A stretch of 64,000 nt of DNA from Chloroflexota bacterium (GCA_029262695.1 JAJCYV010000022.1:113787-177786), one strand, 5' to 3'. Numbered from the stretch's first letter, positions 1-64,000 are shown. Notes: generated from the letters alone by a model not told the origin. Made by a program: numbers and translations.

Positions 1-1
1 G

Positions 2-538
2 TATCAGGGCCTGTGGCCCAGATTCGCCGCGGAGTACGGGCCGGCCCTCAGCGCCAAGGCGCTCGCGCTCGGCGAGGCGTTTGGCTCTTCCGTCGGCGAT
101 TGGAGTCGGGGCTGGATCCCACCCGCCTGTGTGATCCATGGCGACTACCGGTTGGACAACATGATGTTTGGCACCGAGGAAGGCGGCTACCCGCTCGCCA
201 CCGTCGACTGGCAGACCGTCGGCCACGGCCCGGGCATCCGGGACGCCACCTACTTCATCGGCGCCGGACTCACACTGCCCGACCGCCGGGCGCACGAGAT
301 GGACGTGCTCAGGCACTATCACGATGCGCTCGTCTCTCGAGGAGTCACAGGTTACAAATGGCAGCGGTGCCTCGACGAATACCGGAGCGCGACGCTGGCG
401 GGCGTTCTCATGACGGTTATCGCTTCGCAGGCGGTCGCCTCCGACGACCGGGGCCGGGCGATGTTCGCGGCCATGGCGGAACGTCACTTCGCCCACGCGA
501 TCGACCATCAAGCCACCGACGGACTGACCGATGCCTAG
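2..538 (+). CDS. APH-family phosphotransferase, 5' truncated
   Basis: Only the C-terminal part is in the window. The frame is open from base 2, before the first ATG in the track (131). The translated piece carries HGDYRLDNMM, the catalytic-loop (Brenner-type) motif of aminoglycoside/choline kinase-like phosphotransferases, and then TVDWQTVGHGPG, matching the metal-binding DW segment that follows in this fold. The family transfers phosphate from ATP to small hydroxylated substrates; relatives include aminoglycoside, homoserine and acyl-CoA-linked kinases. The substrate cannot be told here. It lies 42 bases upstream of an AttH-like gene on the same strand, a pairing that suggests joint metabolism of a small hydrophobic compound rather than drug resistance (inference). 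Confidence 0.85.
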   Translation, partial: YQGLWPRFAAEYGPALSAKALALGEAFGSSVGDWSRGWIPPACVIHGDYRLDNMMFGTEEGGYPLATVDWQTVGHGPGIRDATYFIGAGLTLPDRRAHEMDVLRHYHDALVSRGVTGYKWQRCLDEYRSATLAGVLMTVIASQAVASDDRGRAMFAAMAERHFAHAIDHQATDGLTDA

Positions 539-580
539 ACGCCCGTGCGGGCGGCGCGCGCCCGTGACGAAGGGGGACTA

Positions 581-1705
581 ATGCTGACGCGATTCGACGA
601 CTATCCGATACACCAGACGCCTGAGCCAGTGGCCCACACCGCCTCCAGCGACCGCAACGTCTACGACCGCTACTGGTTCAACGGCTACGCGGACGACGGC
701 GAGTTCTACTTCGCCGTCGGCATGGGCCTCTACCCCAACCGGGGGATCCTCGATTGCGGCTTCAGCATCGTCCGCGACGGCGAGCAGCACTCCTTCCACG
801 GCTCGCGTCGCGCGCCCACGGAACCCAGCGACACTACCGTCGGCCCTTTCAGGATCGAGGTCCTGGAGCCGATGCGCCAGGCGCGCGTGACGCTCGACTC
901 AAACGAGACGGGGATAGAGTGTGACCTCATCTTCACCGCCAGAACCGGCTGCGTCGAGGAGGGCCGCCAGACGCTGCGTCAGGGCCTTCGCGCGTTCTTC
1001 GACGTCACCCGGTTCGCGCAGTTTGGCCGCTGGCAGGGCGAGGTTCGCTACGCGGGGAAGACGCTTGCTGTCGACTCGTCGCGGGTCTACGGAACGAAGG
1101 ACCGTTCGTGGGGAGTCCGCCCCGTCGGCGAGCCCGAAACCGGAGGCGCGCCGGCGATGCAGCTGCCGCAGTTCTTCTTCCTCTGGGCACCGATCCACTG
1201 GGAAGACCGCTGTACGCACCTCGGCGTCCTGGAGGACGAGCGTGGGTTCGCCTGGCACCAGGACGGCGCGATCGTTCCGGCGTACGCATCGCCCGAGGAG
1301 ATCCCGGCCGTCGAGGACCCGGGAATCGAGAGGATGGCGTCCGTAGCGCACCAGATCGCCTACGAGAAGGGCACCCGGAGGGCGGAGTCAGTCCAGCTCG
1401 CTCTCGTCGAGCCGTCCGGCAAGCGCCACGAGATCGAACTGGAGCCCCTGCTCTGCTTCCGCATGAAGGGCATCGGCTACACGCACCCGGAATGGGGGCA
1501 CGGCCGCTGGAAGGGCGAGCTGGCGATCGGCGGCGAGTCGTGGAAGACGGACGAGGTCAACCCGCTGGCCCTCGACAGCGTGCACATCCAACAGGTGGTG
1601 CGCGCCCGCATGGACGGCCAGGAAGGCATCGGCGCCCTTGAGCAGATGTGCATCGGGCCGCACGCCACGTCCGGCTTCGAGCAGTTCCTCGACGGGGCGA
1701 AGTGA
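581..1705 (+). CDS. AttH/carotenoid-hydratase-like beta-barrel protein
   Basis: Protein of 374 residues, soluble, with no signal peptide or membrane segment. I chose ATG 581 because AAGGGGG lies a few bases upstream; the track start at 545 is an upstream GTG without such a site. The sequence is rich in aromatic and beta-strand-like stretches (YDRYWFNGYADDGEFYFAVG, YGTKDRSWGVRPV, FFFLWAPIHW). This resembles the duplicated lipocalin-like fold of AttH and hydroxyneurosporene-synthase-like proteins, but the similarity is recalled and not computed. No catalytic motif can be named. It probably shares a transcript with the phosphotransferase before it. Function unknown; binding or hydration of a lipid-like ligand is a guess. 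Confidence 0.6.
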   Translation: MLTRFDDYPIHQTPEPVAHTASSDRNVYDRYWFNGYADDGEFYFAVGMGLYPNRGILDCGFSIVRDGEQHSFHGSRRAPTEPSDTTVGPFRIEVLEPMRQARVTLDSNETGIECDLIFTARTGCVEEGRQTLRQGLRAFFDVTRFAQFGRWQGEVRYAGKTLAVDSSRVYGTKDRSWGVRPVGEPETGGAPAMQLPQFFFLWAPIHWEDRCTHLGVLEDERGFAWHQDGAIVPAYASPEEIPAVEDPGIERMASVAHQIAYEKGTRRAESVQLALVEPSGKRHEIELEPLLCFRMKGIGYTHPEWGHGRWKGELAIGGESWKTDEVNPLALDSVHIQQVVRARMDGQEGIGALEQMCIGPHATSGFEQFLDGAK

Positions 1706-1767
1706 GAGCGATCTACGTCTGCGCTGTACGGCTTAGGGCTTGACAACGGGCTTTGCCTGAACGAAGC

Positions 1768-1801
1768 TTCAGTTTACTGAATAGCCCTTCATTTAACTGA
1801 A
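1768..1801. promoter_or_regulatory. Tandem TetR-type operators
   Basis: Two 14-base palindromes precede the TetR gene: TTCAGTTTACTGAA (1768-1781), which is perfect, and TTCATTTAACTGAA (1788-1801), which has one mismatch. Their centres are exactly 20 bases apart, about two helical turns, so two dimers would bind the same face. A further CTGAA half site lies at 1757-1761. A TTGACA at 1740-1745 could serve as a -35 box, but no convincing -10 box is visible. The position immediately before the start suggests autorepression of the regulator-exporter operon. Confidence 0.6.
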
Positions 1802-1811
1802 GCGAGGTTCA

Positions 1812-2519
1812 ATGCGGACCACAGACGCTCACGTTGAGGCCAGACAGAACCAGATACTCGATGCGGCCTGGGTGTGCTTCGCCGAGCGTGGCTACCGTCA
1901 GGCGACGATGCAGGACATCGCCACGGAGGCAGGGCTGAGCACCGGCGCGATCTATCTCTACTACGAGAGCAAGGACGCGCTGGTCAGGGCACTGAACCAG
2001 CGAAGCCTGGAGACAGGCCGGCGGATGGTGGAGGCGGCGCGGGCGAAGTCTGCGGGCCCATTGAGCACGATACGTTCGATCGGCGCCGCGATGATATCGG
2101 TGTTCTCCGATCCCGGCTTCGAAGCAGCAACGAGACTGAGCATCGAGATGTGGCCGGAGATGATCCGCAACGAGGAGATGGCGGCCGGGTCTCGGCGGGA
2201 GATGGGCTTCTGGCGGCAAGAAGTTGGGAAGCTGCTGCGGGAGGCGCAGGAAGCGGGCGAGATCAGTTCTGACGCTGACCCGGACACGCTCGCCGTCCTC
2301 TCGATATGTGCGTGGGAAGGTCTCCGTCATTACAAACTGATCGACCCGAGCATCAGTGAGGAGATCCTGGTTTCCATAGTGAGTCCGTTCCTGACGACGG
2401 GTACCACGGAAGGCTGGCCGGACGCGGACGAGCTCAAGAGTTCGGAGTGGCTGCAGGGTGCATCCTGGATCCTGCCGTCGGCAGGCCCCGACAGCGCAGC
2501 CGAGGAAGAGACCGACTGA
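1812..2519 (+). CDS. TetR-family transcriptional regulator
   Basis: Protein of 235 residues. The N-terminal 60 residues form a TetR DNA-binding domain: ILDAAWVCFAERGYRQATMQDIATEAGLSTGAIYLYYESKDAL contains the usual helix-turn-helix with the GAIYLYYxSK recognition segment. The C-terminal ligand-binding half is variable and gives no hint of the inducer. The gene is preceded by two tandem palindromic operators and is directly coupled to an ABC exporter (TGATG, one-base overlap). The expected role is ligand-responsive repression of that exporter and of itself. Confidence 0.9.
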   Translation: MRTTDAHVEARQNQILDAAWVCFAERGYRQATMQDIATEAGLSTGAIYLYYESKDALVRALNQRSLETGRRMVEAARAKSAGPLSTIRSIGAAMISVFSDPGFEAATRLSIEMWPEMIRNEEMAAGSRREMGFWRQEVGKLLREAQEAGEISSDADPDTLAVLSICAWEGLRHYKLIDPSISEEILVSIVSPFLTTGTTEGWPDADELKSSEWLQGASWILPSAGPDSAAEEETD

Positions 2520-3484
2520 TGGCGATCGCCGACGTGAAGCCGGGGAAGTCGGATGCCGTCAGCGGACGAGAATCAGTCCTCGAGGTCACAGGCCTGACGA
2601 AGCGCTACGGGCGGCTGACGGCCGTGGACGGGATCTCGTTCGCGGTGCCGCGCGGGGAGACGTTCGGGCTGCTGGGGCCGAACGGCGCCGGCAAGACTAC
2701 GACTCTGGAAATAATCGAGGGGCTGCGGAGCCCGGACGCCGGTCAGATAACGCTGCTGGGCGAGGACGCGGTCAAGAACAGACGCGCCGTGCAGGAGAGG
2801 ATCGGCGTGCAGCTACAGTCGCAGACGCTCTGGGTTGAGCTGACGGTGGAGGAGACGCTCAAGCTGTTCGCGGCCGTGTTCCGGAACCCGGTTCCTATCC
2901 AACCGTTGATGGAGCGCTTTTCGCTGAGCGAGAAGCGAGGAGAGTTGGTGCGCGGGCTCTCCGGCGGACAGAAGCAGAGACTATCGGTGGCCACCGCGCT
3001 CGTAAACGACCCGGACATCATCTTCCTCGATGAGCCGACGACCGGCCTCGATCCGTCAGCTCGACAGAGCTTCTGGGACCTGATACGAGAGCTGCAAGCT
3101 GACGGCAAGACGGTGATCGTAACGACGCACTACATGGAGGAAGCGGAGGCGCTGTGCGATCGCGTGGCGATCATGGACCGGGGTCAGATCATGGCGCTGG
3201 ATACGCCCCGTCAGCTTGTCCGCGGGCTATCGTTCGATAGCACCGTGGAGTGTGGCTTCTCTGGCAGTGTTCCGGTGGGGACAATGGAGGCGCTCCCGGC
3301 CGTTCGCGAAGTCAAGTCGGAGGATTCGGCGTTCATCCTTTTCACCGATGACGTGGCTGCAACCCTCGCCGGTCTCATGGAAGTCCGGGACGACGCGGGC
3401 CAGCGCGTGAAGAGCCTGCACGTGAGGACGGCCACGCTCGAGGACGTCTTCATCTCACACACGGGCAGAAGGCTGAGGGACTAG
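2519..3484 (+). CDS. ABC transporter ATP-binding protein (drug/multidrug type)
   Basis: Protein of 321 residues, taking the ATG at 2519 that overlaps the TetR stop codon by one base; the track start at 2447 lies inside the regulator gene. All ATPase motifs are present: Walker A GPNGAGKTT near residue 53, signature LSGGQKQR, Walker B IIFLDEP followed by TTGLDP, and the switch histidine in IVTTHYMEEAEAL. The length and the roughly 80-residue C-terminal extension fit the CcmA/DrrA-like group that pairs with ABC-2 permeases. With the next gene it should form an exporter of a hydrophobic compound, controlled by the upstream TetR protein. Confidence 0.93.
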   Translation: MAIADVKPGKSDAVSGRESVLEVTGLTKRYGRLTAVDGISFAVPRGETFGLLGPNGAGKTTTLEIIEGLRSPDAGQITLLGEDAVKNRRAVQERIGVQLQSQTLWVELTVEETLKLFAAVFRNPVPIQPLMERFSLSEKRGELVRGLSGGQKQRLSVATALVNDPDIIFLDEPTTGLDPSARQSFWDLIRELQADGKTVIVTTHYMEEAEALCDRVAIMDRGQIMALDTPRQLVRGLSFDSTVECGFSGSVPVGTMEALPAVREVKSEDSAFILFTDDVAATLAGLMEVRDDAGQRVKSLHVRTATLEDVFISHTGRRLRD

Positions 3485-3485
3485 G

Positions 3486-4565
3486 TTGCGGATTACGGGA
3501 TTCGTGCGGCTCGTGGCGACACAGGCGACGATGCTGCGCCGGAACACAGGCTTCTGGCTCGGCAGCATCATCGTCGCGGTAGTGTCGATCCTGGTGTTCG
3601 GGTGGCTGTTCAACCCCGATACGCGGCCGTTCGATCTGGCGATCGTGGATGAAGATGGCTCTGAGCCGGCGCTGTCGCTTGTAGCCGCCTTCGAAGGCGT
3701 CGACAACGTGGACGTGGCGAGCGGAGATCAAGACTCGGAACTCTCCTCGCTCGAAGAGGGAGACCGGGCGGCGGTGCTGATCATTCCGGAGGGCTTCGGC
3801 GCGTCGCTGGCCGAGGGCCAGGCGAGCGTGCTGGCGTACTACGACAACTCGGACCTCATCCGGGTCGGTTACGTGACATCAACCGTGAGCGCCGTGATCA
3901 GCGCGTTCAACGAAGACGTATCAGGCGGAGCTTCAGCGGTGACTCTCGAGGCGCGCTCAATCTCCACCGTGAACACGCGCTACATCGACTTCCTCATTCC
4001 CGGGATGGTCGGCATGGCGATCATGTACATCAACCTCGGCGTCGGGTTCATGCTCGTGACGTGGAGAGACCAGGGCGTCCTGCGCAGGCTCGGCGTCACT
4101 CCGCTCCGGGCGAGCAATCTCATCCTCTCCCAGGCCGCTTCCTTCGCCGTCGTGTCGCTGCTGCAAGTAGTGATCATCCTCGGTCTCGGCTATCTGCTGT
4201 TCGACGTCTCGATTAACGGGAGTTTCGCCTGGCTTGCTCTCACCGTTGGGCTCGGCATCGCTACGATGCTGTCGATCGGCTACTTGATCGGGAGCTTCTT
4301 ACACACACCGACGGCGGTGAACGCGGTGATCAACGCGGTCGCCTTCCCGATGATTTTCCTCGGGAAAGCCTATTTTCCGCTGGACACACCGCCGGCGCTC
4401 ACGCCGCTCGTCCAGGCCATGCCGCTCACGCACATCAACGACGCCATGCGAGAAGTCGTGAACGGCAGCGGTGAACTGGGCGACCTGTGGGTGAGCTGGG
4501 CCGCCCTTGGCGTCTGGATCCTGGTTGGCTTCACCGCCTCGGTGCGCGCCTTCCGCTGGCAGTAG
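3486..4565 (+). CDS. ABC-2 type permease
   Basis: Protein of 359 residues, starting at TTG one base after the ATPase stop. It has one N-terminal membrane segment (GFWLGSIIVAVVSILVFGWLF), then a large extracytoplasmic domain of about 140 residues, and then five C-terminal segments, including MVGMAIMYINLGVGFMLVTW and the conserved FPMIFLGKAYFPLDTPP region of ABC-2 permeases. This layout matches the YhgE/LinN/DrrB-like exporter permeases. It works with the preceding ATPase. The gene ends six bases before the convergent acyl-CoA dehydrogenase, with no visible terminator between them. Confidence 0.9.
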   Translation: MRITGFVRLVATQATMLRRNTGFWLGSIIVAVVSILVFGWLFNPDTRPFDLAIVDEDGSEPALSLVAAFEGVDNVDVASGDQDSELSSLEEGDRAAVLIIPEGFGASLAEGQASVLAYYDNSDLIRVGYVTSTVSAVISAFNEDVSGGASAVTLEARSISTVNTRYIDFLIPGMVGMAIMYINLGVGFMLVTWRDQGVLRRLGVTPLRASNLILSQAASFAVVSLLQVVIILGLGYLLFDVSINGSFAWLALTVGLGIATMLSIGYLIGSFLHTPTAVNAVINAVAFPMIFLGKAYFPLDTPPALTPLVQAMPLTHINDAMREVVNGSGELGDLWVSWAALGVWILVGFTASVRAFRWQ

Positions 4566-4571
4566 ACGGGA

Positions 4572-5822
4572 CTAGTTGCCGAAGTCCCAGCCCTGGCCAG
4601 AGTGGTAGCGCTTCAGGATGTTCTTGGCGATGAGGATCCTGTGCACCTCGTCGGGCCCGTCGGCCAAGCGCAACGTCCTCGCCCCTTCGTACATCGCCCA
4701 GAGCGGCAGGTCCCCCGACACTCCGGCTGCGCCCCAGACCTGGATCGCGCGGTCCACGACGCGGTGATAGGCTGCCGGCACGAAGATCTTGATCGCCGAG
4801 ATGTCGGTGCGTGGGTCGACCATGCTCTCCATCTTCTCCGCGCAGTGGATCGTCATCAGGCGCGCTGCCTGGATGTCGATGTACGAATCGGCGATAAAGC
4901 CCTGTATGAACTGCTTCGTCTCGAGGAGGCCGCCGTGCACCTCACGCACCATTGCGCGCTCGACCATCAGATCGAACGCCCGCGACATCTGCCCGACTGA
5001 GTTCATGCAGTGGAACACGCGGCCCGCGCCCAGGCGGTCCTGCGCCGCCCGGTGGCCGGTCCCCGTCTGCCCGAGCTGGTTCGTGACCGGCACACGCACG
5101 TCGTCGTAGAAGATCTCGCAGTGGTCGCTGTCCTTGCCCCAGACGGGGACGCCGCGGATCATGTTCACGCCGGGAGTCTCCCTCGGCACGATGATCTGCG
5201 TCATCTTTCCGTTCTGGTCGGCGGGGCCATCGGGGTCTTCCGTCCGGCACATGACGATGAAGAAGTCCGCGCGCTTGCCGTTAGACGTGAACCACTTGTG
5301 GCCGTTGATCACCCAGTCGTCGCCGTCGCGGCGCGCCATCGTCTTGATCGAGCGCGGATCGGAGCCGGGCTGGTCCGGCTCCGTCATCGAGAAGCCGGAC
5401 TCCATCCTTCCCTCGATGAGGGGGATGAGCCACTTCTTCTTCTGCTCCTCCGAGCCGTACTTGAGGAGGATCGTCTGGTTACCCGAGTTCGGGGCGACGA
5501 CCCCGAACAGCGACGCCGCGCCAATCGCGTACGCCAGCACCTCGTTCATGTACGCGTGCTCGAGGAAGTTGAGCCCGGCGCCACCGTACTCCTCCGGCAG
5601 GTGCGGCGCCCAGAGGCCGGCCTGCCTCACCTTCTCCTTGATCTGCTCCCGCAGCTCGCGAGCCTCTGCTGCTTCGCCCTCCGCGAGCTCTCCGTCGGAT
5701 CGCCAGCCCCAGAGTTCGTTCTCATGCGGGAGGATCTCCTTGTTGACGATCTGCGCCGTCAGCGACCGGATTTCGTTGACCCGCTCGGACAGTGTCGGGA
5801 TCGGCTGAACGTTCATCTTCAT
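4572..5822 (-). CDS. Acyl-CoA dehydrogenase
   Basis: Protein of 416 residues; the FAD enzyme catalyses alpha-beta desaturation of acyl-CoA thioesters. ATG 5822 is preceded by a strong AGGAGG; the track start at GTG 5840 falls on that ribosome-binding site and is less likely. Family features are the GFSMTEPDQPGSDP segment of the FAD/substrate site, WVINGHKWFTSNG, and the C-terminal QVWGAAGVSGDLPLWAMYEGARTLRLADGPDEVHR. The last block resembles the ACAD10/11-like group, which includes branched or 4-hydroxy-acyl-CoA users. It is the last gene of a long minus-strand run, 119 bases after the MFS gene. The exact acyl substrate is unknown. Confidence 0.92.
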   Translation of the reverse strand: MKMNVQPIPTLSERVNEIRSLTAQIVNKEILPHENELWGWRSDGELAEGEAAEARELREQIKEKVRQAGLWAPHLPEEYGGAGLNFLEHAYMNEVLAYAIGAASLFGVVAPNSGNQTILLKYGSEEQKKKWLIPLIEGRMESGFSMTEPDQPGSDPRSIKTMARRDGDDWVINGHKWFTSNGKRADFFIVMCRTEDPDGPADQNGKMTQIIVPRETPGVNMIRGVPVWGKDSDHCEIFYDDVRVPVTNQLGQTGTGHRAAQDRLGAGRVFHCMNSVGQMSRAFDLMVERAMVREVHGGLLETKQFIQGFIADSYIDIQAARLMTIHCAEKMESMVDPRTDISAIKIFVPAAYHRVVDRAIQVWGAAGVSGDLPLWAMYEGARTLRLADGPDEVHRILIAKNILKRYHSGQGWDFGN

Positions 5823-5941
5823 GGCAACCTCCTCGGGCACGTGGCACCGGCTCGAACCTCAAGCGCGGCGATTCGGGGCGATACCACCATTATCCGCAGA
5901 TTGCAGGCCATGTACAGCCGAAGAAGCCCACAGCCGCGCCG

Positions 5942-7225
5942 TCACGCCGACGTGCGGCTGAGCACGACCCTCCAGGCGACCGCGGCCATCAAGATGATGA
6001 CGACGCCCTCCCCAATCGCAACGGCCCTCAGGCCCACCTGATCGGCGATCGCACCGGCAACAGCGGCGCCGATGGGAAAGAGCGCCACCAGTGTGAACAT
6101 CAGGCCCATGACGCGGCCCCGCATCTCGTCAGGCAGGCGGATCAGCAGCAGCGTGTCGTAGGCCGCGAACAGCGCGCTCTGGCCCGCGCCCGCGAAGAAC
6201 AGAACGCTGGCCGTCAGGACCACCGAGTGCGACAGGCCGTAGACGATCGCTGCCACACCCGTAGACACGATGCCGAGGAACATGATCAACCCGATCTGGC
6301 GCTCTTCGCCGAACGTTGCGACCGCCATTCCGCCGACGACGGCGCCGAGACCAAGGGTGGCGCTGAGAGCGCCGAACGCCTCCGGGCCTAGCCCGAGCTC
6401 CTGTTCGACGAACAGCGCCAGCAGCAGGACGTACGACTGGCCGAGGATGAACGGGATCAGCATGGCGGCGGTAAGCGAGAGAAGATCGCGGTGAGCAAGG
6501 ACGTAGTTGACCGCCTCGCGAAGGTCCTCGCCGACGCTCTTCACGTTGGCACGATCGATGCTGCCAAAGGACGCGGCCACGCCCAGCATCATCATCAGGC
6601 CGATGACGAAGGCGCCTGTCGTAACGAAGTACGCGCCGGCGATTCCCACGAGCGCGATCAACACGCCTCCGGCAGCGGGACCGGCCACGTTGGGCAGGCT
6701 GTGGGCAATCTGGTTGAGGGAGATCGCGTTCATGATGTGCGCCGGCGGCACGAGCCGGGCGGTCATCGCCTGGCCGGTGGGAATCCGCAGCGCGAACAGT
6801 ACGCCACCGAACGCCGACGCAACCAGCACGTGCCAGATCTCGATAGCGTCCACCGCGACCAGCACGCCAATGAGCACCACGGCAACGAGGGCCAGCGAGT
6901 CGCCGGCGATCAAGAGGTTGCGCCGGTTGCGGCGGTCCGCGAGTATGCCGGTCGGAATCGAGCTCAGCGCGAACGTGACGCCGAAGACGCCTTCGACCAG
7001 TCCAAGGATGAGGGCTGAGTCCGTCAGCTGCACGGTGAGCCAGCCACGGGCCGTGAACTGCACCATCATGCCGATGGCGAAGACGACGTTGCTCATCCAG
7101 AACAGCCGGAACGGGGCGTGCCTGAGCGAGACGAGGGGCCGCCGGAACCACGATAGCCCGGCGATGGAGTCGGTCTCCTCCGTCGCGTCCGGTAGGCTCT
7201 CGGGCTCGTTCACCGCCGGTGGCAC
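5942..7225 (-). CDS. MFS transporter (EntS/MFS_3-like)
   Basis: Protein of 427 residues with about twelve hydrophobic segments in two halves. LADRRNRRNLLIAGD after the second segment matches the loop 2-3 motif of the major facilitator superfamily (GxLaDRxxRR). The overall pattern resembles the MFS_3/EntS exporter group. It starts at GTG, and the TAGTG junction overlaps the stop of the upstream decarboxylase by one base, so the two are probably translated together. It may export an amine or other product of that enzyme, but this rests on position only. Confidence 0.88.
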   Translation of the reverse strand: MPPAVNEPESLPDATEETDSIAGLSWFRRPLVSLRHAPFRLFWMSNVVFAIGMMVQFTARGWLTVQLTDSALILGLVEGVFGVTFALSSIPTGILADRRNRRNLLIAGDSLALVAVVLIGVLVAVDAIEIWHVLVASAFGGVLFALRIPTGQAMTARLVPPAHIMNAISLNQIAHSLPNVAGPAAGGVLIALVGIAGAYFVTTGAFVIGLMMMLGVAASFGSIDRANVKSVGEDLREAVNYVLAHRDLLSLTAAMLIPFILGQSYVLLLALFVEQELGLGPEAFGALSATLGLGAVVGGMAVATFGEERQIGLIMFLGIVSTGVAAIVYGLSHSVVLTASVLFFAGAGQSALFAAYDTLLLIRLPDEMRGRVMGLMFTLVALFPIGAAVAGAIADQVGLRAVAIGEGVVIILMAAVAWRVVLSRTSA

Positions 7226-8616
7226 TATTCGGGCGGAACGCCCTGGAAAGTGTCGAGCATCTCTACCATTCGCACCTTGACCGCTTCACGAATGGCGGGT
7301 ACGCCCTTCGGCAGCCCGCCGTAAATCGCGCCCGTGACGGGCTGATCCGTCTTTGGGTTCTTCGCGTACTCGACGGCCTCGGCGAGGTCCTTCGCAAACT
7401 CCTCAACGACGCCTTCCTGCGTCTGCGGCCGCGTGACGCACATGTGGATGGCGTTCGGGTGCTGCTGGCCGTTGAACCGCCAGCCGCGCTCCCGCATGAA
7501 GTCGTTCACGTGGTAGATGTCGAACTCGTTGGACAGGAAGGAGAAGCAGAAGGTCGGCTCGCCCATGATCCGCAGCTCCGGGTGGCGCCGCACGGCGTCC
7601 TGCATCGCGAACGAAGTCTCGAAGATGCGCTTGGCGTACTTGAGGTAGCCCTCGCGGCCCAGGCTGACCATCGAAGCCCACGTCGCCGCGAGCAGGCCGC
7701 CCGACCGGCTTCCGGCGATGCCTGGCGAGATGTACTTGCCGCCCGACCAGTCCTGCAGCATGAAGTACAACCCCTCACGCAGGGACTTGTCGCGGAAGGC
7801 GAGTACGGAAGCGCCCTTGACCCCGTAGCCGTACTTGTGAGTGTCGGCCGAGATGCTCGTGACGCCCGGTAGCCGGAAGTCGAACACGGGGACGTCGTAT
7901 CCAAGCTCTTGCCCCCACGGCAGGATGAAGCCGCCGAGGCAGCCATCGACGTGCAGGCCGATCCCGTGCTCCAGCGCGAGGCCCGAGAGCTTGTCGATCG
8001 GGTCGATCGTCCCGTAGCCGTAGTTGCAGGCCGAGCCGATCAGCGCGATCGTGTTCGGCGTGATGTGATCGCGCACGAAGTCGACGTCAACGAGCGTCGT
8101 CTCCGGGTCGATGGGCGCCGGTACGACCTCGATGCCAAAGAGGTGCGCGCCCTTGTGGAAGGCCGGGTGTGCCGTCTCCGGAACGATGACCTGGGGCTGC
8201 GTGATGTCGCGCTCTCCGCGGAACTTCTCGCGGTAGGCGAGGAGTGAGTGCAGGATGCTATCGGTGCCGCCGGCGGTCACGGTCCCGCAAGGCGAAGCGT
8301 CGGAGGCAGCCTCCGCGTGCAGCATATCGAGCGTCATAGCGATGATCTCGCCCTCGAAGCGTGTTTCGCTGGGGCATATGTCGCGTTGCAGCGCGTTCAC
8401 GTGCGAGTAGAGCCCGAAGGCCTCTTTCATGAAGCCGTAGTGCTCCATATCGCCGCAGTACATCGTCCCGGAGCACTTGCCCGTCTGCCAGAACGTGTCC
8501 TCCTCCTGTGCGATCTCCCGCAGCTCCGCCAGGATCTCTTCGCGTGGGCGCCCCTGCTCCGGCAGGCGCCTGTTAACGCCGTAACGATCTGCGTAGGGGT
8601 AGGGTCCTTTAGCCAC
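7225..8616 (-). CDS. PLP-dependent decarboxylase/lyase, sphingosine-phosphate-lyase-like
   Basis: Protein of 463 residues. The PLP lysine lies in SADTHKYGYGVKGASVLAF, the arrangement of group II decarboxylases and sphingosine-1-phosphate lyase. GTVTAGGTDSILHSLLAYR holds the phosphate-binding segment and LHVDGCLGGFILPW the aspartate that pairs with the pyridine nitrogen. The YGYG context and overall order favour the S1P-lyase-like branch over classical glutamate decarboxylase. GTG 8616 was chosen because GGAGGTG lies about five bases upstream. It sits between a sugar kinase (22 bases away) and an MFS transporter (overlapping). A phosphoethanolamine-lipid or amino acid substrate is possible. 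Confidence 0.85.
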   Translation of the reverse strand: MAKGPYPYADRYGVNRRLPEQGRPREEILAELREIAQEEDTFWQTGKCSGTMYCGDMEHYGFMKEAFGLYSHVNALQRDICPSETRFEGEIIAMTLDMLHAEAASDASPCGTVTAGGTDSILHSLLAYREKFRGERDITQPQVIVPETAHPAFHKGAHLFGIEVVPAPIDPETTLVDVDFVRDHITPNTIALIGSACNYGYGTIDPIDKLSGLALEHGIGLHVDGCLGGFILPWGQELGYDVPVFDFRLPGVTSISADTHKYGYGVKGASVLAFRDKSLREGLYFMLQDWSGGKYISPGIAGSRSGGLLAATWASMVSLGREGYLKYAKRIFETSFAMQDAVRRHPELRIMGEPTFCFSFLSNEFDIYHVNDFMRERGWRFNGQQHPNAIHMCVTRPQTQEGVVEEFAKDLAEAVEYAKNPKTDQPVTGAIYGGLPKGVPAIREAVKVRMVEMLDTFQGVPPE

Positions 8617-8637
8617 GGGGCACCTCCATGCGTGTCT

Positions 8638-10185
8638 TCATCCGTTCAGCGAGTCGAATATCGGCCGGTTGCGGTCAAAGGCCGCGAGGAACTGCTCGAA
8701 CAGGCCGTCGTAGATTTCGCTTCGTTCCGGTCGCGGTTCGTAAGTGCGCCTGACGTGGCTGATCCGGGGGAAGTCGGCCATCTCCAGCAGACCCAGCCGC
8801 TCGAACCCCAGGAACGCCGTCGTCCGCGTGATGCAGTGGCGAGGGTCGTCCAGCTGCAGAAGTGGCCGGCCCATCACATCGGCGAGTATCTGCGACCATT
8901 CGTCGGAGAGCGCGGCGCCGCCGGACAGGTATATCTGCTCGAACTCGCCCCCGGCGAACTGCTCGACGGAGGGCAGCAGCCAGCGCAGGTTGTAGGCCAC
9001 GCCCTCCAGGATCGACCGCACCATGTGCGCGCGCGTCGTGCTGAGCGAGAGGTTGAGAAAGCCGCCGCGAGCGTTCTCGTTCGAAGACGGGGCGTGAGCG
9101 CCGGTCAGCCACGGCAGGAACAGGACGCTGCCGCTGCCCGCCGGCACGTCCCGAACGAGTTCGTCAACGCGACCGAACACGTCATCGGTAGTGTGGTCAG
9201 CGAGCGCGTCCGACGCGAAGACAACGTTCGTCAGGAAATGGTCCAGCGCCTTCGCCCCAATCCCGTTCTCGGCGATGGCGACGTAGCTGCCGTCTATCGG
9301 GCTGGGACTGGCGACGATGGCGTGCTCCAGGTCCGAAGCCTTGTTCGCGAGGTGCGCGAGCACCTGGCTGGTGGTGCCGATGTTGACGCCGCCGACACCC
9401 CCCTGGAACGTGCCGGTACCGACGGCCACTGACTGCGTGTCGTTAAGCCCGGAGAGCACCTTCGTCTCGGGCGAGAGGCCGATCTCGGCTGCGACGTCCG
9501 GAATCACGGTACCGACGGACGAAAGGACCGGCACGAGGTCGGGGAGCTTGTCTCGGTCGACTCCCGACATCTCGATCAGCGTGTCGTCGTACTGCACGGC
9601 GTCGAGCCGCCGGTTGTCGGTGAGGACCATCATGAATGCGGTGCACGCGTTGGCGGTGATCTCGCCGGACAGCCGCGCTGCCAGGTAGTCCATCGGCTCG
9701 ACGAACTTGGCGGTGCGCTCGTAGACGTCCGGGCGCGCCTCCTTGACCCAGAGGATGTGCGAAAGTGAGTCGTTGCCGGACGGGAGTGGCATCGCGCCGT
9801 GGATCTCTACCCACGTGGGAAAAGCCTCCGGATGCCGGCCGTAGATCTCGCGCGAGCAGGCGCCGCCGCGGCTGTCCATCCAGACAATGAGGTTCATGAC
9901 GGGCTTGCCGGCGCTGTCCACCGGCACGATGGACGAGAACTGGCTCGCGATCGCAACGGCGATGATCTCCTCGGCGGGCCGGGCGGCTTCTTGCACGACC
10001 TGCCTCATCGCGTCTTTCGTCGCGGTCCAGATCGCCTCGGCGTCCTGCTCCGCACCGCCGGGCTCGACGAGGACCGTCTCGACCGGGCGATAGGCGGAAG
10101 CGACGATCTCGCCGCCCTCGCTGACCAGGGCGGCCTTGAGACCGCTGGTGCCGAGATCAAGCGAGACGATGTAGCGGTTACTCAA
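8638..10185 (-). CDS. FGGY-family carbohydrate kinase
   Basis: Protein of 515 residues with the two actin-like ATPase domains of the FGGY family. The N-terminal phosphate-1 loop is SLDLGTSGLKAALV. The C-terminal ATP site appears in YLSGGAALSDEWSQILADVMGRPL, close to the family signature. Residues such as IVWMDSRG line the sugar pocket in xylulokinase and glycerol kinase relatives. The start is an unusual TTG in a weak ribosome-binding context; no better in-frame start is visible. The enzyme phosphorylates a sugar or polyol of unknown identity. Its neighbours (M20 amidohydrolase, PLP lyase) suggest a small catabolic set. Confidence 0.88.
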   Translation of the reverse strand: MSNRYIVSLDLGTSGLKAALVSEGGEIVASAYRPVETVLVEPGGAEQDAEAIWTATKDAMRQVVQEAARPAEEIIAVAIASQFSSIVPVDSAGKPVMNLIVWMDSRGGACSREIYGRHPEAFPTWVEIHGAMPLPSGNDSLSHILWVKEARPDVYERTAKFVEPMDYLAARLSGEITANACTAFMMVLTDNRRLDAVQYDDTLIEMSGVDRDKLPDLVPVLSSVGTVIPDVAAEIGLSPETKVLSGLNDTQSVAVGTGTFQGGVGGVNIGTTSQVLAHLANKASDLEHAIVASPSPIDGSYVAIAENGIGAKALDHFLTNVVFASDALADHTTDDVFGRVDELVRDVPAGSGSVLFLPWLTGAHAPSSNENARGGFLNLSLSTTRAHMVRSILEGVAYNLRWLLPSVEQFAGGEFEQIYLSGGAALSDEWSQILADVMGRPLLQLDDPRHCITRTTAFLGFERLGLLEMADFPRISHVRRTYEPRPERSEIYDGLFEQFLAAFDRNRPIFDSLNG

Positions 10186-10265
10186 CGTCTCCGCCGCCGC
10201 GCCTGCGCAATGGAGGTCTCATAGCAGGATTCATCCTAGCACCCGACCCGGAGGCTCCGACGCTC

Positions 10266-11432
10266 CTACGAGCGATCACCTGCGGCCAGCAGCCGCCCTC
10301 GCACTCCCTTGTCCGTCGCCAGGTCGATCGCCGTCCACGCCATCGCCAGTGCGCCGTCGATCACCGCCCTGTCGGCCGCCTCAGTCGCGCAGTGCTCCGT
10401 GAACTCCGGCTGGTGGTTCGCGGCCGGCCACGAGTTGATGCCGATCATCGGGTGGATTGAGGGCAGCGCCAGCGAGACGTTCCCCATGTCGGTCGATGCG
10501 GCGAAGCGCTGGAATTCCGGGCCCATCTCCGCGAACTTGCGGCCCAGCGCCTCCGCGTTCCGCTTGTAGACGGCCGCGATATCGCTGTCATGCCGCATCT
10601 CCGCATAGGCGTACGGCGAGGCGATGATCTTGACCTCGCAGCCCGTCGCCAGCGCGCCCGCCTCGAAGCAGCGCAGCACCTTCGCCTGCACGTCATCCAG
10701 CTCCGTCAGCGTCAGCGCGCGGATCGAGTATGACGCCGACGTGTGGGCCGGGACAACGTTCGCGGCGTCTCCGCCCTTCGTCACGATCCCGTGCACTCTG
10801 TCCGTTGGCTTGATGTGCTGTCGGGTCAGGCCGATCGCCACCTGCGCCACCGTCAACGCGTCCGCGGCGTTGATCCCCATCTGCGGATTGGCCGAGGCAT
10901 GCGCCTCCCTGCCCGTGTACTCCACCTCCACCCTCTGCGCGGCGATGATCGGCGGCTCCGCAACGTCCAGGGGCGCCGGGTGCACCATCATCGCCGCGTG
11001 CACGCCGTCGAAGGCGTTGCGCTCCAGCATGAAGATCTTGCCGCCACCGCCCTCTTCGGCCGGAGTACCCATCACGCTGACGGTCAGCCCGACCTCATCC
11101 GCGACAGCGGCAGCGGCGATCCCGGCGCCAACCGCCGCCGAGGCGATAATGTTGTGGCCACACGCGTGCCCGATCCCGGGCAGCGCGTCGTACTCTGCGC
11201 AGATCGCCACGTGCAGCGGGCCGCTCCCCGCGCGGGCGATGAACGCCGTCGGTAGCGAGCAGGCCCCGCGTTCCACGGACAGGCCGCCCGCCTCAAGCGC
11301 ATCGGCCGCCCAGCCGCTCGATTTGTGCTCTTCGAAGCGCAGCTCGGGGTTGGCGTGGATGCGATGGCTCAGGTCGATGAGCGAATCGCGGATTTCGTCG
11401 ATGCGCGCCCGCGCGGCTTCCTTCGCCTTCAT
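10266..11432 (-). CDS. M20-family amidohydrolase (M20D-like)
   Basis: Protein of 388 residues. The metal-binding pattern of M20D aminoacylase/carboxypeptidase relatives is visible: AICAEYDALPGIGHACGHN, then GTPAEEGGGGK with the catalytic Glu pair, and a late histidine in SIHPMIGINSWPAANHQPEF. The central dimerisation domain begins near VEVEYTGREAHAS. These enzymes hydrolyse N-acyl amino acids, p-aminobenzoyl-glutamate or similar amides. The gene follows the TPP enzyme after 28 bases and probably belongs to the same transcript as A1. Substrate unknown. Confidence 0.9.
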   Translation of the reverse strand: MKAKEAARARIDEIRDSLIDLSHRIHANPELRFEEHKSSGWAADALEAGGLSVERGACSLPTAFIARAGSGPLHVAICAEYDALPGIGHACGHNIIASAAVGAGIAAAAVADEVGLTVSVMGTPAEEGGGGKIFMLERNAFDGVHAAMMVHPAPLDVAEPPIIAAQRVEVEYTGREAHASANPQMGINAADALTVAQVAIGLTRQHIKPTDRVHGIVTKGGDAANVVPAHTSASYSIRALTLTELDDVQAKVLRCFEAGALATGCEVKIIASPYAYAEMRHDSDIAAVYKRNAEALGRKFAEMGPEFQRFAASTDMGNVSLALPSIHPMIGINSWPAANHQPEFTEHCATEAADRAVIDGALAMAWTAIDLATDKGVRGRLLAAGDRS

Positions 11433-11460
11433 AGAACGAATCCTACACGCGCGGACGCTC

Positions 11461-13134
11461 TCATGCGGAACCGGCCACTGCCAACGCCGCCTGCGCGGGC
11501 GATATGGCGTTCGGATCGGTCATGATGTTCACGCACGCGGGCCGGCCGGACGCGATGGCGCGTTCGATCGCCGGCCGGATGCCATCGCCATCCTCAACGA
11601 ACTCCGCGTAGACGCCGAACGCCTCGGCCGCCTTCTCGTATCGCGTCGGGCCCAGCTCCGTGCCGATCACCCTGTCTGCTCCGAGGCTGACCATCTGCTC
11701 GTGCTTGCACATGCCCCAGGCCGCGTCGTTGTTGACGACGACGACGATCGGCAGGTCGTGGCGCATCGCCGTGTCGAATTCGGTGAAGTTAAGGCCGATG
11801 GAGCCATCTCCGGTCAGGAGGATGACGGGCTCGTCGGGGTGCGCCAGCTTGGCGGCGAGCGCGAACGGCAACCCGATTCCCAGGCAACCGAGATAGCCGT
11901 GACCCAGGTAGCGTCCCGGCCGCTGAGCGTTCAGCGCCAGCTCTCCCCAGACGAACGTGTCGCCGCCATCGACGCAGAGTACGCCCTTGTCTTCGATGAG
12001 GGCGCTCACCTCCGCGGCCACCGTGTAGGGGTGGATGCAGTCGCTCGAAGCGCTGGGCGACTGCGCGATCATCGCGCGCGCCGCTCCAGCGGCAGTGGCT
12101 GCGGCCTGCAGCCACTGCGAACGGTCGGGCCACTGACGCGGACTGGCGGCGGCAGTTAGCGCCCGCAGCGCTTCTCGACAGTCAGCGGTGATGCCGGCGT
12201 CAACGCGTCCGCCGCGGCCCAGCTCCTCAGGCTCAACGTCGATCTGGATGACGCGCGCCGTTGGCGGGACGATCGACTGGCGGCCGCCCGTGAAAAGCCC
12301 GAAGCGGGCGCCGAGCATCAGAACGAGGTCCGGCTGTGCACCCATCGCCAGGGCGCGACCGGCGCCGAGGAAGCCGCCGAGTCCCAGCGGCGAACCCTCC
12401 GGGACAGCACCGCGCGTCTGGCCGTTGGCGATCACCGGTGTGTCCGTCGCCTCGGCGAAGTCGCTCAGCTCAGCCGTCGCGCCGGCGAACCAGACGCCCC
12501 TTCCCGCCATGATCAGCGGCCGTTCGGCTTGAGCGATCATGTCGAGCACGCCCTCTACGGCCTCAGCGGACGGCCGTGGGCGAGATGGCTGGGCCTCCGG
12601 CACGGCCGGCCAGCGCAGGGAATCAGGTTCCATCTTGGCCGCCAGGACGTCCGCCGGGATCTCCAGGAAGACCGGTCCGGGGCGGCCGCTCGTCGCCTGG
12701 TGGAACGCCAGCGCCACGTACTCCGGTATGCGGGCCGGGTCGTGAACGGCGCGGCTCCACTTCGTGATCGACTGCATGAGGGGAACGCCGTGCATCTCCT
12801 GCAGCGGCATCGTCTCCTCCTCGCCCAGAGCGTACCGCCCACCGATGACTACCATCGGAACGCAGTCCAGGTGAGCGTTGGCGACAGCGGTCACGATGTC
12901 GGTGACGCCGGGCCCGGCGGTGACGACGGCGACTCCCGGCTGCCCCGTGAGGCGCGCCCAGGCGTCGGCCATGTGTCCGGCCGCCTGCTCGTGCCGCGTG
13001 TCGACGATCCGAATGTCCTCGTCGTAGCAGCCCTGAAATATGGGGTCGACGTGCCCGCCGTGCAAGCCGAAGAGATTGCGCACTCCAAGCTGCTTTAGTA
13101 CGCGCGCTGCGGCCGCGCCACCAGTGATCGTCAT
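11461..13134 (-). CDS. Thiamine-pyrophosphate enzyme, acetolactate-synthase-like
   Basis: Protein of 557 residues from ATG 13134. The longer track ORF begins inside the upstream gene; AAGGAG precedes ATG 13134, and the junction ATGA overlaps the A1 stop by four bases. Order of domains: N-terminal PYR domain with the catalytic Glu in [18 protein letters not shown] and [14 protein letters not shown]; a central Rossmann-like domain; and the C-terminal PP domain with [29 protein letters not shown], the GDG...NN cofactor motif. Family members include acetolactate synthase, oxalyl-CoA decarboxylase and benzaldehyde lyase. No regulatory subunit lies nearby, so a catabolic carboligase or decarboxylase is more likely than branched-chain amino acid synthesis. 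Tight coupling to a molybdoenzyme subunit is unusual. Confidence 0.88.
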
Positions 13135-15929
13135 CGTCCCGCTCCTTCTGCGGCGCCGTTCAGTGGCTCGATGTCCACGCTGACGCCCCTGTCCGTCGGC
13201 ACCGGTTGCCAGTGCCACGGCCGGTACTTGAGATGCCCGTAGCCGCCTGCCAGATGCAGCCACTTGACCATCCCCGGCTCGACCTCTGATTGGCCACGCC
13301 AGGCCTTGTGCTGATACGGCTCGAAGCCGTTGTAGAGGATCACCTGCCCCGGCTTGACGGACGGCGACAGCTTTGCGGCAAGTTCTATCGACGACACGTC
13401 GTTGTGGACTCTCACGGGCGCCCCGTTGCCGATCGCCTTCGCCGCCGCGTCATCCGGATTGATCATCACGAACGGTTCGCCGCGGTGCGTGTTCTGGATG
13501 ATGTTGTTGATCATGTTCATCGAGTGGACGCTCCAGCGCGGGTGACCGCTGGTGAGGAAGAACTCACGCCGCCCACCCTGCCGGGGGTCGTCCTTGTGGC
13601 AGGGCAGCTCCTCGCCGGCCTCCAGGAACCACTCGTGGTCGATGTAGAACTGGGCGCGGCGCGTCAGAGTAGGATACGGCTGCTTCTCCTCGACGTGCCA
13701 GCGGAACGGGCTGTGAGTCTCGTCGGGCTCAAGGGTGGACGCCTGCGCCAGGCCGTGACCGGCGATGCCCCAGCCCTGCCAGCGCATCACGCCCTTTTCG
13801 CGGAACGTCTCCAGGCTGGCGTCCGGCGGGAGGATGCCGTAGACGGCGTCGTCGCGGAACGCCTCGTCAAGGCGCTTCTCCTCCGAGCGAAACGCACCAC
13901 CAAGCGTCATGCGGTCGGCCGCGCCCTCAACGTCTGAGGCCGGGCCGCCGGCCTTGCTGGCGATCTTCGTCTGGCCGCGCGCCTTCGCACGCTCTTCGAG
14001 CTTCTCGGTGAGCATGAGGCCGATCTCGTAGTCGGACCTGGCGTTGCCGGGCGGCTCGATCGCCTTGTCCATGAAGACGGTGTTCAGGTGATGCACGGCG
14101 GGCATACTGATGCCCATCTTCTCGTAGTGCTGCGCCGCCGGCAGGATGTAGTCTGAGTAGAGACCGGTCGTCGTCATCCGGTAGTCGATGGAGACGATCA
14201 TCTTCAGCTTCGGCCACAGGTTCTTCAGGAGCATCTCCTGCCCGCCTCTGTGACGGCGCAGGACGTTGCCGCCGGCTTCGACAAGCACCCGCGGCTCCAC
14301 CTCCTGCCAGACCTTCGCCAGCGTGTGGTCCCACCAGCCCTTGTCCAGCGCCTCCTGGTAGTACTCGTCGAAGGTGCGTTTCATCGAAGGGTCGGACCAT
14401 TCGGGATTGTTCCAGCGCTCCTTGTAACCGAACTGCTCGTACCAGAGGAAGACAGGCGGGAACATGCGCCCCATGGCACCGCCGCGCGAAGAGGCCATCT
14501 CCATCGCGCGGTTGATGATCATCTCCGTGGTTAGCGTGGGGTCGTCGGCGCTGATCATGCGGCGCATCATGATCATCTGCTGCTGGAACGACCGTGCCGC
14601 CTCCTGCCCAGGCGCGCCCTTGGCGGTCAGCAGCGCCGCTCCATCCAGGCCGGAGATACCCCAGGACTGCGTGCCCGCGCCCTGCTTGCCCCAGTTGCCG
14701 GTCAGCGCCAGCAGCAGCGCCATCGAGCGCTCCATGAGGTCGCCGTGGTATGACTTGCCGGTGTTCCAGCCGGCCATGATCTTCGTGCGCCTCGAGGCGA
14801 CTTTGCGCGCCAGTGTGCGTATCGTCTCCGGGTTCACGCCGGAGGTCGCTGACGCGGCCTCTGGTGAGTAGTCGCCGAGGCGCCGGCGCAGCCGCTCGAA
14901 CGCGGGCTCCACATCGACCTCCGTGCCGTCGAGGAGCCGGATCCGGATGCCGCCTTCAAGCGCGGGAGCAACGTCACCGGAGGCGAGCGTACTGCGCGGC
15001 GCAGGGACGGCCTGCCTCGACTTCGAGTCAAGCCAGAAGAACTGGTCTTCGCGTTCGCCCGGGTGGAACTCGTTGCCACGCAGGAAACGTCCCGTGTCTT
15101 TGCGTACGAGCAGCGATAGGTCGGTCTGCTCCCGAACGAAGCGCTCGTCGTAGAGTGTCTCATCGACGATCACACGGCACATCGCCAGCGCCAGCGCGGC
15201 GTCCGTGCCGAACTGCACCGGCACGTGGTAGTCGGCGTGGATCGCCGACGGGCTGTAGTCCGGCGCGATGACGACGACTTCACCGCCGTTGTAGCGGCAC
15301 TCCGGCACGTAGTGATACCACTGAATCGCCGAGTAGACCGGGTTGTTGGCCCAGACGATGATCAGGTCGGCCAGGAACCAGTCGTCTGCGGAGGCGACCG
15401 GGTTGAACTTGCCCCAGGTCATGTAGAAGCCGGGGTTCCAGTCCTGGAACTCGGCGTTTCCGTCCGTCGTCGGCGAGCCGATGGCCGAGGCGAACGACCG
15501 CGCGGCGGCGGCGCCCGGCTCCGGCGTCATCAACGTGATCACCGACTCGGCGCCCTGATCTTCGCAGGCGTCGAGCATCGCGTCGGCGACGTCGGTCAAC
15601 GCCTCATCCCACGAGACCTCTTCGAACTTGCCCTCACCACGCTCGCCGACGCGCTTGAGCGGGCTCGTAACGCGGTCCGGGGCGCTGTGCACGTACCCCC
15701 AGCAGACGCCCTTGTTGCAGCCCATGGGGTTCATGTCGGGAACGCCCGGTTGGACGACGGGAAGAGAACCGGACTGCTCCTCGCGAACGATCTTGCCGTC
15801 ACGCACGTAGACGTGAAGCGGACAGCCGCCGGGGTAGCAATCGACAGCGTGGCTGCCCCAGGTTACCTTGTCCCACTTCCAGCGGTCCCGGTACCGTTCT
15901 TGCCCGCCGTTGCCTTCGCTCGCCGTCAT
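13131..15929 (-). CDS. Molybdopterin oxidoreductase catalytic subunit A1 (type II DMSOR family)
   Basis: Protein of 932 residues. The N-terminal Fe-S (FS0) site reads H27-x3-C31-x4-C36-x34-C71 (SHAVDCYPGGCP ... MNPMGCNKG). The His first ligand marks the type II group (NarG, ethylbenzene dehydrogenase, selenate and chlorate reductases). D163 in FQDWNPGFYMTWG aligns with the Mo-ligating Asp of NarG (DLPPASPQTWG, recalled) by its spacing to TWG. The C-terminal pterin-binding domain is complete. There is no Tat signal, so a cytoplasmic location is expected. It is very similar to A2 and looks like a duplication. No beta subunit is adjacent; instead a TPP enzyme overlaps its stop. A shared operator-like palindrome lies 127 bases upstream. 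Substrate unknown. Confidence 0.92.
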   Translation of the reverse strand: MTASEGNGGQERYRDRWKWDKVTWGSHAVDCYPGGCPLHVYVRDGKIVREEQSGSLPVVQPGVPDMNPMGCNKGVCWGYVHSAPDRVTSPLKRVGERGEGKFEEVSWDEALTDVADAMLDACEDQGAESVITLMTPEPGAAAARSFASAIGSPTTDGNAEFQDWNPGFYMTWGKFNPVASADDWFLADLIIVWANNPVYSAIQWYHYVPECRYNGGEVVVIAPDYSPSAIHADYHVPVQFGTDAALALAMCRVIVDETLYDERFVREQTDLSLLVRKDTGRFLRGNEFHPGEREDQFFWLDSKSRQAVPAPRSTLASGDVAPALEGGIRIRLLDGTEVDVEPAFERLRRRLGDYSPEAASATSGVNPETIRTLARKVASRRTKIMAGWNTGKSYHGDLMERSMALLLALTGNWGKQGAGTQSWGISGLDGAALLTAKGAPGQEAARSFQQQMIMMRRMISADDPTLTTEMIINRAMEMASSRGGAMGRMFPPVFLWYEQFGYKERWNNPEWSDPSMKRTFDEYYQEALDKGWWDHTLAKVWQEVEPRVLVEAGGNVLRRHRGGQEMLLKNLWPKLKMIVSIDYRMTTTGLYSDYILPAAQHYEKMGISMPAVHHLNTVFMDKAIEPPGNARSDYEIGLMLTEKLEERAKARGQTKIASKAGGPASDVEGAADRMTLGGAFRSEEKRLDEAFRDDAVYGILPPDASLETFREKGVMRWQGWGIAGHGLAQASTLEPDETHSPFRWHVEEKQPYPTLTRRAQFYIDHEWFLEAGEELPCHKDDPRQGGRREFFLTSGHPRWSVHSMNMINNIIQNTHRGEPFVMINPDDAAAKAIGNGAPVRVHNDVSSIELAAKLSPSVKPGQVILYNGFEPYQHKAWRGQSEVEPGMVKWLHLAGGYGHLKYRPWHWQPVPTDRGVSVDIEPLNGAAEGAGR

Positions 15930-16055
15930 GAGTCCCCCCGTTCGGCTCAGTTGTCCTTGAACGCGCGTGAGCGCTCCTTAGCGCATGCTCACGCAGTCCC
16001 CAGAATTGTCAGCGGCACATAGGGCGGCCTCAATCCGGCAGGCGATGGCAGGGCT

Positions 16056-16072
16056 GTGCGGGTTTCCCCCAC
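16056..16072. promoter_or_regulatory. Shared palindromic operator, copy 1 (upstream of A1)
   Basis: On the A1 strand it reads GTGGGG-GAAAC-CCGCAC, an imperfect palindrome. It begins about 127 bases upstream of the A1 start. Four related copies lie before other molybdoenzyme or acyl-CoA dehydrogenase genes in this window, so it is a candidate binding site for a common regulator. The regulator is not identified. Confidence 0.55.
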
Positions 16073-16116
16073 ACGAATTTCGGGAGACGAGCGAGCCGTG
16101 GGCCAGACAGTCGAAC

Positions 16117-16142
16117 AGTCGCTGCCCGCGCGGGCAGCGACT
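16117..16142 (-). terminator. Perfect 26-base palindrome downstream of the YHS gene
   Basis: AGTCGCTGCCCGC is followed directly by its reverse complement GCGGGCAGCGACT. It lies 50 bases after the stop codon of the minus-strand YHS gene and would fold into a very stable hairpin. There is no T run after it, so it would be an atypical terminator or an RNA-stabilising element; a dimeric DNA-binding site is the alternative. Confidence 0.45.
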
Positions 16143-16191
16143 GCGGTGGCCGACGACGCCCTTGAGGCGTCAGCTCCTTACAGAGGGCCGG

Positions 16192-16371
16192 TTACTTTGC
16201 CGGCGCAGCGTCGAACTTGGTCTTGCACTCGGTGGAGCAGAAGTAGAGCGTCTTGCCATCCTTCACGGCCGATGACGCGGCGGTGCTCGGAAGGAGATCC
16301 TTGCCGCAAATCGGGTCTTTCCCACCGGCAAGCGATTGCAGGCTCTCCGGACTGATGCTGGATGTGAACAT
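16192..16371 (-). CDS. YHS-domain metal-binding mini-protein (missed by the ORF track)
   Basis: Protein of 59 residues, just under the track cutoff. The translation contains KDPICGKDL near residue 18 and TLYFCSTECKTKFDAAP near residue 41, which are the two halves of a YHS domain, a small treble-clef-like fold with Cys metal ligands. A strong AGGAGG lies six bases before ATG 16371. YHS domains bind metals, often copper, and occur in metallochaperones, P-type ATPases and monooxygenase-associated proteins. The gene stands alone with its own terminator-like palindrome. Metal delivery to one of the many metalloenzymes here, including nitrous oxide reductase, is possible but unproven. Confidence 0.85.
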   Translation of the reverse strand: MFTSSISPESLQSLAGGKDPICGKDLLPSTAASSAVKDGKTLYFCSTECKTKFDAAPAK

Positions 16372-16595
16372 GTGATCCTCCTAACAGATTTCAGTGTTCA
16401 CTATAGCAGCCCCGCGCCGGTGACGTCTGTCAGATGGCCTGCGACGACCCGGTAGGGCCCTCCCCGACCATCCCCGGTTCGTAGGCGCACGATAGAGACG
16501 CTGGTGCGACGGCCACCGCGCAGATCTCCCCTCGTAGCGAAGGGCATCGTCAGACGGGCCGTCCCGTTCAGCAGCCGTGTGACTGAAAGGACCGC

Positions 16596-17837
16596 CTAGA
16601 CGTTGTACGAATCGATCACGCGACGAGCCGCGCCCAGCGATAGCACCTCGTTCGTGCCGTCTTCGATCATCGATGCGCGGGCGTCGCGGAAGAGCTTTTC
16701 GATCAGCATGCCCTTGGCCAGGCCCATCCCACCGTGCAGCTGCAGAGCGTCGCTGGACACGTTGAACGCGGCTTCCGTGCAGAACACCTTCGACGCCACG
16801 GAGTACTGCAGGGCCGGCGGCATCGTCTGGGAATTGTAGGACAGCGCCGCGCGGGACAGCTGGCGCGCCGCCTCGACGCTGATGAACATGTCCATCAGCT
16901 TCAACTGGACCGCCTGGTGCTCGCAGATCGCCTTGCCGCCCTGCTTGCGATCGCGCGCATAGGACAACCCCTCTTCGAAGGCTGCGCGCGCGACGCCCGT
17001 GAAGATCGCGCCCATGCCGGCATTGGCGCCCGCCAGCACCGTTTCGATCGTGAACGGGTAGGCTTCGGTCGCCACCAGCATGTAGTCCTTCGGTATGCGC
17101 ACGTCCTCGAGGAATATCTCCCCCTGGTTGAGGGCGCGCTGGCCGAGCTTGTCCAGCGGCTTTCCGCGGGTGACGCCGGGCCCGTCCAGCGGCACGATCG
17201 CGACGGAGCTGCCAGCGGCGCCACGCGACTTATCGACGCCCAGGAACACTAGCGCGTGAGTGGCGATCGTGCCGTTCGACACCCAGGCAGACTTCTGGCC
17301 GTTGAGCACGTACTCATCGCCGTCCTCTTTCGCGAAGAGGTCGAACGCCGTCTCAGGGTTGGTGAAGTGCTCCTCGCTGGTGAGGAGACTGTCGGAGCCG
17401 TGCTGCGGTTCCGTGATCGCCCAGCAACCGATGTAACGGGCCTCCTTGTCTTCCGCGAACGGCTTGACAAGCTCGTCCAGCACCGACGCCCGGCCGCTCA
17501 TTGCGGCGAAGTTGAAGGGGAACGGAGCAACACCGAGCGCGATCGCAAAGTCGGCGCTGGCCCATCCCATCTCTTCCGCGTAGACGTGACCGGCAAGGGG
17601 CGACATGTCGACGCCGCCCAGGGACTCCGGCAGCCCACGCGTGTGAAAGCCGAGTTCGTACGCTTTGCGGAGCACCTCCCAGAGCACCGAGCCGGAGGAG
17701 ATCACTTCCTCCGGAGACAACTGGTCAAGCTCCGCTGCAGCCGGGCGCAAGAATTCGACGCCGAAGCGGTGGATTTGATCCTTTACGTTCGACTCATCGA
17801 ACGTCAGCTCCTTGTTCAGTTCAAGGTAAGTGGTCAT
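16596..17837 (-). CDS. Acyl-CoA dehydrogenase
   Basis: Protein of 413 residues. ATG 17837 follows GGAGGTG with normal spacing. Family features are CWAITEPQHGSDS (FAD and thioester site), EYVLNGQKSAWVSNG, FLEDVRIPKDYML and the C-terminal LQLHGGMGLAKGMLIEKLFRDARASMIEDGTNEV, where the Glu of IEDGTNE is in the usual region of the catalytic base of short-chain enzymes. It desaturates an acyl-CoA and passes electrons to ETF. An operator-like palindrome shared with the molybdoenzyme genes lies 82 bases upstream, inside the 3' end of the preceding gene, which suggests common control with them. Confidence 0.92.
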   Translation of the reverse strand: MTTYLELNKELTFDESNVKDQIHRFGVEFLRPAAAELDQLSPEEVISSGSVLWEVLRKAYELGFHTRGLPESLGGVDMSPLAGHVYAEEMGWASADFAIALGVAPFPFNFAAMSGRASVLDELVKPFAEDKEARYIGCWAITEPQHGSDSLLTSEEHFTNPETAFDLFAKEDGDEYVLNGQKSAWVSNGTIATHALVFLGVDKSRGAAGSSVAIVPLDGPGVTRGKPLDKLGQRALNQGEIFLEDVRIPKDYMLVATEAYPFTIETVLAGANAGMGAIFTGVARAAFEEGLSYARDRKQGGKAICEHQAVQLKLMDMFISVEAARQLSRAALSYNSQTMPPALQYSVASKVFCTEAAFNVSSDALQLHGGMGLAKGMLIEKLFRDARASMIEDGTNEVLSLGAARRVIDSYNV

Positions 17838-17908
17838 AGGTACACCTCCCAGTCGGGCTTCAACGCCAATTCTGCGGCCGCAACGCCAACTCTTCCGTCC
17901 GGCAAGCT

Positions 17909-19021
17909 CTACACTCGTGTGCGGATTTTCCCCACACGCCGCAGGCCGGACGGAAGCCGCGACGCCACCGCCGGGTCGGGCTCGGGCATCCGGATGGCGT
18001 TGTGCGTGTGCCAGTAAAGGACGGGGCCTTCGAGCACGCCCTGTCCCGCCAGGCCGATGACCGCGCTCATCGTCTTCGCTGTGTAAACGGCGTCGAGCTC
18101 CAGATTCTCCAGATCCGCCGCCATCGCCAGAGCTTGTGCGCTGCGCCTGCTCGGCCGGGCATAGCCGGGGCCCAGCCAGTCACTGCTGATGCGCAAGCCG
18201 TCAAGGCCAACGCGCGCTAGCTTTCGATCACCCGCGCGCCCGGCCACGAGCTTCGTCACGTTGCGCGCCAGACGCTTCACGGCAACGGGCCACGCCGTGG
18301 GCGCCCTGGTCACAGCGACACCGATGACCTCGGAATCGAGCCCGGCAAGGCGCAGCCCCGCGAGCAGGCCGGCGACGGTGGCGCCCGTTCCGACGGGGAC
18401 GACGATCGATCGCGGCGCCGGCAACTCGCCGGCGGCCACCTGCGCCGCGAGTTCGAAGCCGGCGTTGACGAACCCGAGCGCACCCATCGAGCTCGACCCA
18501 CCGGGCCCCAGTATGTAGGGCCGGCGCCGGTCGCGAAGCCAGTAGCGCGCGATGAAGTACGGTGCCGCGGCCGCCGTCAGAGCGTGGTTGCGGGTGTAGT
18601 AGATGTCCGCGCCGGCGGCGGCCATGCGCAGGAGCTGCCGGCCGGTGTCCGGCCCGGGCTCCTCGTACGTCAGCAGAAGGCCGACGTGCAGACCGGCCTG
18701 CGCTCCGTAGAGCGCCGTCGCCAGACCGTGGTTGGTGCCGATGGCGCCGGTAGTCAGCACCGTCTTCGACTTCCGGCGCAGGGCATCCGCGAGCACAAAT
18801 TCCAGCTTTCGGGGCTTGTTGCCGCCATAGATGGTCCCGTACAGGCCGTCGTTCTTGAGCCAGACATCGGGCCCGCCCAGCGACTCCGACAGCCGGCCCA
18901 GGCGCGCGACCGGGCTCGGCCCGGCCGCAAGGGGGACGACCGGCGTCCGCGCAGCGAGCCGCGGGAACCGCGCCAGAAGCGGCAGCTGCGCCGGGCTGCG
19001 GGCGGACGCCTCGCCGGTCAT
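17909..19021 (-). CDS. D-cysteine desulfhydrase / ACC deaminase-like PLP enzyme
   Basis: Protein of 370 residues, somewhat longer than the usual 330-340. LKNDGLYGTIYGGNKPRKLEF contains the PLP lysine in the GGNKxRKLEF motif of this family, and TTGAIGTNHGLATALYGAQ matches the SNH/TNH substrate segment. VVPVGTGATVAGLLAGLRL is the phosphate-binding loop. Members release ammonia from 1-aminocyclopropane carboxylate, or sulfide and ammonia from D-cysteine. The start codon overlaps the stop of the NnrS fusion gene by one base (TAATG). Because that protein ends in an Fe-S assembly domain, a sulfide-releasing role is attractive, but the sequence alone cannot decide between substrates. Confidence 0.85.
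   Translation of the reverse strand: MTGEASARSPAQLPLLARFPRLAARTPVVPLAAGPSPVARLGRLSESLGGPDVWLKNDGLYGTIYGGNKPRKLEFVLADALRRKSKTVLTTGAIGTNHGLATALYGAQAGLHVGLLLTYEEPGPDTGRQLLRMAAAGADIYYTRNHALTAAAAPYFIARYWLRDRRRPYILGPGGSSSMGALGFVNAGFELAAQVAAGELPAPRSIVVPVGTGATVAGLLAGLRLAGLDSEVIGVAVTRAPTAWPVAVKRLARNVTKLVAGRAGDRKLARVGLDGLRISSDWLGPGYARPSRRSAQALAMAADLENLELDAVYTAKTMSAVIGLAGQGVLEGPVLYWHTHNAIRMPEPDPAVASRLPSGLRRVGKIRTRV
17919..17935. promoter_or_regulatory. Shared palindromic operator, copy 2 (upstream of acyl-CoA dehydrogenase)
   Basis: It reads GTGGGG-AAAAT-CCGCAC on the minus strand, and the symmetry extends outward to CGTGTG...CACACG with one mismatch over nine base pairs. It is the best copy of the motif. 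It lies 82 bases before ATG 17837 and overlaps the last codons of the PLP desulfhydrase-like gene. Confidence 0.55.
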
Positions 19022-19575
19022 TACCAGCCGAGTGCCTGGTGGGCAGCCGGTGTCATTCTCGACGGCTCCCAGGGGGGCTCCTGGACCAGCTGCACGTCCA
19101 CGTCAGCAAAGCCCAGCGCCCGGACCCGCTCCCGCACGTCGTCCAGTATCTGTCCGGCGAGCGGGCAGTGAGGGGATGTCAGGGCCATGCGCACGGTCGC
19201 ACTCTGGCCGTCCGACTCGACGCCGTACACGAGCCCCAGGTCAACGATGTTCACCGGGATCTCCGGGTCCTGGCAGTCGCGCAGGGCGTTGAGGACGCGC
19301 TGCGCCGGCGGCGTAACCTCGTCACCCTGCCCGTCACCGGCCATGAGCCTCTCCAGGTCGGCGATCAGCCCATCTACGTCGATACCGTGCATCTCGCACG
19401 CCGTGCCCAGCGTGACGCGCGGCGCCATCTGCGCCCGCAACTCCGGATCGGCGAGCGGCTTGAACCCGTATGCGAGCAGCAGCTCCAGGGAGCCGGGGAC
19501 ACGGTCGAGCACGTCCGCAACGGTGTTCTCAGGGCGAATGGCGCCGGACGGTTCTGATTTCGGTCCTGGCTTCAT
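19021..19575 (-). other. Possible internal translation product: DUF1858-DUF59 protein
   Basis: The sequence CCGAAGGAGGAGTCC-ATG on the minus strand is a near-ideal ribosome-binding site and start codon in frame with the NnrS ORF. No stop separates the two parts. Either a fusion occurred while the old start was kept, or both the 704- and 184-residue proteins are produced. Confidence 0.5.
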
Positions 19576-21135
19576 GGACTCCTCCTTCGGCCGGTTCTGC
19601 GCCCGGCGGCGGCGCGATGGGGTCAAAGTACGAGTGATATTGTAGGCAAAGAGAGAGACCGCCAGGAAGGCGATCGCCCCCGATGCGGCGATATGATCGA
19701 AGCGAAACGTAGTGGAGCCGGAAGGGATCACTGCGTGGCCGACGCGCACGATCACGGCGATGTTGATGAGCACCCAGGTGATGCCCAGCAGCCGCTGGCT
19801 GTACAGGCTCCTCCCCGCGAACGCCGGCAACGCGCGGGCGCCAACGCCGAAGATCATCTGCATGAAGAACCCGACGGCCAGGGCGTGGCGGGCGGCGCCC
19901 TGCTCCAGGAAGTCGGGCCGGAAGTCGCCGGCCAGCCCCCTGGACGCGTACCATACCTCGATCGCGAACGCGATGACCAACCAGACGTAGGCGACTCTGA
20001 TCAGGCGCTCGTGGCCGCCCACCGTGACGCCATCATCGGCCCGTACGGCCGCCCGATGAAGGTTCAGCGCGAAGGCGAAGGACAACACCGCCGCCCCCAT
20101 GCCGTAGACCGCGGCCGTATGCAGCCAATCCGGGTTGCTCCAGCCGGTGTAAGCCGCCAGCCAGCCTGAACCGACGCGGGCGAGCAGAGCCGTGTTGAAC
20201 AGCAGAAGCGCCGGCGCCAGGAACTGGACGCGCGGCGGCCTGAGGCTGAGGAAATGCGGTAAAACGCGGACCGACACACCGAGGATGAAGAGGATGACAA
20301 AGCCAAAGACGTACATCTCGAGGAGTGGCGTTCCGCGCGAGGAGGCAGCAGTCGTGACACCGTCGGAGATGACTTCGCCGACCACGACAAGGTTCGCGAC
20401 GGACGCCGCAGCGAACCAGGCGACAGCGGCCAGCAGATAGCGGTCGTAGTTCTTGCGCGGCGTGCTTCTTAGCGTCGACACGACGACGACGACGAAGGCC
20501 AACGCGCCGGCAAGCTCGATCAGCGCCGAAACGACGAATAGCGCGCCGATCGGATCAGAGTCCGCCCACGGCTGCGTCGCCGTCCTTAGCACGACGCCAC
20601 CGGCGAGCAGGCCGATGGATGCGAGAGCCAGGCCCGGATACCTCAGCTCCGTGTTCTTGAAGCGCGGCAGGACGTGATAGGCGATGCCGACGATGAACAC
20701 TCCCACAAACCCGACCAGCTGCAGGTGACCGTGCGCCTGCACGAGTGGCGCCCAGCGAAGGCCGAGCCCGATGTCGCGCCCGCCGCCCAGGGCGACGAGA
20801 ACGGCCAGCGGCAGTCCGCCGACGAGCGCCAGCGCTAGCGATGTGAAGATAGCGAGACGATACGTCTCGAAGGGCTGCTGCGGGCGCTCATCCACCACCG
20901 GCAAGCTAACGGCTTCGGCACGCCTCGCGGCGAACTCGTTGAGGGCGCGCAGGAGCGCCTCCGGGTCCACTCCGTGGGCGCGCGCGAAGGAGGCGATCGG
21001 CTCGCTGGGCCCTTCGGAGCCACCGCAGCCGGCCAGACCGTGCCGCTCGAACACCGCCTCGATACCCGGGTAGGCGAGGACGGCCTCGCGCACCGGCATG
21101 TGATAACCGATCAGGAAGTCCCGCCGCTCAGCCAT
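19021..21135 (-). CDS. DUF1858-NnrS-DUF1858-DUF59 fusion protein
   Basis: Protein of 704 residues made of four parts. Residues 1-70 (YHMPVREAVLAYPGIEAVFERHGLAGCGG) look like a DUF1858/ScdA_N-type helical domain. Residues about 90-510 hold roughly twelve membrane segments with NnrS-like histidine motifs (VQAHGHLQLVGFVGVFIVGIAYHVLPRF, VGFFMQMIFGVGARALPAF); NnrS is a haem- and copper-binding membrane protein tied to nitric oxide stress. Residues about 540-600 form a second DUF1858 domain (TVADVLDRVPGSLELLLAYGFKPL). The end is a DUF59/MIP18-like Fe-S assembly domain (ALRDCQDPEIPVNIVDLGLVYGV ... TSPHCPLAG). An in-frame ATG with a strong AAGGAGG lies at the junction (19575), so the C-terminal 184 residues may also be made separately. 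Confidence 0.85.
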   Translation of the reverse strand: MAERRDFLIGYHMPVREAVLAYPGIEAVFERHGLAGCGGSEGPSEPIASFARAHGVDPEALLRALNEFAARRAEAVSLPVVDERPQQPFETYRLAIFTSLALALVGGLPLAVLVALGGGRDIGLGLRWAPLVQAHGHLQLVGFVGVFIVGIAYHVLPRFKNTELRYPGLALASIGLLAGGVVLRTATQPWADSDPIGALFVVSALIELAGALAFVVVVVSTLRSTPRKNYDRYLLAAVAWFAAASVANLVVVGEVISDGVTTAASSRGTPLLEMYVFGFVILFILGVSVRVLPHFLSLRPPRVQFLAPALLLFNTALLARVGSGWLAAYTGWSNPDWLHTAAVYGMGAAVLSFAFALNLHRAAVRADDGVTVGGHERLIRVAYVWLVIAFAIEVWYASRGLAGDFRPDFLEQGAARHALAVGFFMQMIFGVGARALPAFAGRSLYSQRLLGITWVLINIAVIVRVGHAVIPSGSTTFRFDHIAASGAIAFLAVSLFAYNITRTLTPSRRRRAQNRPKEESMKPGPKSEPSGAIRPENTVADVLDRVPGSLELLLAYGFKPLADPELRAQMAPRVTLGTACEMHGIDVDGLIADLERLMAGDGQGDEVTPPAQRVLNALRDCQDPEIPVNIVDLGLVYGVESDGQSATVRMALTSPHCPLAGQILDDVRERVRALGFADVDVQLVQEPPWEPSRMTPAAHQALGW

Positions 21136-21160
21136 CCGGGGCCGCCCGCGCGGACAAAGG

Positions 21161-21197
21161 AGCGGTCACGGCGGTTGGTGGCACCGCCGTGACCGCT
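21161..21197 (-). terminator. 15-bp perfect stem-loop between beta subunit and NnrS genes
   Basis: AGCGGTCACGGCGGT and its exact reverse complement ACCGCCGTGACCGCT flank a seven-base loop. It lies 19 bases after the beta-subunit stop and 26 bases before the NnrS start, on the same strand. No T run follows. It may terminate, attenuate or protect the molybdoenzyme transcript from the downstream genes. Confidence 0.5.
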
Positions 21198-21215
21198 AGT
21201 GCGGAACGCATTGGT

Positions 21216-22256
21216 CTATTGCCAGGTGATTTCAGCAGGGTCTCGGTCGAACGGACCGAGTGCATCCTTCCACTCGTAGAGGATCAGTGCATCCATCGCC
21301 TCTGAGCTTTCACCGCGGCGCTTCTTCGCGATCTCTTCCTTGATGTTCCCGAGCGCCGTGTGCACGTCCGGGCCAAAGAGCGACTCCAGATATTCAGGCG
21401 GGATTCGGTCACCGGCCTCGTTGATGGAGCCGTCGGCCGCGAGCGGGGCCGGCGCCAGCGGCGGCACGTAGAACACGTTGGGCTTCGTGTTGTATTCGCC
21501 GTGCAGCGGCACCGCCACCTTCCATTCGTTGACGAACTTGTGCACGAGGCTTGTCTCGTCATCGATATAGCCGATGAAGACGGCGCGACCCGGGCACTGG
21601 CGGACGCAGGCCGGCGCCACTCCCTTTTCGATACGGGGGAAGCAGCCGATGCACTGCTGGCTAACGCCGCGCGCCTCGTTGAAGTAGATCTTCTTGTACG
21701 GGCAGGCCGCCGAGCACTGCTGCTGGCCCGTGCAGTCGTCCTCATTGCGCAAGACCAGGCCGAACTCCTCGTCCTTGCGAAGCGCGCCTGTCGGGCAGGC
21801 TTCCAGGCACGGTGCGTCAGTGCAGTGGTTGCAGAGGCGCGGCAGGTAGAAGTAGTAGGCGTTCGGCCAGACGCCGCCGCCTTCGTCCTCGTCCCAGTTC
21901 GGACCCCAGTCCTTGCTGCCGGCAGTCTTCTGCAGGTGCACGTCGCGGCCCTTACCGCCGTGGAGCACCTCATCGTAGTTGTAGTCCCAGCCACCACCGA
22001 ACTCTTCGTTCGTCGGCACCTTGCCCAGCTGGACCTTGCCGTCCTTGTAGCCGCCGCCCATCGTCTCCCAGTCCTTCGGCGTGCCCTTGCCGGGCTTCGT
22101 GTTGACGGTCATCCACCACATGTGCTCTGTGCCCGCCTCTCCCTCTTTCCAGAGGACCTTGCAGGCGACCGAGCAGGTCTGACAACCGATGCACTTGTTG
22201 AGGTCAAAGACCCAGGCCAGTTGCTTGCCCTTTGCTGTCTTTCCGTTGGTCGTCAT
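21216..22256 (-). CDS. Molybdoenzyme beta subunit, four Fe-S clusters (partner of A2)
   Basis: Protein of 346 residues, homologous to the beta subunits of ethylbenzene dehydrogenase and nitrate reductase. Four Cys clusters are seen in order: CIGCQTCSVACK (residues about 22-33), CNHCTDAPCLEACP, CTGQQQCSAACPYKK and CIGCFPRIEKGVAPACVRQCPG. In the third block the second Cys is replaced (CTGQ), as expected for a [3Fe-4S] cluster. Here the replacement is Gln, whereas the other two beta subunits of the window have Tyr. There is no signal peptide. The protein passes electrons between A2 and an unidentified partner. GGAGAG precedes ATG 22256, 24 bases after the A2 stop. Confidence 0.93.
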   Translation of the reverse strand: MTTNGKTAKGKQLAWVFDLNKCIGCQTCSVACKVLWKEGEAGTEHMWWMTVNTKPGKGTPKDWETMGGGYKDGKVQLGKVPTNEEFGGGWDYNYDEVLHGGKGRDVHLQKTAGSKDWGPNWDEDEGGGVWPNAYYFYLPRLCNHCTDAPCLEACPTGALRKDEEFGLVLRNEDDCTGQQQCSAACPYKKIYFNEARGVSQQCIGCFPRIEKGVAPACVRQCPGRAVFIGYIDDETSLVHKFVNEWKVAVPLHGEYNTKPNVFYVPPLAPAPLAADGSINEAGDRIPPEYLESLFGPDVHTALGNIKEEIAKKRRGESSEAMDALILYEWKDALGPFDRDPAEITWQ

Positions 22257-22280
22257 ATCTCTCTCCTAACTCGCCGCCGC

Positions 22281-25070
22281 CTAGGCGGAGACTTTGTCGA
22301 TTTCCACAGCAACCGCCCTGTCCACGGGGATCGGCTGCCAGTGCCATGGCCGATACGTCAGGTGCCCGTAGCCGCCGGCCATGTGCAGCCACTTCACCAT
22401 GCCGGGCTCAACGTCGCTCTGGGAGAACCATCGCTTGTGCTGGTAGGGCTCGAAGCCGTTGTAGAGGATGACCTGGCCGGGAGACACCGTCGGCGAGAGC
22501 TTCGCCGCGATCTCCATCGTGCCAACTTCGTTGTGCACCGTCACCGGCTCACCGTTTTCGATTCCCTTGGCGGCGGCGTCCTTGTCGTTCATGAAGATGA
22601 ACGGCTCTCCCCGATGCGTGTTCTGAATGACGTTGTTCGTCAGGTTCATCGAGTGAACCGACCAGCGCGGGTGTCCGCTCGTCAGCCGGAACTCACCGTC
22701 GCCACCGTGGTTCGGGTTCTCCTTGTGCACCGGCAGTTCCTCGCCCGCCTCGATGAACCAGTCGTGGTCGATGTAGAACTGAGCGCGACGGGTGAGGGTC
22801 GGATAGGGGACCTTGTCTTCTGTGTGCCAGCGGAACGGGTTGTGGGTCTTGTCCGGCTCGATCGTTGAGGCCTGGGCGATTCCGAATCCGGCGATGCCCC
22901 AGGCCTGTGTGCGCATCGTGCCGATCTCACGGAGCTTCTCCAGGGAGGCTCCCGGCGGAAGGATTCCGTAGGCCGACATGTCCTTGAGCGCCTCGTCGAA
23001 CTCGACCTCCTCGTTCTCGTAGTAGCCGTTGAGCGTCGCCCGGTCGAAAGCGCCCTCGATGACGATCGAGGCCCCGTTCTGGCCCTTCGATTCCTTGATG
23101 CCGCGTTCCCTCGCTCGAGTCTCGATCGCCTTCACGAGCATCTGGCCGATCTCACGGTCAGACTTCGCGTCTCCGGGCGGCTCGACCGCCTTGTCGATGA
23201 AGACGAAGTTGAGGTGGTGCGGCGAAGGCATGCTCTGGCCCAGCTTCTCGTAGTGCTGCGCCGCGGGCAGGATATAGTCGGAGTGGAGGCCGGTCGTGTT
23301 GATGCGAAAGTCGACCGAGACGATCATCTTCAGCTTCGGCCACAGCTCCTTCAAGAGCGTGTTCTGACCGCCGCGGTGGCGCCTCAGGACGTTGCCGCCG
23401 GCCTCAAAGAGCACGCGGGGCTCCGTCTTCTCCCAGGTCTTGGCCATGAACTCGTCCCACCAGCCCTTGTCCATCGCCTCCTGGTAGTACTCGTCGAAGG
23501 TGCGCTTCATCGACTGATCGGACCACTCCTTCTTGTTCCAGCGTTCCTTGTAGCCATACTGGTGGTACCAGAGGAAGGCGGGCGGGATCATCCCTCCCAT
23601 GCCCCCGACGCGGGCGCCCCCCATCTCCTGGAAGCGGTTCAGCACCATCTCCAGCGTCATCGTCGGGTCGTCCTGCGATAGCATGCGCCGCATCGAGATC
23701 ATCTGCTTCTGGAACTCGCGGGCGGCTTCCTGGCCGGGCTTGCCCTTGGCTGACAGGAACGCGAAACCGTCGAAGCCAAAGATCGACCACGAACGCGTAC
23801 CGGTGCCCTGCTTGCCCCAGTTTGCGGTGAGGCCCAGGAGCAGCGCCATCGCTCGCTCCATCAGGTCACCGTGGTAGTACTTGCCAGAGTTCCAGCCGGA
23901 GAAGATCTTCGTGCGCTTCGTCGCCGCCTTGCGGGCGATCATACGGATCGCCTCAGCGTCAATGTTGCAGACCTTGGCCGCCTTCTCCGGTGTGTAGTCT
24001 TCGAGCACCTTAAGCAGGCGCTGGAACACCGGCTGCACTTCCACGTCGGTGCCATCGACAAGCCTGACCTTGAACGTCCCCTCGAGGGCCGGCGAGACGT
24101 CGCCGAGTGCCAGTGTCCCGCGCGGCGCCGGCACTGCCTGCTGTGCCTTGACGTCCCACCAGAAGAACTGGTCGTCGCGGTCGCCCGCGTTAACCTCGGG
24201 GCCGCGCAGGAAGCGGCCGGTGTCAGTACGGACCAGCATCGGCAGGTCGGTCTGTTCATGGACGAACTTCTTGTTGTACAGCTTCTCGTCGATGATCGTC
24301 TTGCACATCGCCAGCGCAAGCGCGGCGTCCGTGCCAATTCGCACCGGGAAGTGATAGTCGGAGTGGATCGACGAGGGACTATAGTCGGGCGCGATGGTAA
24401 TCACTTCGCCGCCGTTGTAGCGGGACTCCAGCGTGAAGTGGAACCACTGGATGTTGGTGTAGACGGGGTTGCAGTGCCAGATTAGCGTCAGCTCCGCGAG
24501 GAACCAGTCGTCCATCGTCGAAACCGGGTTGAACTTGCCCCAGGTGGTGTAGTAACCGGGGCTAAAGTCCTGGAACTCCGCGTTCCCGTCCGTCAGTGGC
24601 GAACCGAGGACGCCGAGGTGACTGCGCGACGGCGCGGCACCTACCTCAGGGGTCATCAGCGTGATGATGGACTCCGGCCCCTGATCCTCACAGGCGTCCA
24701 GCATCGCGTCGGCGATGTCGCCGAGAGCCTCGTCCCAGGAGACCGGTTCGAACTTGCCTTCGCCGCGCTCGCCGACACGCTTCAGAGGAGTCGTTACGCG
24801 GTCGGGGCCCGTGTGCTGGTAGCCCCAGCAAGACCCCTTCTGGCAGCCCATCGGGTTCATGTCTGGAACGCCCTGCTGGATCACTGGCAGCGTGCCACTC
24901 TGCTCTTCCCGGACTATCTTGCCGTCCCGCACGTAGACCCTGAACGGACAGCCGCCGGGATAACAGTCGACAGCGTGGCTTCCCCAGGTAACCTGGTCCC
25001 ACTTCCACTTGTCTCGATAATGCTCGGTCCGTCCCGAGCCGTTCCCGCTGGCGTTCGCACGCGGCGTCAT
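22281..25070 (-). CDS. Molybdopterin oxidoreductase catalytic subunit A2 (type II DMSOR family)
   Basis: Protein of 929 residues, closely similar to A1 along its length; both start YRDxWKWDxVTWGSHAVDCYPGGCP. The FS0 ligands are H32, C36, C41 and C76, and the predicted Mo ligand is D168 in EFQDFSPGYYTTWG. No Tat motif is present, so the enzyme is probably cytoplasmic. Unlike A1 it is followed directly by a beta subunit, and the pair forms a minimal alpha-beta enzyme without a gamma gene. A shared operator-like site lies 103 bases upstream. GGAGG precedes ATG 25070. Substrate unknown; type II relatives hydroxylate hydrocarbons or reduce oxyanions. Confidence 0.93.
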   Translation of the reverse strand: MTPRANASGNGSGRTEHYRDKWKWDQVTWGSHAVDCYPGGCPFRVYVRDGKIVREEQSGTLPVIQQGVPDMNPMGCQKGSCWGYQHTGPDRVTTPLKRVGERGEGKFEPVSWDEALGDIADAMLDACEDQGPESIITLMTPEVGAAPSRSHLGVLGSPLTDGNAEFQDFSPGYYTTWGKFNPVSTMDDWFLAELTLIWHCNPVYTNIQWFHFTLESRYNGGEVITIAPDYSPSSIHSDYHFPVRIGTDAALALAMCKTIIDEKLYNKKFVHEQTDLPMLVRTDTGRFLRGPEVNAGDRDDQFFWWDVKAQQAVPAPRGTLALGDVSPALEGTFKVRLVDGTDVEVQPVFQRLLKVLEDYTPEKAAKVCNIDAEAIRMIARKAATKRTKIFSGWNSGKYYHGDLMERAMALLLGLTANWGKQGTGTRSWSIFGFDGFAFLSAKGKPGQEAAREFQKQMISMRRMLSQDDPTMTLEMVLNRFQEMGGARVGGMGGMIPPAFLWYHQYGYKERWNKKEWSDQSMKRTFDEYYQEAMDKGWWDEFMAKTWEKTEPRVLFEAGGNVLRRHRGGQNTLLKELWPKLKMIVSVDFRINTTGLHSDYILPAAQHYEKLGQSMPSPHHLNFVFIDKAVEPPGDAKSDREIGQMLVKAIETRARERGIKESKGQNGASIVIEGAFDRATLNGYYENEEVEFDEALKDMSAYGILPPGASLEKLREIGTMRTQAWGIAGFGIAQASTIEPDKTHNPFRWHTEDKVPYPTLTRRAQFYIDHDWFIEAGEELPVHKENPNHGGDGEFRLTSGHPRWSVHSMNLTNNVIQNTHRGEPFIFMNDKDAAAKGIENGEPVTVHNEVGTMEIAAKLSPTVSPGQVILYNGFEPYQHKRWFSQSDVEPGMVKWLHMAGGYGHLTYRPWHWQPIPVDRAVAVEIDKVSA

Positions 25071-25172
25071 GGCTGCCTCCGCTAATAGTCGAGGTTTACG
25101 CCTGTACCGGCGCTAGACCCGAGTATCCGGCGGCGGCGGAAGGCCTTCAGTCGGGTAGCAAGCGGTTATGGT

Positions 25173-25189
25173 GTCCGGTTTTTCCCCAC
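25173..25189. promoter_or_regulatory. Shared palindromic operator, copy 3 (upstream of A2)
   Basis: On the A2 strand it reads GTGGGG-AAAAA-CCGGAC, one base off the best copy in the right half. It lies in the 198-base gap between mobA and A2, 103 bases before the A2 start. Confidence 0.5.
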
Positions 25190-25268
25190 CCTTGTCGGTA
25201 AACGACGCATCGTGCGCGCCTAATCGTGACTGCGCGGGCGGCGATCGGCCACGCGAGCAAGGCGACGA

Positions 25269-25886
25269 CTACGCCGCGGGCGGAGCAGCTTCGAGCGCGC
25301 GAGCGCGGTCCAGGTCGGCGGGCGTGTTCATGTTGAAGCAGCTCAGGCCTGCCGGGTCGAACCGGGAACAGTGCTCCTCGGACAGATGCAGCACTTGCAG
25401 GCGCACGACGAGTTCGTGCACGGACCGCGCCTCTAACCGGAGGAGCGCCTGAGCCGTCGTCGCCGTCGAGCGCGCATAGACGGCGTGCAGGTACTGACTG
25501 ACCCCCTGCGAGATCGGCACAACGGCATCGAACGTCTCCAGGCAGTCGACGAGGTGGCTCAGTAAGGCCGGATTCAGGAAGGGCATGTCGCACGCCACGA
25601 TCAGGCAGGCATCGTGGCGTGCCGCCTGCAGGCCGGCCGTGACGCCGGCGAGCGGCCCAGTCGAGCCGGGCGGGTCGGAAACCCGGCGCACCTCGGGGCC
25701 GAAGCCGTCGGCGAGGCTCTGTTCACCACCGGCGATGATGACTTCCGGGCAGACGAGCGAGACCGTCTGGACGGCGCGCGACAGCAGGGTCTGCTCCGAC
25801 AAGCGAAGGTTGGCCTTGTCATTGCCCATGCGCACGCTGCCCCCGCCGGCCAGGATGATACCGGTCGCCTGGCGCCGATCGCTCAA
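25269..25886 (-). CDS. mobA: Molybdenum cofactor guanylyltransferase MobA
   Basis: Protein of 205 residues. It attaches GMP to Mo-molybdopterin, giving the bis-MGD cofactor used by the DMSO-reductase family. The N-terminal nucleotide-binding motif GIILAGGGSVRMGNDKANLRL is characteristic of MobA (LAGGxSxRMGxDKAxL), and IVACDMPFLNP contains the metal-binding Asp. The C-terminal FNMNTPADLDRA is also typical. The start codon overlaps the mobB stop by four bases. Its position between A2 and the two-component system fits supply of cofactor to the molybdoenzymes of this island. Confidence 0.95.
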   Translation of the reverse strand: MSDRRQATGIILAGGGSVRMGNDKANLRLSEQTLLSRAVQTVSLVCPEVIIAGGEQSLADGFGPEVRRVSDPPGSTGPLAGVTAGLQAARHDACLIVACDMPFLNPALLSHLVDCLETFDAVVPISQGVSQYLHAVYARSTATTAQALLRLEARSVHELVVRLQVLHLSEEHCSRFDPAGLSCFNMNTPADLDRARALEAAPPAA

Positions 25887-26410
25887 AGGTCCAACCTCCG
25901 GGGAAGCCCCTGCGTCGAAGGCAGCAGCGAAAACCGCTCCTCCAGGAAGGCCGCCACGCCGGCGGCGTCTTCCAGGTCGAACTGCGGCACCTGGTAATCG
26001 AAGGCGGCGTCCGTGACGATCGCCAGAAGATCATCAAGCCTCCCTGTGATTTCGTGGCTGTGCGCTGAGCGAGAGACCTCGATCTTCATAGCGGAGGCGC
26101 CACGATATCCCTCAGTGAGAACGACATCGACGCGGTCGTCCACCATCGCGACCAGCCCCTCCAGATTGCGCTCCGCGTCCGGGATCTCGATCAGCGCGAG
26201 CTTGTCCGCCGACGAGAGCAGGACGATATCGCTGCCGGCCCTGGTCAGCCGCCAGGAGTCTTTGCCCGGGTAGTCAACCTCGAACTCATGCACGTCGTGC
26301 TTGATCGCCGCCACGCGGTAGCCACGCGCCTTGAGAACGCCTATGAGCTTCTCGAGGAACGTGGTCTTGCCGACGCCGGAGTTACCGACGAAGCTGATTA
26401 CCGGTATCAT
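25883..26410 (-). CDS. mobB: Molybdopterin-guanine dinucleotide biosynthesis adapter MobB
   Basis: Protein of 175 residues. It is a GTP-binding P-loop protein that assists MobA. Walker A is GNSGVGKTTFLEKL, followed by RVAAIKHDVHEFEVDYPGKDSWRLTRAGSD, the KHxxHxFexDxxGKDS region specific to MobB, and DVVLTEGYRG. Two adjacent ATG codons are possible (26413 and 26410); the second has better spacing from AGGAG. It overlaps mobA by four bases. A palindromic TGTACAGTACA and a hairpin lie upstream. Confidence 0.93.
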   Translation of the reverse strand: MIPVISFVGNSGVGKTTFLEKLIGVLKARGYRVAAIKHDVHEFEVDYPGKDSWRLTRAGSDIVLLSSADKLALIEIPDAERNLEGLVAMVDDRVDVVLTEGYRGASAMKIEVSRSAHSHEITGRLDDLLAIVTDAAFDYQVPQFDLEDAAGVAAFLEERFSLLPSTQGLPRRLDL

Positions 26411-26450
26411 CATCTCTCCTGCGAGCCAGTCACCTGCTTTGATCCTTGCG

Positions 26451-26491
26451 TGTACAGTACAGGCGCCGCCTCTGTTTGTCTGTCAGGCGGC
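26451..26491. promoter_or_regulatory. Palindrome and hairpin between response regulator and mobB
   Basis: TGTACAGTACA (26451-26461) is a perfect 11-base palindrome 41 bases before mobB and could be an operator. Next to it GCCGCCT and AGGCGGC (26465-26471 and 26485-26491) form a seven-base-pair stem that could end the response-regulator transcript. Neither is recognised as a known site. Confidence 0.3.
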
Positions 26492-26530
26492 CGAAGATCG
26501 AGCCGTGAGGCAGAGCCCCACTCACAGACG

Positions 26531-27202
26531 CTATTCACCAGGCACCAGATAGCCACGCTTGAGAGCATACTGGATGAGTTCGGAGCGGTGGTGCAAGTTT
26601 AGCTTCTCCATAATGCGCTGCCGGTAAGTATCGACCGTCTTGGGGCTGATCACGAGCTGCTCCGCGATCTCGTTGTTTGTAAAGCCTTCGGCGGTCGCCT
26701 TCAGCACTTCGCGCTCGCGGTTCGTAAGCGGGTCCTTGTCGTCCGTGTCTCTCGATTCTCCACGGAGGTACTCCCCCAGGAGCTTCTTGATCGCCGACGG
26801 GTAGAGGAACACATCACCCCGGTTCGCCGTGCGAATGGCTTCGATAAGCTCGCGGTCGGCAGAGCTCTTGTGCACGTAGCCGGAGGCGCCCGCCTTCAGT
26901 GTCTGGAACAGATACTCCTCGTCGGCGTGCACCGTTAGCATCACGATCCTGGACTTCAATCCCAGGTTATGGATCTCCTCCGCAGCCTTCAGTCCGTCCA
27001 TCTCCGGCATCGAAACGTCCATGACGATGATGTCCGGGCGCAACGTCTCCGCCAGCTTCACCGCCTCAATCCCGTTCGAGGCCTCCCCTACGACATCAAA
27101 GTCCGGCTCCAGGTTCAGGAGCGCGCGCAGGCCCGAACGCAGCACCTGGTGATCATCCACAAGGAGGATTTGTACCTTCGCGTCCGCTTTCGTCTGACTC
27201 AT
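26531..27202 (-). CDS. NarL/LuxR-family response regulator
   Basis: Protein of 223 residues. The receiver domain (about 10-125) has the acidic pair LLVDDHQ, the phosphorylated Asp in DIIVMDVSMPEMDG and the Lys in GYVHKSS. The C-terminal LuxR helix-turn-helix reads LTNREREVLKATAEGFTNNEIAEQLVISPKTVDTYRQRIMEKL. The start overlaps the histidine kinase stop by four bases, so the two are a cognate pair. Members of this family often control respiration by nitrogen oxides or other acceptors. Located next to mobAB and the molybdoenzymes, it is the leading candidate for their regulator, though the shared palindrome does not resemble a classical NarL heptamer. Confidence 0.93.
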   Translation of the reverse strand: MSQTKADAKVQILLVDDHQVLRSGLRALLNLEPDFDVVGEASNGIEAVKLAETLRPDIIVMDVSMPEMDGLKAAEEIHNLGLKSRIVMLTVHADEEYLFQTLKAGASGYVHKSSADRELIEAIRTANRGDVFLYPSAIKKLLGEYLRGESRDTDDKDPLTNREREVLKATAEGFTNNEIAEQLVISPKTVDTYRQRIMEKLNLHHRSELIQYALKRGYLVPGE

Positions 27203-28353
27203 CTCGCCGTCCTTAACTTCTTGCCAAGTGGTACTCTCGCCACTATCTTAGTCCCCTTGCCCTTCTTTGACTCGACCTCCACGACGCCTCCCACGAGCGT
27301 CAACCGCTCTCGCATGCCGAAGAGACCGAGGCCGGTACCCTGTGTGGGGCTTAGCTCACCCGAATCGAAGCCGACGCCGTCGTCCTTAATGACGAGCGAG
27401 ACTTCGTTACGCTTCCGCTCCAGTTGCACGAGCGCAGTCTTCGCGGAAGCGTGCCTGGAGATGTTAGTGAGCGCCTCCTGAAAGACGCGGTAGAGTACGA
27501 GTTCGACATCGCGGGGCAGCCGGCGCCCGAGCCCGTCAACTTCCAGCGATACGGCGATCGGAACGCTCTGTGAGAACTTCTCGGCGTAGGACTGGAGTGC
27601 CGGCACCAGCCCCAGGTCATCCAGCGAAGCCGGCCGCAGGTCCATCGCCATACGCCGCACGGAGTCCAGCGCGCCCGACGTCAGCTCCCGCAGCTCCTCG
27701 ACATTCTTCAGCACCTCATCGCCCTCCGCCGAGCGCTCCAACAGCCGCAGACGGACGAGGATAGAAGTGATCGCTTGTGCGGTGTCGTCGTGGAGTTCAC
27801 GGGCGATCCGCTTTCGCTCTTCTTCGTGAGCGGTCAGGATCCGCGATGACATCTCCTGAAGTTGGCCGTGATAGATGCGCGCCTCATCAAGAGCGGCGCC
27901 AAGGTCGTCGAGCACTTCGCCGACGAACCCCGCGTTGTCACACAAGGTGCAGCCGAGGGGCGGCCTGGGCACGGAGACGGGAATGACGTCTTCCTTCTTG
28001 TTGATCGGCGTGGTGCCACCGCTGGTGCCGTAAACCAGGCTGGTGCTGAGAAGGCTCACCGCGGGCTGAACGAGGCTATAAACTCCAACATCACCCCGGG
28101 TTTCCGCGCGGACAACGCCGACGTCGGCCAGCGCCCTCAAGTGCCGCCGGACAACGGGAAGGGGCATGTCCAACTCGCGAGCGATCACTGCCGGCTCGTC
28201 CTGCCCCACAGCGAGACGTCGCAGGATGGCCAGCCGCGTGTCGCTGCCCAGCACCCGCAGGACGCGCGCAAGGTCTGGCTCCGGCCCCGCAGCGAGATCC
28301 GAACCCCGCTTGCCGGCCGGGCCGCGCGCAATGTTCCCTGTCTGAGTCACCAT
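27199..28353 (-). CDS. Cytoplasmic histidine kinase with N-terminal ArsR-like HTH domain
   Basis: Protein of about 384 residues. The N-terminal part is a winged helix-turn-helix of the ArsR type (ARVLRVLGSDTRLAILRRLAVGQDEPAVIARELDMPLPVVRRHLRALADVGVV). A linker with a CxxC pair follows (PLGCTLCDNAGF). Next are the HisKA_3 dimerisation domain with the phospho-histidine in EEERKRIARELHDDTAQ and a HATPase domain with FQEALTNISRHA, KDDGVGFD and GTGLGLFGMRERL. There are no membrane segments, so the signal is cytoplasmic, perhaps redox or metal sensed by the Cys pair. Start choice is uncertain among ATG 28353, GTG 28350 and the track's TTG 28374. A DNA-binding kinase of this layout is unusual. Confidence 0.88.
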   Translation of the reverse strand: MVTQTGNIARGPAGKRGSDLAAGPEPDLARVLRVLGSDTRLAILRRLAVGQDEPAVIARELDMPLPVVRRHLRALADVGVVRAETRGDVGVYSLVQPAVSLLSTSLVYGTSGGTTPINKKEDVIPVSVPRPPLGCTLCDNAGFVGEVLDDLGAALDEARIYHGQLQEMSSRILTAHEEERKRIARELHDDTAQAITSILVRLRLLERSAEGDEVLKNVEELRELTSGALDSVRRMAMDLRPASLDDLGLVPALQSYAEKFSQSVPIAVSLEVDGLGRRLPRDVELVLYRVFQEALTNISRHASAKTALVQLERKRNEVSLVIKDDGVGFDSGELSPTQGTGLGLFGMRERLTLVGGVVEVESKKGKGTKIVARVPLGKKLRTAR

Positions 28354-28476
28354 CTCCTCCGGTACGTACGGCAATGCCCTACGGGACCGCCGACTGCCCC
28401 AAGATTAAGTCTCCCCTTGCCCTACAGACAGAGCCAAAGGGCCCTGAGATTCTGATCCTAGGGGTACCCACCGTAC

Positions 28477-28884
28477 ATGATGACGCCAGCCGAGCCAAGC
28501 ACGCCTAGTGTCGTGATCGCTGATCGCCGACCGCATTTTCGCGAGACCCTGAGGCGCGTGATCGCCCAACGGACGCAGGCAGCCATCGCCGGCGAGGCGG
28601 ACACGCTGCACTCGGCGCTGCGTATGGTGCGGAGCACGAGCGCCAACGTCGTGCTTCTCGACATCGATCTCGTTATGGGCCAGCCGGCAGGACGGCTACG
28701 CGCGATCGCGGACAACCTGCCCGGCCTGACAGTCATCGTGCTCCTCAGCGAGGACTCCTCAGAGTACCGCCGTGCGATCGCTGACCGCTGGGGCTACGTC
28801 TGCGTGGCGAAGGACAGGGCGGAATCTGAACTTCTTCAGATGCTGCCGCCTGTCCCCGCCCGAGACTCCGTCGCGGGCGGCTAG
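28477..28884 (+). CDS. Stand-alone receiver-domain protein
   Basis: Protein of 135 residues, made of a single degenerate CheY-like receiver. The acidic pocket is VVIADRRPHF, the phospho-acceptor Asp lies in NVVLLDIDLVMG, and the conserved Lys in YVCVAKDRAES. No output domain follows. It is transcribed divergently from the kinase gene, whose start is 123 bases away. It could compete for phosphate from that kinase or act as a phosphate sink. No clear ribosome-binding site is visible before ATG 28477. Confidence 0.8.
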   Translation: MMTPAEPSTPSVVIADRRPHFRETLRRVIAQRTQAAIAGEADTLHSALRMVRSTSANVVLLDIDLVMGQPAGRLRAIADNLPGLTVIVLLSEDSSEYRRAIADRWGYVCVAKDRAESELLQMLPPVPARDSVAGG

Positions 28885-28891
28885 TTGTAGT

Positions 28892-28905
28892 CCCCCGTAC
28901 GGGGG
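28892..28905. terminator. CCCCCGTACGGGGG hairpin
   Basis: A perfect 14-base palindrome seven bases after the receiver gene stop, in the gap before the convergent A3 gene. It could terminate transcription from both sides. No T run is present. Confidence 0.35.
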
Positions 28906-28989
28906 CTTGCCGTTAGACCAGTCGGTCGTCACTTCCTTCGTACCGACGTCGTGCAGGGCAGTCGGTCTAGGATGCGAAGGCCTAAGGCT

Positions 28990-31818
28990 TCACGACTTGA
29001 GGCCGATCGGCGGGCTGCCGTCTGCCGGGGCGATGTCCACGCGAGTGGCGCGCATGGCCGGGCAGGGTTGCCATTCCGTGGGCCAGTACTTGAGGTGACC
29101 GTAGCCGCCGGCGAGGTGTAGCCACTTGATCATGCCCGGCTCCAGGTTGGATTCGTCCCACCAGCTCTTGAACTGGTACGGCTCCCAGCCGTTGTAGATG
29201 ATGACCTGACCCGGGCGGACAGACGGTGACACCTTCGCCTCGATCACCATGCGGCCCATATCGTTGAAGACGTTGATCATCTGTCCGTCGTCGATGCCGC
29301 GGCCGGCCGCGTCGTCCGGGTTGATCTGGGCGTGTGGTGTGCCGCGATGGGTCTCCTGCATGACGCGGTTGACGATGTTGTTGGAGTGGATGCTCCAGCG
29401 GTTGTGGCCGCTGGTGATCATGAGCGGGTAGTCTCCCCCGGCGGCCGGTGGGTCCTTGTGGCAGGGCATCTCTTCGCCGGCCTCGATGAACCAGGGGTGA
29501 TCGATATAGAACTGGGCGCGGCGGACGAGGGTGGGATATGGAAGCTTCTTCTCAACATGGTGACGGAAGGGAGTGAACGTCTCATCCGGCCTGATCTCTG
29601 AGGCCTGACCCAGGGCGCGCGGGGAACGGCCGAGGCCTGTGAAGCGGATGAACCCCTTCTCGCGGAGGGTGTCCAGAGATGACCCCTCAGGGAGGGCGCC
29701 GACGGTGGCGGTGTCGCGCACCATCTCGTCCGTCAGCCGCTCCTCTTCATGGAATGCGCCGTTGGCCGTGAACGCGTTGTAGAGGCCGTCGAACTTGCGG
29801 ACGGCCCCCCTGATGTCCTTGAACTCCGTCAGTCCGCGTGCCTTTGCGCGCTCCTCTACTTTAGCGACGAGGTCGCGGAAGATCGCCCATTCGCCGAGGG
29901 ATTCGCCGGCCGGCTCCAGGGTACGGTCGGAGTAAGTGAGGTTGAGCGTGTGAGTGCTCGGGATTCCGAAGCCGATCTTTTCGTACTGCTGGGCCGCCGG
30001 GAGGACGATATCAGCGTACATCGCCGTCGTGCTCATGCGAACGTCAATGACGGCGACCATCTTGAGCTTGGGCCAGAGGTGCTCAAGGAGCATGTTCTGG
30101 CCACCGCGGGTGCGGCGAAGAGCGTTTCCGCCCATTTCAATGAAGACCCGCGGCTCCTGAGTTGCGGTCGGATAGGTAACGCCGTCCCACCAGCCTTTGC
30201 TCATGGCCTCGTCCCAGTACTCCTGGAAGGGCCGCTTCATCGAGGGGTCGTGCCACTCCGAACGAGTCCAGATCCCGTCGAACCCGGCGTGGTTATACCA
30301 GAGGAAGATGGGCGGGACCATGGACGGGTGCGCCATAGCCGTTGCTCGCTTGGCCATCTCGATGCTGGCGATCTCGTTGGTCAGAGTGGGGTCGATGTTC
30401 TGCATGGCCCCGATCATCGTGTCCATCATGCCCATGACGTTGCGGGCCGCCTCCGGGCCGGGCGCACCCTTGCCGGGGGTGATGAAGTAACCGTCCAGAA
30501 GAGCGCCCAGCCAGGCGCGGACGCCTGTACCCTTCCGGCCCCAGTTTCCGGTGAGCCCGAGGAGAAGGAGTTCCGAGCGCTCGATGAGGTCGCCATGGTA
30601 GTACTTGGAGGCGTTGCCAAGGCAGCAGATGATCGCTGTCCGCTTGCTGGCGACCTTGCGAGCAAGATCACGCATCGTTGACGGGGCAACGCCGCACATC
30701 TTCTCGGCCTGCTCCGGGGTGTAGCTTTCGTTCAGCCGCCGCCGGATGAGTTCGAAGACTGTGGTGACTTCAACGGTGCTGCCGTCCTTGAGGGCTGCCT
30801 GGAAAGTGCCCTCCATCGCCGGATCAGCATCACCAAGACTGAGATCGCCGCGCGGGGCCTGCGCTATCGAGCCGGAGTTCTGGTCGTACCAGTAGAACTG
30901 TTCATCGCTCCCGCCCTCTTCCATATCGTTCGCGCGGAGATAGGTGCCGGTATCCAGGCGGACCAGGAGGGGCAAGTCGGTCTGGTCTTTGACGAACGCC
31001 TCGTCGTAGAGACGTTCCTCCATGACGACCTGGGCCATGCCGAGGGCAAAGGCGGCGTCCGAACCGGGAGAGACCGGGACGTAGTAGTCGGCGTGCATGG
31101 CGGACGGGCTGACGTCGGGGGCGACGGTCACGACCTCGGCGCCGTTGTAGCGTGCTTCGTTGATGTAGTGCTGATGCGGGATGCGTGTGTATGCGGGGTT
31201 GGAGAACCAGATGAAGATGAGCTCCGCGTGGAACCAGTCGTCGGTGGAGCTGACCGGATCAAACACGCCATAAGTGAGGTAGTGGCCGGGGGCGAAGTCG
31301 TTCATCTCGGCGTTCAGGTCCATGGTGAGAGCGCCAAGCAGACCGGAGAAGCGGCTGCGGCCGACGATGCCTCCCGTGGGGGTGTTGCACCCGCTCAGGT
31401 GGATGATGGACTCCGGCCCTTGTTCTTCGATGGCGTCGACGACGGAGTCGGCGACTTCCGTAAGAGCTTCGTCCCACGAGATCTGCTTCCATTTGCCGCT
31501 GCCCCGTTCGCCGTCGCGCTTCATCGGGTGGAGGAGGCGCTCCTGTGAGTAGTGCATGGACGCCCAGGCGACACCCTTCTGGCAGCCCATGGGGTTCATG
31601 TCCGGAACCCCCGTCTCAATCGCCGGCATGGTGCCGCATTGCTCCTCGCGGAGGGCGATGCCGTCCTTGACGTATACGCGCATCGGGCAGTTGCCGGGGT
31701 AGCAGTCGATACAGTGACTCGCCCAGCCGATACGGTCCCAGCTCCAGCGGTCGCGGTACTTGCTGCCCCACTCCCGGGTGTCCTCTTTACCAGTTGCCTG
31801 GGTACTGTCAACAGACAT
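28990..31818 (-). CDS. Molybdopterin oxidoreductase catalytic subunit A3 (type II DMSOR family)
   Basis: Protein of 942 residues from ATG 31818, which follows GGAGGG; the track ORF (1061 residues) runs through the divergent promoter and overlaps the gamma1 start, so its first 119 residues are rejected. FS0 ligands are H35, C39, C44 and C79 (SHCIDCYPGNCP ... MNPMGCQKG). The predicted Mo ligand is D174 in MNDFAPGHYLTYG. No Tat signal is present. It is transcribed away from the gamma1-beta1-delta1 genes, which probably supply its other subunits. The shared operator-like palindrome sits in the divergent gap, 83 bases from this start. Substrate unknown. Confidence 0.92.
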   Translation of the reverse strand: MSVDSTQATGKEDTREWGSKYRDRWSWDRIGWASHCIDCYPGNCPMRVYVKDGIALREEQCGTMPAIETGVPDMNPMGCQKGVAWASMHYSQERLLHPMKRDGERGSGKWKQISWDEALTEVADSVVDAIEEQGPESIIHLSGCNTPTGGIVGRSRFSGLLGALTMDLNAEMNDFAPGHYLTYGVFDPVSSTDDWFHAELIFIWFSNPAYTRIPHQHYINEARYNGAEVVTVAPDVSPSAMHADYYVPVSPGSDAAFALGMAQVVMEERLYDEAFVKDQTDLPLLVRLDTGTYLRANDMEEGGSDEQFYWYDQNSGSIAQAPRGDLSLGDADPAMEGTFQAALKDGSTVEVTTVFELIRRRLNESYTPEQAEKMCGVAPSTMRDLARKVASKRTAIICCLGNASKYYHGDLIERSELLLLGLTGNWGRKGTGVRAWLGALLDGYFITPGKGAPGPEAARNVMGMMDTMIGAMQNIDPTLTNEIASIEMAKRATAMAHPSMVPPIFLWYNHAGFDGIWTRSEWHDPSMKRPFQEYWDEAMSKGWWDGVTYPTATQEPRVFIEMGGNALRRTRGGQNMLLEHLWPKLKMVAVIDVRMSTTAMYADIVLPAAQQYEKIGFGIPSTHTLNLTYSDRTLEPAGESLGEWAIFRDLVAKVEERAKARGLTEFKDIRGAVRKFDGLYNAFTANGAFHEEERLTDEMVRDTATVGALPEGSSLDTLREKGFIRFTGLGRSPRALGQASEIRPDETFTPFRHHVEKKLPYPTLVRRAQFYIDHPWFIEAGEEMPCHKDPPAAGGDYPLMITSGHNRWSIHSNNIVNRVMQETHRGTPHAQINPDDAAGRGIDDGQMINVFNDMGRMVIEAKVSPSVRPGQVIIYNGWEPYQFKSWWDESNLEPGMIKWLHLAGGYGHLKYWPTEWQPCPAMRATRVDIAPADGSPPIGLKS

Positions 31819-31977
31819 GATTACGCCCTCCGCTCTGTCGGCTGAGAGGATCATGCGACGACCGGGGGAAGAAGGTCTGTCATGCAGGCGGTGGAGCCCG
31901 GTGGGGTTTCGCCCTACCGCTTTTTGCTGGTGGCTGCCCGATTGGGTTCGGTGCGTCGGCGGTCGCAGGATGTGGAC
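31819..31977. promoter_or_regulatory. Divergent promoter region with shared operator, copy 5
   Basis: This 159-base gap separates A3 and gamma1. It contains GTGGGG-TTTCG-CCCTAC at 31901-31917 (on the minus strand GTAGGG-CGAAA-CCCCAC), related to the palindromes before A1, A2, gamma2 and an acyl-CoA dehydrogenase. It is 83 bases from the A3 start and 61 bases from the gamma1 start, so one site could serve both directions. I could not identify -10/-35 boxes or a riboswitch. Confidence 0.45.
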
Positions 31978-32625
31978 ATGATCAAGGCACAGCGCGTGGA
32001 AGCTGCTGATTCGGCGCTGATCGATCCCGCTGGGAGCGAATGGCGGAGCGCGCCGTCGACCCGCCTGTCGCTGGAACCAACACCGCTGATCTCTCAGCCC
32101 TCTGCCTACGTGCAGGCGAAATGGGAGACTATCGACTACGGCGCCATCGGCAACGTGTCGGTGCAGGCGCTCCACAACGACGGCGGCATCTTCTTCCGGC
32201 TTCAGTGGAACGACGCGACCGAGAACGACGACATTCGCGACACTGACCAGTTCACCGACGCCGCAGCAGTCCTCTTCCCGGTCAAAGAGGATGCCCCTCT
32301 CACCAGCATGGGTTCACCCGATGAGCCGGTGAACGCCTGGTACTGGCGTCCGGACATGGAGACGCCTTTCAGTGTGACCTCCGAAGGGACGAGCACAACG
32401 ATCCGCACGATCGACCCAAACCTGCGGGGAAACGGCGCCCACACGGGCGGCGCCTGGGCGGTCGTCATCGGCCGCGCGCTTCAGTCCGCGGGCGACGGAT
32501 ACGTGCAGCTGACCGCGGGCGAGGAGGGAAAGGTCGCCTTCGCCGTGTGGCAGGGCGGCAATGACGAACGGGCCGGCCTGAAGGCGGTGACGCTGGAGTG
32601 GCAGCCCCTGGAGCTGGAGGCGTAG
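31978..32625 (+). CDS. Molybdoenzyme gamma subunit 1, ethylbenzene-dehydrogenase-type haem b protein
   Basis: Protein of 215 residues from ATG 31978 (GCAGGA upstream); the track start at 31882 is inside the promoter. The pattern of EbdC/DdhC-type haem b subunits is visible: VSVQALHNDGGIFFRLQWND, FTDAAAVLFPV, MGSPDEPVNAWYWRPD and GKVAFAVWQGGNDERAGLKAVTLEW. The known ligands of such subunits are a Met and a Lys; M111 and K202 are the natural candidates. Relatives carry a Sec signal peptide, but none is present here. It is followed two bases later by beta1. Confidence 0.88.
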   Translation: MIKAQRVEAADSALIDPAGSEWRSAPSTRLSLEPTPLISQPSAYVQAKWETIDYGAIGNVSVQALHNDGGIFFRLQWNDATENDDIRDTDQFTDAAAVLFPVKEDAPLTSMGSPDEPVNAWYWRPDMETPFSVTSEGTSTTIRTIDPNLRGNGAHTGGAWAVVIGRALQSAGDGYVQLTAGEEGKVAFAVWQGGNDERAGLKAVTLEWQPLELEA

Positions 32626-32627
32626 CA

Positions 32628-33659
32628 ATGCCACCCGCCGTCAAGCGACAGCTGGCCGCCGTGTTCGACATGAACAAATGCCTCGGCTGCCAGACCTGCA
32701 CGATCGCCTGCAAGACACTGTGGACCGACGAAGAGGGCATGGAGTACATGTGGTGGAACATCGTCTCGACGATGCCGGGCAAGGGCTCGCCGCGCGACTG
32801 GCAAACGCTGGGCGGCGGCTTTCCCAACGACGGCGACCCCGACCCCAGCCGCATCCCGACCGTGAACGAGTTCGGCCAGGCGTGGGAGTTCAACTACGAA
32901 GAAGTGTTCTACGGCGGCGAGGGCACGAACAAGTACCTCCAGCCGAAGCAGGACGACGGCGACTGGGGAGCCCTGTGGGACGAGGACGAGGCCACGGGAG
33001 AGTACCCCAACGCCTACTTCTTCTACCTGCAGATGATCTGCATGCACTGCACGGACCCCGCCTGCCTCGCGGCCTGCCCACGACAGGCGATCTACAAGCG
33101 CGTCGACGACGGGATCGTCCTGATCGACCAGGAGCGGTGCAACGGCTACCGCTTCTGCATGGAGGCCTGCCCTTACAAGCGCATCTACTTCAACCACAAC
33201 GCGAAGGCATCTCAGAAGTGCATCCTCTGCTACCCCAGGATCGAACAGGGCGTCGCCCCGGCCTGCTTCCGCCAGTGCCCCGGCCGCGTCCGCTTCCTCG
33301 GCTTCCTGGACGACGAGGACGGCGCCGTTCACAAGCTGGTTGAGCGCTGGAAGGTCGCGCTCCCGCTGCATCCCGAATACGGTACGCAGCCGAACATCTA
33401 CTACGTGCCGCCTCTTTCGCCCCCGATGTTCGACGACGACGGCGAAGTCATCGAAGGCTCCGAGCGCGTTCCGAGAAGCTACCTCGAATCCCTGTTCGGG
33501 CCCGACGTCAACCGCGTGCTGGACACGCTGACGGCGGAGATGGAGACGGTCCGCGGCGGAGGCGAATCGGAGATGCTGGACACACTGATCGCTCATCAGT
33601 GGAAGAGCATGTTCGGCGGCTTCACCAAGGACCCCTCAACACTGAAGAGGCCCCAATGA
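32628..33659 (+). CDS. Molybdoenzyme beta subunit 1, four Fe-S clusters
   Basis: Protein of 343 residues from ATG 32628, with GGAGG seven bases upstream. Cys motifs in order are CLGCQTCTIACK, CMHCTDPACLAACP, CNGYRFCMEACPYKR and CILCYPRIEQGVAPACFRQCPG. Tyr replaces one Cys in the third block (CNGY), which points to a [3Fe-4S] cluster as in type II enzymes. There is no signal peptide. Its gene is flanked by gamma1 (two-base gap) and delta1 (ATGA overlap), and the set most likely serves A3, which is divergent. The electron acceptor is not encoded nearby. Confidence 0.93.
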   Translation: MPPAVKRQLAAVFDMNKCLGCQTCTIACKTLWTDEEGMEYMWWNIVSTMPGKGSPRDWQTLGGGFPNDGDPDPSRIPTVNEFGQAWEFNYEEVFYGGEGTNKYLQPKQDDGDWGALWDEDEATGEYPNAYFFYLQMICMHCTDPACLAACPRQAIYKRVDDGIVLIDQERCNGYRFCMEACPYKRIYFNHNAKASQKCILCYPRIEQGVAPACFRQCPGRVRFLGFLDDEDGAVHKLVERWKVALPLHPEYGTQPNIYYVPPLSPPMFDDDGEVIEGSERVPRSYLESLFGPDVNRVLDTLTAEMETVRGGGESEMLDTLIAHQWKSMFGGFTKDPSTLKRPQ

Positions 33660-34288
33660 CGATCGCGTCGCTGGCTGTGGAAGACGGGCCCCAGCTGCAG
33701 GCCGGTGCGCGCAGCGCGTGCTACCACTGGTTCGCGAGGGCGTTCTCGTTCCCAGACCAGGAGCTGCGCGCCGCCATCGCCTCCGGCGAGGCGGAAGCGG
33801 CGTGGAGCGGCGCAGCGCAGAACCTGCCCTTTGAGCTGCCCGAGGCCCCTGGAGCCGGCGCCGACGCAGACGGCCTCGAAGAAGGCTACGTCAGCGTATT
33901 CGAGGTCGGGCCCGGAAAGCCATTCTGCCCGCTCTACGAAGGTTCGCACCGCAGCGGCCGGATGAAGCTAATGGAAGACGTCGTTCGCTTCTACGAGCAC
34001 TTCGGCCTGCGCGCGGCGCCGGAGGACCAGCCGGACCACATCTGCGCCGAGCTTGACTTCATGCACTACCTGTCGTTCAAGGAGGCAGCGGCGCTGGCGC
34101 ACGGCGATTCCGCCGCCGACCTGAAGCGGGCCCAGCGCGATTTTCTGGACCGCCACCTGTGCCAGTGGCTACCGAGGTTTCTTACACGCCTGGAGGCCAG
34201 CGATCGCGCGCCGGACTTCTATCGCCGCCTGAGCGTCCGCGTCGTCGAGTTTTGCCGGCGCGATCTCGCCTGGCTGAAGGAGATGTAG
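33656..34288 (+). CDS. TorD/NarJ-family molybdoenzyme chaperone, delta subunit 1
   Basis: Protein of 210 residues from ATG 33656, overlapping the beta1 stop by four bases. The all-helical sequence contains YVSVFEVGPGKPFCPLYEGSHR and DHICAELDFMHYLSFKEA, the E-x-DFM-x-x-L motif of TorD/DmsD/NarJ/EbdD proteins. These bind the catalytic apoprotein and assist cofactor insertion, and are not part of the final enzyme. The neighbourhood suggests that it matures A3. Part of a shared operator-like site overlaps its stop codon and serves the following gene. Confidence 0.88.
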   Translation: MTIASLAVEDGPQLQAGARSACYHWFARAFSFPDQELRAAIASGEAEAAWSGAAQNLPFELPEAPGAGADADGLEEGYVSVFEVGPGKPFCPLYEGSHRSGRMKLMEDVVRFYEHFGLRAAPEDQPDHICAELDFMHYLSFKEAAALAHGDSAADLKRAQRDFLDRHLCQWLPRFLTRLEASDRAPDFYRRLSVRVVEFCRRDLAWLKEM

Positions 34289-34301
34289 GGAAAAGCCGCA
34301 C
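34285..34301. promoter_or_regulatory. Shared palindromic operator, copy 4 (upstream of gamma2 operon)
   Basis: It reads GTAGGG-AAAAG-CCGCAC on the plus strand. It overlaps the delta1 stop codon and lies 73 bases before the gamma2 start, which suggests that the gamma2-to-permease genes have their own promoter in this 85-base gap. Confidence 0.5.
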
Positions 34302-34373
34302 CACGGCGTGCGGGACAAGCCGGACTGACCACCCATGACCACTCATCGATAACCGAATGCGCAGGTGATATCC

Positions 34374-34988
34374 ATGGAAGCGATCAAATTACAGCTCGCG
34401 AACAGGACTCTGCTGAAGCACTCCTCTCCGCAGTGGAAGCGCGCGCCGCTGCAGGACGTGGCCCTGCAGGCCACCGACACGGAGACGCAACCGTCGCCGT
34501 ACGTCCGGGCCGTCTGGGCCGGGAAACGCGTTGGCGCCGTGCCCACCATCTCCGTGCAGGCCGCCTACAACCGCCAGAACCTCTTCTTCCGGCTGGAGTG
34601 GCCGGACCCGACCCACGACGCCGACTATGGCGACGGCCTCGTCTTCCCTGACGCCGCCGCCGTCCTCTTCCCCGGCGACGGCGATCCGCCGCTGGCCCGG
34701 ATGGGATCACCAAAAGCCGGAATCGACGCCTGGTACTGGCGGGCCAACCGGGACGAGGGCGAAAGCCTCGCCTTTCACGGCTTCGCCACGGAGGAGCCGC
34801 AAGCGGCTCAGTTCGTCGTCACATCGGCGGACTGGGAGGACGGCCGCTGGCGCGTCGTCATCGGCGGCCCCGTCGACGTGGCCACGGACCACAAGCGAGT
34901 GGCGTTCGCCGTCTGGGAGGGGAGCAACCAGGAGCGAGCAGGGCTGCACTCGTATTCGCCGCAATGGCAGGAATTGAGCATCGGATGA
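34374..34988 (+). CDS. Molybdoenzyme gamma subunit 2, ethylbenzene-dehydrogenase-type haem b protein
   Basis: Protein of 204 residues. ATG 34374 has AGGTGA upstream; the track begins at a GTG nine bases earlier. It matches gamma1 in the blocks ISVQAAYNRQNLFFRLEW, FPDAAAVLFP, MGSPKAGIDAWYWRAN and KRVAFAVWEGSNQERAGLHSYSPQW. M110 aligns with the Met ligand. At the position of gamma1 K202 this protein has H192, so the haem may have Met/His instead of Met/Lys ligation. No signal peptide is present. The stop overlaps the beta2 start by four bases. Confidence 0.87.
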   Translation: MEAIKLQLANRTLLKHSSPQWKRAPLQDVALQATDTETQPSPYVRAVWAGKRVGAVPTISVQAAYNRQNLFFRLEWPDPTHDADYGDGLVFPDAAAVLFPGDGDPPLARMGSPKAGIDAWYWRANRDEGESLAFHGFATEEPQAAQFVVTSADWEDGRWRVVIGGPVDVATDHKRVAFAVWEGSNQERAGLHSYSPQWQELSIG

Positions 34989-36058
34989 ACGCCAAAGGAA
35001 ACGCCGCAACACAGAAGCAGGCAGCCATGGTCTTTGACCTCAACAAGTGCATGGGCTGCCAGACTTGCTCCGTCGCCTGCAAGACGCTGTGGACACGGGC
35101 GGAAGGCCAGGAGTACCAGTGGTGGTGTACCGTCAACACGCTCCCGGGGCGGGGACACCCCCGCGACTGGGAATCGATGGGCGGCGGCTATGCGGATGAC
35201 GTGCCACAGGCCGGCCGGCGGCCGGCCCGGCAAGAGTGGGGCGGCGGCTGGGACTTCAACTACGACGAAGTCCTTCACAGCGGCAAGGGCCAGAGTGTGC
35301 ACCTGCAGGTGGTGGGCGAGCAGCCCGAGTGGGGGCCGAACTGGGACGAAGACCAGGGCGCGGGCGAATACCCGAACTCCTACTTCTTCTACCTGCCGCG
35401 CCTCTGCAACCACTGCACAAAGCCCGCCTGCGTTGAGGCCTGCCCGCGCGGCGCCATGTCCAAGCGTGAGGAAGACGGCATCGTCCTGCGTGACGAAAGC
35501 CGCTGCCGCGGCTATCAGTTCTGTCTTGAGGCCTGCCCCTACAAGAAGATCTACTTCAACTTCGCCCGCGAAGTCAGCGAGCATTGCATCCTCTGCTACC
35601 CCCGCCTGGAGCAGAACGTGGCGCCGTCCTGCGTGCGCGGGTGCCCCGGGCGCGCCGTCTGGTTCGGACTCCTCGACGACGAGACCAGCCCCGTTCACAA
35701 GCTCGTCAAGAAGTGGGAGGTAGCGCTGCCGCTGCACCCGGAATACGGGACTGAGCCCAACGTCTTCTACATCCCCCCGATCCTGCCGGCGCGGCTCAAT
35801 GAGGCCAACGATTTCGAAGAAGGCCAGCCCCGCGTCCCGACCGAGTACCTCGAATCCCTCTTCGGACCTCGCGTCCGGCCCGCGCTCGAAACGCTGAGCC
35901 GGGAGATGGAGAGCACGCGCTCGGGCGGCAAATCCGAGCTGATGGACACCCTGATCGCCTACTGGTGGAAGGATATGTTCAAGCCCTTCGACCAGGACCC
36001 CGGAGAGATCGAGTGGTCAAGGACGCCCGGGGGCCAGCCCGGACAGGGCGCAGGATAG
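34985..36058 (+). CDS. Molybdoenzyme beta subunit 2, four Fe-S clusters
   Basis: Protein of 357 residues from ATG 34985 (ATGA overlap with gamma2). Cluster motifs are CMGCQTCSVACK, CNHCTKPACVEACP, CRGYQFCLEACPYKK and CILCYPRLEQNVAPSCVRGCPG, again with Tyr at the [3Fe-4S] position. It is slightly longer than beta1 because of an insert around EWGGGWDFNYDEVLHSGKG, which it shares with the A2 partner. It is the only beta subunit of the operon that holds both A4 and A5, so it may serve both. No export signal is present; it could be carried by the Tat signal of A5 in a folded complex. Confidence 0.92.
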   Translation: MNAKGNAATQKQAAMVFDLNKCMGCQTCSVACKTLWTRAEGQEYQWWCTVNTLPGRGHPRDWESMGGGYADDVPQAGRRPARQEWGGGWDFNYDEVLHSGKGQSVHLQVVGEQPEWGPNWDEDQGAGEYPNSYFFYLPRLCNHCTKPACVEACPRGAMSKREEDGIVLRDESRCRGYQFCLEACPYKKIYFNFAREVSEHCILCYPRLEQNVAPSCVRGCPGRAVWFGLLDDETSPVHKLVKKWEVALPLHPEYGTEPNVFYIPPILPARLNEANDFEEGQPRVPTEYLESLFGPRVRPALETLSREMESTRSGGKSELMDTLIAYWWKDMFKPFDQDPGEIEWSRTPGGQPGQGAG

Positions 36059-36060
36059 CG

Positions 36061-36708
36061 ATGACCTCGACCAGTCCTCGAACGACCGCAGCCTCTCGGC
36101 CACCCGCCGAGGGCCCGGCGCGCGCAGCCCTTTACACCCGGCTGTCGAGCGCCCTGGCGTTCCCGGACTCGACGCTCCGCGAACGGGTTGCAGCCGCTGA
36201 ATGGCCGGAAGAGATCGCCGCCGAGCTGGCAGGACTCCCCTACCGGCTGCGGACGCATGACCTCGCCTGGCCGGCCCCGGACAGCTACGACGAGATGCAG
36301 ACCGAGTACATCCGGATCTTTCAGATTGGCGGCCGCCGCGGGCCGCCCTGCCCGCTGCACGAAGGGCACTACACCCGGGACCGTGGCTACACCCTGCAGC
36401 ACGCAATCCGCTTCTACAACTATTTCAAGTTCCATCTCGCCGAAGGCGTCATGCCAGACCATGCAACGGTCGAGCTGGAGTTTATGAGCCACCTGGCGGG
36501 CGGCAGCGTCAGCGACCAGCCGAGCCTGTTGCGAGCGCAACGCGACTTCCTGAAGAGCCACCTGTCGTGGCTATCCACGCTCGCCGAGCGCGTCGCCCGC
36601 TCCGATCCGCCGCGATTCTACGGCTCTCTGGTCAGGCTGACAGCCCGACTCGTCGCGGCCGACCAGCCCTTCATCCAGCACACACTTGGGGGATATCGCG
36701 ATGCCTGA
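36061..36708 (+). CDS. TorD/NarJ-family molybdoenzyme chaperone, delta subunit 2
   Basis: Protein of 215 residues from ATG 36061, two bases after the beta2 stop; the longer track ORF starts inside beta2. The motif DHATVELEFMSHLA and the YTRLSSALAFPD start identify the TorD/EbdD chaperone family. IFQIGGRRGPPCPLHEGHYTRD corresponds to the FEVGPGKPFCPLYEGSHR block of delta1. It should mature A4, A5 or both, and proofread Tat export of A5. It overlaps the A4 start by eight bases. Confidence 0.88.
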   Translation: MTSTSPRTTAASRPPAEGPARAALYTRLSSALAFPDSTLRERVAAAEWPEEIAAELAGLPYRLRTHDLAWPAPDSYDEMQTEYIRIFQIGGRRGPPCPLHEGHYTRDRGYTLQHAIRFYNYFKFHLAEGVMPDHATVELEFMSHLAGGSVSDQPSLLRAQRDFLKSHLSWLSTLAERVARSDPPRFYGSLVRLTARLVAADQPFIQHTLGGYRDA

Positions 36709-39529
36709 GAAGAAGCAACAGAACCTGAAGCAAAGCGAAGCGGCCGCGGCCCTGCCCTACTTCTCAGAGGACGATCTCTACAAGCAGCGCTGGCAGTGGG
36801 ACCGCGTGGTGTGGGGCACCCACTGCGTCGACTGCTACCCCGGCAACTGTCCGTACCGGGTCTACATCAAGGACGGCCTCGTCTTGCACGAAGAGCAGGC
36901 CGCCACCTACAACACGATCGAGGAAGGCGTGCCGGACATGAACCCCATGGGCTGCAACAAGGGCGCCATGTGGGGACAGATGCTGTACTCCAAGGAGCGC
37001 GTACTCTACCCGCTCAAGCGCGTCGGCGAAAGGGGCGCCGGCCGCTGGAAGCGCATTAGCTGGGATGACGCCCTGACGGAAGTCGCCGACGCCGTCGTCG
37101 ACGCCGTACGCGAAATCGGACCGGAATCGATCGTCCACGAGATCACCGGCGCGCAGGGCGGCCCGATGGCCATCACCTCATGCATGCGGTTCATCAGCAA
37201 GATGGGCGGCCTCTCGATGGACCTCGACGGCGTCGTCGGGGACCTGGCGATGGGGATGTACGAGACGTTCGGCAAGATCTTCGCCTCCACCGTCGACGAC
37301 TGGTTCCACTCCGACCTGCTGCTCATCTGGCACATGAACCCGGCCTACACGCGCATCCCCTACTACCACTACATCACCGAAGCCCGCTACAAGGGCGCGG
37401 AAGTGGCGATCTTCGCGCCGGACTTCAGCCCCTCAGCGCCGCACACCGACTGGTTTGTGCCCGTGCGGCCGGGCACCGACGCGGCGATCGCCCTGGCGAT
37501 GTGCAAAGTCATCGTCGACGAAGGCCTCTACGACGAGACGTTCATCACCGAGCAGACCGATCTGCCGCTGCTGGTGAAGATGGACAGCAAGCGCTTGCTG
37601 CGCGAGAGCGACATGGAAGAGGGCGGCCGGGACGATCAGTTCTACTTCTACGACACCAAGACCGCCGCGATCGCCAAGACCCCGCGGAACAACCTCGCGC
37701 TCGGCGAAATCGCCCCCTCGCTCGATGAGGGCACAAAGGTGCGCCTGGCCGACGGCAGCGAAGTCGATGTCGCGCCGGTATTCCAGCTCGTGCGGGAGCG
37801 CCTGGAGGACTACACGCCGGAGCACGCCGCTGAGATCTCAGGCTCCGGCGCGGAATCGATCCGCTACCTGGCGCGAAAGGCCGCGAAGAGCCGGACGAAC
37901 ATCCTGCTCGGCTTCAACTCGCCCAAGTACTACCACGGCGACCTGATGGAACGCTCGATGATCCTGATGCTGGCGTTGACCGGCAACTGGGGCAAGAAGG
38001 GCAGCGGCATCCGTATCTGGTGTGTCGGCCCGTGGGACGGCATCGGCCTCTTCGGCGGAAAGCAACGGCCCGGGCAGGAAGCCTCGATCGAAATGATCGA
38101 AATGCTGGACACCATGGTCGACGTGATCCAGAACGAAGACCCCGGGCGCTCGCGGGAACAGGCGATGGTCGAGCTTGAGACTCGCACCGTCGGCATGGGC
38201 AACACGACGCCGCCCGCCTTCTTCTGGTACTACCACTGCGGCCACAAGGAGAACTGGAACCGCGCCGAGTGGTCCGACCCGTCCATGACGCGCCCCTTCG
38301 ATGACTACATGACGGAGGCGCTGGAGAAGGGCTGGTGGTCAGGCGTCGCGCGGCCTCTCGAGGACAAGCCACCGCGCATCTACATCGAATGCGGCGGCGA
38401 CACGATTCGCCGAACGCGGGGCGGCGGCAACATGCTGCTGAAGAACCTCTGGCCGAAGCTCTCCAAGATCGTGACGATCGACTGGCGCATGAGCACAACC
38501 GCGATGCATTCGGACATTGTGCTTCCGTGCTCCACGCACACGGAGAAGATCAACTTTCACTACGCCACCGTCCACACTCTCCAGCTCATCCTCAACGACC
38601 GGGGCGCGGCGCCCCAGGGCGAGGCGCTCTCGGAGTGGCACATCTTCCGCCGCCTGTGTAAGAAGGTCCAGGAACGGGCGATCGCCAAGGGGTTCACCGA
38701 ATACACGGACAGCCGCGGCATCCAGCGCCGCCTCGACAACCTGTACGACCAGTACACGATGGGCGGAGCGTTCGAAGATGACGAGGCCGTCGTCGAGGAA
38801 TGGGTCCGCGACACGGCCATCGCCGGCGTGCTGCCGAAGGGCACCACCCTGGCCACCCTGCGCGAAAAGGGCGTCATGCGCTTTACCAACATCGGCCGCT
38901 CAGGGGCGATGCTCGGCCATGCGTCCGATCTGAAGGAGGACGAGGCCTTCTGCCCGCTCCGCTGGCACATTGAGAACCACCTGCCTTACCCAACGCTGAC
39001 CCAGCGAGCCCAGTTCTACATCGACCACGAGTGGTTCCTGGAGGCCGACGAGCAGCTGCCGCGCCACAAGGAGAACCCCCGGATGGGCGGCGACTACCCG
39101 CTCGTGCTCTCCACGGGACACAACCGCTGGAGCATCCACGCCGCCAACATCATCAACCGGACGATGCAGGAGACAAACCAGGGCCGGCCGTTCATGTTCA
39201 TGAACGTGGACGACGCAGCCGAGCGCGGCATCTCCGAAGGCGACCTCGTGCGCGGCCACAACGACATGGGCGAGTTCAAGATCTGGGTGAAGCTGACGCC
39301 CGCCGTGCGCCCCGGACAGGTGATCGTCTACAACGGGTTCGAGCCGTTCCAGTTCCCGGACTGGCAGGACCCGTCCTGGATCGAACCAGGAATGGTCAAG
39401 TGGCTGCACCTGGCCGGCGGCTACGGTCACCTCCGGTTCCGGCCACTGATGTGGCAGCCGGTCCCCGTGGACCGATCTGTGCGGCTCGACGTGGAGCTGG
39501 CAGAACCGGCGCTGGAAGGGGCTGGATGA
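36701..39529 (+). CDS. Molybdopterin oxidoreductase catalytic subunit A4 (type II DMSOR family)
   Basis: Protein of 942 residues from ATG 36701, with GGGGGA upstream. FS0 ligands are H41, C45, C50 and C85 (THCVDCYPGNCP ... MNPMGCNKG), and the predicted Mo ligand is D181 in VVGDLAMGMYETFG. There is no Tat signal. The C-terminal EPGMVKWLHLAGGYGHLRFRPLMWQP is shared by all five paralogues. It overlaps the chaperone gene and is followed four bases later by A5. Two catalytic subunits after one gamma-beta-delta set suggests either alternative enzymes that share electron-transfer subunits or a heterodimeric catalytic core. Substrate unknown. Confidence 0.92.
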   Translation: MPEKKQQNLKQSEAAAALPYFSEDDLYKQRWQWDRVVWGTHCVDCYPGNCPYRVYIKDGLVLHEEQAATYNTIEEGVPDMNPMGCNKGAMWGQMLYSKERVLYPLKRVGERGAGRWKRISWDDALTEVADAVVDAVREIGPESIVHEITGAQGGPMAITSCMRFISKMGGLSMDLDGVVGDLAMGMYETFGKIFASTVDDWFHSDLLLIWHMNPAYTRIPYYHYITEARYKGAEVAIFAPDFSPSAPHTDWFVPVRPGTDAAIALAMCKVIVDEGLYDETFITEQTDLPLLVKMDSKRLLRESDMEEGGRDDQFYFYDTKTAAIAKTPRNNLALGEIAPSLDEGTKVRLADGSEVDVAPVFQLVRERLEDYTPEHAAEISGSGAESIRYLARKAAKSRTNILLGFNSPKYYHGDLMERSMILMLALTGNWGKKGSGIRIWCVGPWDGIGLFGGKQRPGQEASIEMIEMLDTMVDVIQNEDPGRSREQAMVELETRTVGMGNTTPPAFFWYYHCGHKENWNRAEWSDPSMTRPFDDYMTEALEKGWWSGVARPLEDKPPRIYIECGGDTIRRTRGGGNMLLKNLWPKLSKIVTIDWRMSTTAMHSDIVLPCSTHTEKINFHYATVHTLQLILNDRGAAPQGEALSEWHIFRRLCKKVQERAIAKGFTEYTDSRGIQRRLDNLYDQYTMGGAFEDDEAVVEEWVRDTAIAGVLPKGTTLATLREKGVMRFTNIGRSGAMLGHASDLKEDEAFCPLRWHIENHLPYPTLTQRAQFYIDHEWFLEADEQLPRHKENPRMGGDYPLVLSTGHNRWSIHAANIINRTMQETNQGRPFMFMNVDDAAERGISEGDLVRGHNDMGEFKIWVKLTPAVRPGQVIVYNGFEPFQFPDWQDPSWIEPGMVKWLHLAGGYGHLRFRPLMWQPVPVDRSVRLDVELAEPALEGAG

Positions 39530-39533
39530 CCTG

Positions 39534-42464
39534 ATGCCTCGCCTTTCTCGCCGAAACTTCCTCAAAGGAGCAGCCGGAGTCGGCGTCGGGCTGACTCTTA
39601 CACGCCTCGGCTTCCGCTACATCGACCCCAGCCTGCCAGGCGCCGCCGAGGAAGAGATATTCCGCTATTACGCGTACGCCAGCTGGGAAGACCTGTACCG
39701 CGAAAAGTGGACATGGGACAAGGTCACCTGGGGAACCCACCTCGTCGACTGCTATCCGGGCGGCTGCTCCTTCCGCGTCTACACGAAGGACGGCATCGTC
39801 TGGCGGGAAGAACAGGCCGGCGTCTACCCCCAGATCGAAGACGGCGTGCCGGACATGAACCCGCGCGGCTGCCAGAAGGGGTCGTGCTTCAGCGAGGTCA
39901 TGTACGGCGCGGAACGGCTCAAGTACCCGCTCAAGCGCACGGGCGAGCGGGGAGAGGGCAAGTGGCAGCGCATCACCTGGGACGAGGCGTTCGCTGAGAT
40001 AGCGGACGCCACCCTCGAGGCGATCGACGAGGACGGGCCGGAGACGATCATCTACGAGTTCGGCTCCGGCAACGGAGGCAGCGTTAACGGGTCTGCTCCC
40101 GCCTGGCGGCTGATGCGCCTCATCGGCGGTACAACGCTCGATTCCAACGGGCTGACTTCCGACTACAACGTCGGCCTCTACCAGACATTCGGCAAGTTCA
40201 ACTTCTGCTCCTCCATCGACGACTGGTACCACTCCGACCTGCTGCTCGTGTGGCACATGAACCCGCTGTACACCCGCATACCGTCCGCTCACTACATCGC
40301 GGAGGCGCGCTACCACGGGACGGACATCGTCTCGATCGCGCCGGACTACAACGCATCCTCGATCCACGCCGATCTGTTCGTGCCCGTCAACCCCGGCACG
40401 GACGCCGCGCTCGCCCTGGCGATGTGCAAGATCATCGTCGAGGAAGGCCTCGTCAACGAGGAGTTCGTCCGCGAGCAGACTGACCTCTCGCTCCTCGTCC
40501 GCGCCGACACCCAGCGGTTCCTGCGCGAGGAGGACCTTGAGGAAGACGGCCGCGAAGACCAGCTGTACTGGCTCGACGAGAAGACCGGTGACGTCGTGAA
40601 GGCGCCGCGCGGATCGCTCGACCTCGAAGGTCGCGCGCCGGCCCTCAACGGATCGACAGAGGTGACGCTGCGAGACGGCGCCACGGTCCAGGTGCGGCCC
40701 GCATTCGAGATCATGCGCGAGCGGATCTCCGAGTACACGGTCGAGAGAGCGGCGGAGATCACCGGCATTCGCCCTGGCATCATCCGCAACCTCGCCAAGA
40801 AGGTGGCAAAGGCGAAGGCGATCCACATCCTCCAGGGCTTCAGCGTCTGCAAGTACTATCACGGCGACCTGATGGAGCGGGCCATGGCGCTGCTGCTCGC
40901 CCTCACCGGCAACTTCGGCCGCAAGGGCACCGGCATGCGCGGCTGGAACAGCGCTCAGCTCGTCGCCAGCAACCTGCTCAAGACGAAGCCGGGCCTGGAA
41001 GGCTTCCTCCAGTTCGCACGCAATGCGCGCGAGACGGAGAAGCGCATCCTCGATGAGGACGACACCCGGACCGAGGAGATGGTGCTGATCGAGACCGAGC
41101 GCCTGGAGGTCCGCGGCGAAACCGTCGCCGAGGGGATACCAGCGACGCCGCTCATGGTGCCGCCGGCCTTCTACTGGTATCACCACGCCGGTTACAGGGA
41201 AGTCTGGAACAACCCGGACTGGAACGACCCGGGGATGAAGCGGACGTTCGACGATTACATGGACGAGGCGATGGAGCGCGGCTGGTGGGACGGCCTGGTG
41301 CGTCCGGCGGCTGACAAGACGCCCCGCGTCTATCTCGGCGTCGCCGGATCGACCCTTCGCCGCACGCGCGGCGGCTTCAAGCAGCTCCTCAAGCACACCT
41401 GGCCCAACTACAAGCTCATCGTCTCCTGCGACATCCGGATGAGCTCGACCGCGGCCTTCTCCGACATCGTCCTTCCGGCGGCCGGCTTCTACGAGAAGGT
41501 TGACTTCCGCTTCCCCACAGCCCACACGAACTTCCTGACGTTCACCGACAAGGCTGTCGAGCCGGTGGGCGAGGCCAAGCCGGAGTGGGAGATATTCGCT
41601 CTCCTCGCCCGCAAGATCGAAGACCAGGCGAAGGCCCGCGGCATCGAGCGTTACGAGGACGACAGCGGCCGCGCGTACGACCTGCACGACCTCTACGGGA
41701 CCTTCACGATGGGCGGCGCAATCAAGGAGCACGAAGGCGAGAAGCTGGCTGACGAGATGGTGAAGGACACTGTGCGCGTCGGCGCTCTGCCAGAGAAGAC
41801 CGACCTGAAGAAGGTGCGCGAAGAGGGCATCATCCGCTTCACCGGCCTCGGCGCGGACGCCGTTGGCGTCGGGCTGGCGACCGACATCAGGCCGGGTGAG
41901 ACGATCTCGCCTCTGAAGTGGCACGTGGAGCGCAAAGTCCCGTACCCAACTTATACGCGACGGATCCAGTTCTACATCGACCACGACTGGTTCCTCGAAG
42001 CCGGCGAAGAACTCCCGGTGCACAAGCCGCCGCCGAAGATGGGTGGTGATTTCCCCCTCAACATGATGAGCGGTCACCAGCGCTGGAGCATTCACTCCAC
42101 CAACGTCATCAACCAGACGCTGCTCCGCACGCACCGCGGCCACCCGCTGGTGATCATGAACCCGATTGACGCCGAGGCACGCGGCGTCAAGGACGGCGAA
42201 GAGGTCCGGATCTTTAACGACTTCGAGGAGTTTCACATCCGGACGAAGTTCTCATCAGCGACGCAGCCGGGCACCGTGATCGTCTACCACGCCTGGGAGC
42301 CGTATCAGCACCGGAACTGGAAATCCTATGACAACGTCGTGCCCGGCATGATCAAGTGGCTGCACCTGGCGGGCGGCTACGGGCACCTGAACTACTGGCG
42401 CTGGAACTGGGTGCAGCAGCAGGTAGACCGTGCCGTCCGGGTGGAAGTGGAGAAGATGACGTGA
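39534..42464 (+). CDS. Tat-exported molybdopterin oxidoreductase catalytic subunit A5 (type II DMSOR family)
   Basis: Protein of 976 residues. It is the only paralogue with a twin-arginine signal: SRRNFLKG followed by a hydrophobic stretch GAAGVGVGLTLT. FS0 ligands are H69, C73, C78 and C113 (THLVDCYPGGCS ... MNPRGCQKG), and the predicted Mo ligand is D210 in TSDYNVGLYQTFG. The segment WREEQAGVYPQIEDGVPDMNPRGCQKG is closest in feel to ethylbenzene and dimethylsulfide dehydrogenases (recalled, not computed). It should work outside the cytoplasmic membrane, whereas A1-A4 should not. Its stop overlaps the GTG start of a permease gene. Substrate unknown. Confidence 0.92.
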   Translation: MPRLSRRNFLKGAAGVGVGLTLTRLGFRYIDPSLPGAAEEEIFRYYAYASWEDLYREKWTWDKVTWGTHLVDCYPGGCSFRVYTKDGIVWREEQAGVYPQIEDGVPDMNPRGCQKGSCFSEVMYGAERLKYPLKRTGERGEGKWQRITWDEAFAEIADATLEAIDEDGPETIIYEFGSGNGGSVNGSAPAWRLMRLIGGTTLDSNGLTSDYNVGLYQTFGKFNFCSSIDDWYHSDLLLVWHMNPLYTRIPSAHYIAEARYHGTDIVSIAPDYNASSIHADLFVPVNPGTDAALALAMCKIIVEEGLVNEEFVREQTDLSLLVRADTQRFLREEDLEEDGREDQLYWLDEKTGDVVKAPRGSLDLEGRAPALNGSTEVTLRDGATVQVRPAFEIMRERISEYTVERAAEITGIRPGIIRNLAKKVAKAKAIHILQGFSVCKYYHGDLMERAMALLLALTGNFGRKGTGMRGWNSAQLVASNLLKTKPGLEGFLQFARNARETEKRILDEDDTRTEEMVLIETERLEVRGETVAEGIPATPLMVPPAFYWYHHAGYREVWNNPDWNDPGMKRTFDDYMDEAMERGWWDGLVRPAADKTPRVYLGVAGSTLRRTRGGFKQLLKHTWPNYKLIVSCDIRMSSTAAFSDIVLPAAGFYEKVDFRFPTAHTNFLTFTDKAVEPVGEAKPEWEIFALLARKIEDQAKARGIERYEDDSGRAYDLHDLYGTFTMGGAIKEHEGEKLADEMVKDTVRVGALPEKTDLKKVREEGIIRFTGLGADAVGVGLATDIRPGETISPLKWHVERKVPYPTYTRRIQFYIDHDWFLEAGEELPVHKPPPKMGGDFPLNMMSGHQRWSIHSTNVINQTLLRTHRGHPLVIMNPIDAEARGVKDGEEVRIFNDFEEFHIRTKFSSATQPGTVIVYHAWEPYQHRNWKSYDNVVPGMIKWLHLAGGYGHLNYWRWNWVQQQVDRAVRVEVEKMT

Positions 42465-43768
42465 CGGAAGAGACCCGAAACGGCGGCTTCGGATTCTTCG
42501 ACAACTTCGCGCTGTGGGCCACCATCTGCGCCACGCTCTATGTGATGCCGTTCGGCGCCCTGCTGGTGCCGGCGCTCAGCATCGAGCAGGCGGTCGTCGC
42601 GGCAGTGATCGCCGGGCTCCTCTCGGGCCTGCTGCTCGCCGCTATAGCGGCGCTGGCGTCCCGCACCGGGCACTCGACGGCGCAGCTCCTCGCCGAACCG
42701 TTCGGCGAGCGAGGCCGCTGGCCTGTGGCGCTGCTGCTCCTGGCCCGCCATGCGCTCTTCGCGGCCTTCGCGCTCGTCCTCATCGCCGACTCTGCCCAGC
42801 TGGTGGGCGAGCGCGCGCTGGGAGCCGACCTGAGGCCCGTCTGGGTCCTGCTCTTTGCGGCCGCCGGCCTCGCGCTTGTCGTCGCCGGCCCGCGGCGAGT
42901 GGCGACGGCCCTGCGCCGTGGCGGGCTCTTGCTCGTGCTGCTCGTCGCTGCGGGAGTAGCCGCGTCAGCCTACATGGAGTTCGAGATCCCGTCCTATCTG
43001 CGGCGCCCGGCCGTCGGCGGCTGGCCGTCCATCTGGCAAGCGATCGACATCATGTTGATCGTCCCCCTTCTCTGGCTCCCGGTCGTCGCCGACTTCGGCC
43101 GCCTCGGTCGTGAGCCGCGCGCCGTGGGGAGCGGAACGTTCGCCGGCGTCTTTCTGATGATCGCCTGGTTTGGAACGCTCGGTATCATCTACCTGCCGGC
43201 AACGGAGTCAGGCGACATCCCGGGGTTCGTCGTCGGCATGGAACTGAGCCTCGGCGCGATCATGCTGCTGTTCCTGCTCCAGGCTGACGAAGTCTACGCC
43301 AGCGTGTATGCGGCGGTCCCCACGCTTGAGTCCATCGGCGTTCGCGGAGACGGCCGCCTCGTTGGAATCGTGCCGCTGCTGGCCGCCGTCCCGGCGGCGC
43401 TGTTCCTCAGCATCGGCGACCTCGAGCCATATCTGCTGCTCGCCAGCGCCGCCTTCATACCGGCATTTGCCGTAGTGATCGCGCACGCTCTGTGGCCCGC
43501 GGAACGGTCGGCGGCACCCGCGATAGTCGCCGTCGTGGCCGGATTCGTCGCCTACCAGTGGATATCGCCGGCGGACATCGCCTGGTGGCAAGACGTCATA
43601 GAGGAGCCGTTCGCCCTGATCGCGTTGCCGTTCCCACTGGGAGATGAGGCCACCTGGCTGGGCGCAGCGATACCGTCGTTCGTCGTCGCCTTCGCCGTCC
43701 AGCTCCTGGGCACGCTGACAGAGCGCGCCACAGAGCCTGCATCCGGAGAGCTGAGCACGGCGGACTAG
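42461..43768 (+). CDS. Membrane transporter, NCS1/cytosine-permease-like
   Basis: Protein of 435 residues. GTG 42461 overlaps the A5 stop by four bases (GTGA), and the longer track ORF lies within A5. About twelve membrane segments are visible, starting with FFDNFALWATICATLYVMPFGALLVPAL. The spacing and the early GLLSGLLLAAIAALASRTGHSTAQLL block recall nucleobase:cation symporters (CodB/PucI type), but the match is weak and an unrelated secondary transporter is possible. It has no haem-ligand His pattern of NarI or NrfD, so it is not an obvious quinol anchor. Translation coupling to A5 suggests substrate uptake or product export. Confidence 0.65.
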   Translation: MTEETRNGGFGFFDNFALWATICATLYVMPFGALLVPALSIEQAVVAAVIAGLLSGLLLAAIAALASRTGHSTAQLLAEPFGERGRWPVALLLLARHALFAAFALVLIADSAQLVGERALGADLRPVWVLLFAAAGLALVVAGPRRVATALRRGGLLLVLLVAAGVAASAYMEFEIPSYLRRPAVGGWPSIWQAIDIMLIVPLLWLPVVADFGRLGREPRAVGSGTFAGVFLMIAWFGTLGIIYLPATESGDIPGFVVGMELSLGAIMLLFLLQADEVYASVYAAVPTLESIGVRGDGRLVGIVPLLAAVPAALFLSIGDLEPYLLLASAAFIPAFAVVIAHALWPAERSAAPAIVAVVAGFVAYQWISPADIAWWQDVIEEPFALIALPFPLGDEATWLGAAIPSFVVAFAVQLLGTLTERATEPASGELSTAD

Positions 43769-43805
43769 CCGCGGCCTTCGGTGTTCCATGTTCCGTGCAC
43801 GCCTC

Positions 43806-43824
43806 AGCGCTGTGGGGCAGCGCT
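43806..43824 (+). terminator. Short hairpin after the permease gene
   Basis: AGCGCTG-TGGGG-CAGCGCT forms a seven-base-pair stem 38 bases after the permease stop. No T run follows. It overlaps GTGGGGCAGCGCTCCAC (43812-43828), a poor match to the shared operator 76 bases before moaA, so the element could have either role. Confidence 0.35.
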
Positions 43825-43903
43825 CCACACCCCGCCACCGTGCGCCTGACTGACCGGGCGCCATACGGGCTGATACCGTCGAAGCGTAAGAGAGTGGGTG
43901 ACT

Positions 43904-44986
43904 ATGTGGAAGCGCAATGCACATGCCGCAGACACCTCTGCGCCCCCGGGCGCGGCAGCGGAGCAGCTTGCCTCCGCGACTGACTCGCTCGACCGGCCCC
44001 TTCACCAACTCCGCATCTCCGTCACCGACCGTTGCAACTTCCGCTGCACGTACTGCATGCCCAAGCGTGCCTTCGGTTCACGCTATCGCTTTCTGAAGCA
44101 TTCCGAGGTCCTCTCCTTCGAGGAGATCGCGCGCGTGACCGCCATCTTCGCCGAGCTAGGAGTCGAGAAGGTGCGGCTTACCGGCGGCGAGCCCACACTG
44201 CGCCGAGACCTTCCCCGCCTCGTCGAGAAGCTTGCCCGAATCCGCGGATTGAAGGAGATCAATCTGACCACGAACGGCTCCCGGCTGACCGAACTGGCCG
44301 TCCCGCTACGCGACGCCGGCCTTTCACGCGTGACGGTGAGCCTCGACTCGCTGGACGACGACACGTTCCGGGCGATGAACGACGTCGACTTCCCCGTCGG
44401 CCGTGTCCTCGACGGCCTTGAGGCGGCCCGGGCCGCCGGTTTCCCCAAGATCAAGGTGAACTCCGTCGTCAAGCGCGGCCTGAACGACTCCGCCGTTCCG
44501 GAGATCGCCGAATTCTTCCGTTGGACCGGCATCAACCTGCGCTTCATCGAGTTCATGGATGTCGGGACGACGAACCGCTGGCAGATGCAGGACGTCATCC
44601 CGGCGGAAGAAATCCTGGCGCTCGTCAGCCGCCGGTTCCCGATCGAGCCGCTGGCGCACCAGTACCGGGGTGAGGTCGCCGAACGGTGGCGCTACGCCGA
44701 CGGAGCGGGCGAACTCGGTGTTATCGCCTCCGTCACGCGCCCCTTCTGCGGCGACTGCTCCCGCATTCGCATGTCCGCCGACGGCCGCCTCTACACGTGT
44801 CTATTCGGTATCGCCTCTCACGATCTGAGGGGACCGCTGCGGACCGGCGCATCGGACGCCTGCCTCAGCGACACGATCGGACGCCTTTGGGCCCGGCGAA
44901 GCGACCAGTACTCGGAGTCTCGCGGCGGTGAGGCCCGGGCCGCTCCCGCTCCGCAGAAAGTAGAGATGTCGTTCCTTGGCGGTTGA
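43904..44986 (+). CDS. moaA: GTP 3',8-cyclase MoaA
   Basis: Protein of 360 residues (ATG 43904; GTG 43898 is also possible). It catalyses the first step of molybdenum cofactor synthesis, the radical rearrangement of GTP. The radical-SAM cluster motif CNFRCTYC follows RISVTDR, VRLTGGEPTLRRD lines the SAM site, and the C-terminal second cluster is FCGDCSRIRMSADGRLYTCLFG. The protein ends in Gly-Gly, which is needed for activity in known MoaA. It follows the A4/A5 operon and supplies the same enzymes; moaC, moaE and moeA are not in the window. Confidence 0.95.
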   Translation: MWKRNAHAADTSAPPGAAAEQLASATDSLDRPLHQLRISVTDRCNFRCTYCMPKRAFGSRYRFLKHSEVLSFEEIARVTAIFAELGVEKVRLTGGEPTLRRDLPRLVEKLARIRGLKEINLTTNGSRLTELAVPLRDAGLSRVTVSLDSLDDDTFRAMNDVDFPVGRVLDGLEAARAAGFPKIKVNSVVKRGLNDSAVPEIAEFFRWTGINLRFIEFMDVGTTNRWQMQDVIPAEEILALVSRRFPIEPLAHQYRGEVAERWRYADGAGELGVIASVTRPFCGDCSRIRMSADGRLYTCLFGIASHDLRGPLRTGASDACLSDTIGRLWARRSDQYSESRGGEARAAPAPQKVEMSFLGG

Positions 44987-45022
44987 ACCAACCAGCCGTA
45001 CTCACCAGGAAGGTCCTGGATC

Positions 45023-45682
45023 ATGCTGACCTCAGAACGACGGCCGGTCGCTCGCCGCAAGAGCCGGCGTGGCGGCAGACTTACCAGGCAGCACATCGTC
45101 GAAGCCTCAATGCACCTCTTCTCTGCGCGCGGTTACACAAGGACCACGGTGCGAGACATCGCCCGGCAGGCCGGCATCTCGGACGCCGCGATCTACTACC
45201 ACTTCCACACCAAGGGCGACGTGCTCGACGAGTTGATCGATGCCACCCTCGACCAGCCGGCAGACGCAGCACCGGCGCCTCAGAGAAAGCCCTCTCCAGG
45301 AACGGCCCTCAACGATAGGCTCGCGCACATGACCCGGCTAATCGAACAGAACCTGGAGCTGCTGACGATCATTCTCCGTGAGGCGCTGGCGGGAAACCCT
45401 CACGCCGTTCGCCGGTACCGGCGGCTGATGGACGGATGGGAACGGTCCCTGGCGCGGGTGCTCAAAGAATCGCCCGGCGCGGCGCAGCGGCGCCGCGACT
45501 CCGTGCGCAGCCTCGCCCGCCAGATCGCGTATACCACCATGATGATCCTTCAGGACGTGCTGGTGCTGCGACGCACGCCGGCGGCGAACCCGACTGCGCG
45601 GCGGCAATTGATGCTTGACTCCATACGGCGCGGCCTCGGGGCGCTACTTCCCGACTGCGCTGAGACGACGGGCCGGGCCTGA
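45023..45682 (+). CDS. TetR-family transcriptional regulator
   Basis: Protein of 219 residues. The DNA-binding part is HIVEASMHLFSARGYTRTTVRDIARQAGISDAAIYYHFHTKGDVLDELI, a complete TetR helix-turn-helix. A basic N-terminal tail (RRPVARRKSRRGGR) precedes it. The C-terminal domain is helical and uninformative. It lies 36 bases after moaA on the same strand and 96 bases before an FAD oxidoreductase; either unit could be its target. No clear operator was seen near it. Confidence 0.9.
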   Translation: MLTSERRPVARRKSRRGGRLTRQHIVEASMHLFSARGYTRTTVRDIARQAGISDAAIYYHFHTKGDVLDELIDATLDQPADAAPAPQRKPSPGTALNDRLAHMTRLIEQNLELLTIILREALAGNPHAVRRYRRLMDGWERSLARVLKESPGAAQRRRDSVRSLARQIAYTTMMILQDVLVLRRTPAANPTARRQLMLDSIRRGLGALLPDCAETTGRA

Positions 45683-45778
45683 TCGCGCAACCGGGCGCCT
45701 CGTCAGGACACACATCTGAGCGATAATCCGCTACACTCGAACGGATTCAACGCGCACGTTGCGCGGGGAGGTCGGCCC

Positions 45779-47152
45779 ATGGAAGATCTTGCGACACGCA
45801 GCTACTGGCTTGGCCTGGACGCTTATGAGCCCGGGCCACCGCTAAACGGCGATATGGACGCCGACGTCGCGATTATCGGCGGCGGCTTTACCGGGCTCTG
45901 GACCGCCTACCACCTGCTGAAAGCAGACCCCGGGCTGACCGTCGTCGTGCTGGAGAGTTCAGCCGTTGGCTATGGCGCCTCTGGCCGGAACGGCGGCTTC
46001 GCGATGCCGCTGGTCCACCGCAGCCTGCAATCGCTCGTCGACAATCTTGGCCACGAGCGGGCGCGGGCCGTTCACCACGGCGCAGAGGAGGCTGTCCAAA
46101 CGCTCCAGAGTGTGTGCGCTGAGGAGAATATCGACGCCGATCTGATGCCGAACGGCCTGCTCACCGTCTCCAACACCCCCCTTCAAGACGAGCACATCCG
46201 GCTCGAAGCGAAGGTGGCCGCGGAGCTTGGGATTGAGGGCGTCCGGGTGCTGGACAAGGACGAGATCCAGGCTCGCGTGCACTCCGAGACGTTCCGTGGC
46301 GCGCTTGAGGAAGACGCCTGCGTGCTCGTGAACCCGGCCCGGCTGGTGCGCGGCCTGAAGGAAGCGGTGATCCGCGCCGGCGGCCGCGTCTTCGAGCAGA
46401 CCCCGATGGAGGAGCTATCGCGGTCTGGCGATGGCGTGGTCGTCCGGACGCCGGGCGGGTCGATCCGGGCCAGGCGCGCGCTCCTGGCCGCCAACGCCTA
46501 CAGCGCCAGCTTTCCCGAGCTGAGCGACCGCGTTACGCCCTTCTACTCCTACATCCTGCTATCGGAGCCGCTCACGGACGAGCAGTGGGGACGCATCGGC
46601 TGGGAGGGCCGCGAAGGAATGGAGGACCGCCGCACGTTCCTCCACTACTTCCGCCCGACGATCGACGGCCGGATCATGTGGGCCGGGCGCGACGCGCCCT
46701 ATCGCCCCGACGGGCCCGATCCGAAGTACGACCGCGACGATCGCGTGTTCAATCGGCTCCAGAAGACGTTCGAGTGGACGTTCCCGCAGCTGTCGGACCT
46801 GAAGTTCGAGTACCGCTGGGGCGGCCCGGTAGGCGTCACCGCAACGTTCCTCCCCGCGGCAGGCTGGCTGAAGGGGAACCGCATCGCCTACGCGTTCGGC
46901 TATAACGGACACGGCGTGGCGATCACCTGCCTGCTGGGCAAGTGCGTGCGCGATCTGCTGCTGGAGCGGGACACCGACCTGACGCGACTTGCCCTCGTCG
47001 GCCGAAAGCCGCCGTCGCTCGGCCCCCGTCTCGTCCGGGACCGGATCGTTCAGGCCCAGACCGACTTCCAGATTCGTCAGGACGACGCCGGACGCGAACT
47101 CAAGCCGTCGCTCTTCGTACGGCTCACGGAGAAGATCTTCGGCGGGTTCTAA
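45779..47152 (+). CDS. FAD-dependent amine/amino-acid oxidoreductase (DAO family)
   Basis: Protein of 457 residues, with GGGGAGG before ATG 45779. The dinucleotide-binding motif is DVAIIGGGFTGLWTAYHL near residue 28, followed by VVVLESSAVGYGASGRNGGFA, the ASGRNGG segment typical of glycine oxidase, sarcosine oxidase and gamma-glutamylputrescine oxidase relatives. The C-terminal FAD contact is IAYAFGYNGHGVAITCLLGK. PuuB-like amine oxidation is the best guess. It runs convergently to the nos cluster and seems to be a single-gene unit. Confidence 0.88.
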   Translation: MEDLATRSYWLGLDAYEPGPPLNGDMDADVAIIGGGFTGLWTAYHLLKADPGLTVVVLESSAVGYGASGRNGGFAMPLVHRSLQSLVDNLGHERARAVHHGAEEAVQTLQSVCAEENIDADLMPNGLLTVSNTPLQDEHIRLEAKVAAELGIEGVRVLDKDEIQARVHSETFRGALEEDACVLVNPARLVRGLKEAVIRAGGRVFEQTPMEELSRSGDGVVVRTPGGSIRARRALLAANAYSASFPELSDRVTPFYSYILLSEPLTDEQWGRIGWEGREGMEDRRTFLHYFRPTIDGRIMWAGRDAPYRPDGPDPKYDRDDRVFNRLQKTFEWTFPQLSDLKFEYRWGGPVGVTATFLPAAGWLKGNRIAYAFGYNGHGVAITCLLGKCVRDLLLERDTDLTRLALVGRKPPSLGPRLVRDRIVQAQTDFQIRQDDAGRELKPSLFVRLTEKIFGGF

Positions 47153-47217
47153 GCGCCGCCGATCAGCCTACAGAGACACACCAGCGTCTGCGAAGTGCCC
47201 GGGCGCGCCGTTTGCCC

Positions 47218-47727
47218 CTACCCGACGACTATGATGCCGCCCTCAGACGTCGGATGGATGTCGCAACGGAAGGTGTATGTACCGGTCAGCGTCGGACTGA
47301 ACTCCACTACGCCGGTGTCACCACCCAGGATCAGGTCGGGGTCACTGACTGAATCGTCGCCGGTGTTCCATTCGCCGTCCGCCCCCGCGATGCGGAAGTT
47401 GTGGATCGCGGTTCCGACGTTTGTGATCTCGATCGTCGTCGTCTCGTCGACCGGTGCCGTCAGGTTGCTCACAACGTAGATGAGGTCGTTAACCGATATC
47501 TCAAGTACGCCGTCCACCGGGTTTGTGACTTCGTCTTCAACATCCTGAGGCACGACAGGCTGCGGCTGAAGCTCATCGGCCGGCGCCGTCGCGGTGCCGC
47601 CGTCTCCGTTGCCGTTGCCATTACCGCCATCGTCGTCGTCGCCGCCGCAAGCTGCCACCAGAAGCAACAGGGCGGCAGCGATCGGCACCACTATTCGCAT
47701 CCACTTTGCAGGACTGAGACTGAGCAT
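47218..47727 (-). CDS. Cupredoxin-like lipoprotein, last gene of the nos cluster
   Basis: Protein of 169 residues. The signal peptide ends in a lipobox, LLVAAC, followed by a long Asp/Gly/Asn linker (GGDDDDGGNGNGNGDGG) that would hold the domain away from the membrane. The C-terminal 90 residues look like a cupredoxin: TIEITNVGTAIHNFRIAG gives the first His and TYTFRCDIHP the Cys-x2-His pair. The usual distal Met is not evident after HP. It lies 30 bases after nosY and probably delivers electrons or copper to nitrous oxide reductase. Confidence 0.82.
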   Translation of the reverse strand: MLSLSPAKWMRIVVPIAAALLLLVAACGGDDDDGGNGNGNGDGGTATAPADELQPQPVVPQDVEDEVTNPVDGVLEISVNDLIYVVSNLTAPVDETTTIEITNVGTAIHNFRIAGADGEWNTGDDSVSDPDLILGGDTGVVEFSPTLTGTYTFRCDIHPTSEGGIIVVG

Positions 47728-47757
47728 TCATTTCCTCCTATAACTTGTCAGAACTCG

Positions 47758-48582
47758 TCAGGAATCGGCCTTTTTGAAGATCTCTATGGCAAACAAAACT
47801 GGGGCTACGACCCACACCACAAGCGCAGCGCCGAGTAGCAGCGTCGCGTTGGTCGTCCCTACTTCATCGTATAGATACGTTCCGAACGGCCCCAGGACCT
47901 CCAGATCGGGCTCGAGGTGGATAATCGCCAGGACCCTCACGATCTCCACAGGATTTGCGAGCAGTGCCACGAGCATCTCAGGGCCGCCAAGCGAAGTTGA
48001 TGACACCATCCCGATTAGAACGAGGTCGAAAAACAAGACTGCCACAAACCACACGAGTAGCGCCAGCCCCAGCGCCTGCACGCGCGTCTCGCCGATGACG
48101 GATGTCAGCACGCCAAGTCCGGTCATCACGGCGACGAGCGCCAGCACAAGACCCAGCAGCAGAACGTAGGTGCCCACGTCCATCGATGACGCATAGGCGG
48201 CGATGACGATACCCGCCAGGCCGAACCCGGCCACGGTTGCGATGGCGATCGACGCGAACAGGCCGGAGAACTTCCCCAGCAGAAGCTCCCAGCGGCTGAT
48301 TGGCTGCGCCAGTAAATACGTCAGCGTTCCCCTGTCACGCTCACCGGCGATCGCGCCGGAGCCAAGCGTGAGGGCGATGAGCGGAGCCAGGAGCAGGCAC
48401 AGGTTAAGGAGGCTCGCCGTCGTGCGGCTGAAGTTCTCGAAGCCGAGCGTGCCCAGGCTCCTCTGGCCGACGTAGGCCACGGCCAGGGCCAGCAGAGCGA
48501 ATATTCCGGCGTACAGCACCAGCCACCTGCTGGCCACCGCGTCACGGACTTCCTTGCGCGCCACCGTCAACGTAGCGTTCAT
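47758..48582 (-). CDS. nosY: NosY-type ABC permease
   Basis: Protein of 274 residues with six membrane segments. It begins MNATLTVARKEVRDAVASRWLVLYAGIFALLALAVAYVG and includes the GERDRGTLTYLLAQPISRWELLLGK segment, which is typical of NosY and related ABC-2 permeases. With NosF and NosD it forms the transporter needed to mature the CuZ centre of nitrous oxide reductase, thought to move a sulfur species. The ATGA junction overlaps the nosF stop by four bases. Confidence 0.9.
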   Translation of the reverse strand: MNATLTVARKEVRDAVASRWLVLYAGIFALLALAVAYVGQRSLGTLGFENFSRTTASLLNLCLLLAPLIALTLGSGAIAGERDRGTLTYLLAQPISRWELLLGKFSGLFASIAIATVAGFGLAGIVIAAYASSMDVGTYVLLLGLVLALVAVMTGLGVLTSVIGETRVQALGLALLVWFVAVLFFDLVLIGMVSSTSLGGPEMLVALLANPVEIVRVLAIIHLEPDLEVLGPFGTYLYDEVGTTNATLLLGAALVVWVVAPVLFAIEIFKKADS

Positions 48583-49409
48583 CCGTTAACCTCCCCGGTC
48601 TCGTCGCTCTCAACACGCGCCAGGAGTTCATCCCAGGAGATCGACGCCGGCGATATGCTCTCCGCCTTCACGCCGATCTCTCCGAGGGCCTCTACGAGCG
48701 CCGCCGGCGACGTGCCGTTCAGGCTTACGACGAAGCGCCTGGAGGGTGCGCGGCTCGCCAGGTCTTTGACTGTACCCTTGTAGACCAACCGCCCTCGCCG
48801 CAGCACGAGGACCTGGTCCGCCAGGTCACCGAGGTTGTCCACGAAGTGCGTCGAGATGACGATCGTGCGCCCCTCGGCTCGCAGCTGGCGAACGAGGTCG
48901 TGCAACTGTTCCCGGCTCGTAGCGTCCAGGTTGGCCGTCGGCTCGTCGAGCAACAACAGCGGAGGATCGGACAACAGCGCGGCCGCCAGGGCGAGACGTT
49001 GCTTCATCCCCCCGGACAGGTGACCGACCGCGAGGTCGATCTGCTCCTCCAGGCCAACTCGCTCCAGGAGCGACCTGACGCGCGGGACGTCGGCCCCGCG
49101 GAGCTCAGCCAGGAATTCGAGCGCCTGCCGGCAAGTGTCTCTCTCGTTGAACGCCGGCGTTTGGGGGAGGTAGCCGATCCGCGCCCGGGCTTTCTTGCCC
49201 TGCCGCTTCGACGAGTAGCCATCGACCTCGACTCTCCCCTCGAAACCGGTGACGCCCATAATGCACTTGAGGGTCGTCGTCTTGCCGGCTCCGTTCGGCC
49301 CCAGGATAGCCGTGATCGAGCCGGGATCGAGCGAGAAATCGACATCGCTCAGCGCCGTCATGCTGCCATAGCGCTTCGTGAGACGTTCGACGCGGAGGAC
49401 AGCGGACAT
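48579..49409 (-). CDS. nosF: NosF-type ABC ATPase
   Basis: Protein of 276 residues. Motifs: LTKRYGSMTALSDVDFSLDPGSITAILGPNGAGKTTTLKCIMG (Walker A), HLSGGMKQRLALAAAL (signature), LLLLDEPTANLD (Walker B) and VISTHFVDNL (switch His). It energises the NosDFY maturation transporter. It overlaps nosD by one base (TAATG) and nosY by four. Confidence 0.93.
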   Translation of the reverse strand: MSAVLRVERLTKRYGSMTALSDVDFSLDPGSITAILGPNGAGKTTTLKCIMGVTGFEGRVEVDGYSSKRQGKKARARIGYLPQTPAFNERDTCRQALEFLAELRGADVPRVRSLLERVGLEEQIDLAVGHLSGGMKQRLALAAALLSDPPLLLLDEPTANLDATSREQLHDLVRQLRAEGRTIVISTHFVDNLGDLADQVLVLRRGRLVYKGTVKDLASRAPSRRFVVSLNGTSPAALVEALGEIGVKAESISPASISWDELLARVESDETGEVNG

Positions 49410-50923
49410 TACGCTCCGTCCTCCTGCGCCCGCCGGCCGCCAAGTCCGCGAGTGAGGCGCGAGAAATCGATGTCCAGGAGGGCGACGAGCGCCAGCCCGG
49501 AGACCGCGAGCAGCAGCGCGCTCACCGCCAGAAGGCCGCGGTCAAGCTCGCTTTCCGTCGAGAGCGCCGGCCCCGGTGGCGACATCAGCGGGCCGTTATC
49601 CGCCATCACCGCGTCGTAGCGGTAGAGCGGGAACATGTCGGCCGCCATGTCAATCGCCTCCTGCGCCAGGGTGAACTGGAAGAGGCGCAGGGCGTCGTTA
49701 TCGGCCAGCGCGCCGGCGAACGGCGGCTGCGGCTCATAGGGGATATCGCCCACGCCGTCGCCGTTGCGGTCGTAGCCGTGATAGTCGCTCCAGTAGTTTC
49801 CCCGGCCGTTCGTCGTCCAGGCGATCCCCTGCGGCGGCTGTGGAGCCCCGTTCGCCGAAGTATCGCGCGGCGCCAGCCCGGAATCATGGCTCGCCAGCAG
49901 GCCCGACGCCAGCTCTCCGCCCATCGCCTTCACCTGCACGGTGTTCTCGATCATCGCGTTCTCCACGAACGTGATCGGGGCGTTGGACATCAGGCCGATG
50001 CCCGTGTCGTTCAGAGCGAACAGGTTATCGCGAAAGATCGCCGTCGATCCGACCGCCTGGGGAGTGCCTTCGACCGTGACGCCGAACTTGTTGCGGAGGA
50101 AGCTGTTGCCCTCCGCGAACACGTCGTCGCAGTCCTTGAACAGCGCGCCGACGCCGGTGGCGCCCCGGCGGTTGCCGGACACCTCGTTGTCCTTGAGCAG
50201 CATGTCGTGCGAGAACATGAGCACGGCGCCGGCCAGGTTGTCCCGGAAGACGTTGCCGATGACCTTGTTGCCATCGGAATACATGAAGTGAAGACCGTAG
50301 CGGCCGTTGGTGGCTTCGTTCTCGCCAATCGTGTTGTGGTCGGAAAACTCAAGGTGAATCCCGTCGGAGGAGTTGGTGAGTGTGTTGTTGAAGACGCCGG
50401 CCTGCTCGGTCGCCCAGAGGTATATCGCGTAGCCGCGGCGGCCGATGTCCACCTCAGGCTCCAGGTCGACCGTATTGTAGGCTATCGTGCTGCCGGCGCT
50501 GTCCAGCAGGTAGATGCCGAAGCGCGTGTCCTCAATGCGGTTCCCCACGATCTCGACTTCGTCGGCACCGTCCACCTTCACACCGGCCGCTTCCTGGGAG
50601 ATGTTCTTCCCGCCGTTGCGCAAGACGAAGTCCGAGATCGACGCGCCGCTGGCCGTCATCACGACGACGTCGCCTTCGTTGCCACCGTCGATCACCGGAT
50701 CGTTCATGCCCTTCAGTTTGATGGCCTTGTCGATGACGATCCGCTCGTCGTAGACGCCCGCTTCGACGAAGACCGTGTCGCCCGGCGCCGCCGCGTCGAT
50801 CCGGGACTGGATCGATTGCCGTTCGCCCTGCGCGCCGCCCGCTTGCGGGTCCGTCAAGACGTGGATACCTCCCGCTGCGAGGGCAACGGCGGCAACCGCC
50901 AGGCCTACGCTTCGAAGGAGCAT
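49409..50923 (-). CDS. nosD: NosD-type periplasmic copper-site maturation protein
   Basis: Protein of 504 residues from ATG 50923 (TGAGATG junction with the preceding gene); the track start at 50962 lies inside that gene. A signal peptide (LRSVGLAVAAVALAAGGIHVL) is followed by right-handed beta-helix repeats of the CASH type, such as NNTLTNSSDGIHLEFSDHNTIGENEATNGRYGLHFMYSDGNKVIGNVF. This is the NosD family. Unlike shorter NosD proteins it ends in a membrane segment (RGLLAVSALLLAVSGLALVALLDI) and a basic tail, so it is probably anchored in the membrane. Confidence 0.9.
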   Translation of the reverse strand: MLLRSVGLAVAAVALAAGGIHVLTDPQAGGAQGERQSIQSRIDAAAPGDTVFVEAGVYDERIVIDKAIKLKGMNDPVIDGGNEGDVVVMTASGASISDFVLRNGGKNISQEAAGVKVDGADEVEIVGNRIEDTRFGIYLLDSAGSTIAYNTVDLEPEVDIGRRGYAIYLWATEQAGVFNNTLTNSSDGIHLEFSDHNTIGENEATNGRYGLHFMYSDGNKVIGNVFRDNLAGAVLMFSHDMLLKDNEVSGNRRGATGVGALFKDCDDVFAEGNSFLRNKFGVTVEGTPQAVGSTAIFRDNLFALNDTGIGLMSNAPITFVENAMIENTVQVKAMGGELASGLLASHDSGLAPRDTSANGAPQPPQGIAWTTNGRGNYWSDYHGYDRNGDGVGDIPYEPQPPFAGALADNDALRLFQFTLAQEAIDMAADMFPLYRYDAVMADNGPLMSPPGPALSTESELDRGLLAVSALLLAVSGLALVALLDIDFSRLTRGLGGRRAQEDGA

Positions 50924-50924
50924 C

Positions 50925-51587
50925 TCAGGAAACCCGTGCGCCCCCGTGCGCCTGGGCGACACGGGAGTTCACGGCTCTCTCACGACCAAAGCGGCTCCGC
51001 AGCCAGCCGATGATTGGAGGCGCGCTGACAGCAAGAGCCGCCACGACCATGAGATAGAACCCAATTTCGAACGAGGTCTCGGAGTGGAAATTCCAGACCT
51101 TGGTTGACCCGAACACCTTTGGCGTAAAAGCACCGGGGTTAAGGGGCGCGTCTTCTTTCAGCGTATGGCCATATCTGTATAGCCAGAACTGCAGATCGGC
51201 CACGAAGAACAACGGCATCGTCCAGAAGCCGAGGATGGTGAGCGCCTTGATCCAGTTGCGCTTCCACGTCACGAAAGAGGCCGCCACCGCAGCGACGACG
51301 AGGCCCACGATGCCCGGAATGAAGATGTCCATCTCGGTGACTTTCTCGATCGGCTTCATCCCGATGTAGTGGTTGAGGCCGTTGATCTCCTTGACGTCAT
51401 CGTAGTACGAACCGGGGTCCTCAGCGAACTTATACCCGTAAGCCTTCATGACGAGGCCTTCCGGGTACTGTGGCGCCACCAGTTCCATCCTCCAGAGCGG
51501 GACGAACAGGGTAGCGAGCAGCAGAACTGAAGCGACTGCCACAAAGACAATCCAGAGCCGCTCCGGCTTTCCGATCACCTTCCTCAT
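50925..51587 (-). CDS. nosB: NosB-like membrane protein of clade II nos clusters
   Basis: Protein of 220 residues with four membrane segments, at about residues 12-30, 88-105, 112-132 and 175-195. It lies directly after nosZ, the usual place of the nosB-type gene in atypical (clade II) nos clusters. The loop after the first segment, PLWRMELVAPQYPEGLVMKAYG, is recognisable in such proteins from memory. The role is not known; a part in electron transfer or NosZ maturation has been supposed. The symbol is given on position and topology. Confidence 0.72.
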   Translation of the reverse strand: MRKVIGKPERLWIVFVAVASVLLLATLFVPLWRMELVAPQYPEGLVMKAYGYKFAEDPGSYYDDVKEINGLNHYIGMKPIEKVTEMDIFIPGIVGLVVAAVAASFVTWKRNWIKALTILGFWTMPLFFVADLQFWLYRYGHTLKEDAPLNPGAFTPKVFGSTKVWNFHSETSFEIGFYLMVVAALAVSAPPIIGWLRSRFGRERAVNSRVAQAHGGARVS

Positions 51588-51619
51588 CTCTCTTCTACCA
51601 TTATCCGCTCTAAGTCCTG

Positions 51620-51653
51620 GGCCTGCCCGCGCGCCTTAGCACGCGGGCAGGCC
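51620..51653 (-). terminator. 12-bp perfect stem-loop between nosZ and nosB
   Basis: GGCCTGCCCGCG and CGCGGGCAGGCC flank a ten-base loop, 15 bases after the nosZ stop. With no T run it is more likely an RNA-stabilising or partial attenuation element that keeps nosZ mRNA in excess over the maturation genes. Confidence 0.5.
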
Positions 51654-51667
51654 TGCAGGATCTTTGC

Positions 51668-53722
51668 CTAATCCAGTGCTGCTACGGCGTCACTCGGCTC
51701 TACCAGGAACCATCCCGCCATCTCCAGGTGGAGCGCGGAACAGAACTCCGTGCAGTAGAAATTGTACGCTCCGGACTTGTCCGCGACGAACTCAAACGTC
51801 GCCACCTCTCCGGGCTCCAGGCTGGCCTGGATATTGTAGTGGGCGATCGCGAATCCGTGCGTCGCGTCACGCGTCTGCTCGATGTTAGTGATGTGCAGGG
51901 TCACGTTGTCGCCTTCTTTAACCCTGACGATGTCGGGCGTAAAGTGGCTTCTCACGGCCGTCATCCACACCGTCACGTTGTTGCCGTCGCGCTCGACCTT
52001 CTCTTCGCCGGCGTCGATCGCCTCCGGATGGGTGTCCATCGTCAGGGCGTCAGTGCCGGCCGCGTAGAGTTCCAGCGCCGATAGCTTGTCCGCTTTCATG
52101 ATCTGGACGTAGTGCGGCTCGCCGATGCCGATCGGCATGTCGGCGATCAAGTCCATCGGGCCTTCACCGTCCACCAGGTCAATGAGCTGGAAGTTCTGCG
52201 GATGCAGGGGTCCGATCGGCGCGAAGCGGTCGATCGACCACTTGTTCAGCGCCACGAGGTAGTTGTCGTCGGGCGTAACCGTGTCACCCTCTGCGGTGGC
52301 CAGGTGTCCGATGTTGTAGTGGACGGAGATCTTGTCCACGAGCTCGAAGGGGGCTTCGCCACCCGTGACAACGTCGTCGCCCAGTGTGAACTTGGCGACC
52401 GCGCTCTCCAGGAAGAGGCTCGTGTAGCCGTGGCCCTTGCTGTCGAACTGCGTGTGCAGCGGCCCCGCGCCTACCTCGACCTGGGCGGCGAGAACCGAGT
52501 CGTAGTTGAGGATCGGGATGCCGTAGTCGTCGAACCCTTCGAAGTCCTCTGCAGCAATCGCCGCCTCAACCTTTTCGAAGTCGAAGATCGTGACATGCGG
52601 GTCCAGCTTCCCCGAGACCACGAGGTAGCGCCCTGTCGGCGAAACATCGATCCCGTGCGGGCTCTTGGGCTCCGGGATCAGGTAGAGGATGCCTTCCTCA
52701 ACCGCAGTCTCGATCCGGATTACCCGCTGGCCGCCGATCATCTCGTACTTGCCATCCGCGATGAGCTGCTCCGCCGCCTTCCAGTTGATGAGGTGCAGGT
52801 AGTCGAAGTTGTTCCGCGAAGCTCCGGCTTCCATCGGATCGCCGATCGGCTCGCTGAGCGCCTCGTCGAAGTCAGCGCCGACGGAAAGCTCAGTGTTGAA
52901 GGACCCGAAGAAGCCCCAGCCAGCGCTGACCAGCTTGCCGGCGTCCGCCAGGTCCTGCGTGTACGGCGGAAGCTCAAGCTGGAAACTCTCGTCCATGTTG
53001 ATCCGGCCGTTGGTCTGATCGATCTTCAGCCAGGCCGAAGCGCCGCGATAAACATCTGCGTACTCGTCGCTGCCGGCATAAGTGCCGGGCGGCCACGGCA
53101 TCGGGAACTTGGACGTGATCATCGCGTATTCGCTGTCAGGCGTGACGAACAGCCCGCCGTGCGACGTCTGGATGTTCGGAATTGCGAGGACCTGCTTTGT
53201 GCGCATGTCCTGCAGGTCGACCATCGCCACGCGACCGTTCGCCCGGTCGTTGACGTACAGCCAGCGGCCGTCGTAATCGCCGGCGGTCTCACTCAGGGCC
53301 GGGTGGTGGGTGTCTCCCCAGGTGAGTTCGACGCCTTCGGGGTTGCCCCCGGCGAGAACGGTGTCACCCCAGTCAGCCCCGTAGCCGTAGCCTTGCCACG
53401 GTTCTGGGGTGAAGGCGGCGATGACCTTCAGGATGCGCATGGACGGCATGCCGATCACGAAGACCTGGCCGGAGTGCCCACCGGACGCAAACATGACATA
53501 GTCGTCATACTCACCGGGCGGGACGAACTGCTGAAGCGCGTGCTTCATGTCCTCCGGAGTTAGGCCGCGCGCGGCGGCAATGTCATCCAGATCACTGGAG
53601 ACTCCGTTGCCGTTGCCGTCGCCGTTGCCTCCGTCATCGTCTCCGCAGGCGCCGGCGGCAAACACTCCGCCCAGCACAAGCACGAGGAGCGCCAATAGCG
53701 GAACTAGATACTGACGTTTCAT
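51668..53722 (-). CDS. nosZ: Nitrous oxide reductase, clade II (Sec-type)
   Basis: Protein of 684 residues. It reduces N2O to N2 outside the membrane. The N-terminus is a Sec-type signal with a possible, weak lipobox (FAAGAC), then a low-complexity DDDGGNGDGNGNG linker; no Tat motif is present, which marks clade II. The seven-bladed propeller carries CuZ histidines in DTHHP, SPHGID, LHTQF, NIGHLA and EPHY. The C-terminal cupredoxin domain has the CuA site DATHGFAIAHYNI and YNFYCTEFCSALHLEM. All expected ligands appear intact. It is the first gene of the minus-strand nos operon. A 7+7 base palindrome lies 67-90 bases upstream. Confidence 0.96.
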   Translation of the reverse strand: MKRQYLVPLLALLVLVLGGVFAAGACGDDDGGNGDGNGNGVSSDLDDIAAARGLTPEDMKHALQQFVPPGEYDDYVMFASGGHSGQVFVIGMPSMRILKVIAAFTPEPWQGYGYGADWGDTVLAGGNPEGVELTWGDTHHPALSETAGDYDGRWLYVNDRANGRVAMVDLQDMRTKQVLAIPNIQTSHGGLFVTPDSEYAMITSKFPMPWPPGTYAGSDEYADVYRGASAWLKIDQTNGRINMDESFQLELPPYTQDLADAGKLVSAGWGFFGSFNTELSVGADFDEALSEPIGDPMEAGASRNNFDYLHLINWKAAEQLIADGKYEMIGGQRVIRIETAVEEGILYLIPEPKSPHGIDVSPTGRYLVVSGKLDPHVTIFDFEKVEAAIAAEDFEGFDDYGIPILNYDSVLAAQVEVGAGPLHTQFDSKGHGYTSLFLESAVAKFTLGDDVVTGGEAPFELVDKISVHYNIGHLATAEGDTVTPDDNYLVALNKWSIDRFAPIGPLHPQNFQLIDLVDGEGPMDLIADMPIGIGEPHYVQIMKADKLSALELYAAGTDALTMDTHPEAIDAGEEKVERDGNNVTVWMTAVRSHFTPDIVRVKEGDNVTLHITNIEQTRDATHGFAIAHYNIQASLEPGEVATFEFVADKSGAYNFYCTEFCSALHLEMAGWFLVEPSDAVAALD

Positions 53723-53788
53723 CAGAACAACCTCCTTAGCCGACCCTGGCGTTGTAGGGACGGTTCATCGCGACTCGTATTACAGGCG

Positions 53789-53812
53789 CTATTGTGACGC
53801 CGGTAACAATAG
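53789..53812. promoter_or_regulatory. Palindrome upstream of nosZ
   Basis: CTATTGT and ACAATAG are perfect seven-base arms around a ten-base spacer. On the minus strand a TAATAC (53777-53782) could be the nosZ -10 box; the palindrome would then cover the -35 region. It is a candidate site for the Rrf2 regulator encoded next door or for another nitrogen-oxide regulator. Confidence 0.45.
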
Positions 53813-53989
53813 GGATGGAGGGCCTAAAGTCCCGCCGGTGACAGGCCCATTGGCTCATTGTGTAGTGCGCGACTTAACGTTAGACCCGAATGGCGCCGGA
53901 AAGCGCGCTATCAGACAAGTATAGGTCGTAGTGCACAAAATACCTCGAGGCGAGAGCGAGTCAGCGGAGGGGCGACGAACCGCTCGGCG

Positions 53990-54406
53990 CTAGACTTCTT
54001 CGAGACCCGCGAGGCTTTCGAGGCTGGTCGAGGCCAGAGCCACGAGCAAAACCCGCTGAGCGCTCTGCCAGGGCTCGTGCAGCACGCACTTGTCGCCACC
54101 TCCGCAGGGGCCGCCGCTGAGCATGCAATCTGATCCGTCGATCTCCCCCTCAGCAGCTCTGACGATATCCAGCAGTGAGATCAGCTCCGGGGGCCGGGTC
54201 AGCCGGTGGCCACCGGACGAGCCCGTTCTGCTTTCCGTGAGGCCGGCGTTCTGCAGCAACGTCAGGACCTGCGGCGCGTACTGACCTGGCACGTTCATCG
54301 TCGCCGCTATCTCTCTGGTCTTGAGATAGGCGTCACCGTGCGCCCGGGCGAGGGCGATCGCCGCGCGCACAACATACTGACCACGTTTGGTTAGGCTCAG
54401 ATCCAT
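53990..54406 (-). CDS. Rrf2-family regulator with three cysteines (NsrR/IscR-like)
   Basis: Protein of 138 residues. The N-terminal winged helix (RGQYVVRAAIALARAHGDAYLKTREIAATMNVPGQYAPQVLTLLQNAGLTESRTGSSGGHRL) is standard for Rrf2 proteins. The Cys triad C-x6-C-x5-C (SDCMLSGGPCGGGDKCVLH) could hold an Fe-S cluster that senses nitric oxide or redox state. The C-terminus SLESLAGLEEV is normal. It lies upstream of nosZ in the same direction, with its own 267-base gap, and is the likely nos regulator. A TATGAT eight bases before ATG suggests a leaderless transcript. Confidence 0.9.
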   Translation of the reverse strand: MDLSLTKRGQYVVRAAIALARAHGDAYLKTREIAATMNVPGQYAPQVLTLLQNAGLTESRTGSSGGHRLTRPPELISLLDIVRAAEGEIDGSDCMLSGGPCGGGDKCVLHEPWQSAQRVLLVALASTSLESLAGLEEV

Positions 54407-54414
54407 CTACTCTA

Positions 54415-54420
54415 ATCATA
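54415..54420 (-). promoter_or_regulatory. Candidate -10 box of a leaderless rrf2 transcript
   Basis: On the minus strand TATGAT is followed by eight bases and then the ATG of the Rrf2 gene, and no ribosome-binding site is visible. This spacing would put the transcription start at or beside the start codon. No good -35 box is seen. Confidence 0.35.
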
Positions 54421-54475
54421 CTTCCCGCTGGAGCCCGCAGCAGATGGCGACCATCGAAAAGCGGAGCCGGGGCCG

Positions 54476-55387
54476 TCAGGAGACTACGGTCAGCTGACCG
54501 GGCGTGGCTTCGAACGTGGCCGGCGTCGTACCCACCGCGTCGCCGTCCGTCTCGACCAGGATCGCAGTCTCCGCGGTGAACTCCACACGCGACGCCTGCC
54601 GGTATTCCACCTCCGGGCTATCGACGAATGTGCCACTGCGCAGCTTCGGCAGTCCGCCGATCCGGCGCCAGCCGGCAACGTGCTCAACAACTACGGCGTC
54701 AAGCAACCCGTCGTCCAACCTGGCTCTGGGCGCCGTCCTCATACCGCCCCCTGTGTAGCAGCCGTTGGCGATCCAGGCGTTGTTCAGCATCAGCTCCCGC
54801 GCCGGTGAACCATCGATCACGACCGTCGCGAGGGCGGGCTGGTAGCGCCGCATCGTTGTCAGGATCGCCCACCAGAACGCCGGTGGCCCTGACAGCCGCC
54901 GCTGCGCGCGGTTGACCTCGTGGCAGACCATGGCGCCCATGCCGACTTCCGCCGCGTTGACGAACCAGCGTGACGATCGTTCACCACTGAAGTCGGTGAA
55001 CGTCGCACGGCCCACGTCGATCTTGCGGCGGTCTCCCCGCGCCAGCACCGAAGCGGCCTTCTCGATGTCGCGCGGGATGCCCAGCGTTCGCACGAAATCG
55101 CTCCCGGTACCGCGAGGGAGCACCCCGAGCGCCGTCCCGCCGGTGCCGTTGGCGAGAAGCCCGTTGGCGACTTCTCCGATCGTCCCATCGCCACCGACGG
55201 CGACCACGACCTCGTACCTACCGGCCGCCCTGGCGGCGAGACGCATGCCGTCGCCCGGCCCCTCCGTACGGACCGCGCGGAACGGCGGAAGCACCTCTTG
55301 CAGCCGCTTGCGCAGCTTCCACCAGTTCCGGCCCGTGGACCTGTTCGCCGAGCGCGGATTGACGATCAGCAGAAGGCGCGGCGTCAT
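54476..55387 (-). CDS. Diacylglycerol/lipid kinase family protein
   Basis: Protein of 303 residues. It starts RLLLIVNPRSANRSTGRNW, the NPxSG-like start of the DAGK catalytic domain, and VVVAVGGDGTIGEVANGLL contains the GGDGT nucleotide motif. ALGVLPRGTGSDFVRTLGIP is the next conserved block. The enzyme phosphorylates diacylglycerol or a similar lipid, as YegS/DgkB do. The start overlaps the stop of the GlpD-like gene by four bases, so it belongs to a three-gene lipid operon. Confidence 0.9.
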   Translation of the reverse strand: MTPRLLLIVNPRSANRSTGRNWWKLRKRLQEVLPPFRAVRTEGPGDGMRLAARAAGRYEVVVAVGGDGTIGEVANGLLANGTGGTALGVLPRGTGSDFVRTLGIPRDIEKAASVLARGDRRKIDVGRATFTDFSGERSSRWFVNAAEVGMGAMVCHEVNRAQRRLSGPPAFWWAILTTMRRYQPALATVVIDGSPARELMLNNAWIANGCYTGGGMRTAPRARLDDGLLDAVVVEHVAGWRRIGGLPKLRSGTFVDSPEVEYRQASRVEFTAETAILVETDGDAVGTTPATFEATPGQLTVVS

Positions 55388-57072
55388 GGGGGCGGCCGCA
55401 CTGGATCGGTCTGATCGCGGCGAAACGCCATCATGCTCTCAGCGGCCCGACGATAAGCCTCGGCCTGCTCCCCGGCCTCGTCTTCGCCCCAGCCCAGCGT
55501 GCGGCCCAGGACCGATGCCACTCTCTCGGCGCCCGCGCCACCCGCCTCCGGGCTGAATAGCATCAGGTCGCTGCGGCGGCGCATGAAGTCCTCCAGAGTG
55601 ACCGCCATCTCCGCCTCCGCCGCGAACGCAGCCTCGGCGAGCAGCACAGGCGAGCCCGGAACGACGGCTTCGAGCAGGCCGGGATCCTTCCGCGCCTCGG
55701 CCAGGACGCCGACGTGGTCCGTCCCGTGAGTATCGATGAGGTAACCCGCTGATTCACTGGAGATGCCCCAGCCGCGCGCGAGAGCTGCGACCGCCTGCGC
55801 GCGATAGCGATCGAAGCCTGAGATCGCGCCCGGCAGGCGCACACGCGAGGTCTGGCAGCGCGCCGGACTGAGCGTGAAGACAGCAGACTCGGCCTCAACG
55901 ACCCGGTCGACGGCACGCTCCGCCATGGCGCGCCCGTTGGTGAGCTTGCCGCCGACGATCGCATAGGCGCCCGGCGGGCCGTCCAGGACTTCGTAGTCGC
56001 GGGCCACGTCGGACGGCGAAGGCGAGCCTTCCTCCGCGATGAGCGGGCGCACGCCCGCCCACGTCGCGGTCACGTCGGCCATCGTCAGGTCGACGTTGAA
56101 GTTGCCGTTCACGGCGTCGAGGATCAGGCCGACATCCGCCGCGTCGGCTTCCACCTCGCCCGCGTCGCCTGACCAGTCCGAGTCGGTCGTTCCCACGTAG
56201 CTGTAGAGGCCGTACGGAACGACGAACAACGGCCGCTCTTGCCAGTAGAAGGCGACGACGGAGTCCGTCCGCAACCGCTCGCGAGGGAGCACCACGTGGA
56301 TACCCTTCGTCGGACGCAGGACGGCGCCTTCGCCGGACTTGCCGCGCCACTCGTCTGTCCACGGGCCGGCAGCGCCGATGACGGAGCGGGCGCGGACGGT
56401 CAGTTCGTCGCCGCTCACGACGTCGCGGCAGTTCACGCCGCTGGTGCACCCTCCCGTCGTCTCCAGCGACGCCGCTTCGACATAGTTCGCGACGGCGGCG
56501 CCGTGATCGGTCGCCGACAGCGCCACGGTCAGCGTGAGGCGGGCGTCGTTGGTGATCGCGTCGAAATAGCGGAAGCCGGAGCGAAGACCGACGTCGCGCA
56601 GGGCGGGCTCCTCTTCGATGAGCTGTTCGCGGGACCGGGCGCGGTGGCGGCCCATTCCCTGCCGGCCGGCCAGCACGTCGTAGCCGGTGAGGCCGATCCG
56701 CAGCAGGAGTGCGTTGTCCCGGCCACCCCTGAAAACGGGCAGCGTGAAGAGGATCGGCCGCACGAGATGCGGAGCGAGGCGCAACAGCCGCCCGCGCTCG
56801 CGCACCCCCTCCCGCACCAGGCTGATGTGCCGGTGCCGCAAGTAGCGGAGGCCACCGTGAACGAGTCGCGATGAGCGGCTGCTGGTGCCAGAGGCGAAGT
56901 CGCCCCGCTCGACGAGGGCCACGCTGAGGCCGCGCATGGCAGCGTCCCTCGCCACCCAGGCGCCGGTGATGCCGCCGCCGACGACAGCGAGGTCGAACGT
57001 CTCGCGGCGGAGGCGCTCCAACGCCTCGCCGCGCTGCGGCCGGCGTGCCGGCAGGGGCGCAGGTTCAGCCAT
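55384..57072 (-). CDS. FAD-dependent glycerol-3-phosphate dehydrogenase (GlpD-like)
   Basis: Protein of 562 residues from ATG 57072; the track start at 57195 is inside the upstream gene. FAD motif FDLAVVGGGITGAWVARDAAMRGLSVALVERGDFASGTSSRSSRLVHGGLRYL is a near-signature for GlpD. VGTTDSDWSGD and the C-terminal helical domain (SAGYLIDTHGTDHVGVLAEA, TLEDFMRRRSDLMLF) complete the family pattern. It oxidises sn-glycerol-3-phosphate to dihydroxyacetone phosphate and feeds the quinone pool. It overlaps the AGPS-like gene by eight bases. Here it could supply or recycle dihydroxyacetone phosphate units for ether lipid synthesis. Confidence 0.93.
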   Translation of the reverse strand: MAEPAPLPARRPQRGEALERLRRETFDLAVVGGGITGAWVARDAAMRGLSVALVERGDFASGTSSRSSRLVHGGLRYLRHRHISLVREGVRERGRLLRLAPHLVRPILFTLPVFRGGRDNALLLRIGLTGYDVLAGRQGMGRHRARSREQLIEEEPALRDVGLRSGFRYFDAITNDARLTLTVALSATDHGAAVANYVEAASLETTGGCTSGVNCRDVVSGDELTVRARSVIGAAGPWTDEWRGKSGEGAVLRPTKGIHVVLPRERLRTDSVVAFYWQERPLFVVPYGLYSYVGTTDSDWSGDAGEVEADAADVGLILDAVNGNFNVDLTMADVTATWAGVRPLIAEEGSPSPSDVARDYEVLDGPPGAYAIVGGKLTNGRAMAERAVDRVVEAESAVFTLSPARCQTSRVRLPGAISGFDRYRAQAVAALARGWGISSESAGYLIDTHGTDHVGVLAEARKDPGLLEAVVPGSPVLLAEAAFAAEAEMAVTLEDFMRRRSDLMLFSPEAGGAGAERVASVLGRTLGWGEDEAGEQAEAYRRAAESMMAFRRDQTDPVRPPP

Positions 57073-58741
57073 CGCCCACGGCCGGAGGGGGTTGGCTCGC
57101 TTCCGCCGATGGTGGCACGAGCTTGCCCGGGTTGAGTATGCCTTCGGGGTCGAGAGCCGTCTTGATCGCGGAGAGCCAGCCGGCGCCCTGTTCACCCAGG
57201 TAGCCCGGCATCCAGCGGCGGTGCTCCGCCCCGATGCCGTGGTGGTGGCTCAGCGCGCCGCCGTTGCGCACGATCGCATCCGTGGCCGCCGCCTTTACGC
57301 GCTCCCACTGCTCTACCTCAGCGCCCTTCTCTTGCGGCGCCAGGAATGTGTAGTAGATCGACCCTCCGTCGCGATAGGAGTGCGAGAGATGGGCCATGAC
57401 GACGCTGCGCTCACCCAGCGCGCCGTAGAGAGCGTCGCGAACGGCGGCGTGAAGGGCGAGGTAGCGGTCCCAGGGCACAGCAGTCTCAAGCGTTTCGACC
57501 ATGATTCCGTGATCCAGGAGTGTGTCGCGGAGGAGGGGCGCGTCGTAACGTCCACGCTTCCAGGCCCGGCCGGCGCCCTTGCCGATCGAGAAAGCGCCGT
57601 GGCGGCCGAGGATCCGCTTCGCCGCCGCCCGCTCGTGGCGGACGTCGGCCTCGTTGCCCTCGAAGCCGAGGATCATCACCGAACCCGACTCCAGGCTGAG
57701 GCCGCGACGCCCCAGGTACCAGCGGCCGACACCTTCGACGACGCCGGCGAACCCCTGCGGCGGCGCCCGCAGCGCCAGCGTCGATTCCGTCTCAGTCTCG
57801 TCGGAGACCCGGAGGACTGCGGGAGAGATGTCCGACTGCATGATCTCGCGCGCGGCCTCCACGCCCTCCGCGAACGACGGCAGGAGGTATCCCCGGTAGT
57901 CGTCGTGTTCGGGCAGTGGGGCCAGCCGCAGCGTGGCCTGCGTGATGACGCCCAGCGTACCCTCTGACCCGGTAATCACCTGCACGAGATCCGGACCGGC
58001 GGCCGCAGCGGGTACGTTCGGGGTGGTGAGCAGGCCGTCCGGGTGAGCGAGGTGCATCGACTGCACCAGCTCGGCGATCGCCCCGTAGCGCGTTGAGTTC
58101 TGTCCGGCCGAGCGGGTCGCGATCCAGCCACCGACGGTGGAGTAGACGAAGGACTGCGGAAAGTGGCCGAGGGTGAAGCCGCCGGGGTTGAGGAAGCGCT
58201 CCAGATCGGGGCCCATGATGCCCGCCTGCACTGTGGCCGTGGCCGAGTGTTGGTCGATGGCGAGCGGCCTGCTCAACTCGGCAAGGTCGAGGGTGATCGA
58301 AGGCCGGTCGCCGCACGGCTCGACGCCGCCGACGACGGACGTGCCGCCGCCGAACGGGATGACGGCGAGCCCGTGCCGCCGCGCCAGCCGCAGGACTTCC
58401 AGCACGTGCTCTTCCGTCGCTGGAGTAACGACAGCGTCTGTCGGGCTCGGCACTTCGCCGCGGCGGATGCGCACCAGGTCCTTGTACCCCTTACCGAGGC
58501 TGAAAACGGCACGGGCGGCATCGTCAGTCGAGACGCCCTGCACCCCGACGAGGCCGGAGAGTTCCGAGATGACGCCATCGGGAAGGCGACCGGGCGACAC
58601 GGTGATCTCGGACGCCGACTCCAGGCGCTCCGCCGGCTTGGTCTCGCCCATGCGGTCCCGCACGTAGGACCAGAACCGCTCGGGGGCAGGCAGATGGTAG
58701 GATTCACCCTCGCGGCCCCAGCCCCACCACTTCGATCGCAT
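57065..58741 (-). CDS. FAD-linked oxidase, alkyl-dihydroxyacetonephosphate synthase-like
   Basis: Protein of 558 residues; AGGAGG precedes both GTG 58744 and ATG 58741. The start RSKWWGWGREGE is characteristic of AGPS-like proteins. The FAD-binding PCMH domain has VIPFGGGTSVVGGVE and TVGGWIATRSAGQNSTRYG; the C-terminal cap has LSHSYRDGGSIYYTFL and GALSHHHGIGAEHRRWM, where the HHH segment corresponds to the catalytic histidines of AGPS. AGPS exchanges the acyl group of acyl-DHAP for a fatty alcohol, forming the ether bond. Whether this protein makes ether lipids or oxidises a hydroxy acid (glycolate-oxidase-like) is open; the operon favours lipid work. Confidence 0.88.
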   Translation of the reverse strand: MRSKWWGWGREGESYHLPAPERFWSYVRDRMGETKPAERLESASEITVSPGRLPDGVISELSGLVGVQGVSTDDAARAVFSLGKGYKDLVRIRRGEVPSPTDAVVTPATEEHVLEVLRLARRHGLAVIPFGGGTSVVGGVEPCGDRPSITLDLAELSRPLAIDQHSATATVQAGIMGPDLERFLNPGGFTLGHFPQSFVYSTVGGWIATRSAGQNSTRYGAIAELVQSMHLAHPDGLLTTPNVPAAAAGPDLVQVITGSEGTLGVITQATLRLAPLPEHDDYRGYLLPSFAEGVEAAREIMQSDISPAVLRVSDETETESTLALRAPPQGFAGVVEGVGRWYLGRRGLSLESGSVMILGFEGNEADVRHERAAAKRILGRHGAFSIGKGAGRAWKRGRYDAPLLRDTLLDHGIMVETLETAVPWDRYLALHAAVRDALYGALGERSVVMAHLSHSYRDGGSIYYTFLAPQEKGAEVEQWERVKAAATDAIVRNGGALSHHHGIGAEHRRWMPGYLGEQGAGWLSAIKTALDPEGILNPGKLVPPSAEASQPPPAVGDG

Positions 58742-58938
58742 CACGTCAGACCTCCTGACCCGACCGTAGCCCGAAGACCGCTTGAAATCCAGTGCCAGTG
58801 CACCTCTCTATCCGATCGGCGCCCGGACGAAGCAGCCGTCAAGAACACTGTCGCAGCCGTGCGATCGGGTGTGAGGCAGGGCACTGCCCCTCTCTGGCGG
58901 TGGGGCTATACTGGTGCACTAAGCAAGGAGGCCGCCAC

Positions 58939-59376
58939 ATGCCCATGAACCCCACCGTGATGAAGATCTTCGCGCGATCGCACACCTTCTGGTACCGCAT
59001 TTCCGGCGGCGTGCTCGGCGGGAAGATGGGAAGCGCGCCCATCGCGCTGCTGACGACGACGGGCCGCAAGTCGGGGAACAAGCGCACAACGCCGCTGCAG
59101 ACGATCATGGACGGCGAGACCATCATCCTCATCGCCTCTAACGCCGGCCACAAGGTGCACCCCCAGTGGTGGCTCAACCTCAAGGCCAATCCCGAGGCCA
59201 CCGTTCAGGTCAAGCGCGACGTGCGCGAGATGCGCGCTGAGGAGGCGACCGGCGAGGAGCGCGAACGCCTCTGGCAGAAGGCGGTGGACCAGTACGCCGG
59301 TTACGCCAACTACCAGAAGACCGCCGATCGCGAGATCCCGGTAGTCGTACTCAAGCCTGTACAGCCGGGCGCCTGA
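58939..59376 (+). CDS. Deazaflavin (F420)-dependent nitroreductase family protein
   Basis: Protein of 145 residues from ATG 58939, with AAGGAGG nine bases upstream; the track start at 58792 has no support. Family blocks are RISGGVLGGKMGSAPIALLTTTGRKSGNKRTTPLQ and IIIASNAGHKVHPQWWLNLKANPEATVQV (the spacing of ASxxG...P.W..NL..NP is typical). Members (DDN/FDOR group) use F420 to reduce quinones or nitro compounds. A TATACT at about 58907-58912 may be its -10 box. Cofactor F420 genes are not in the window. Confidence 0.88.
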   Translation: MPMNPTVMKIFARSHTFWYRISGGVLGGKMGSAPIALLTTTGRKSGNKRTTPLQTIMDGETIILIASNAGHKVHPQWWLNLKANPEATVQVKRDVREMRAEEATGEERERLWQKAVDQYAGYANYQKTADREIPVVVLKPVQPGA

Positions 59377-59399
59377 CAGAGATACCGAAGGGAGCACAG

Positions 59400-60032
59400 A
59401 TGAAGGGTCACAGGTGGTTCGCGGCGGTCTACGACCGGATGACAGCGCCGGCCGAGCGCGGCTTCATGAAAGACATACGAAAGGAGCTCGCCGGCGGCGC
59501 CAGCGGGCGCGTGCTTGAGATCGGCGCCGGGACCGGCGCCAACTTCGCCTACTACGAGGACGGCCTCGAGGTGGTGGCGACGGAGCCGGACCCCTACATG
59601 CTGCGCAGAGCGGAGGCCCGGGCTGCGGAGTCAAAGGCTCGAATCGACCTCAAGCAGGCCCCGGCGGCGAAGCTGCCGGTCGAGGACGCCAGCTTCGACA
59701 CGGTCGTCGGCACTCTCGTCATGTGTTCGGTCGATGATCAGGCTGAGGCGCTCGCGGAGGTGCGCCGTGTGCTCAAGCCGACGGGCGAGTACCGCTTCTT
59801 TGAGCACGTCCGCTACGAGAACCCGATCGGCGGGCTGAGTCAGACGCTGATCGCGCCGCTCTGGGGTTGGTGTGGCGCCGGCTGCCACCCGAACCGAAAG
59901 ACGGTCGACTCGATACGCGACGCCGGATTCGAGGTGAGCCGAGTCGAGGTCACCATGCCGACGCCGCCGATTCCGCCGATGCTCTTCACGCGGCCCCACG
60001 CCCTGGGCTTCGCGACTCCAGCAAGCGGCTGA
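59400..60032 (+). CDS. Class I SAM-dependent methyltransferase
   Basis: Protein of 210 residues. SAM motif I is GRVLEIGAGTGANFAYY, motif II VVATEPDPYMLRRAEAR, and FDTVVGTLVMCSVDDQAEALAEVRRVLKPTGEYRFFEHVR matches the methyltransf_11 pattern. A late block WCGAGCHPNRKT resembles METTL7-like or phosphatidylethanolamine methyltransferase-like proteins (recalled). It follows the deazaflavin reductase by 23 bases. The substrate may be a lipid or thiol; this is unproven. Confidence 0.87.
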   Translation: MKGHRWFAAVYDRMTAPAERGFMKDIRKELAGGASGRVLEIGAGTGANFAYYEDGLEVVATEPDPYMLRRAEARAAESKARIDLKQAPAAKLPVEDASFDTVVGTLVMCSVDDQAEALAEVRRVLKPTGEYRFFEHVRYENPIGGLSQTLIAPLWGWCGAGCHPNRKTVDSIRDAGFEVSRVEVTMPTPPIPPMLFTRPHALGFATPASG

Positions 60033-60088
60033 GGCCACCAGCGCGACCCTGATCGCGCGCCGGGGCGGCGGCTCGTATTCTGTGGGGC

Positions 60089-61009
60089 ATGGTTGCCAGG
60101 CTATCCGCGCTGTCTCCGGGCCCGCTGGCGACGGGCCGGCTCACCATCCTCCTGGCGGCCGTGCTATGGAGCACGAACGGCGTCTTCATCAAGGAGATCG
60201 ACGCCGACGCGACCAGCATCACATTCTTCCGCTGCTTCTTCGCCGCCGTCTTCCTAGTCCCGCTGGTCAGGCTGAGAAACACTCCCAGGCCCTTCGACGT
60301 CATGGTCGGCGTCGGCCTCTTCGCGGCACTCCTCTGGCTCTTCGTCTCCTCGACGAAGGAAACTTCGGCGGCGAACGCCATCTTCCTGCAGTACACGGCG
60401 CCCTTCTACGTCATCGCGCTGGCGCCCCTGCTCCTGCGCGAGCGGCTGCGCGGGGTCGACCTGGCGGCGCTCGGCGTCTGCCTGGCGGGCGTGGCGATCC
60501 TCTTCGGCGGCAACGCCGGCTCCGGCGACCTGACGGGCATGGTCATGGGCCTTGGCAGCGGGCTCTTCTTCGGCCTCTACATGATGTGGTTGCGGCGCAT
60601 GAAGTACGCGGACTCCGTGCTCCTGACGTTCGTGCACTGCGGCGCCGTCGCCCTCATCTTCGCCGCCGTGCCGGGCGTCTGGGACGTCAGCGGCCGCGAC
60701 GCCGCGCTGCTGGCGCTGATGGCGGCCCTGCAGTTCGCCATCCCGTACACCCTCTTCGCGCGCGGCCTCCGCACCGTGGCCAGCGCGGAGGCCAGCCTGA
60801 TCGCCCTGGTGGAGCCGGTGCTCAACCCGATCTGGGTCGTCATCCTCGTCGGCGAGAGCCCGTCTGTAGCCACGGCCATCGGTGGCACCGTCATCATCAT
60901 CGGGCTGATCCTGCGCTACACGCTCTTCGCGCGCTGGTCGCCCGGCACGATCGCGGAGCCGGGCGCGGTGCCCGGCGAGCCAGGCAAAGCGATGCCGCCG
61001 GAGGGTTAG
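60089..61009 (+). CDS. EamA-family (DMT) transporter
   Basis: Protein of 306 residues with ten membrane segments in two EamA repeats. The first starts at LTILLAAVLWSTNGVFIKEIDADATSITFFRCFFAAVFLVPL, the standard DMT N-terminal pattern, and repeat two ends with ASLIALVEPVLNPIWVVILVGESPSVATAIGGTVIIIGLI. The family exports amino acids, nucleosides or drugs; the substrate is not predictable. The gene ends one base before the convergent dnaE2 stop. Confidence 0.9.
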   Translation: MVARLSALSPGPLATGRLTILLAAVLWSTNGVFIKEIDADATSITFFRCFFAAVFLVPLVRLRNTPRPFDVMVGVGLFAALLWLFVSSTKETSAANAIFLQYTAPFYVIALAPLLLRERLRGVDLAALGVCLAGVAILFGGNAGSGDLTGMVMGLGSGLFFGLYMMWLRRMKYADSVLLTFVHCGAVALIFAAVPGVWDVSGRDAALLALMAALQFAIPYTLFARGLRTVASAEASLIALVEPVLNPIWVVILVGESPSVATAIGGTVIIIGLILRYTLFARWSPGTIAEPGAVPGEPGKAMPPEG

Positions 61010-61010
61010 C

Positions 61011-64000
61011 TCAGCCGAAGTTGTGAGCTTCCGGCGCGATCGGCTGCGGCGTCGCGAGCGCCGTGATCCGCCGGGCGGCGACGTTGATCGTGCCGTCGCG
61101 GCGCTCCAGCGTGCCGTGGACGATGACGAACGGCTCCGAACGTACCAGCGGGCGCTCGGCCTCGTAGAGGTGCGGGCGCACGATGATGTTGGCCAGCCCG
61201 AACTCGTCCTCCAGCAGGAGGAAGACGAAGCCCTTGGCGCTTCCCGGGCGCTGCCGGCAGACGACCATCCCCGCCACCTGCACCGGCGTCCCGTCCGCCA
61301 GGCTGCCGAGCATGCGGGTGGGCGCGATCGCTTCGTTCAGCCCCGGCCGCAGGAACGCCATCGGGTGGTGGTTGGGCGACATGCCGAGGACCGTGTAGTC
61401 GGCGGTCATGCGGTCCCAGTCGGTCATCGAGCGCAGGGCCACCATGTCCTGCTCCACCGGCAGCGCCAGCGCCAGCTGCCGCTCCGAGCGGCCCCGGCCC
61501 TCCGAGCGATAGAGCAGGCCGAGCTGCCAGAGGAGTTCCCGTCGCTCGAGGCCGAAGCAGTCGAAGGCCCCGCAGGCGATCAGGTTCTCGACGGACTCGC
61601 GCTTGAGCTGCGTGCGCTCCAGGAAGTTGAACAGCGAACGAAACTCCCCGTCGCGCTCGCGCTCGTCCTCGAGGGGCTGCGCGGCTGCCCTGCTCAACCC
61701 GCGCGTGTAGCGCAGGCCGATGCGGACGCCTGCCCTGAGCCCGGCGCCAGCCAGAGTCGAAGGGCCGGCCCCGAGCCCGGCGTTAGCTGGAGCCGAAGGG
61801 GCATCGCCCGTGATGCTGCAGTCGGCGCCGCTCTGGTTGATGTCCGGCGGCAGGACGTCGACGCCGTGGCGCTTGCCGTCGTTGAGCAGGACGTGCGGGC
61901 CATAGAAGCCCATGGGCTGGGCGTTGAACAGCGCGCAGAGGAACTCGGCCGGGTAGTGCGTCCGGAGCCACGAACTCTGGTAAGCGAGCAGCCCGAAGGC
62001 GGCCGCGTGCGACTTCGGAAAGCCGAATGCGGCGAAGCCGATGATCTTCTGGAAGACAGCCTCCGCCACCTCCACCGTGACGCCGTTCGCCAGGGCGCCC
62101 GCGACGAACTCGCCCTTGAGCTTCTCCAGCGCCTCCTGCGAGCGCTTGCGGCTCATCGCCCGTCGCAGGCTCTCGGCCTGCCCCGCCGTAAACCCGGACA
62201 GCGCCATCGCCACCTGCAACACTTGCTCCTGGTAGATGATCACGCCCAGCGTCTCGCCGAGCACCGGCTCCAGCGACGGGTGATCGTACGTCACCGGCTC
62301 GCGTCCCATGCGCCGGGCGATGTACGGGTTGACCGCGCCGCCGATGATCGGGCCGGGCCGGATGATCGCCACCTCGACGGTCAGGTCGTCGAGGCAGCGC
62401 GGGCGCACGCGCGGCAGCGTCTGCATCTGGGCACGCGATTCGATCTGGAAGACGCCCATCGTGTCCGCCGCGCAGATCGTGTCGTAGACGCGCTCGTCGC
62501 CAAAGTCGATGCGCGAAAGGTCGATCCGCTTGCCCCGCGTCTCCTCGACGAGGTCGAGGCACTCGTCCACAGCGGAGAGCATCCCCAGCGCGAGGAAGTC
62601 GATCTTGATCATGCGGGCGTCGTCCACCGAGTCCTTGTCCCACTGCATGAGCACGCGGCCCGGCATCGCCGATTGCTCCAACGGCACGAGGTCGATCAGC
62701 GGCCGCGAGGAGATGACCATGCCGCCGACGTGCTGGCTGATGTGGCGCGGAAACCCGGCAATCTCCTCCACCAGGCCTGCCAGGTGATGCCAGCCGCGCG
62801 CGCCGCTGGCGCCCAGCTTGTCGCGATAGTGGGCCAGCCGTTCCATCTCCGAACGAACACCCTTCGCCGAACCGCCCTCGCTCACTTTCGCCAGGCGATC
62901 AAGCTCAGCTGCCGGGAGACCCAGCGCCTTCCCCACTTCGCGCACGGCGCTGCGGATGCGATAAGTCGGGAACGTGGCGACGAGCCCGACGTGGTCGTTC
63001 CCGAAGTGCTCGTAGACGCGCAGCATCAGCCGCTCCCGGATGTCGCGCGGGAAGTCGAGGTCGATGTCCGGCACGGAGGCCATCTCCTCGTTCAGGAAGC
63101 GGCCGAGGAAAAGGTTGTTCGCGATCGGGTCGATGTGCGAGAGGCCGATCAGGTAGCAGATCACCGACCCGACGGACGATCCTCGGCCACGCCCGGGCGG
63201 GCCATGGTACGGACGCCCCTTGATCTCGAAAGCGACCTCCTCGGCCAGCTTCAGGATCTCGCGGTGGATGAGGAAGAAGCCGGAAAGGCCGTGCTTCTCG
63301 ACGAGACGCAGCTCGGCTTCGAGGCGGGACTCGACCTCGGCGGTGAATCTCGGATAGCGCAACGCCGCCTCGCGCTGGCAGATCTGCCGCAGGTACGACT
63401 CCGCTGTCTCACCCTCCGGCGCCGGGCAGCCTGTCCTGAGCGAAGCCGAAGGGTCCGGAAAACGGTAGTCGAGGTCACGCGTGAGGTCGAACTGGCAGCG
63501 CTCGGCGATCCGCTCTGTGTTCGCGATCGCCTCCGGCTGGTCGCGGAAGAGATCGGCCATCTCGGCAGCCGGGCGCAGGTGGTACTCCGAGTTCTCGCGG
63601 CGCTGGCGGTGCGAGGCGTCGAGGCTCGCGCGGTTCTTGATCGCGACGAGCACGTCCTGGAGCCGGTGCCGCTCCTGCCGGTGGTAGTGCACGTCACCCG
63701 TCGCAACAACGCCGACGCCAAGGTGCTCCGCCAGGTCAGCGAGGGCGCGGTTACGCCGCGCATCGCCGTAGACAAGATTGTTCTGCAGCTCGATGAAGAA
63801 GTTCTCCGCACCAAACCAGCGGGCGTAGCGCCGTGCCACTTCCTCCGCCTCCCTGTGCCGTCCCTGCGCCACCAGCGACGGCACCTCGCCGTGGCGGCAG
63901 CCGGAGAGCGCGATCAGCCCCTCCGTGCCTGCCCTGAGCGCGCCGTCAGGCGCAGTCGAAGGGTGGCGGGCCAGCGCGTCCAGCTCGACGCGCGGCTCGC
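61011..64000 (-). CDS. dnaE2: Error-prone DNA polymerase DnaE2, 5' end outside the window
   Basis: At least 996 residues; the frame continues past the window edge and past the track start at 63884. The rest of the N-terminal PHP domain is seen (GVVATGDVHYHRQERHRLQDVLVAI). The polymerase core has PDIDLDFPRDIRERL with the catalytic Asp pair and KIDFLALGML with the third Asp. MGFYGPHVLLNDGKRHGVDVLPPDIN is the block that marks DnaE2 (ImuC) rather than DnaE1. An OB domain closes the protein. It takes part in mutagenic damage-tolerant synthesis; imuA and imuB are not seen here. Four short palindromic repeats are inserted in frame at three places. Confidence 0.93.
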   Translation of the reverse strand, partial: EPRVELDALARHPSTAPDGALRAGTEGLIALSGCRHGEVPSLVAQGRHREAEEVARRYARWFGAENFFIELQNNLVYGDARRNRALADLAEHLGVGVVATGDVHYHRQERHRLQDVLVAIKNRASLDASHRQRRENSEYHLRPAAEMADLFRDQPEAIANTERIAERCQFDLTRDLDYRFPDPSASLRTGCPAPEGETAESYLRQICQREAALRYPRFTAEVESRLEAELRLVEKHGLSGFFLIHREILKLAEEVAFEIKGRPYHGPPGRGRGSSVGSVICYLIGLSHIDPIANNLFLGRFLNEEMASVPDIDLDFPRDIRERLMLRVYEHFGNDHVGLVATFPTYRIRSAVREVGKALGLPAAELDRLAKVSEGGSAKGVRSEMERLAHYRDKLGASGARGWHHLAGLVEEIAGFPRHISQHVGGMVISSRPLIDLVPLEQSAMPGRVLMQWDKDSVDDARMIKIDFLALGMLSAVDECLDLVEETRGKRIDLSRIDFGDERVYDTICAADTMGVFQIESRAQMQTLPRVRPRCLDDLTVEVAIIRPGPIIGGAVNPYIARRMGREPVTYDHPSLEPVLGETLGVIIYQEQVLQVAMALSGFTAGQAESLRRAMSRKRSQEALEKLKGEFVAGALANGVTVEVAEAVFQKIIGFAAFGFPKSHAAAFGLLAYQSSWLRTHYPAEFLCALFNAQPMGFYGPHVLLNDGKRHGVDVLPPDINQSGADCSITGDAPSAPANAGLGAGPSTLAGAGLRAGVRIGLRYTRGLSRAAAQPLEDERERDGEFRSLFNFLERTQLKRESVENLIACGAFDCFGLERRELLWQLGLLYRSEGRGRSERQLALALPVEQDMVALRSMTDWDRMTADYTVLGMSPNHHPMAFLRPGLNEAIAPTRMLGSLADGTPVQVAGMVVCRQRPGSAKGFVFLLLEDEFGLANIIVRPHLYEAERPLVRSEPFVIVHGTLERRDGTINVAARRITALATPQPIAPEAHNFG
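61728..61764. repeat. 37-bp intragenic palindromic repeat, copy 1
   Basis: GCCTGCCCTGAGC, 14 variable bases, then AGTCGAAGGG, inside dnaE2. It adds part of the Ala/Gly-rich insert between DCSITGD and VRIGLRYTRG. It overlaps the next copy by one base. Confidence 0.8.
61764..61800. repeat. 37-bp intragenic palindromic repeat, copy 2 (diverged)
   Basis: GCCGGCCCCGAGC, 14 variable bases, then AGCCGAAGGG. Same length and layout as copy 1, directly adjoining it, with several base changes. Confidence 0.7.
63429..63453. repeat. Short version (25 bp) of the intragenic repeat, copy 3
   Basis: GCCTGTCCTGAGCGAAGCCGAAGGG lacks most of the central variable part. It encodes the extra residues PSASLRTGC in a place where DnaE2 proteins normally run straight from RFPDP to PEGET. 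Confidence 0.75.
63927..63963. repeat. 37-bp intragenic palindromic repeat, copy 4
   Basis: GCCTGCCCTGAGC, GCGCCGTCAGGCGC, AGTCGAAGGG. The centre is itself an inverted repeat (GCGCC/GGCGC). It encodes the extra PSTAPDGALRAG between ALARH and TEGLIALSGCRHGEV of dnaE2. Confidence 0.8.

Follow-up and report, generated by a model that had tools for sequence, protein, structure and literature searches.

A recurrent in-frame fusion of NnrS with DUF1858 and DUF59 domains in Chloroflexota and its possible link to iron-sulfur clusters

Is a nitric-oxide-linked membrane protein really joined in one frame to an Fe-S assembly domain, and if so, what would such a protein do? The question is raised by a locus in a 64,000-nucleotide stretch of DNA from a Chloroflexota bacterium (GCA_029262695.1 JAJCYV010000022.1:113787-177786), referred to here as the window. 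The original prediction read a single frame as a four-part fusion, DUF1858-NnrS-DUF1858-DUF59, with a retained internal start that could yield a second protein, and it combined the fusion with the following gene, a desulfhydrase-like PLP enzyme, into an Fe-S repair module for NO damage. The features of the locus are collected in Table 1.

Table 1. The fusion, its parts and its neighbours, with positions counted from the first nucleotide of the window
Feature	Position	Strand	Remarks
Acyl-CoA dehydrogenase (ACAD)	16596-17837	-	Grouped with alpha, beta and the PLP gene in the operon of G009
PLP enzyme, ACC-deaminase / D-cysteine-desulfhydrase / CuyA superfamily	17909-19021	-	370 aa
TAATG	19019-19023	-	Fusion stop overlaps PLP gene start by one base
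Fusion ORF, DUF1858/ScdA_N-like - NnrS - DUF1858 - DUF59	19021-21135	-	704 aa
DUF59 / FeS_assembly_P domain	19024-19323	-	Residues 605-704; DPEIPVNIVDLGLVY and C657 (TSPHCP)
Second DUF1858	19336-19536	-	Residues 534-600
Shine-Dalgarno (SD) AAGGAGG (19581-19587) and in-frame ATG (19573-19575; M521)	19573-19587	-	5-nt spacing; not conserved
NnrS core	19612-20874	-	Residues 88-508; 12 predicted TM helices
N-terminal DUF1858, hybrid-cluster/ScdA_N-like	20932-21114	-	Residues 8-68; C37-G-G and H54 invariant
Beta-fusion gap, strong hairpin GCGGTCACGGCGGTGCCACCAACCGCCGTGACCGC	21136-21215	-	Whole-region z -3.4
DMSO-reductase-family type II beta subunit (4Fe-4S)	21216-22256	-	
Type II molybdopterin alpha subunit	22281-25070	-	929 aa; no Tat signal seen
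MobA (25269-25886) and MobB (25883-26413), molybdenum cofactor dinucleotide genes	25269-26413	-	
LuxR-type response regulator	26531-27202	-	
Histidine kinase with N-terminal ArsR-like HTH	27199-28374	-	

The ORF is a genuine in-frame four-part protein. Its 704 codons run from ATG to TAA with no internal stops, and third-position G+C stays between 0.73 and 0.98 across the fusion junctions, a coding-like pattern with no sign of a change of frame. Pfam profiles matched DUF1858 (73.3 bits against a cut-off of 32.2, in two stretches, the best at 533-591), NnrS (PF05940; residues 97-506, 61.9 bits against 28) and FeS_assembly_P, which is DUF59 (PF01883; residues 612-676, 60 bits against 23.5). The cut-off of TIGR03980, the hybrid-cluster-associated DUF1858, was passed as well (49.3 versus 44.95). 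The domain borders in Table 1 come from profiles built in this analysis. With the open frame, the Pfam matches and the recurrence in relatives described below, the predicted fusion was borne out.

We modeled the fusion with AF2 from 55 sequences, obtaining 12 long helices at a mean pLDDT of 88.5 and a pTM of 0.77. The best Foldseek match was CcoN, subunit I of the cbb3 oxidase (TM by target 0.74), NO reductase came soon after in the ranking, and positive-inside counts place both termini in the cytoplasm (N-in, C-in). H135 and H417 are invariant in the 55 sequences, as are C37 and H54 of the N-terminal domain, and R290, R416 and R464 are further invariant residues of the core. The two core histidines lie in TM2 and TM10, which we take to be the helices where oxidases hold low-spin haem; on the model, the core would bind haem. 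By prediction, the 12 TM helices, the haem-copper-oxidase-like fold and the conserved histidines that mark NnrS are all present. Like the NnrS proteins of V. cholerae and R. sphaeroides (PF05940), the fusion has a 12-TM core above the Pfam cut-off and relatives in a denitrification or NO-regulon setting, but its score is modest (62 bits) and it adds two DUF1858 domains and a DUF59.

The added domains resemble known proteins to differing degrees. The DUF59 part of the model matched 3lno at about 1.2 Å (Foldseek) and shares DPEIPVNIVDLGLVY and the TSPxCP cysteine, C657, with SufT and other DUF59 proteins; the DPE motif is conserved, and C657 is kept in 6/6 fused proteins. Unlike SufT, it is neither free-standing nor located in a suf operon, and the fusion missed both SufT equivalog cut-offs (TIGR02945, 84.9 versus 143.4; TIGR03406, 83 versus 202.6). 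The N-terminal domain has the C-G-G and conserved histidine of the ScdA/YtfE/RIC N-terminal domain, and the ScdA structure 9r7j was among the weak sequence matches. The defining marks of RIC, ScdA and YtfE are nevertheless absent: the ScdA_N match (PF04405; residues 14-67) reached 27.3 bits, under the cut-off of 32.5, a single C37 replaces the CC motif (GCGG for CCGG), and no match to the di-iron hemerythrin domain was found in the fusion.

A survey of related genomes, which the original prediction had proposed as a check, found the four-part form in at least six Chloroflexota genomes. Among 393 genomes of the class, four-part frames were present in five (G000, G164, G247, G193 and G046), and L117, from another Chloroflexota class, provides the sixth four-part fusion. 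By locus, the five fusions other than that of the window are L062, L063, L064, L067 and L117, which span two classes. Related loci were retrieved by using an alignment as the query; a single-protein query returned none. The three-part DUF1858-NnrS-DUF1858 is far commoner and is the usual form of the family, with about 45 loci in Acidobacteriota, Planctomycetota, Armatimonadota and others; one of its acidobacterial carriers, Pyrinomonas methylaliphatogenes, is in culture. Because this is a common form, two of the three fusion junctions are not unusual.

At the third junction, that with DUF59, some relatives have separate genes. In L070, L083, L080 and L093, a DUF59 gene stands directly 3' of the three-part gene, which it overlaps by 4 bp in two of them (L070 and L083); HRbin24/G020 has such a gene about 0.8 kb downstream. 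The four adjacent cases have the same domains as the fusion but place the gene boundary at residue ~605, the DUF1858/DUF59 border. L081 also fuses domains, in another order: DUF2249 precedes DUF1858-NnrS, and the second DUF1858 and DUF59 are missing. In the NnrS tree, the forms with a fused or adjacent DUF59 all fell into one group of 17 rows, mainly Chloroflexota (SH-aLRT 93). The DUF59 tree (25 rows, 109 columns, weak support) put the adjacent DUF59 genes on two branches outside the fused set, a single origin of which was not rejected on this weakly supported tree (p-AU 0.30), and it suggests about three lineages as sources of the DUF59. The fusion is best explained as a form that Chloroflexota elaborated from a widespread three-part family. 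None of the papers found describes the four-part architecture, and the only one to name both DUF1858 and NnrS gives each its own gene; the combination is a real, recurrent and apparently undescribed variation on NnrS.

Judged by its gene neighbourhoods, the DUF1858-NnrS-DUF1858 family belongs to nitrate/NO respiration. Within 6 kb of the 53 loci that hold this core, the neighbours included DUF2249 (18 loci), Crp/Fnr (16), NarG or type II alpha (14), hemerythrin (7) and qNor (6), and in 20 control stretches, all from the window's own genome, each was found in 0/20 except alpha (2/20). Curated cut-offs were passed by NarG in L088 and by NarH in L117, and L088 also encodes the iron-centre repair protein RIC (242 bits against a cut-off of 204.7). 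In published work, a DUF1858 gene that neighbours nnrR depends strongly on NnrR (PMC6710368), and an Fe-S carrier P-loop NTPase with DUF2249 sits in a nar operon (PMC11218638). In the window's genome, our searches found no DUF2249, no NirK above the cut-off and no NorB; a single COX1 (546 bits) was found. A local source of NO is therefore not evident in that genome, and we infer the NO setting of the window's fusion from its family rather than from its own genome.

Upstream of the fusion lies a type II molybdoenzyme operon, the alpha and beta subunits of which are related to the curated families and fall outside their core (TIGR03479, 852 against a cut-off of 984.75; TIGR03478, 448 against 480.7). 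Another genome of the same family, G009, has the same order of response regulator, kinase, MobB, alpha (78%), beta (82%), PLP gene (55%) and ACAD (75%) without the fusion, which therefore looks inserted in the window or lost in G009; by this synteny, it appears to have been inserted into the operon. Because a strong hairpin fills the gap between beta and the fusion, co-transcription with alpha-beta is unproven. The hairpin may be an attenuator or a terminator; it was not listed by the T-tail terminator scan, and scans for promoter and terminator consensus did not rise above shuffles. The congener G001 has two copies, with 85% DNA identity to each other over their shared start. Copy C29 comes directly after MobA, with no alpha or beta between, and reaches residue 116, where the contig ends. 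Copy C111 matches the window at 84% until about 19590, followed by a short unrelated tail and then by pieces of the 3' end of the acyl-CoA dehydrogenase gene; as the alignment reads, a deletion took the second DUF1858 and the DUF59 together with the PLP gene and the greater part of ACAD. C111 keeps NnrS without the second DUF1858 and DUF59, and the tail is therefore dispensable, at least there.

Several other explanations of the locus have to be weighed, beginning with the gene itself. That an assembly or sequencing error joined two genes would accord with the separate DUF59 genes of relatives, but it is extremely improbable, given that the identical join is present in five independent assemblies, that the coding G+C pattern is unbroken, and that no relative with separate genes breaks at residue 521. 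These five independent fusions also rule out an assembly frameshift. One frame could instead yield both the full-length protein and a soluble 184-aa DUF1858-DUF59 protein started at the ATG at 19575. The strong SD and in-frame ATG are there as claimed, AAGGAGG precedes just 3 of 1,997 internal ATGs (and 8 of the 371 called starts) in 464 kb of the genome, the ATG falls in a low-confidence linker (pLDDT < 50 at 516-522 and 524-528), and the SD of the main start at 21135 is weak. Against this, a comparable SD and ATG at the domain border are absent from the other five four-part fusions, a G001 copy has neither at that point, split relatives break at ~605 instead of 521, about 250 bp farther downstream, and the SD letters at 19581-19587 are accounted for as codons for K-E-E in a charged linker next to the membrane. 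Neither a conserved start at the border nor a free-standing DUF1858-DUF59 homologue was found, the latter in 400 Chloroflexota genomes; one candidate, in G435, is actually a long SufT, which lies in a suf operon and gave no match to DUF1858. The description of the start as "retained" finds no support in these comparisons, which rule it out as ancestral and leave a lineage-specific start as a minor possibility. We regard a second product as unlikely, and presumably only the full-length protein is made.

The neighbouring genes invite two further explanations. The type II molybdoenzyme next to it, which is cytoplasmic, might use the fusion as a membrane anchor or quinone-linked electron subunit in place of its missing haem b gamma subunit: alpha-beta is immediately upstream with no gamma gene in between, the fold is oxidase-like, and in L062, L063 and L064 the four-part fusion is next to a type II alpha with about 50% identity to that of the window. 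In L062 and L063, however, this alpha is encoded on the other strand and has a MobB and a chaperone of its own, and most relatives adjoin NarG, qNor or other genes. The alpha-beta operon is present in G009 as well, there without the fusion, and G001 (a MAG, 84% complete) carries the fusion with no type II alpha found; together with the hairpin between beta and the fusion, this makes such a role quite improbable. The other explanation pairs the fusion with the PLP enzyme, which as a desulfhydrase would supply sulfide for Fe-S repair. The one-base overlap was confirmed (TAATG at 19021) and suggests translational coupling, and the superfamily match extends to D-cysteine desulfhydrase. D-cysteine desulfhydrases are, as a class, distinct from the SufS/IscS-type desulfurases of Fe-S assembly. 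The enzyme also scored well under the cut-off of TIGR01275, the D-cysteine desulfhydrase family (162 against 289.4), reads GTNH where solved enzymes have QSNH, and is near the fusion in 1/53 loci, that of the window itself; in G009, which has no fusion there, its gene lies between alpha-beta and ACAD, and in G015 and G021 it stands elsewhere. We consider the pairing very unlikely, and synteny rules out the PLP enzyme as the partner of the fusion; from its gene order, it looks like part of the molybdoenzyme operon. What holds of the proposed repair module is the association with nitrogen oxides and with Fe-S, both borne out in relatives, and the membership of the PLP enzyme is discarded.

The reading that we favour, and hold to be rather probable, is that of an NnrS-type membrane protein which limits nitrosative damage to the cytoplasmic iron or Fe-S pool, with the DUF1858 and DUF59 tails aiding the clusters. 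Rather than removing NO, NnrS prevents the iron pool from being turned into dinitrosyl-iron complexes (PMC9246220), and SufT, a lone DUF59, has a part in Fe-S maturation when demand is high (PMC4982691). In the proposed mechanism, the 12-helix haem-copper-oxidase-like core would lie in the membrane, its two ends facing the cytoplasm, and would handle NO or electrons there, and the tails would re-supply or protect the Fe-S clusters of nearby enzymes. The clients would likely be the neighbouring Fe-S-rich reductases; both their identity and the direction of Fe-S traffic are presumed here. A more specific version is tentative and rather unlikely: a membrane-tethered Fe-S delivery factor, in which the core would sense or scavenge NO or pass electrons and the DUF1858-DUF59 arm would reload the clusters of adjacent NarG-family or type II molybdoenzymes. 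On this version, nitrosative damage and cluster repair would be coupled in one polypeptide.

For NnrS, a little-understood protein, the recurrent fusion with or adjacency to DUF59, from about three DUF59 lineages, points to Fe-S maturation as a partner process. This idea is directly testable, and versions with separate genes exist for comparison.

Between positions 13131 and 42464 of the window, we found five alpha subunits of type II (ethylbenzene-dehydrogenase-like) molybdoenzymes within 30 kb. The same stretch also carries three genes for beta subunits, two for delta and one for gamma. The whole genome holds eight type II alpha copies, all carried by contig C22. Acyl-CoA dehydrogenase and type II alpha form a recurring pair, present both in the window and at L193, a second locus of the same genome (see table), where the acyl-CoA dehydrogenase is 67% identical to that of the window.

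At the scar in the congener copy (L027), the tail of the fusion and the whole PLP gene are gone; the acyl-CoA dehydrogenase gene is largely deleted too, with fragments of it remaining. The hairpin between beta and the fusion does not appear in the list from the T-tail terminator scan.

Features in the window and at related loci
Feature	Location	Remark
Histidine kinase with N-terminal ArsR-like helix-turn-helix instead of a sensor domain	window 27199-28374	
Further acyl-CoA dehydrogenase adjoining another type II alpha	L193:6822-11054 (C22, ~106.8-111 kb)	divergent
Deletion scar	L027 (G001:C111), around 14040-14230	
Long, near-perfect hairpin in the beta-fusion gap	window 21136-21215	z -3.4 (region)
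DUF2249 joined to DUF1858-NnrS	L081:7719-9584	
ScdA_N-like domain (CCGG) joined to DUF2249	L083:5219-5710; L070:2356-2793	

Like the histidine kinase of the window, the Crp/Fnr protein adjoining the fusion at L117, another Chloroflexota locus, has an additional N-terminal helix-turn-helix. Among the relatives, L122-L140 (Nitrospinota and others) encode short proteins of ~300-335 aa, in which an NnrS/COX1-like part of four-helix size is followed by two DUF1858 domains. The ScdA_N-like-DUF2249 genes of L083 and L070 lie directly 3' of the separate DUF59 gene. The DUF2249-DUF1858-NnrS protein of L081 is a further in-frame fusion of nitrate-respiration domains.
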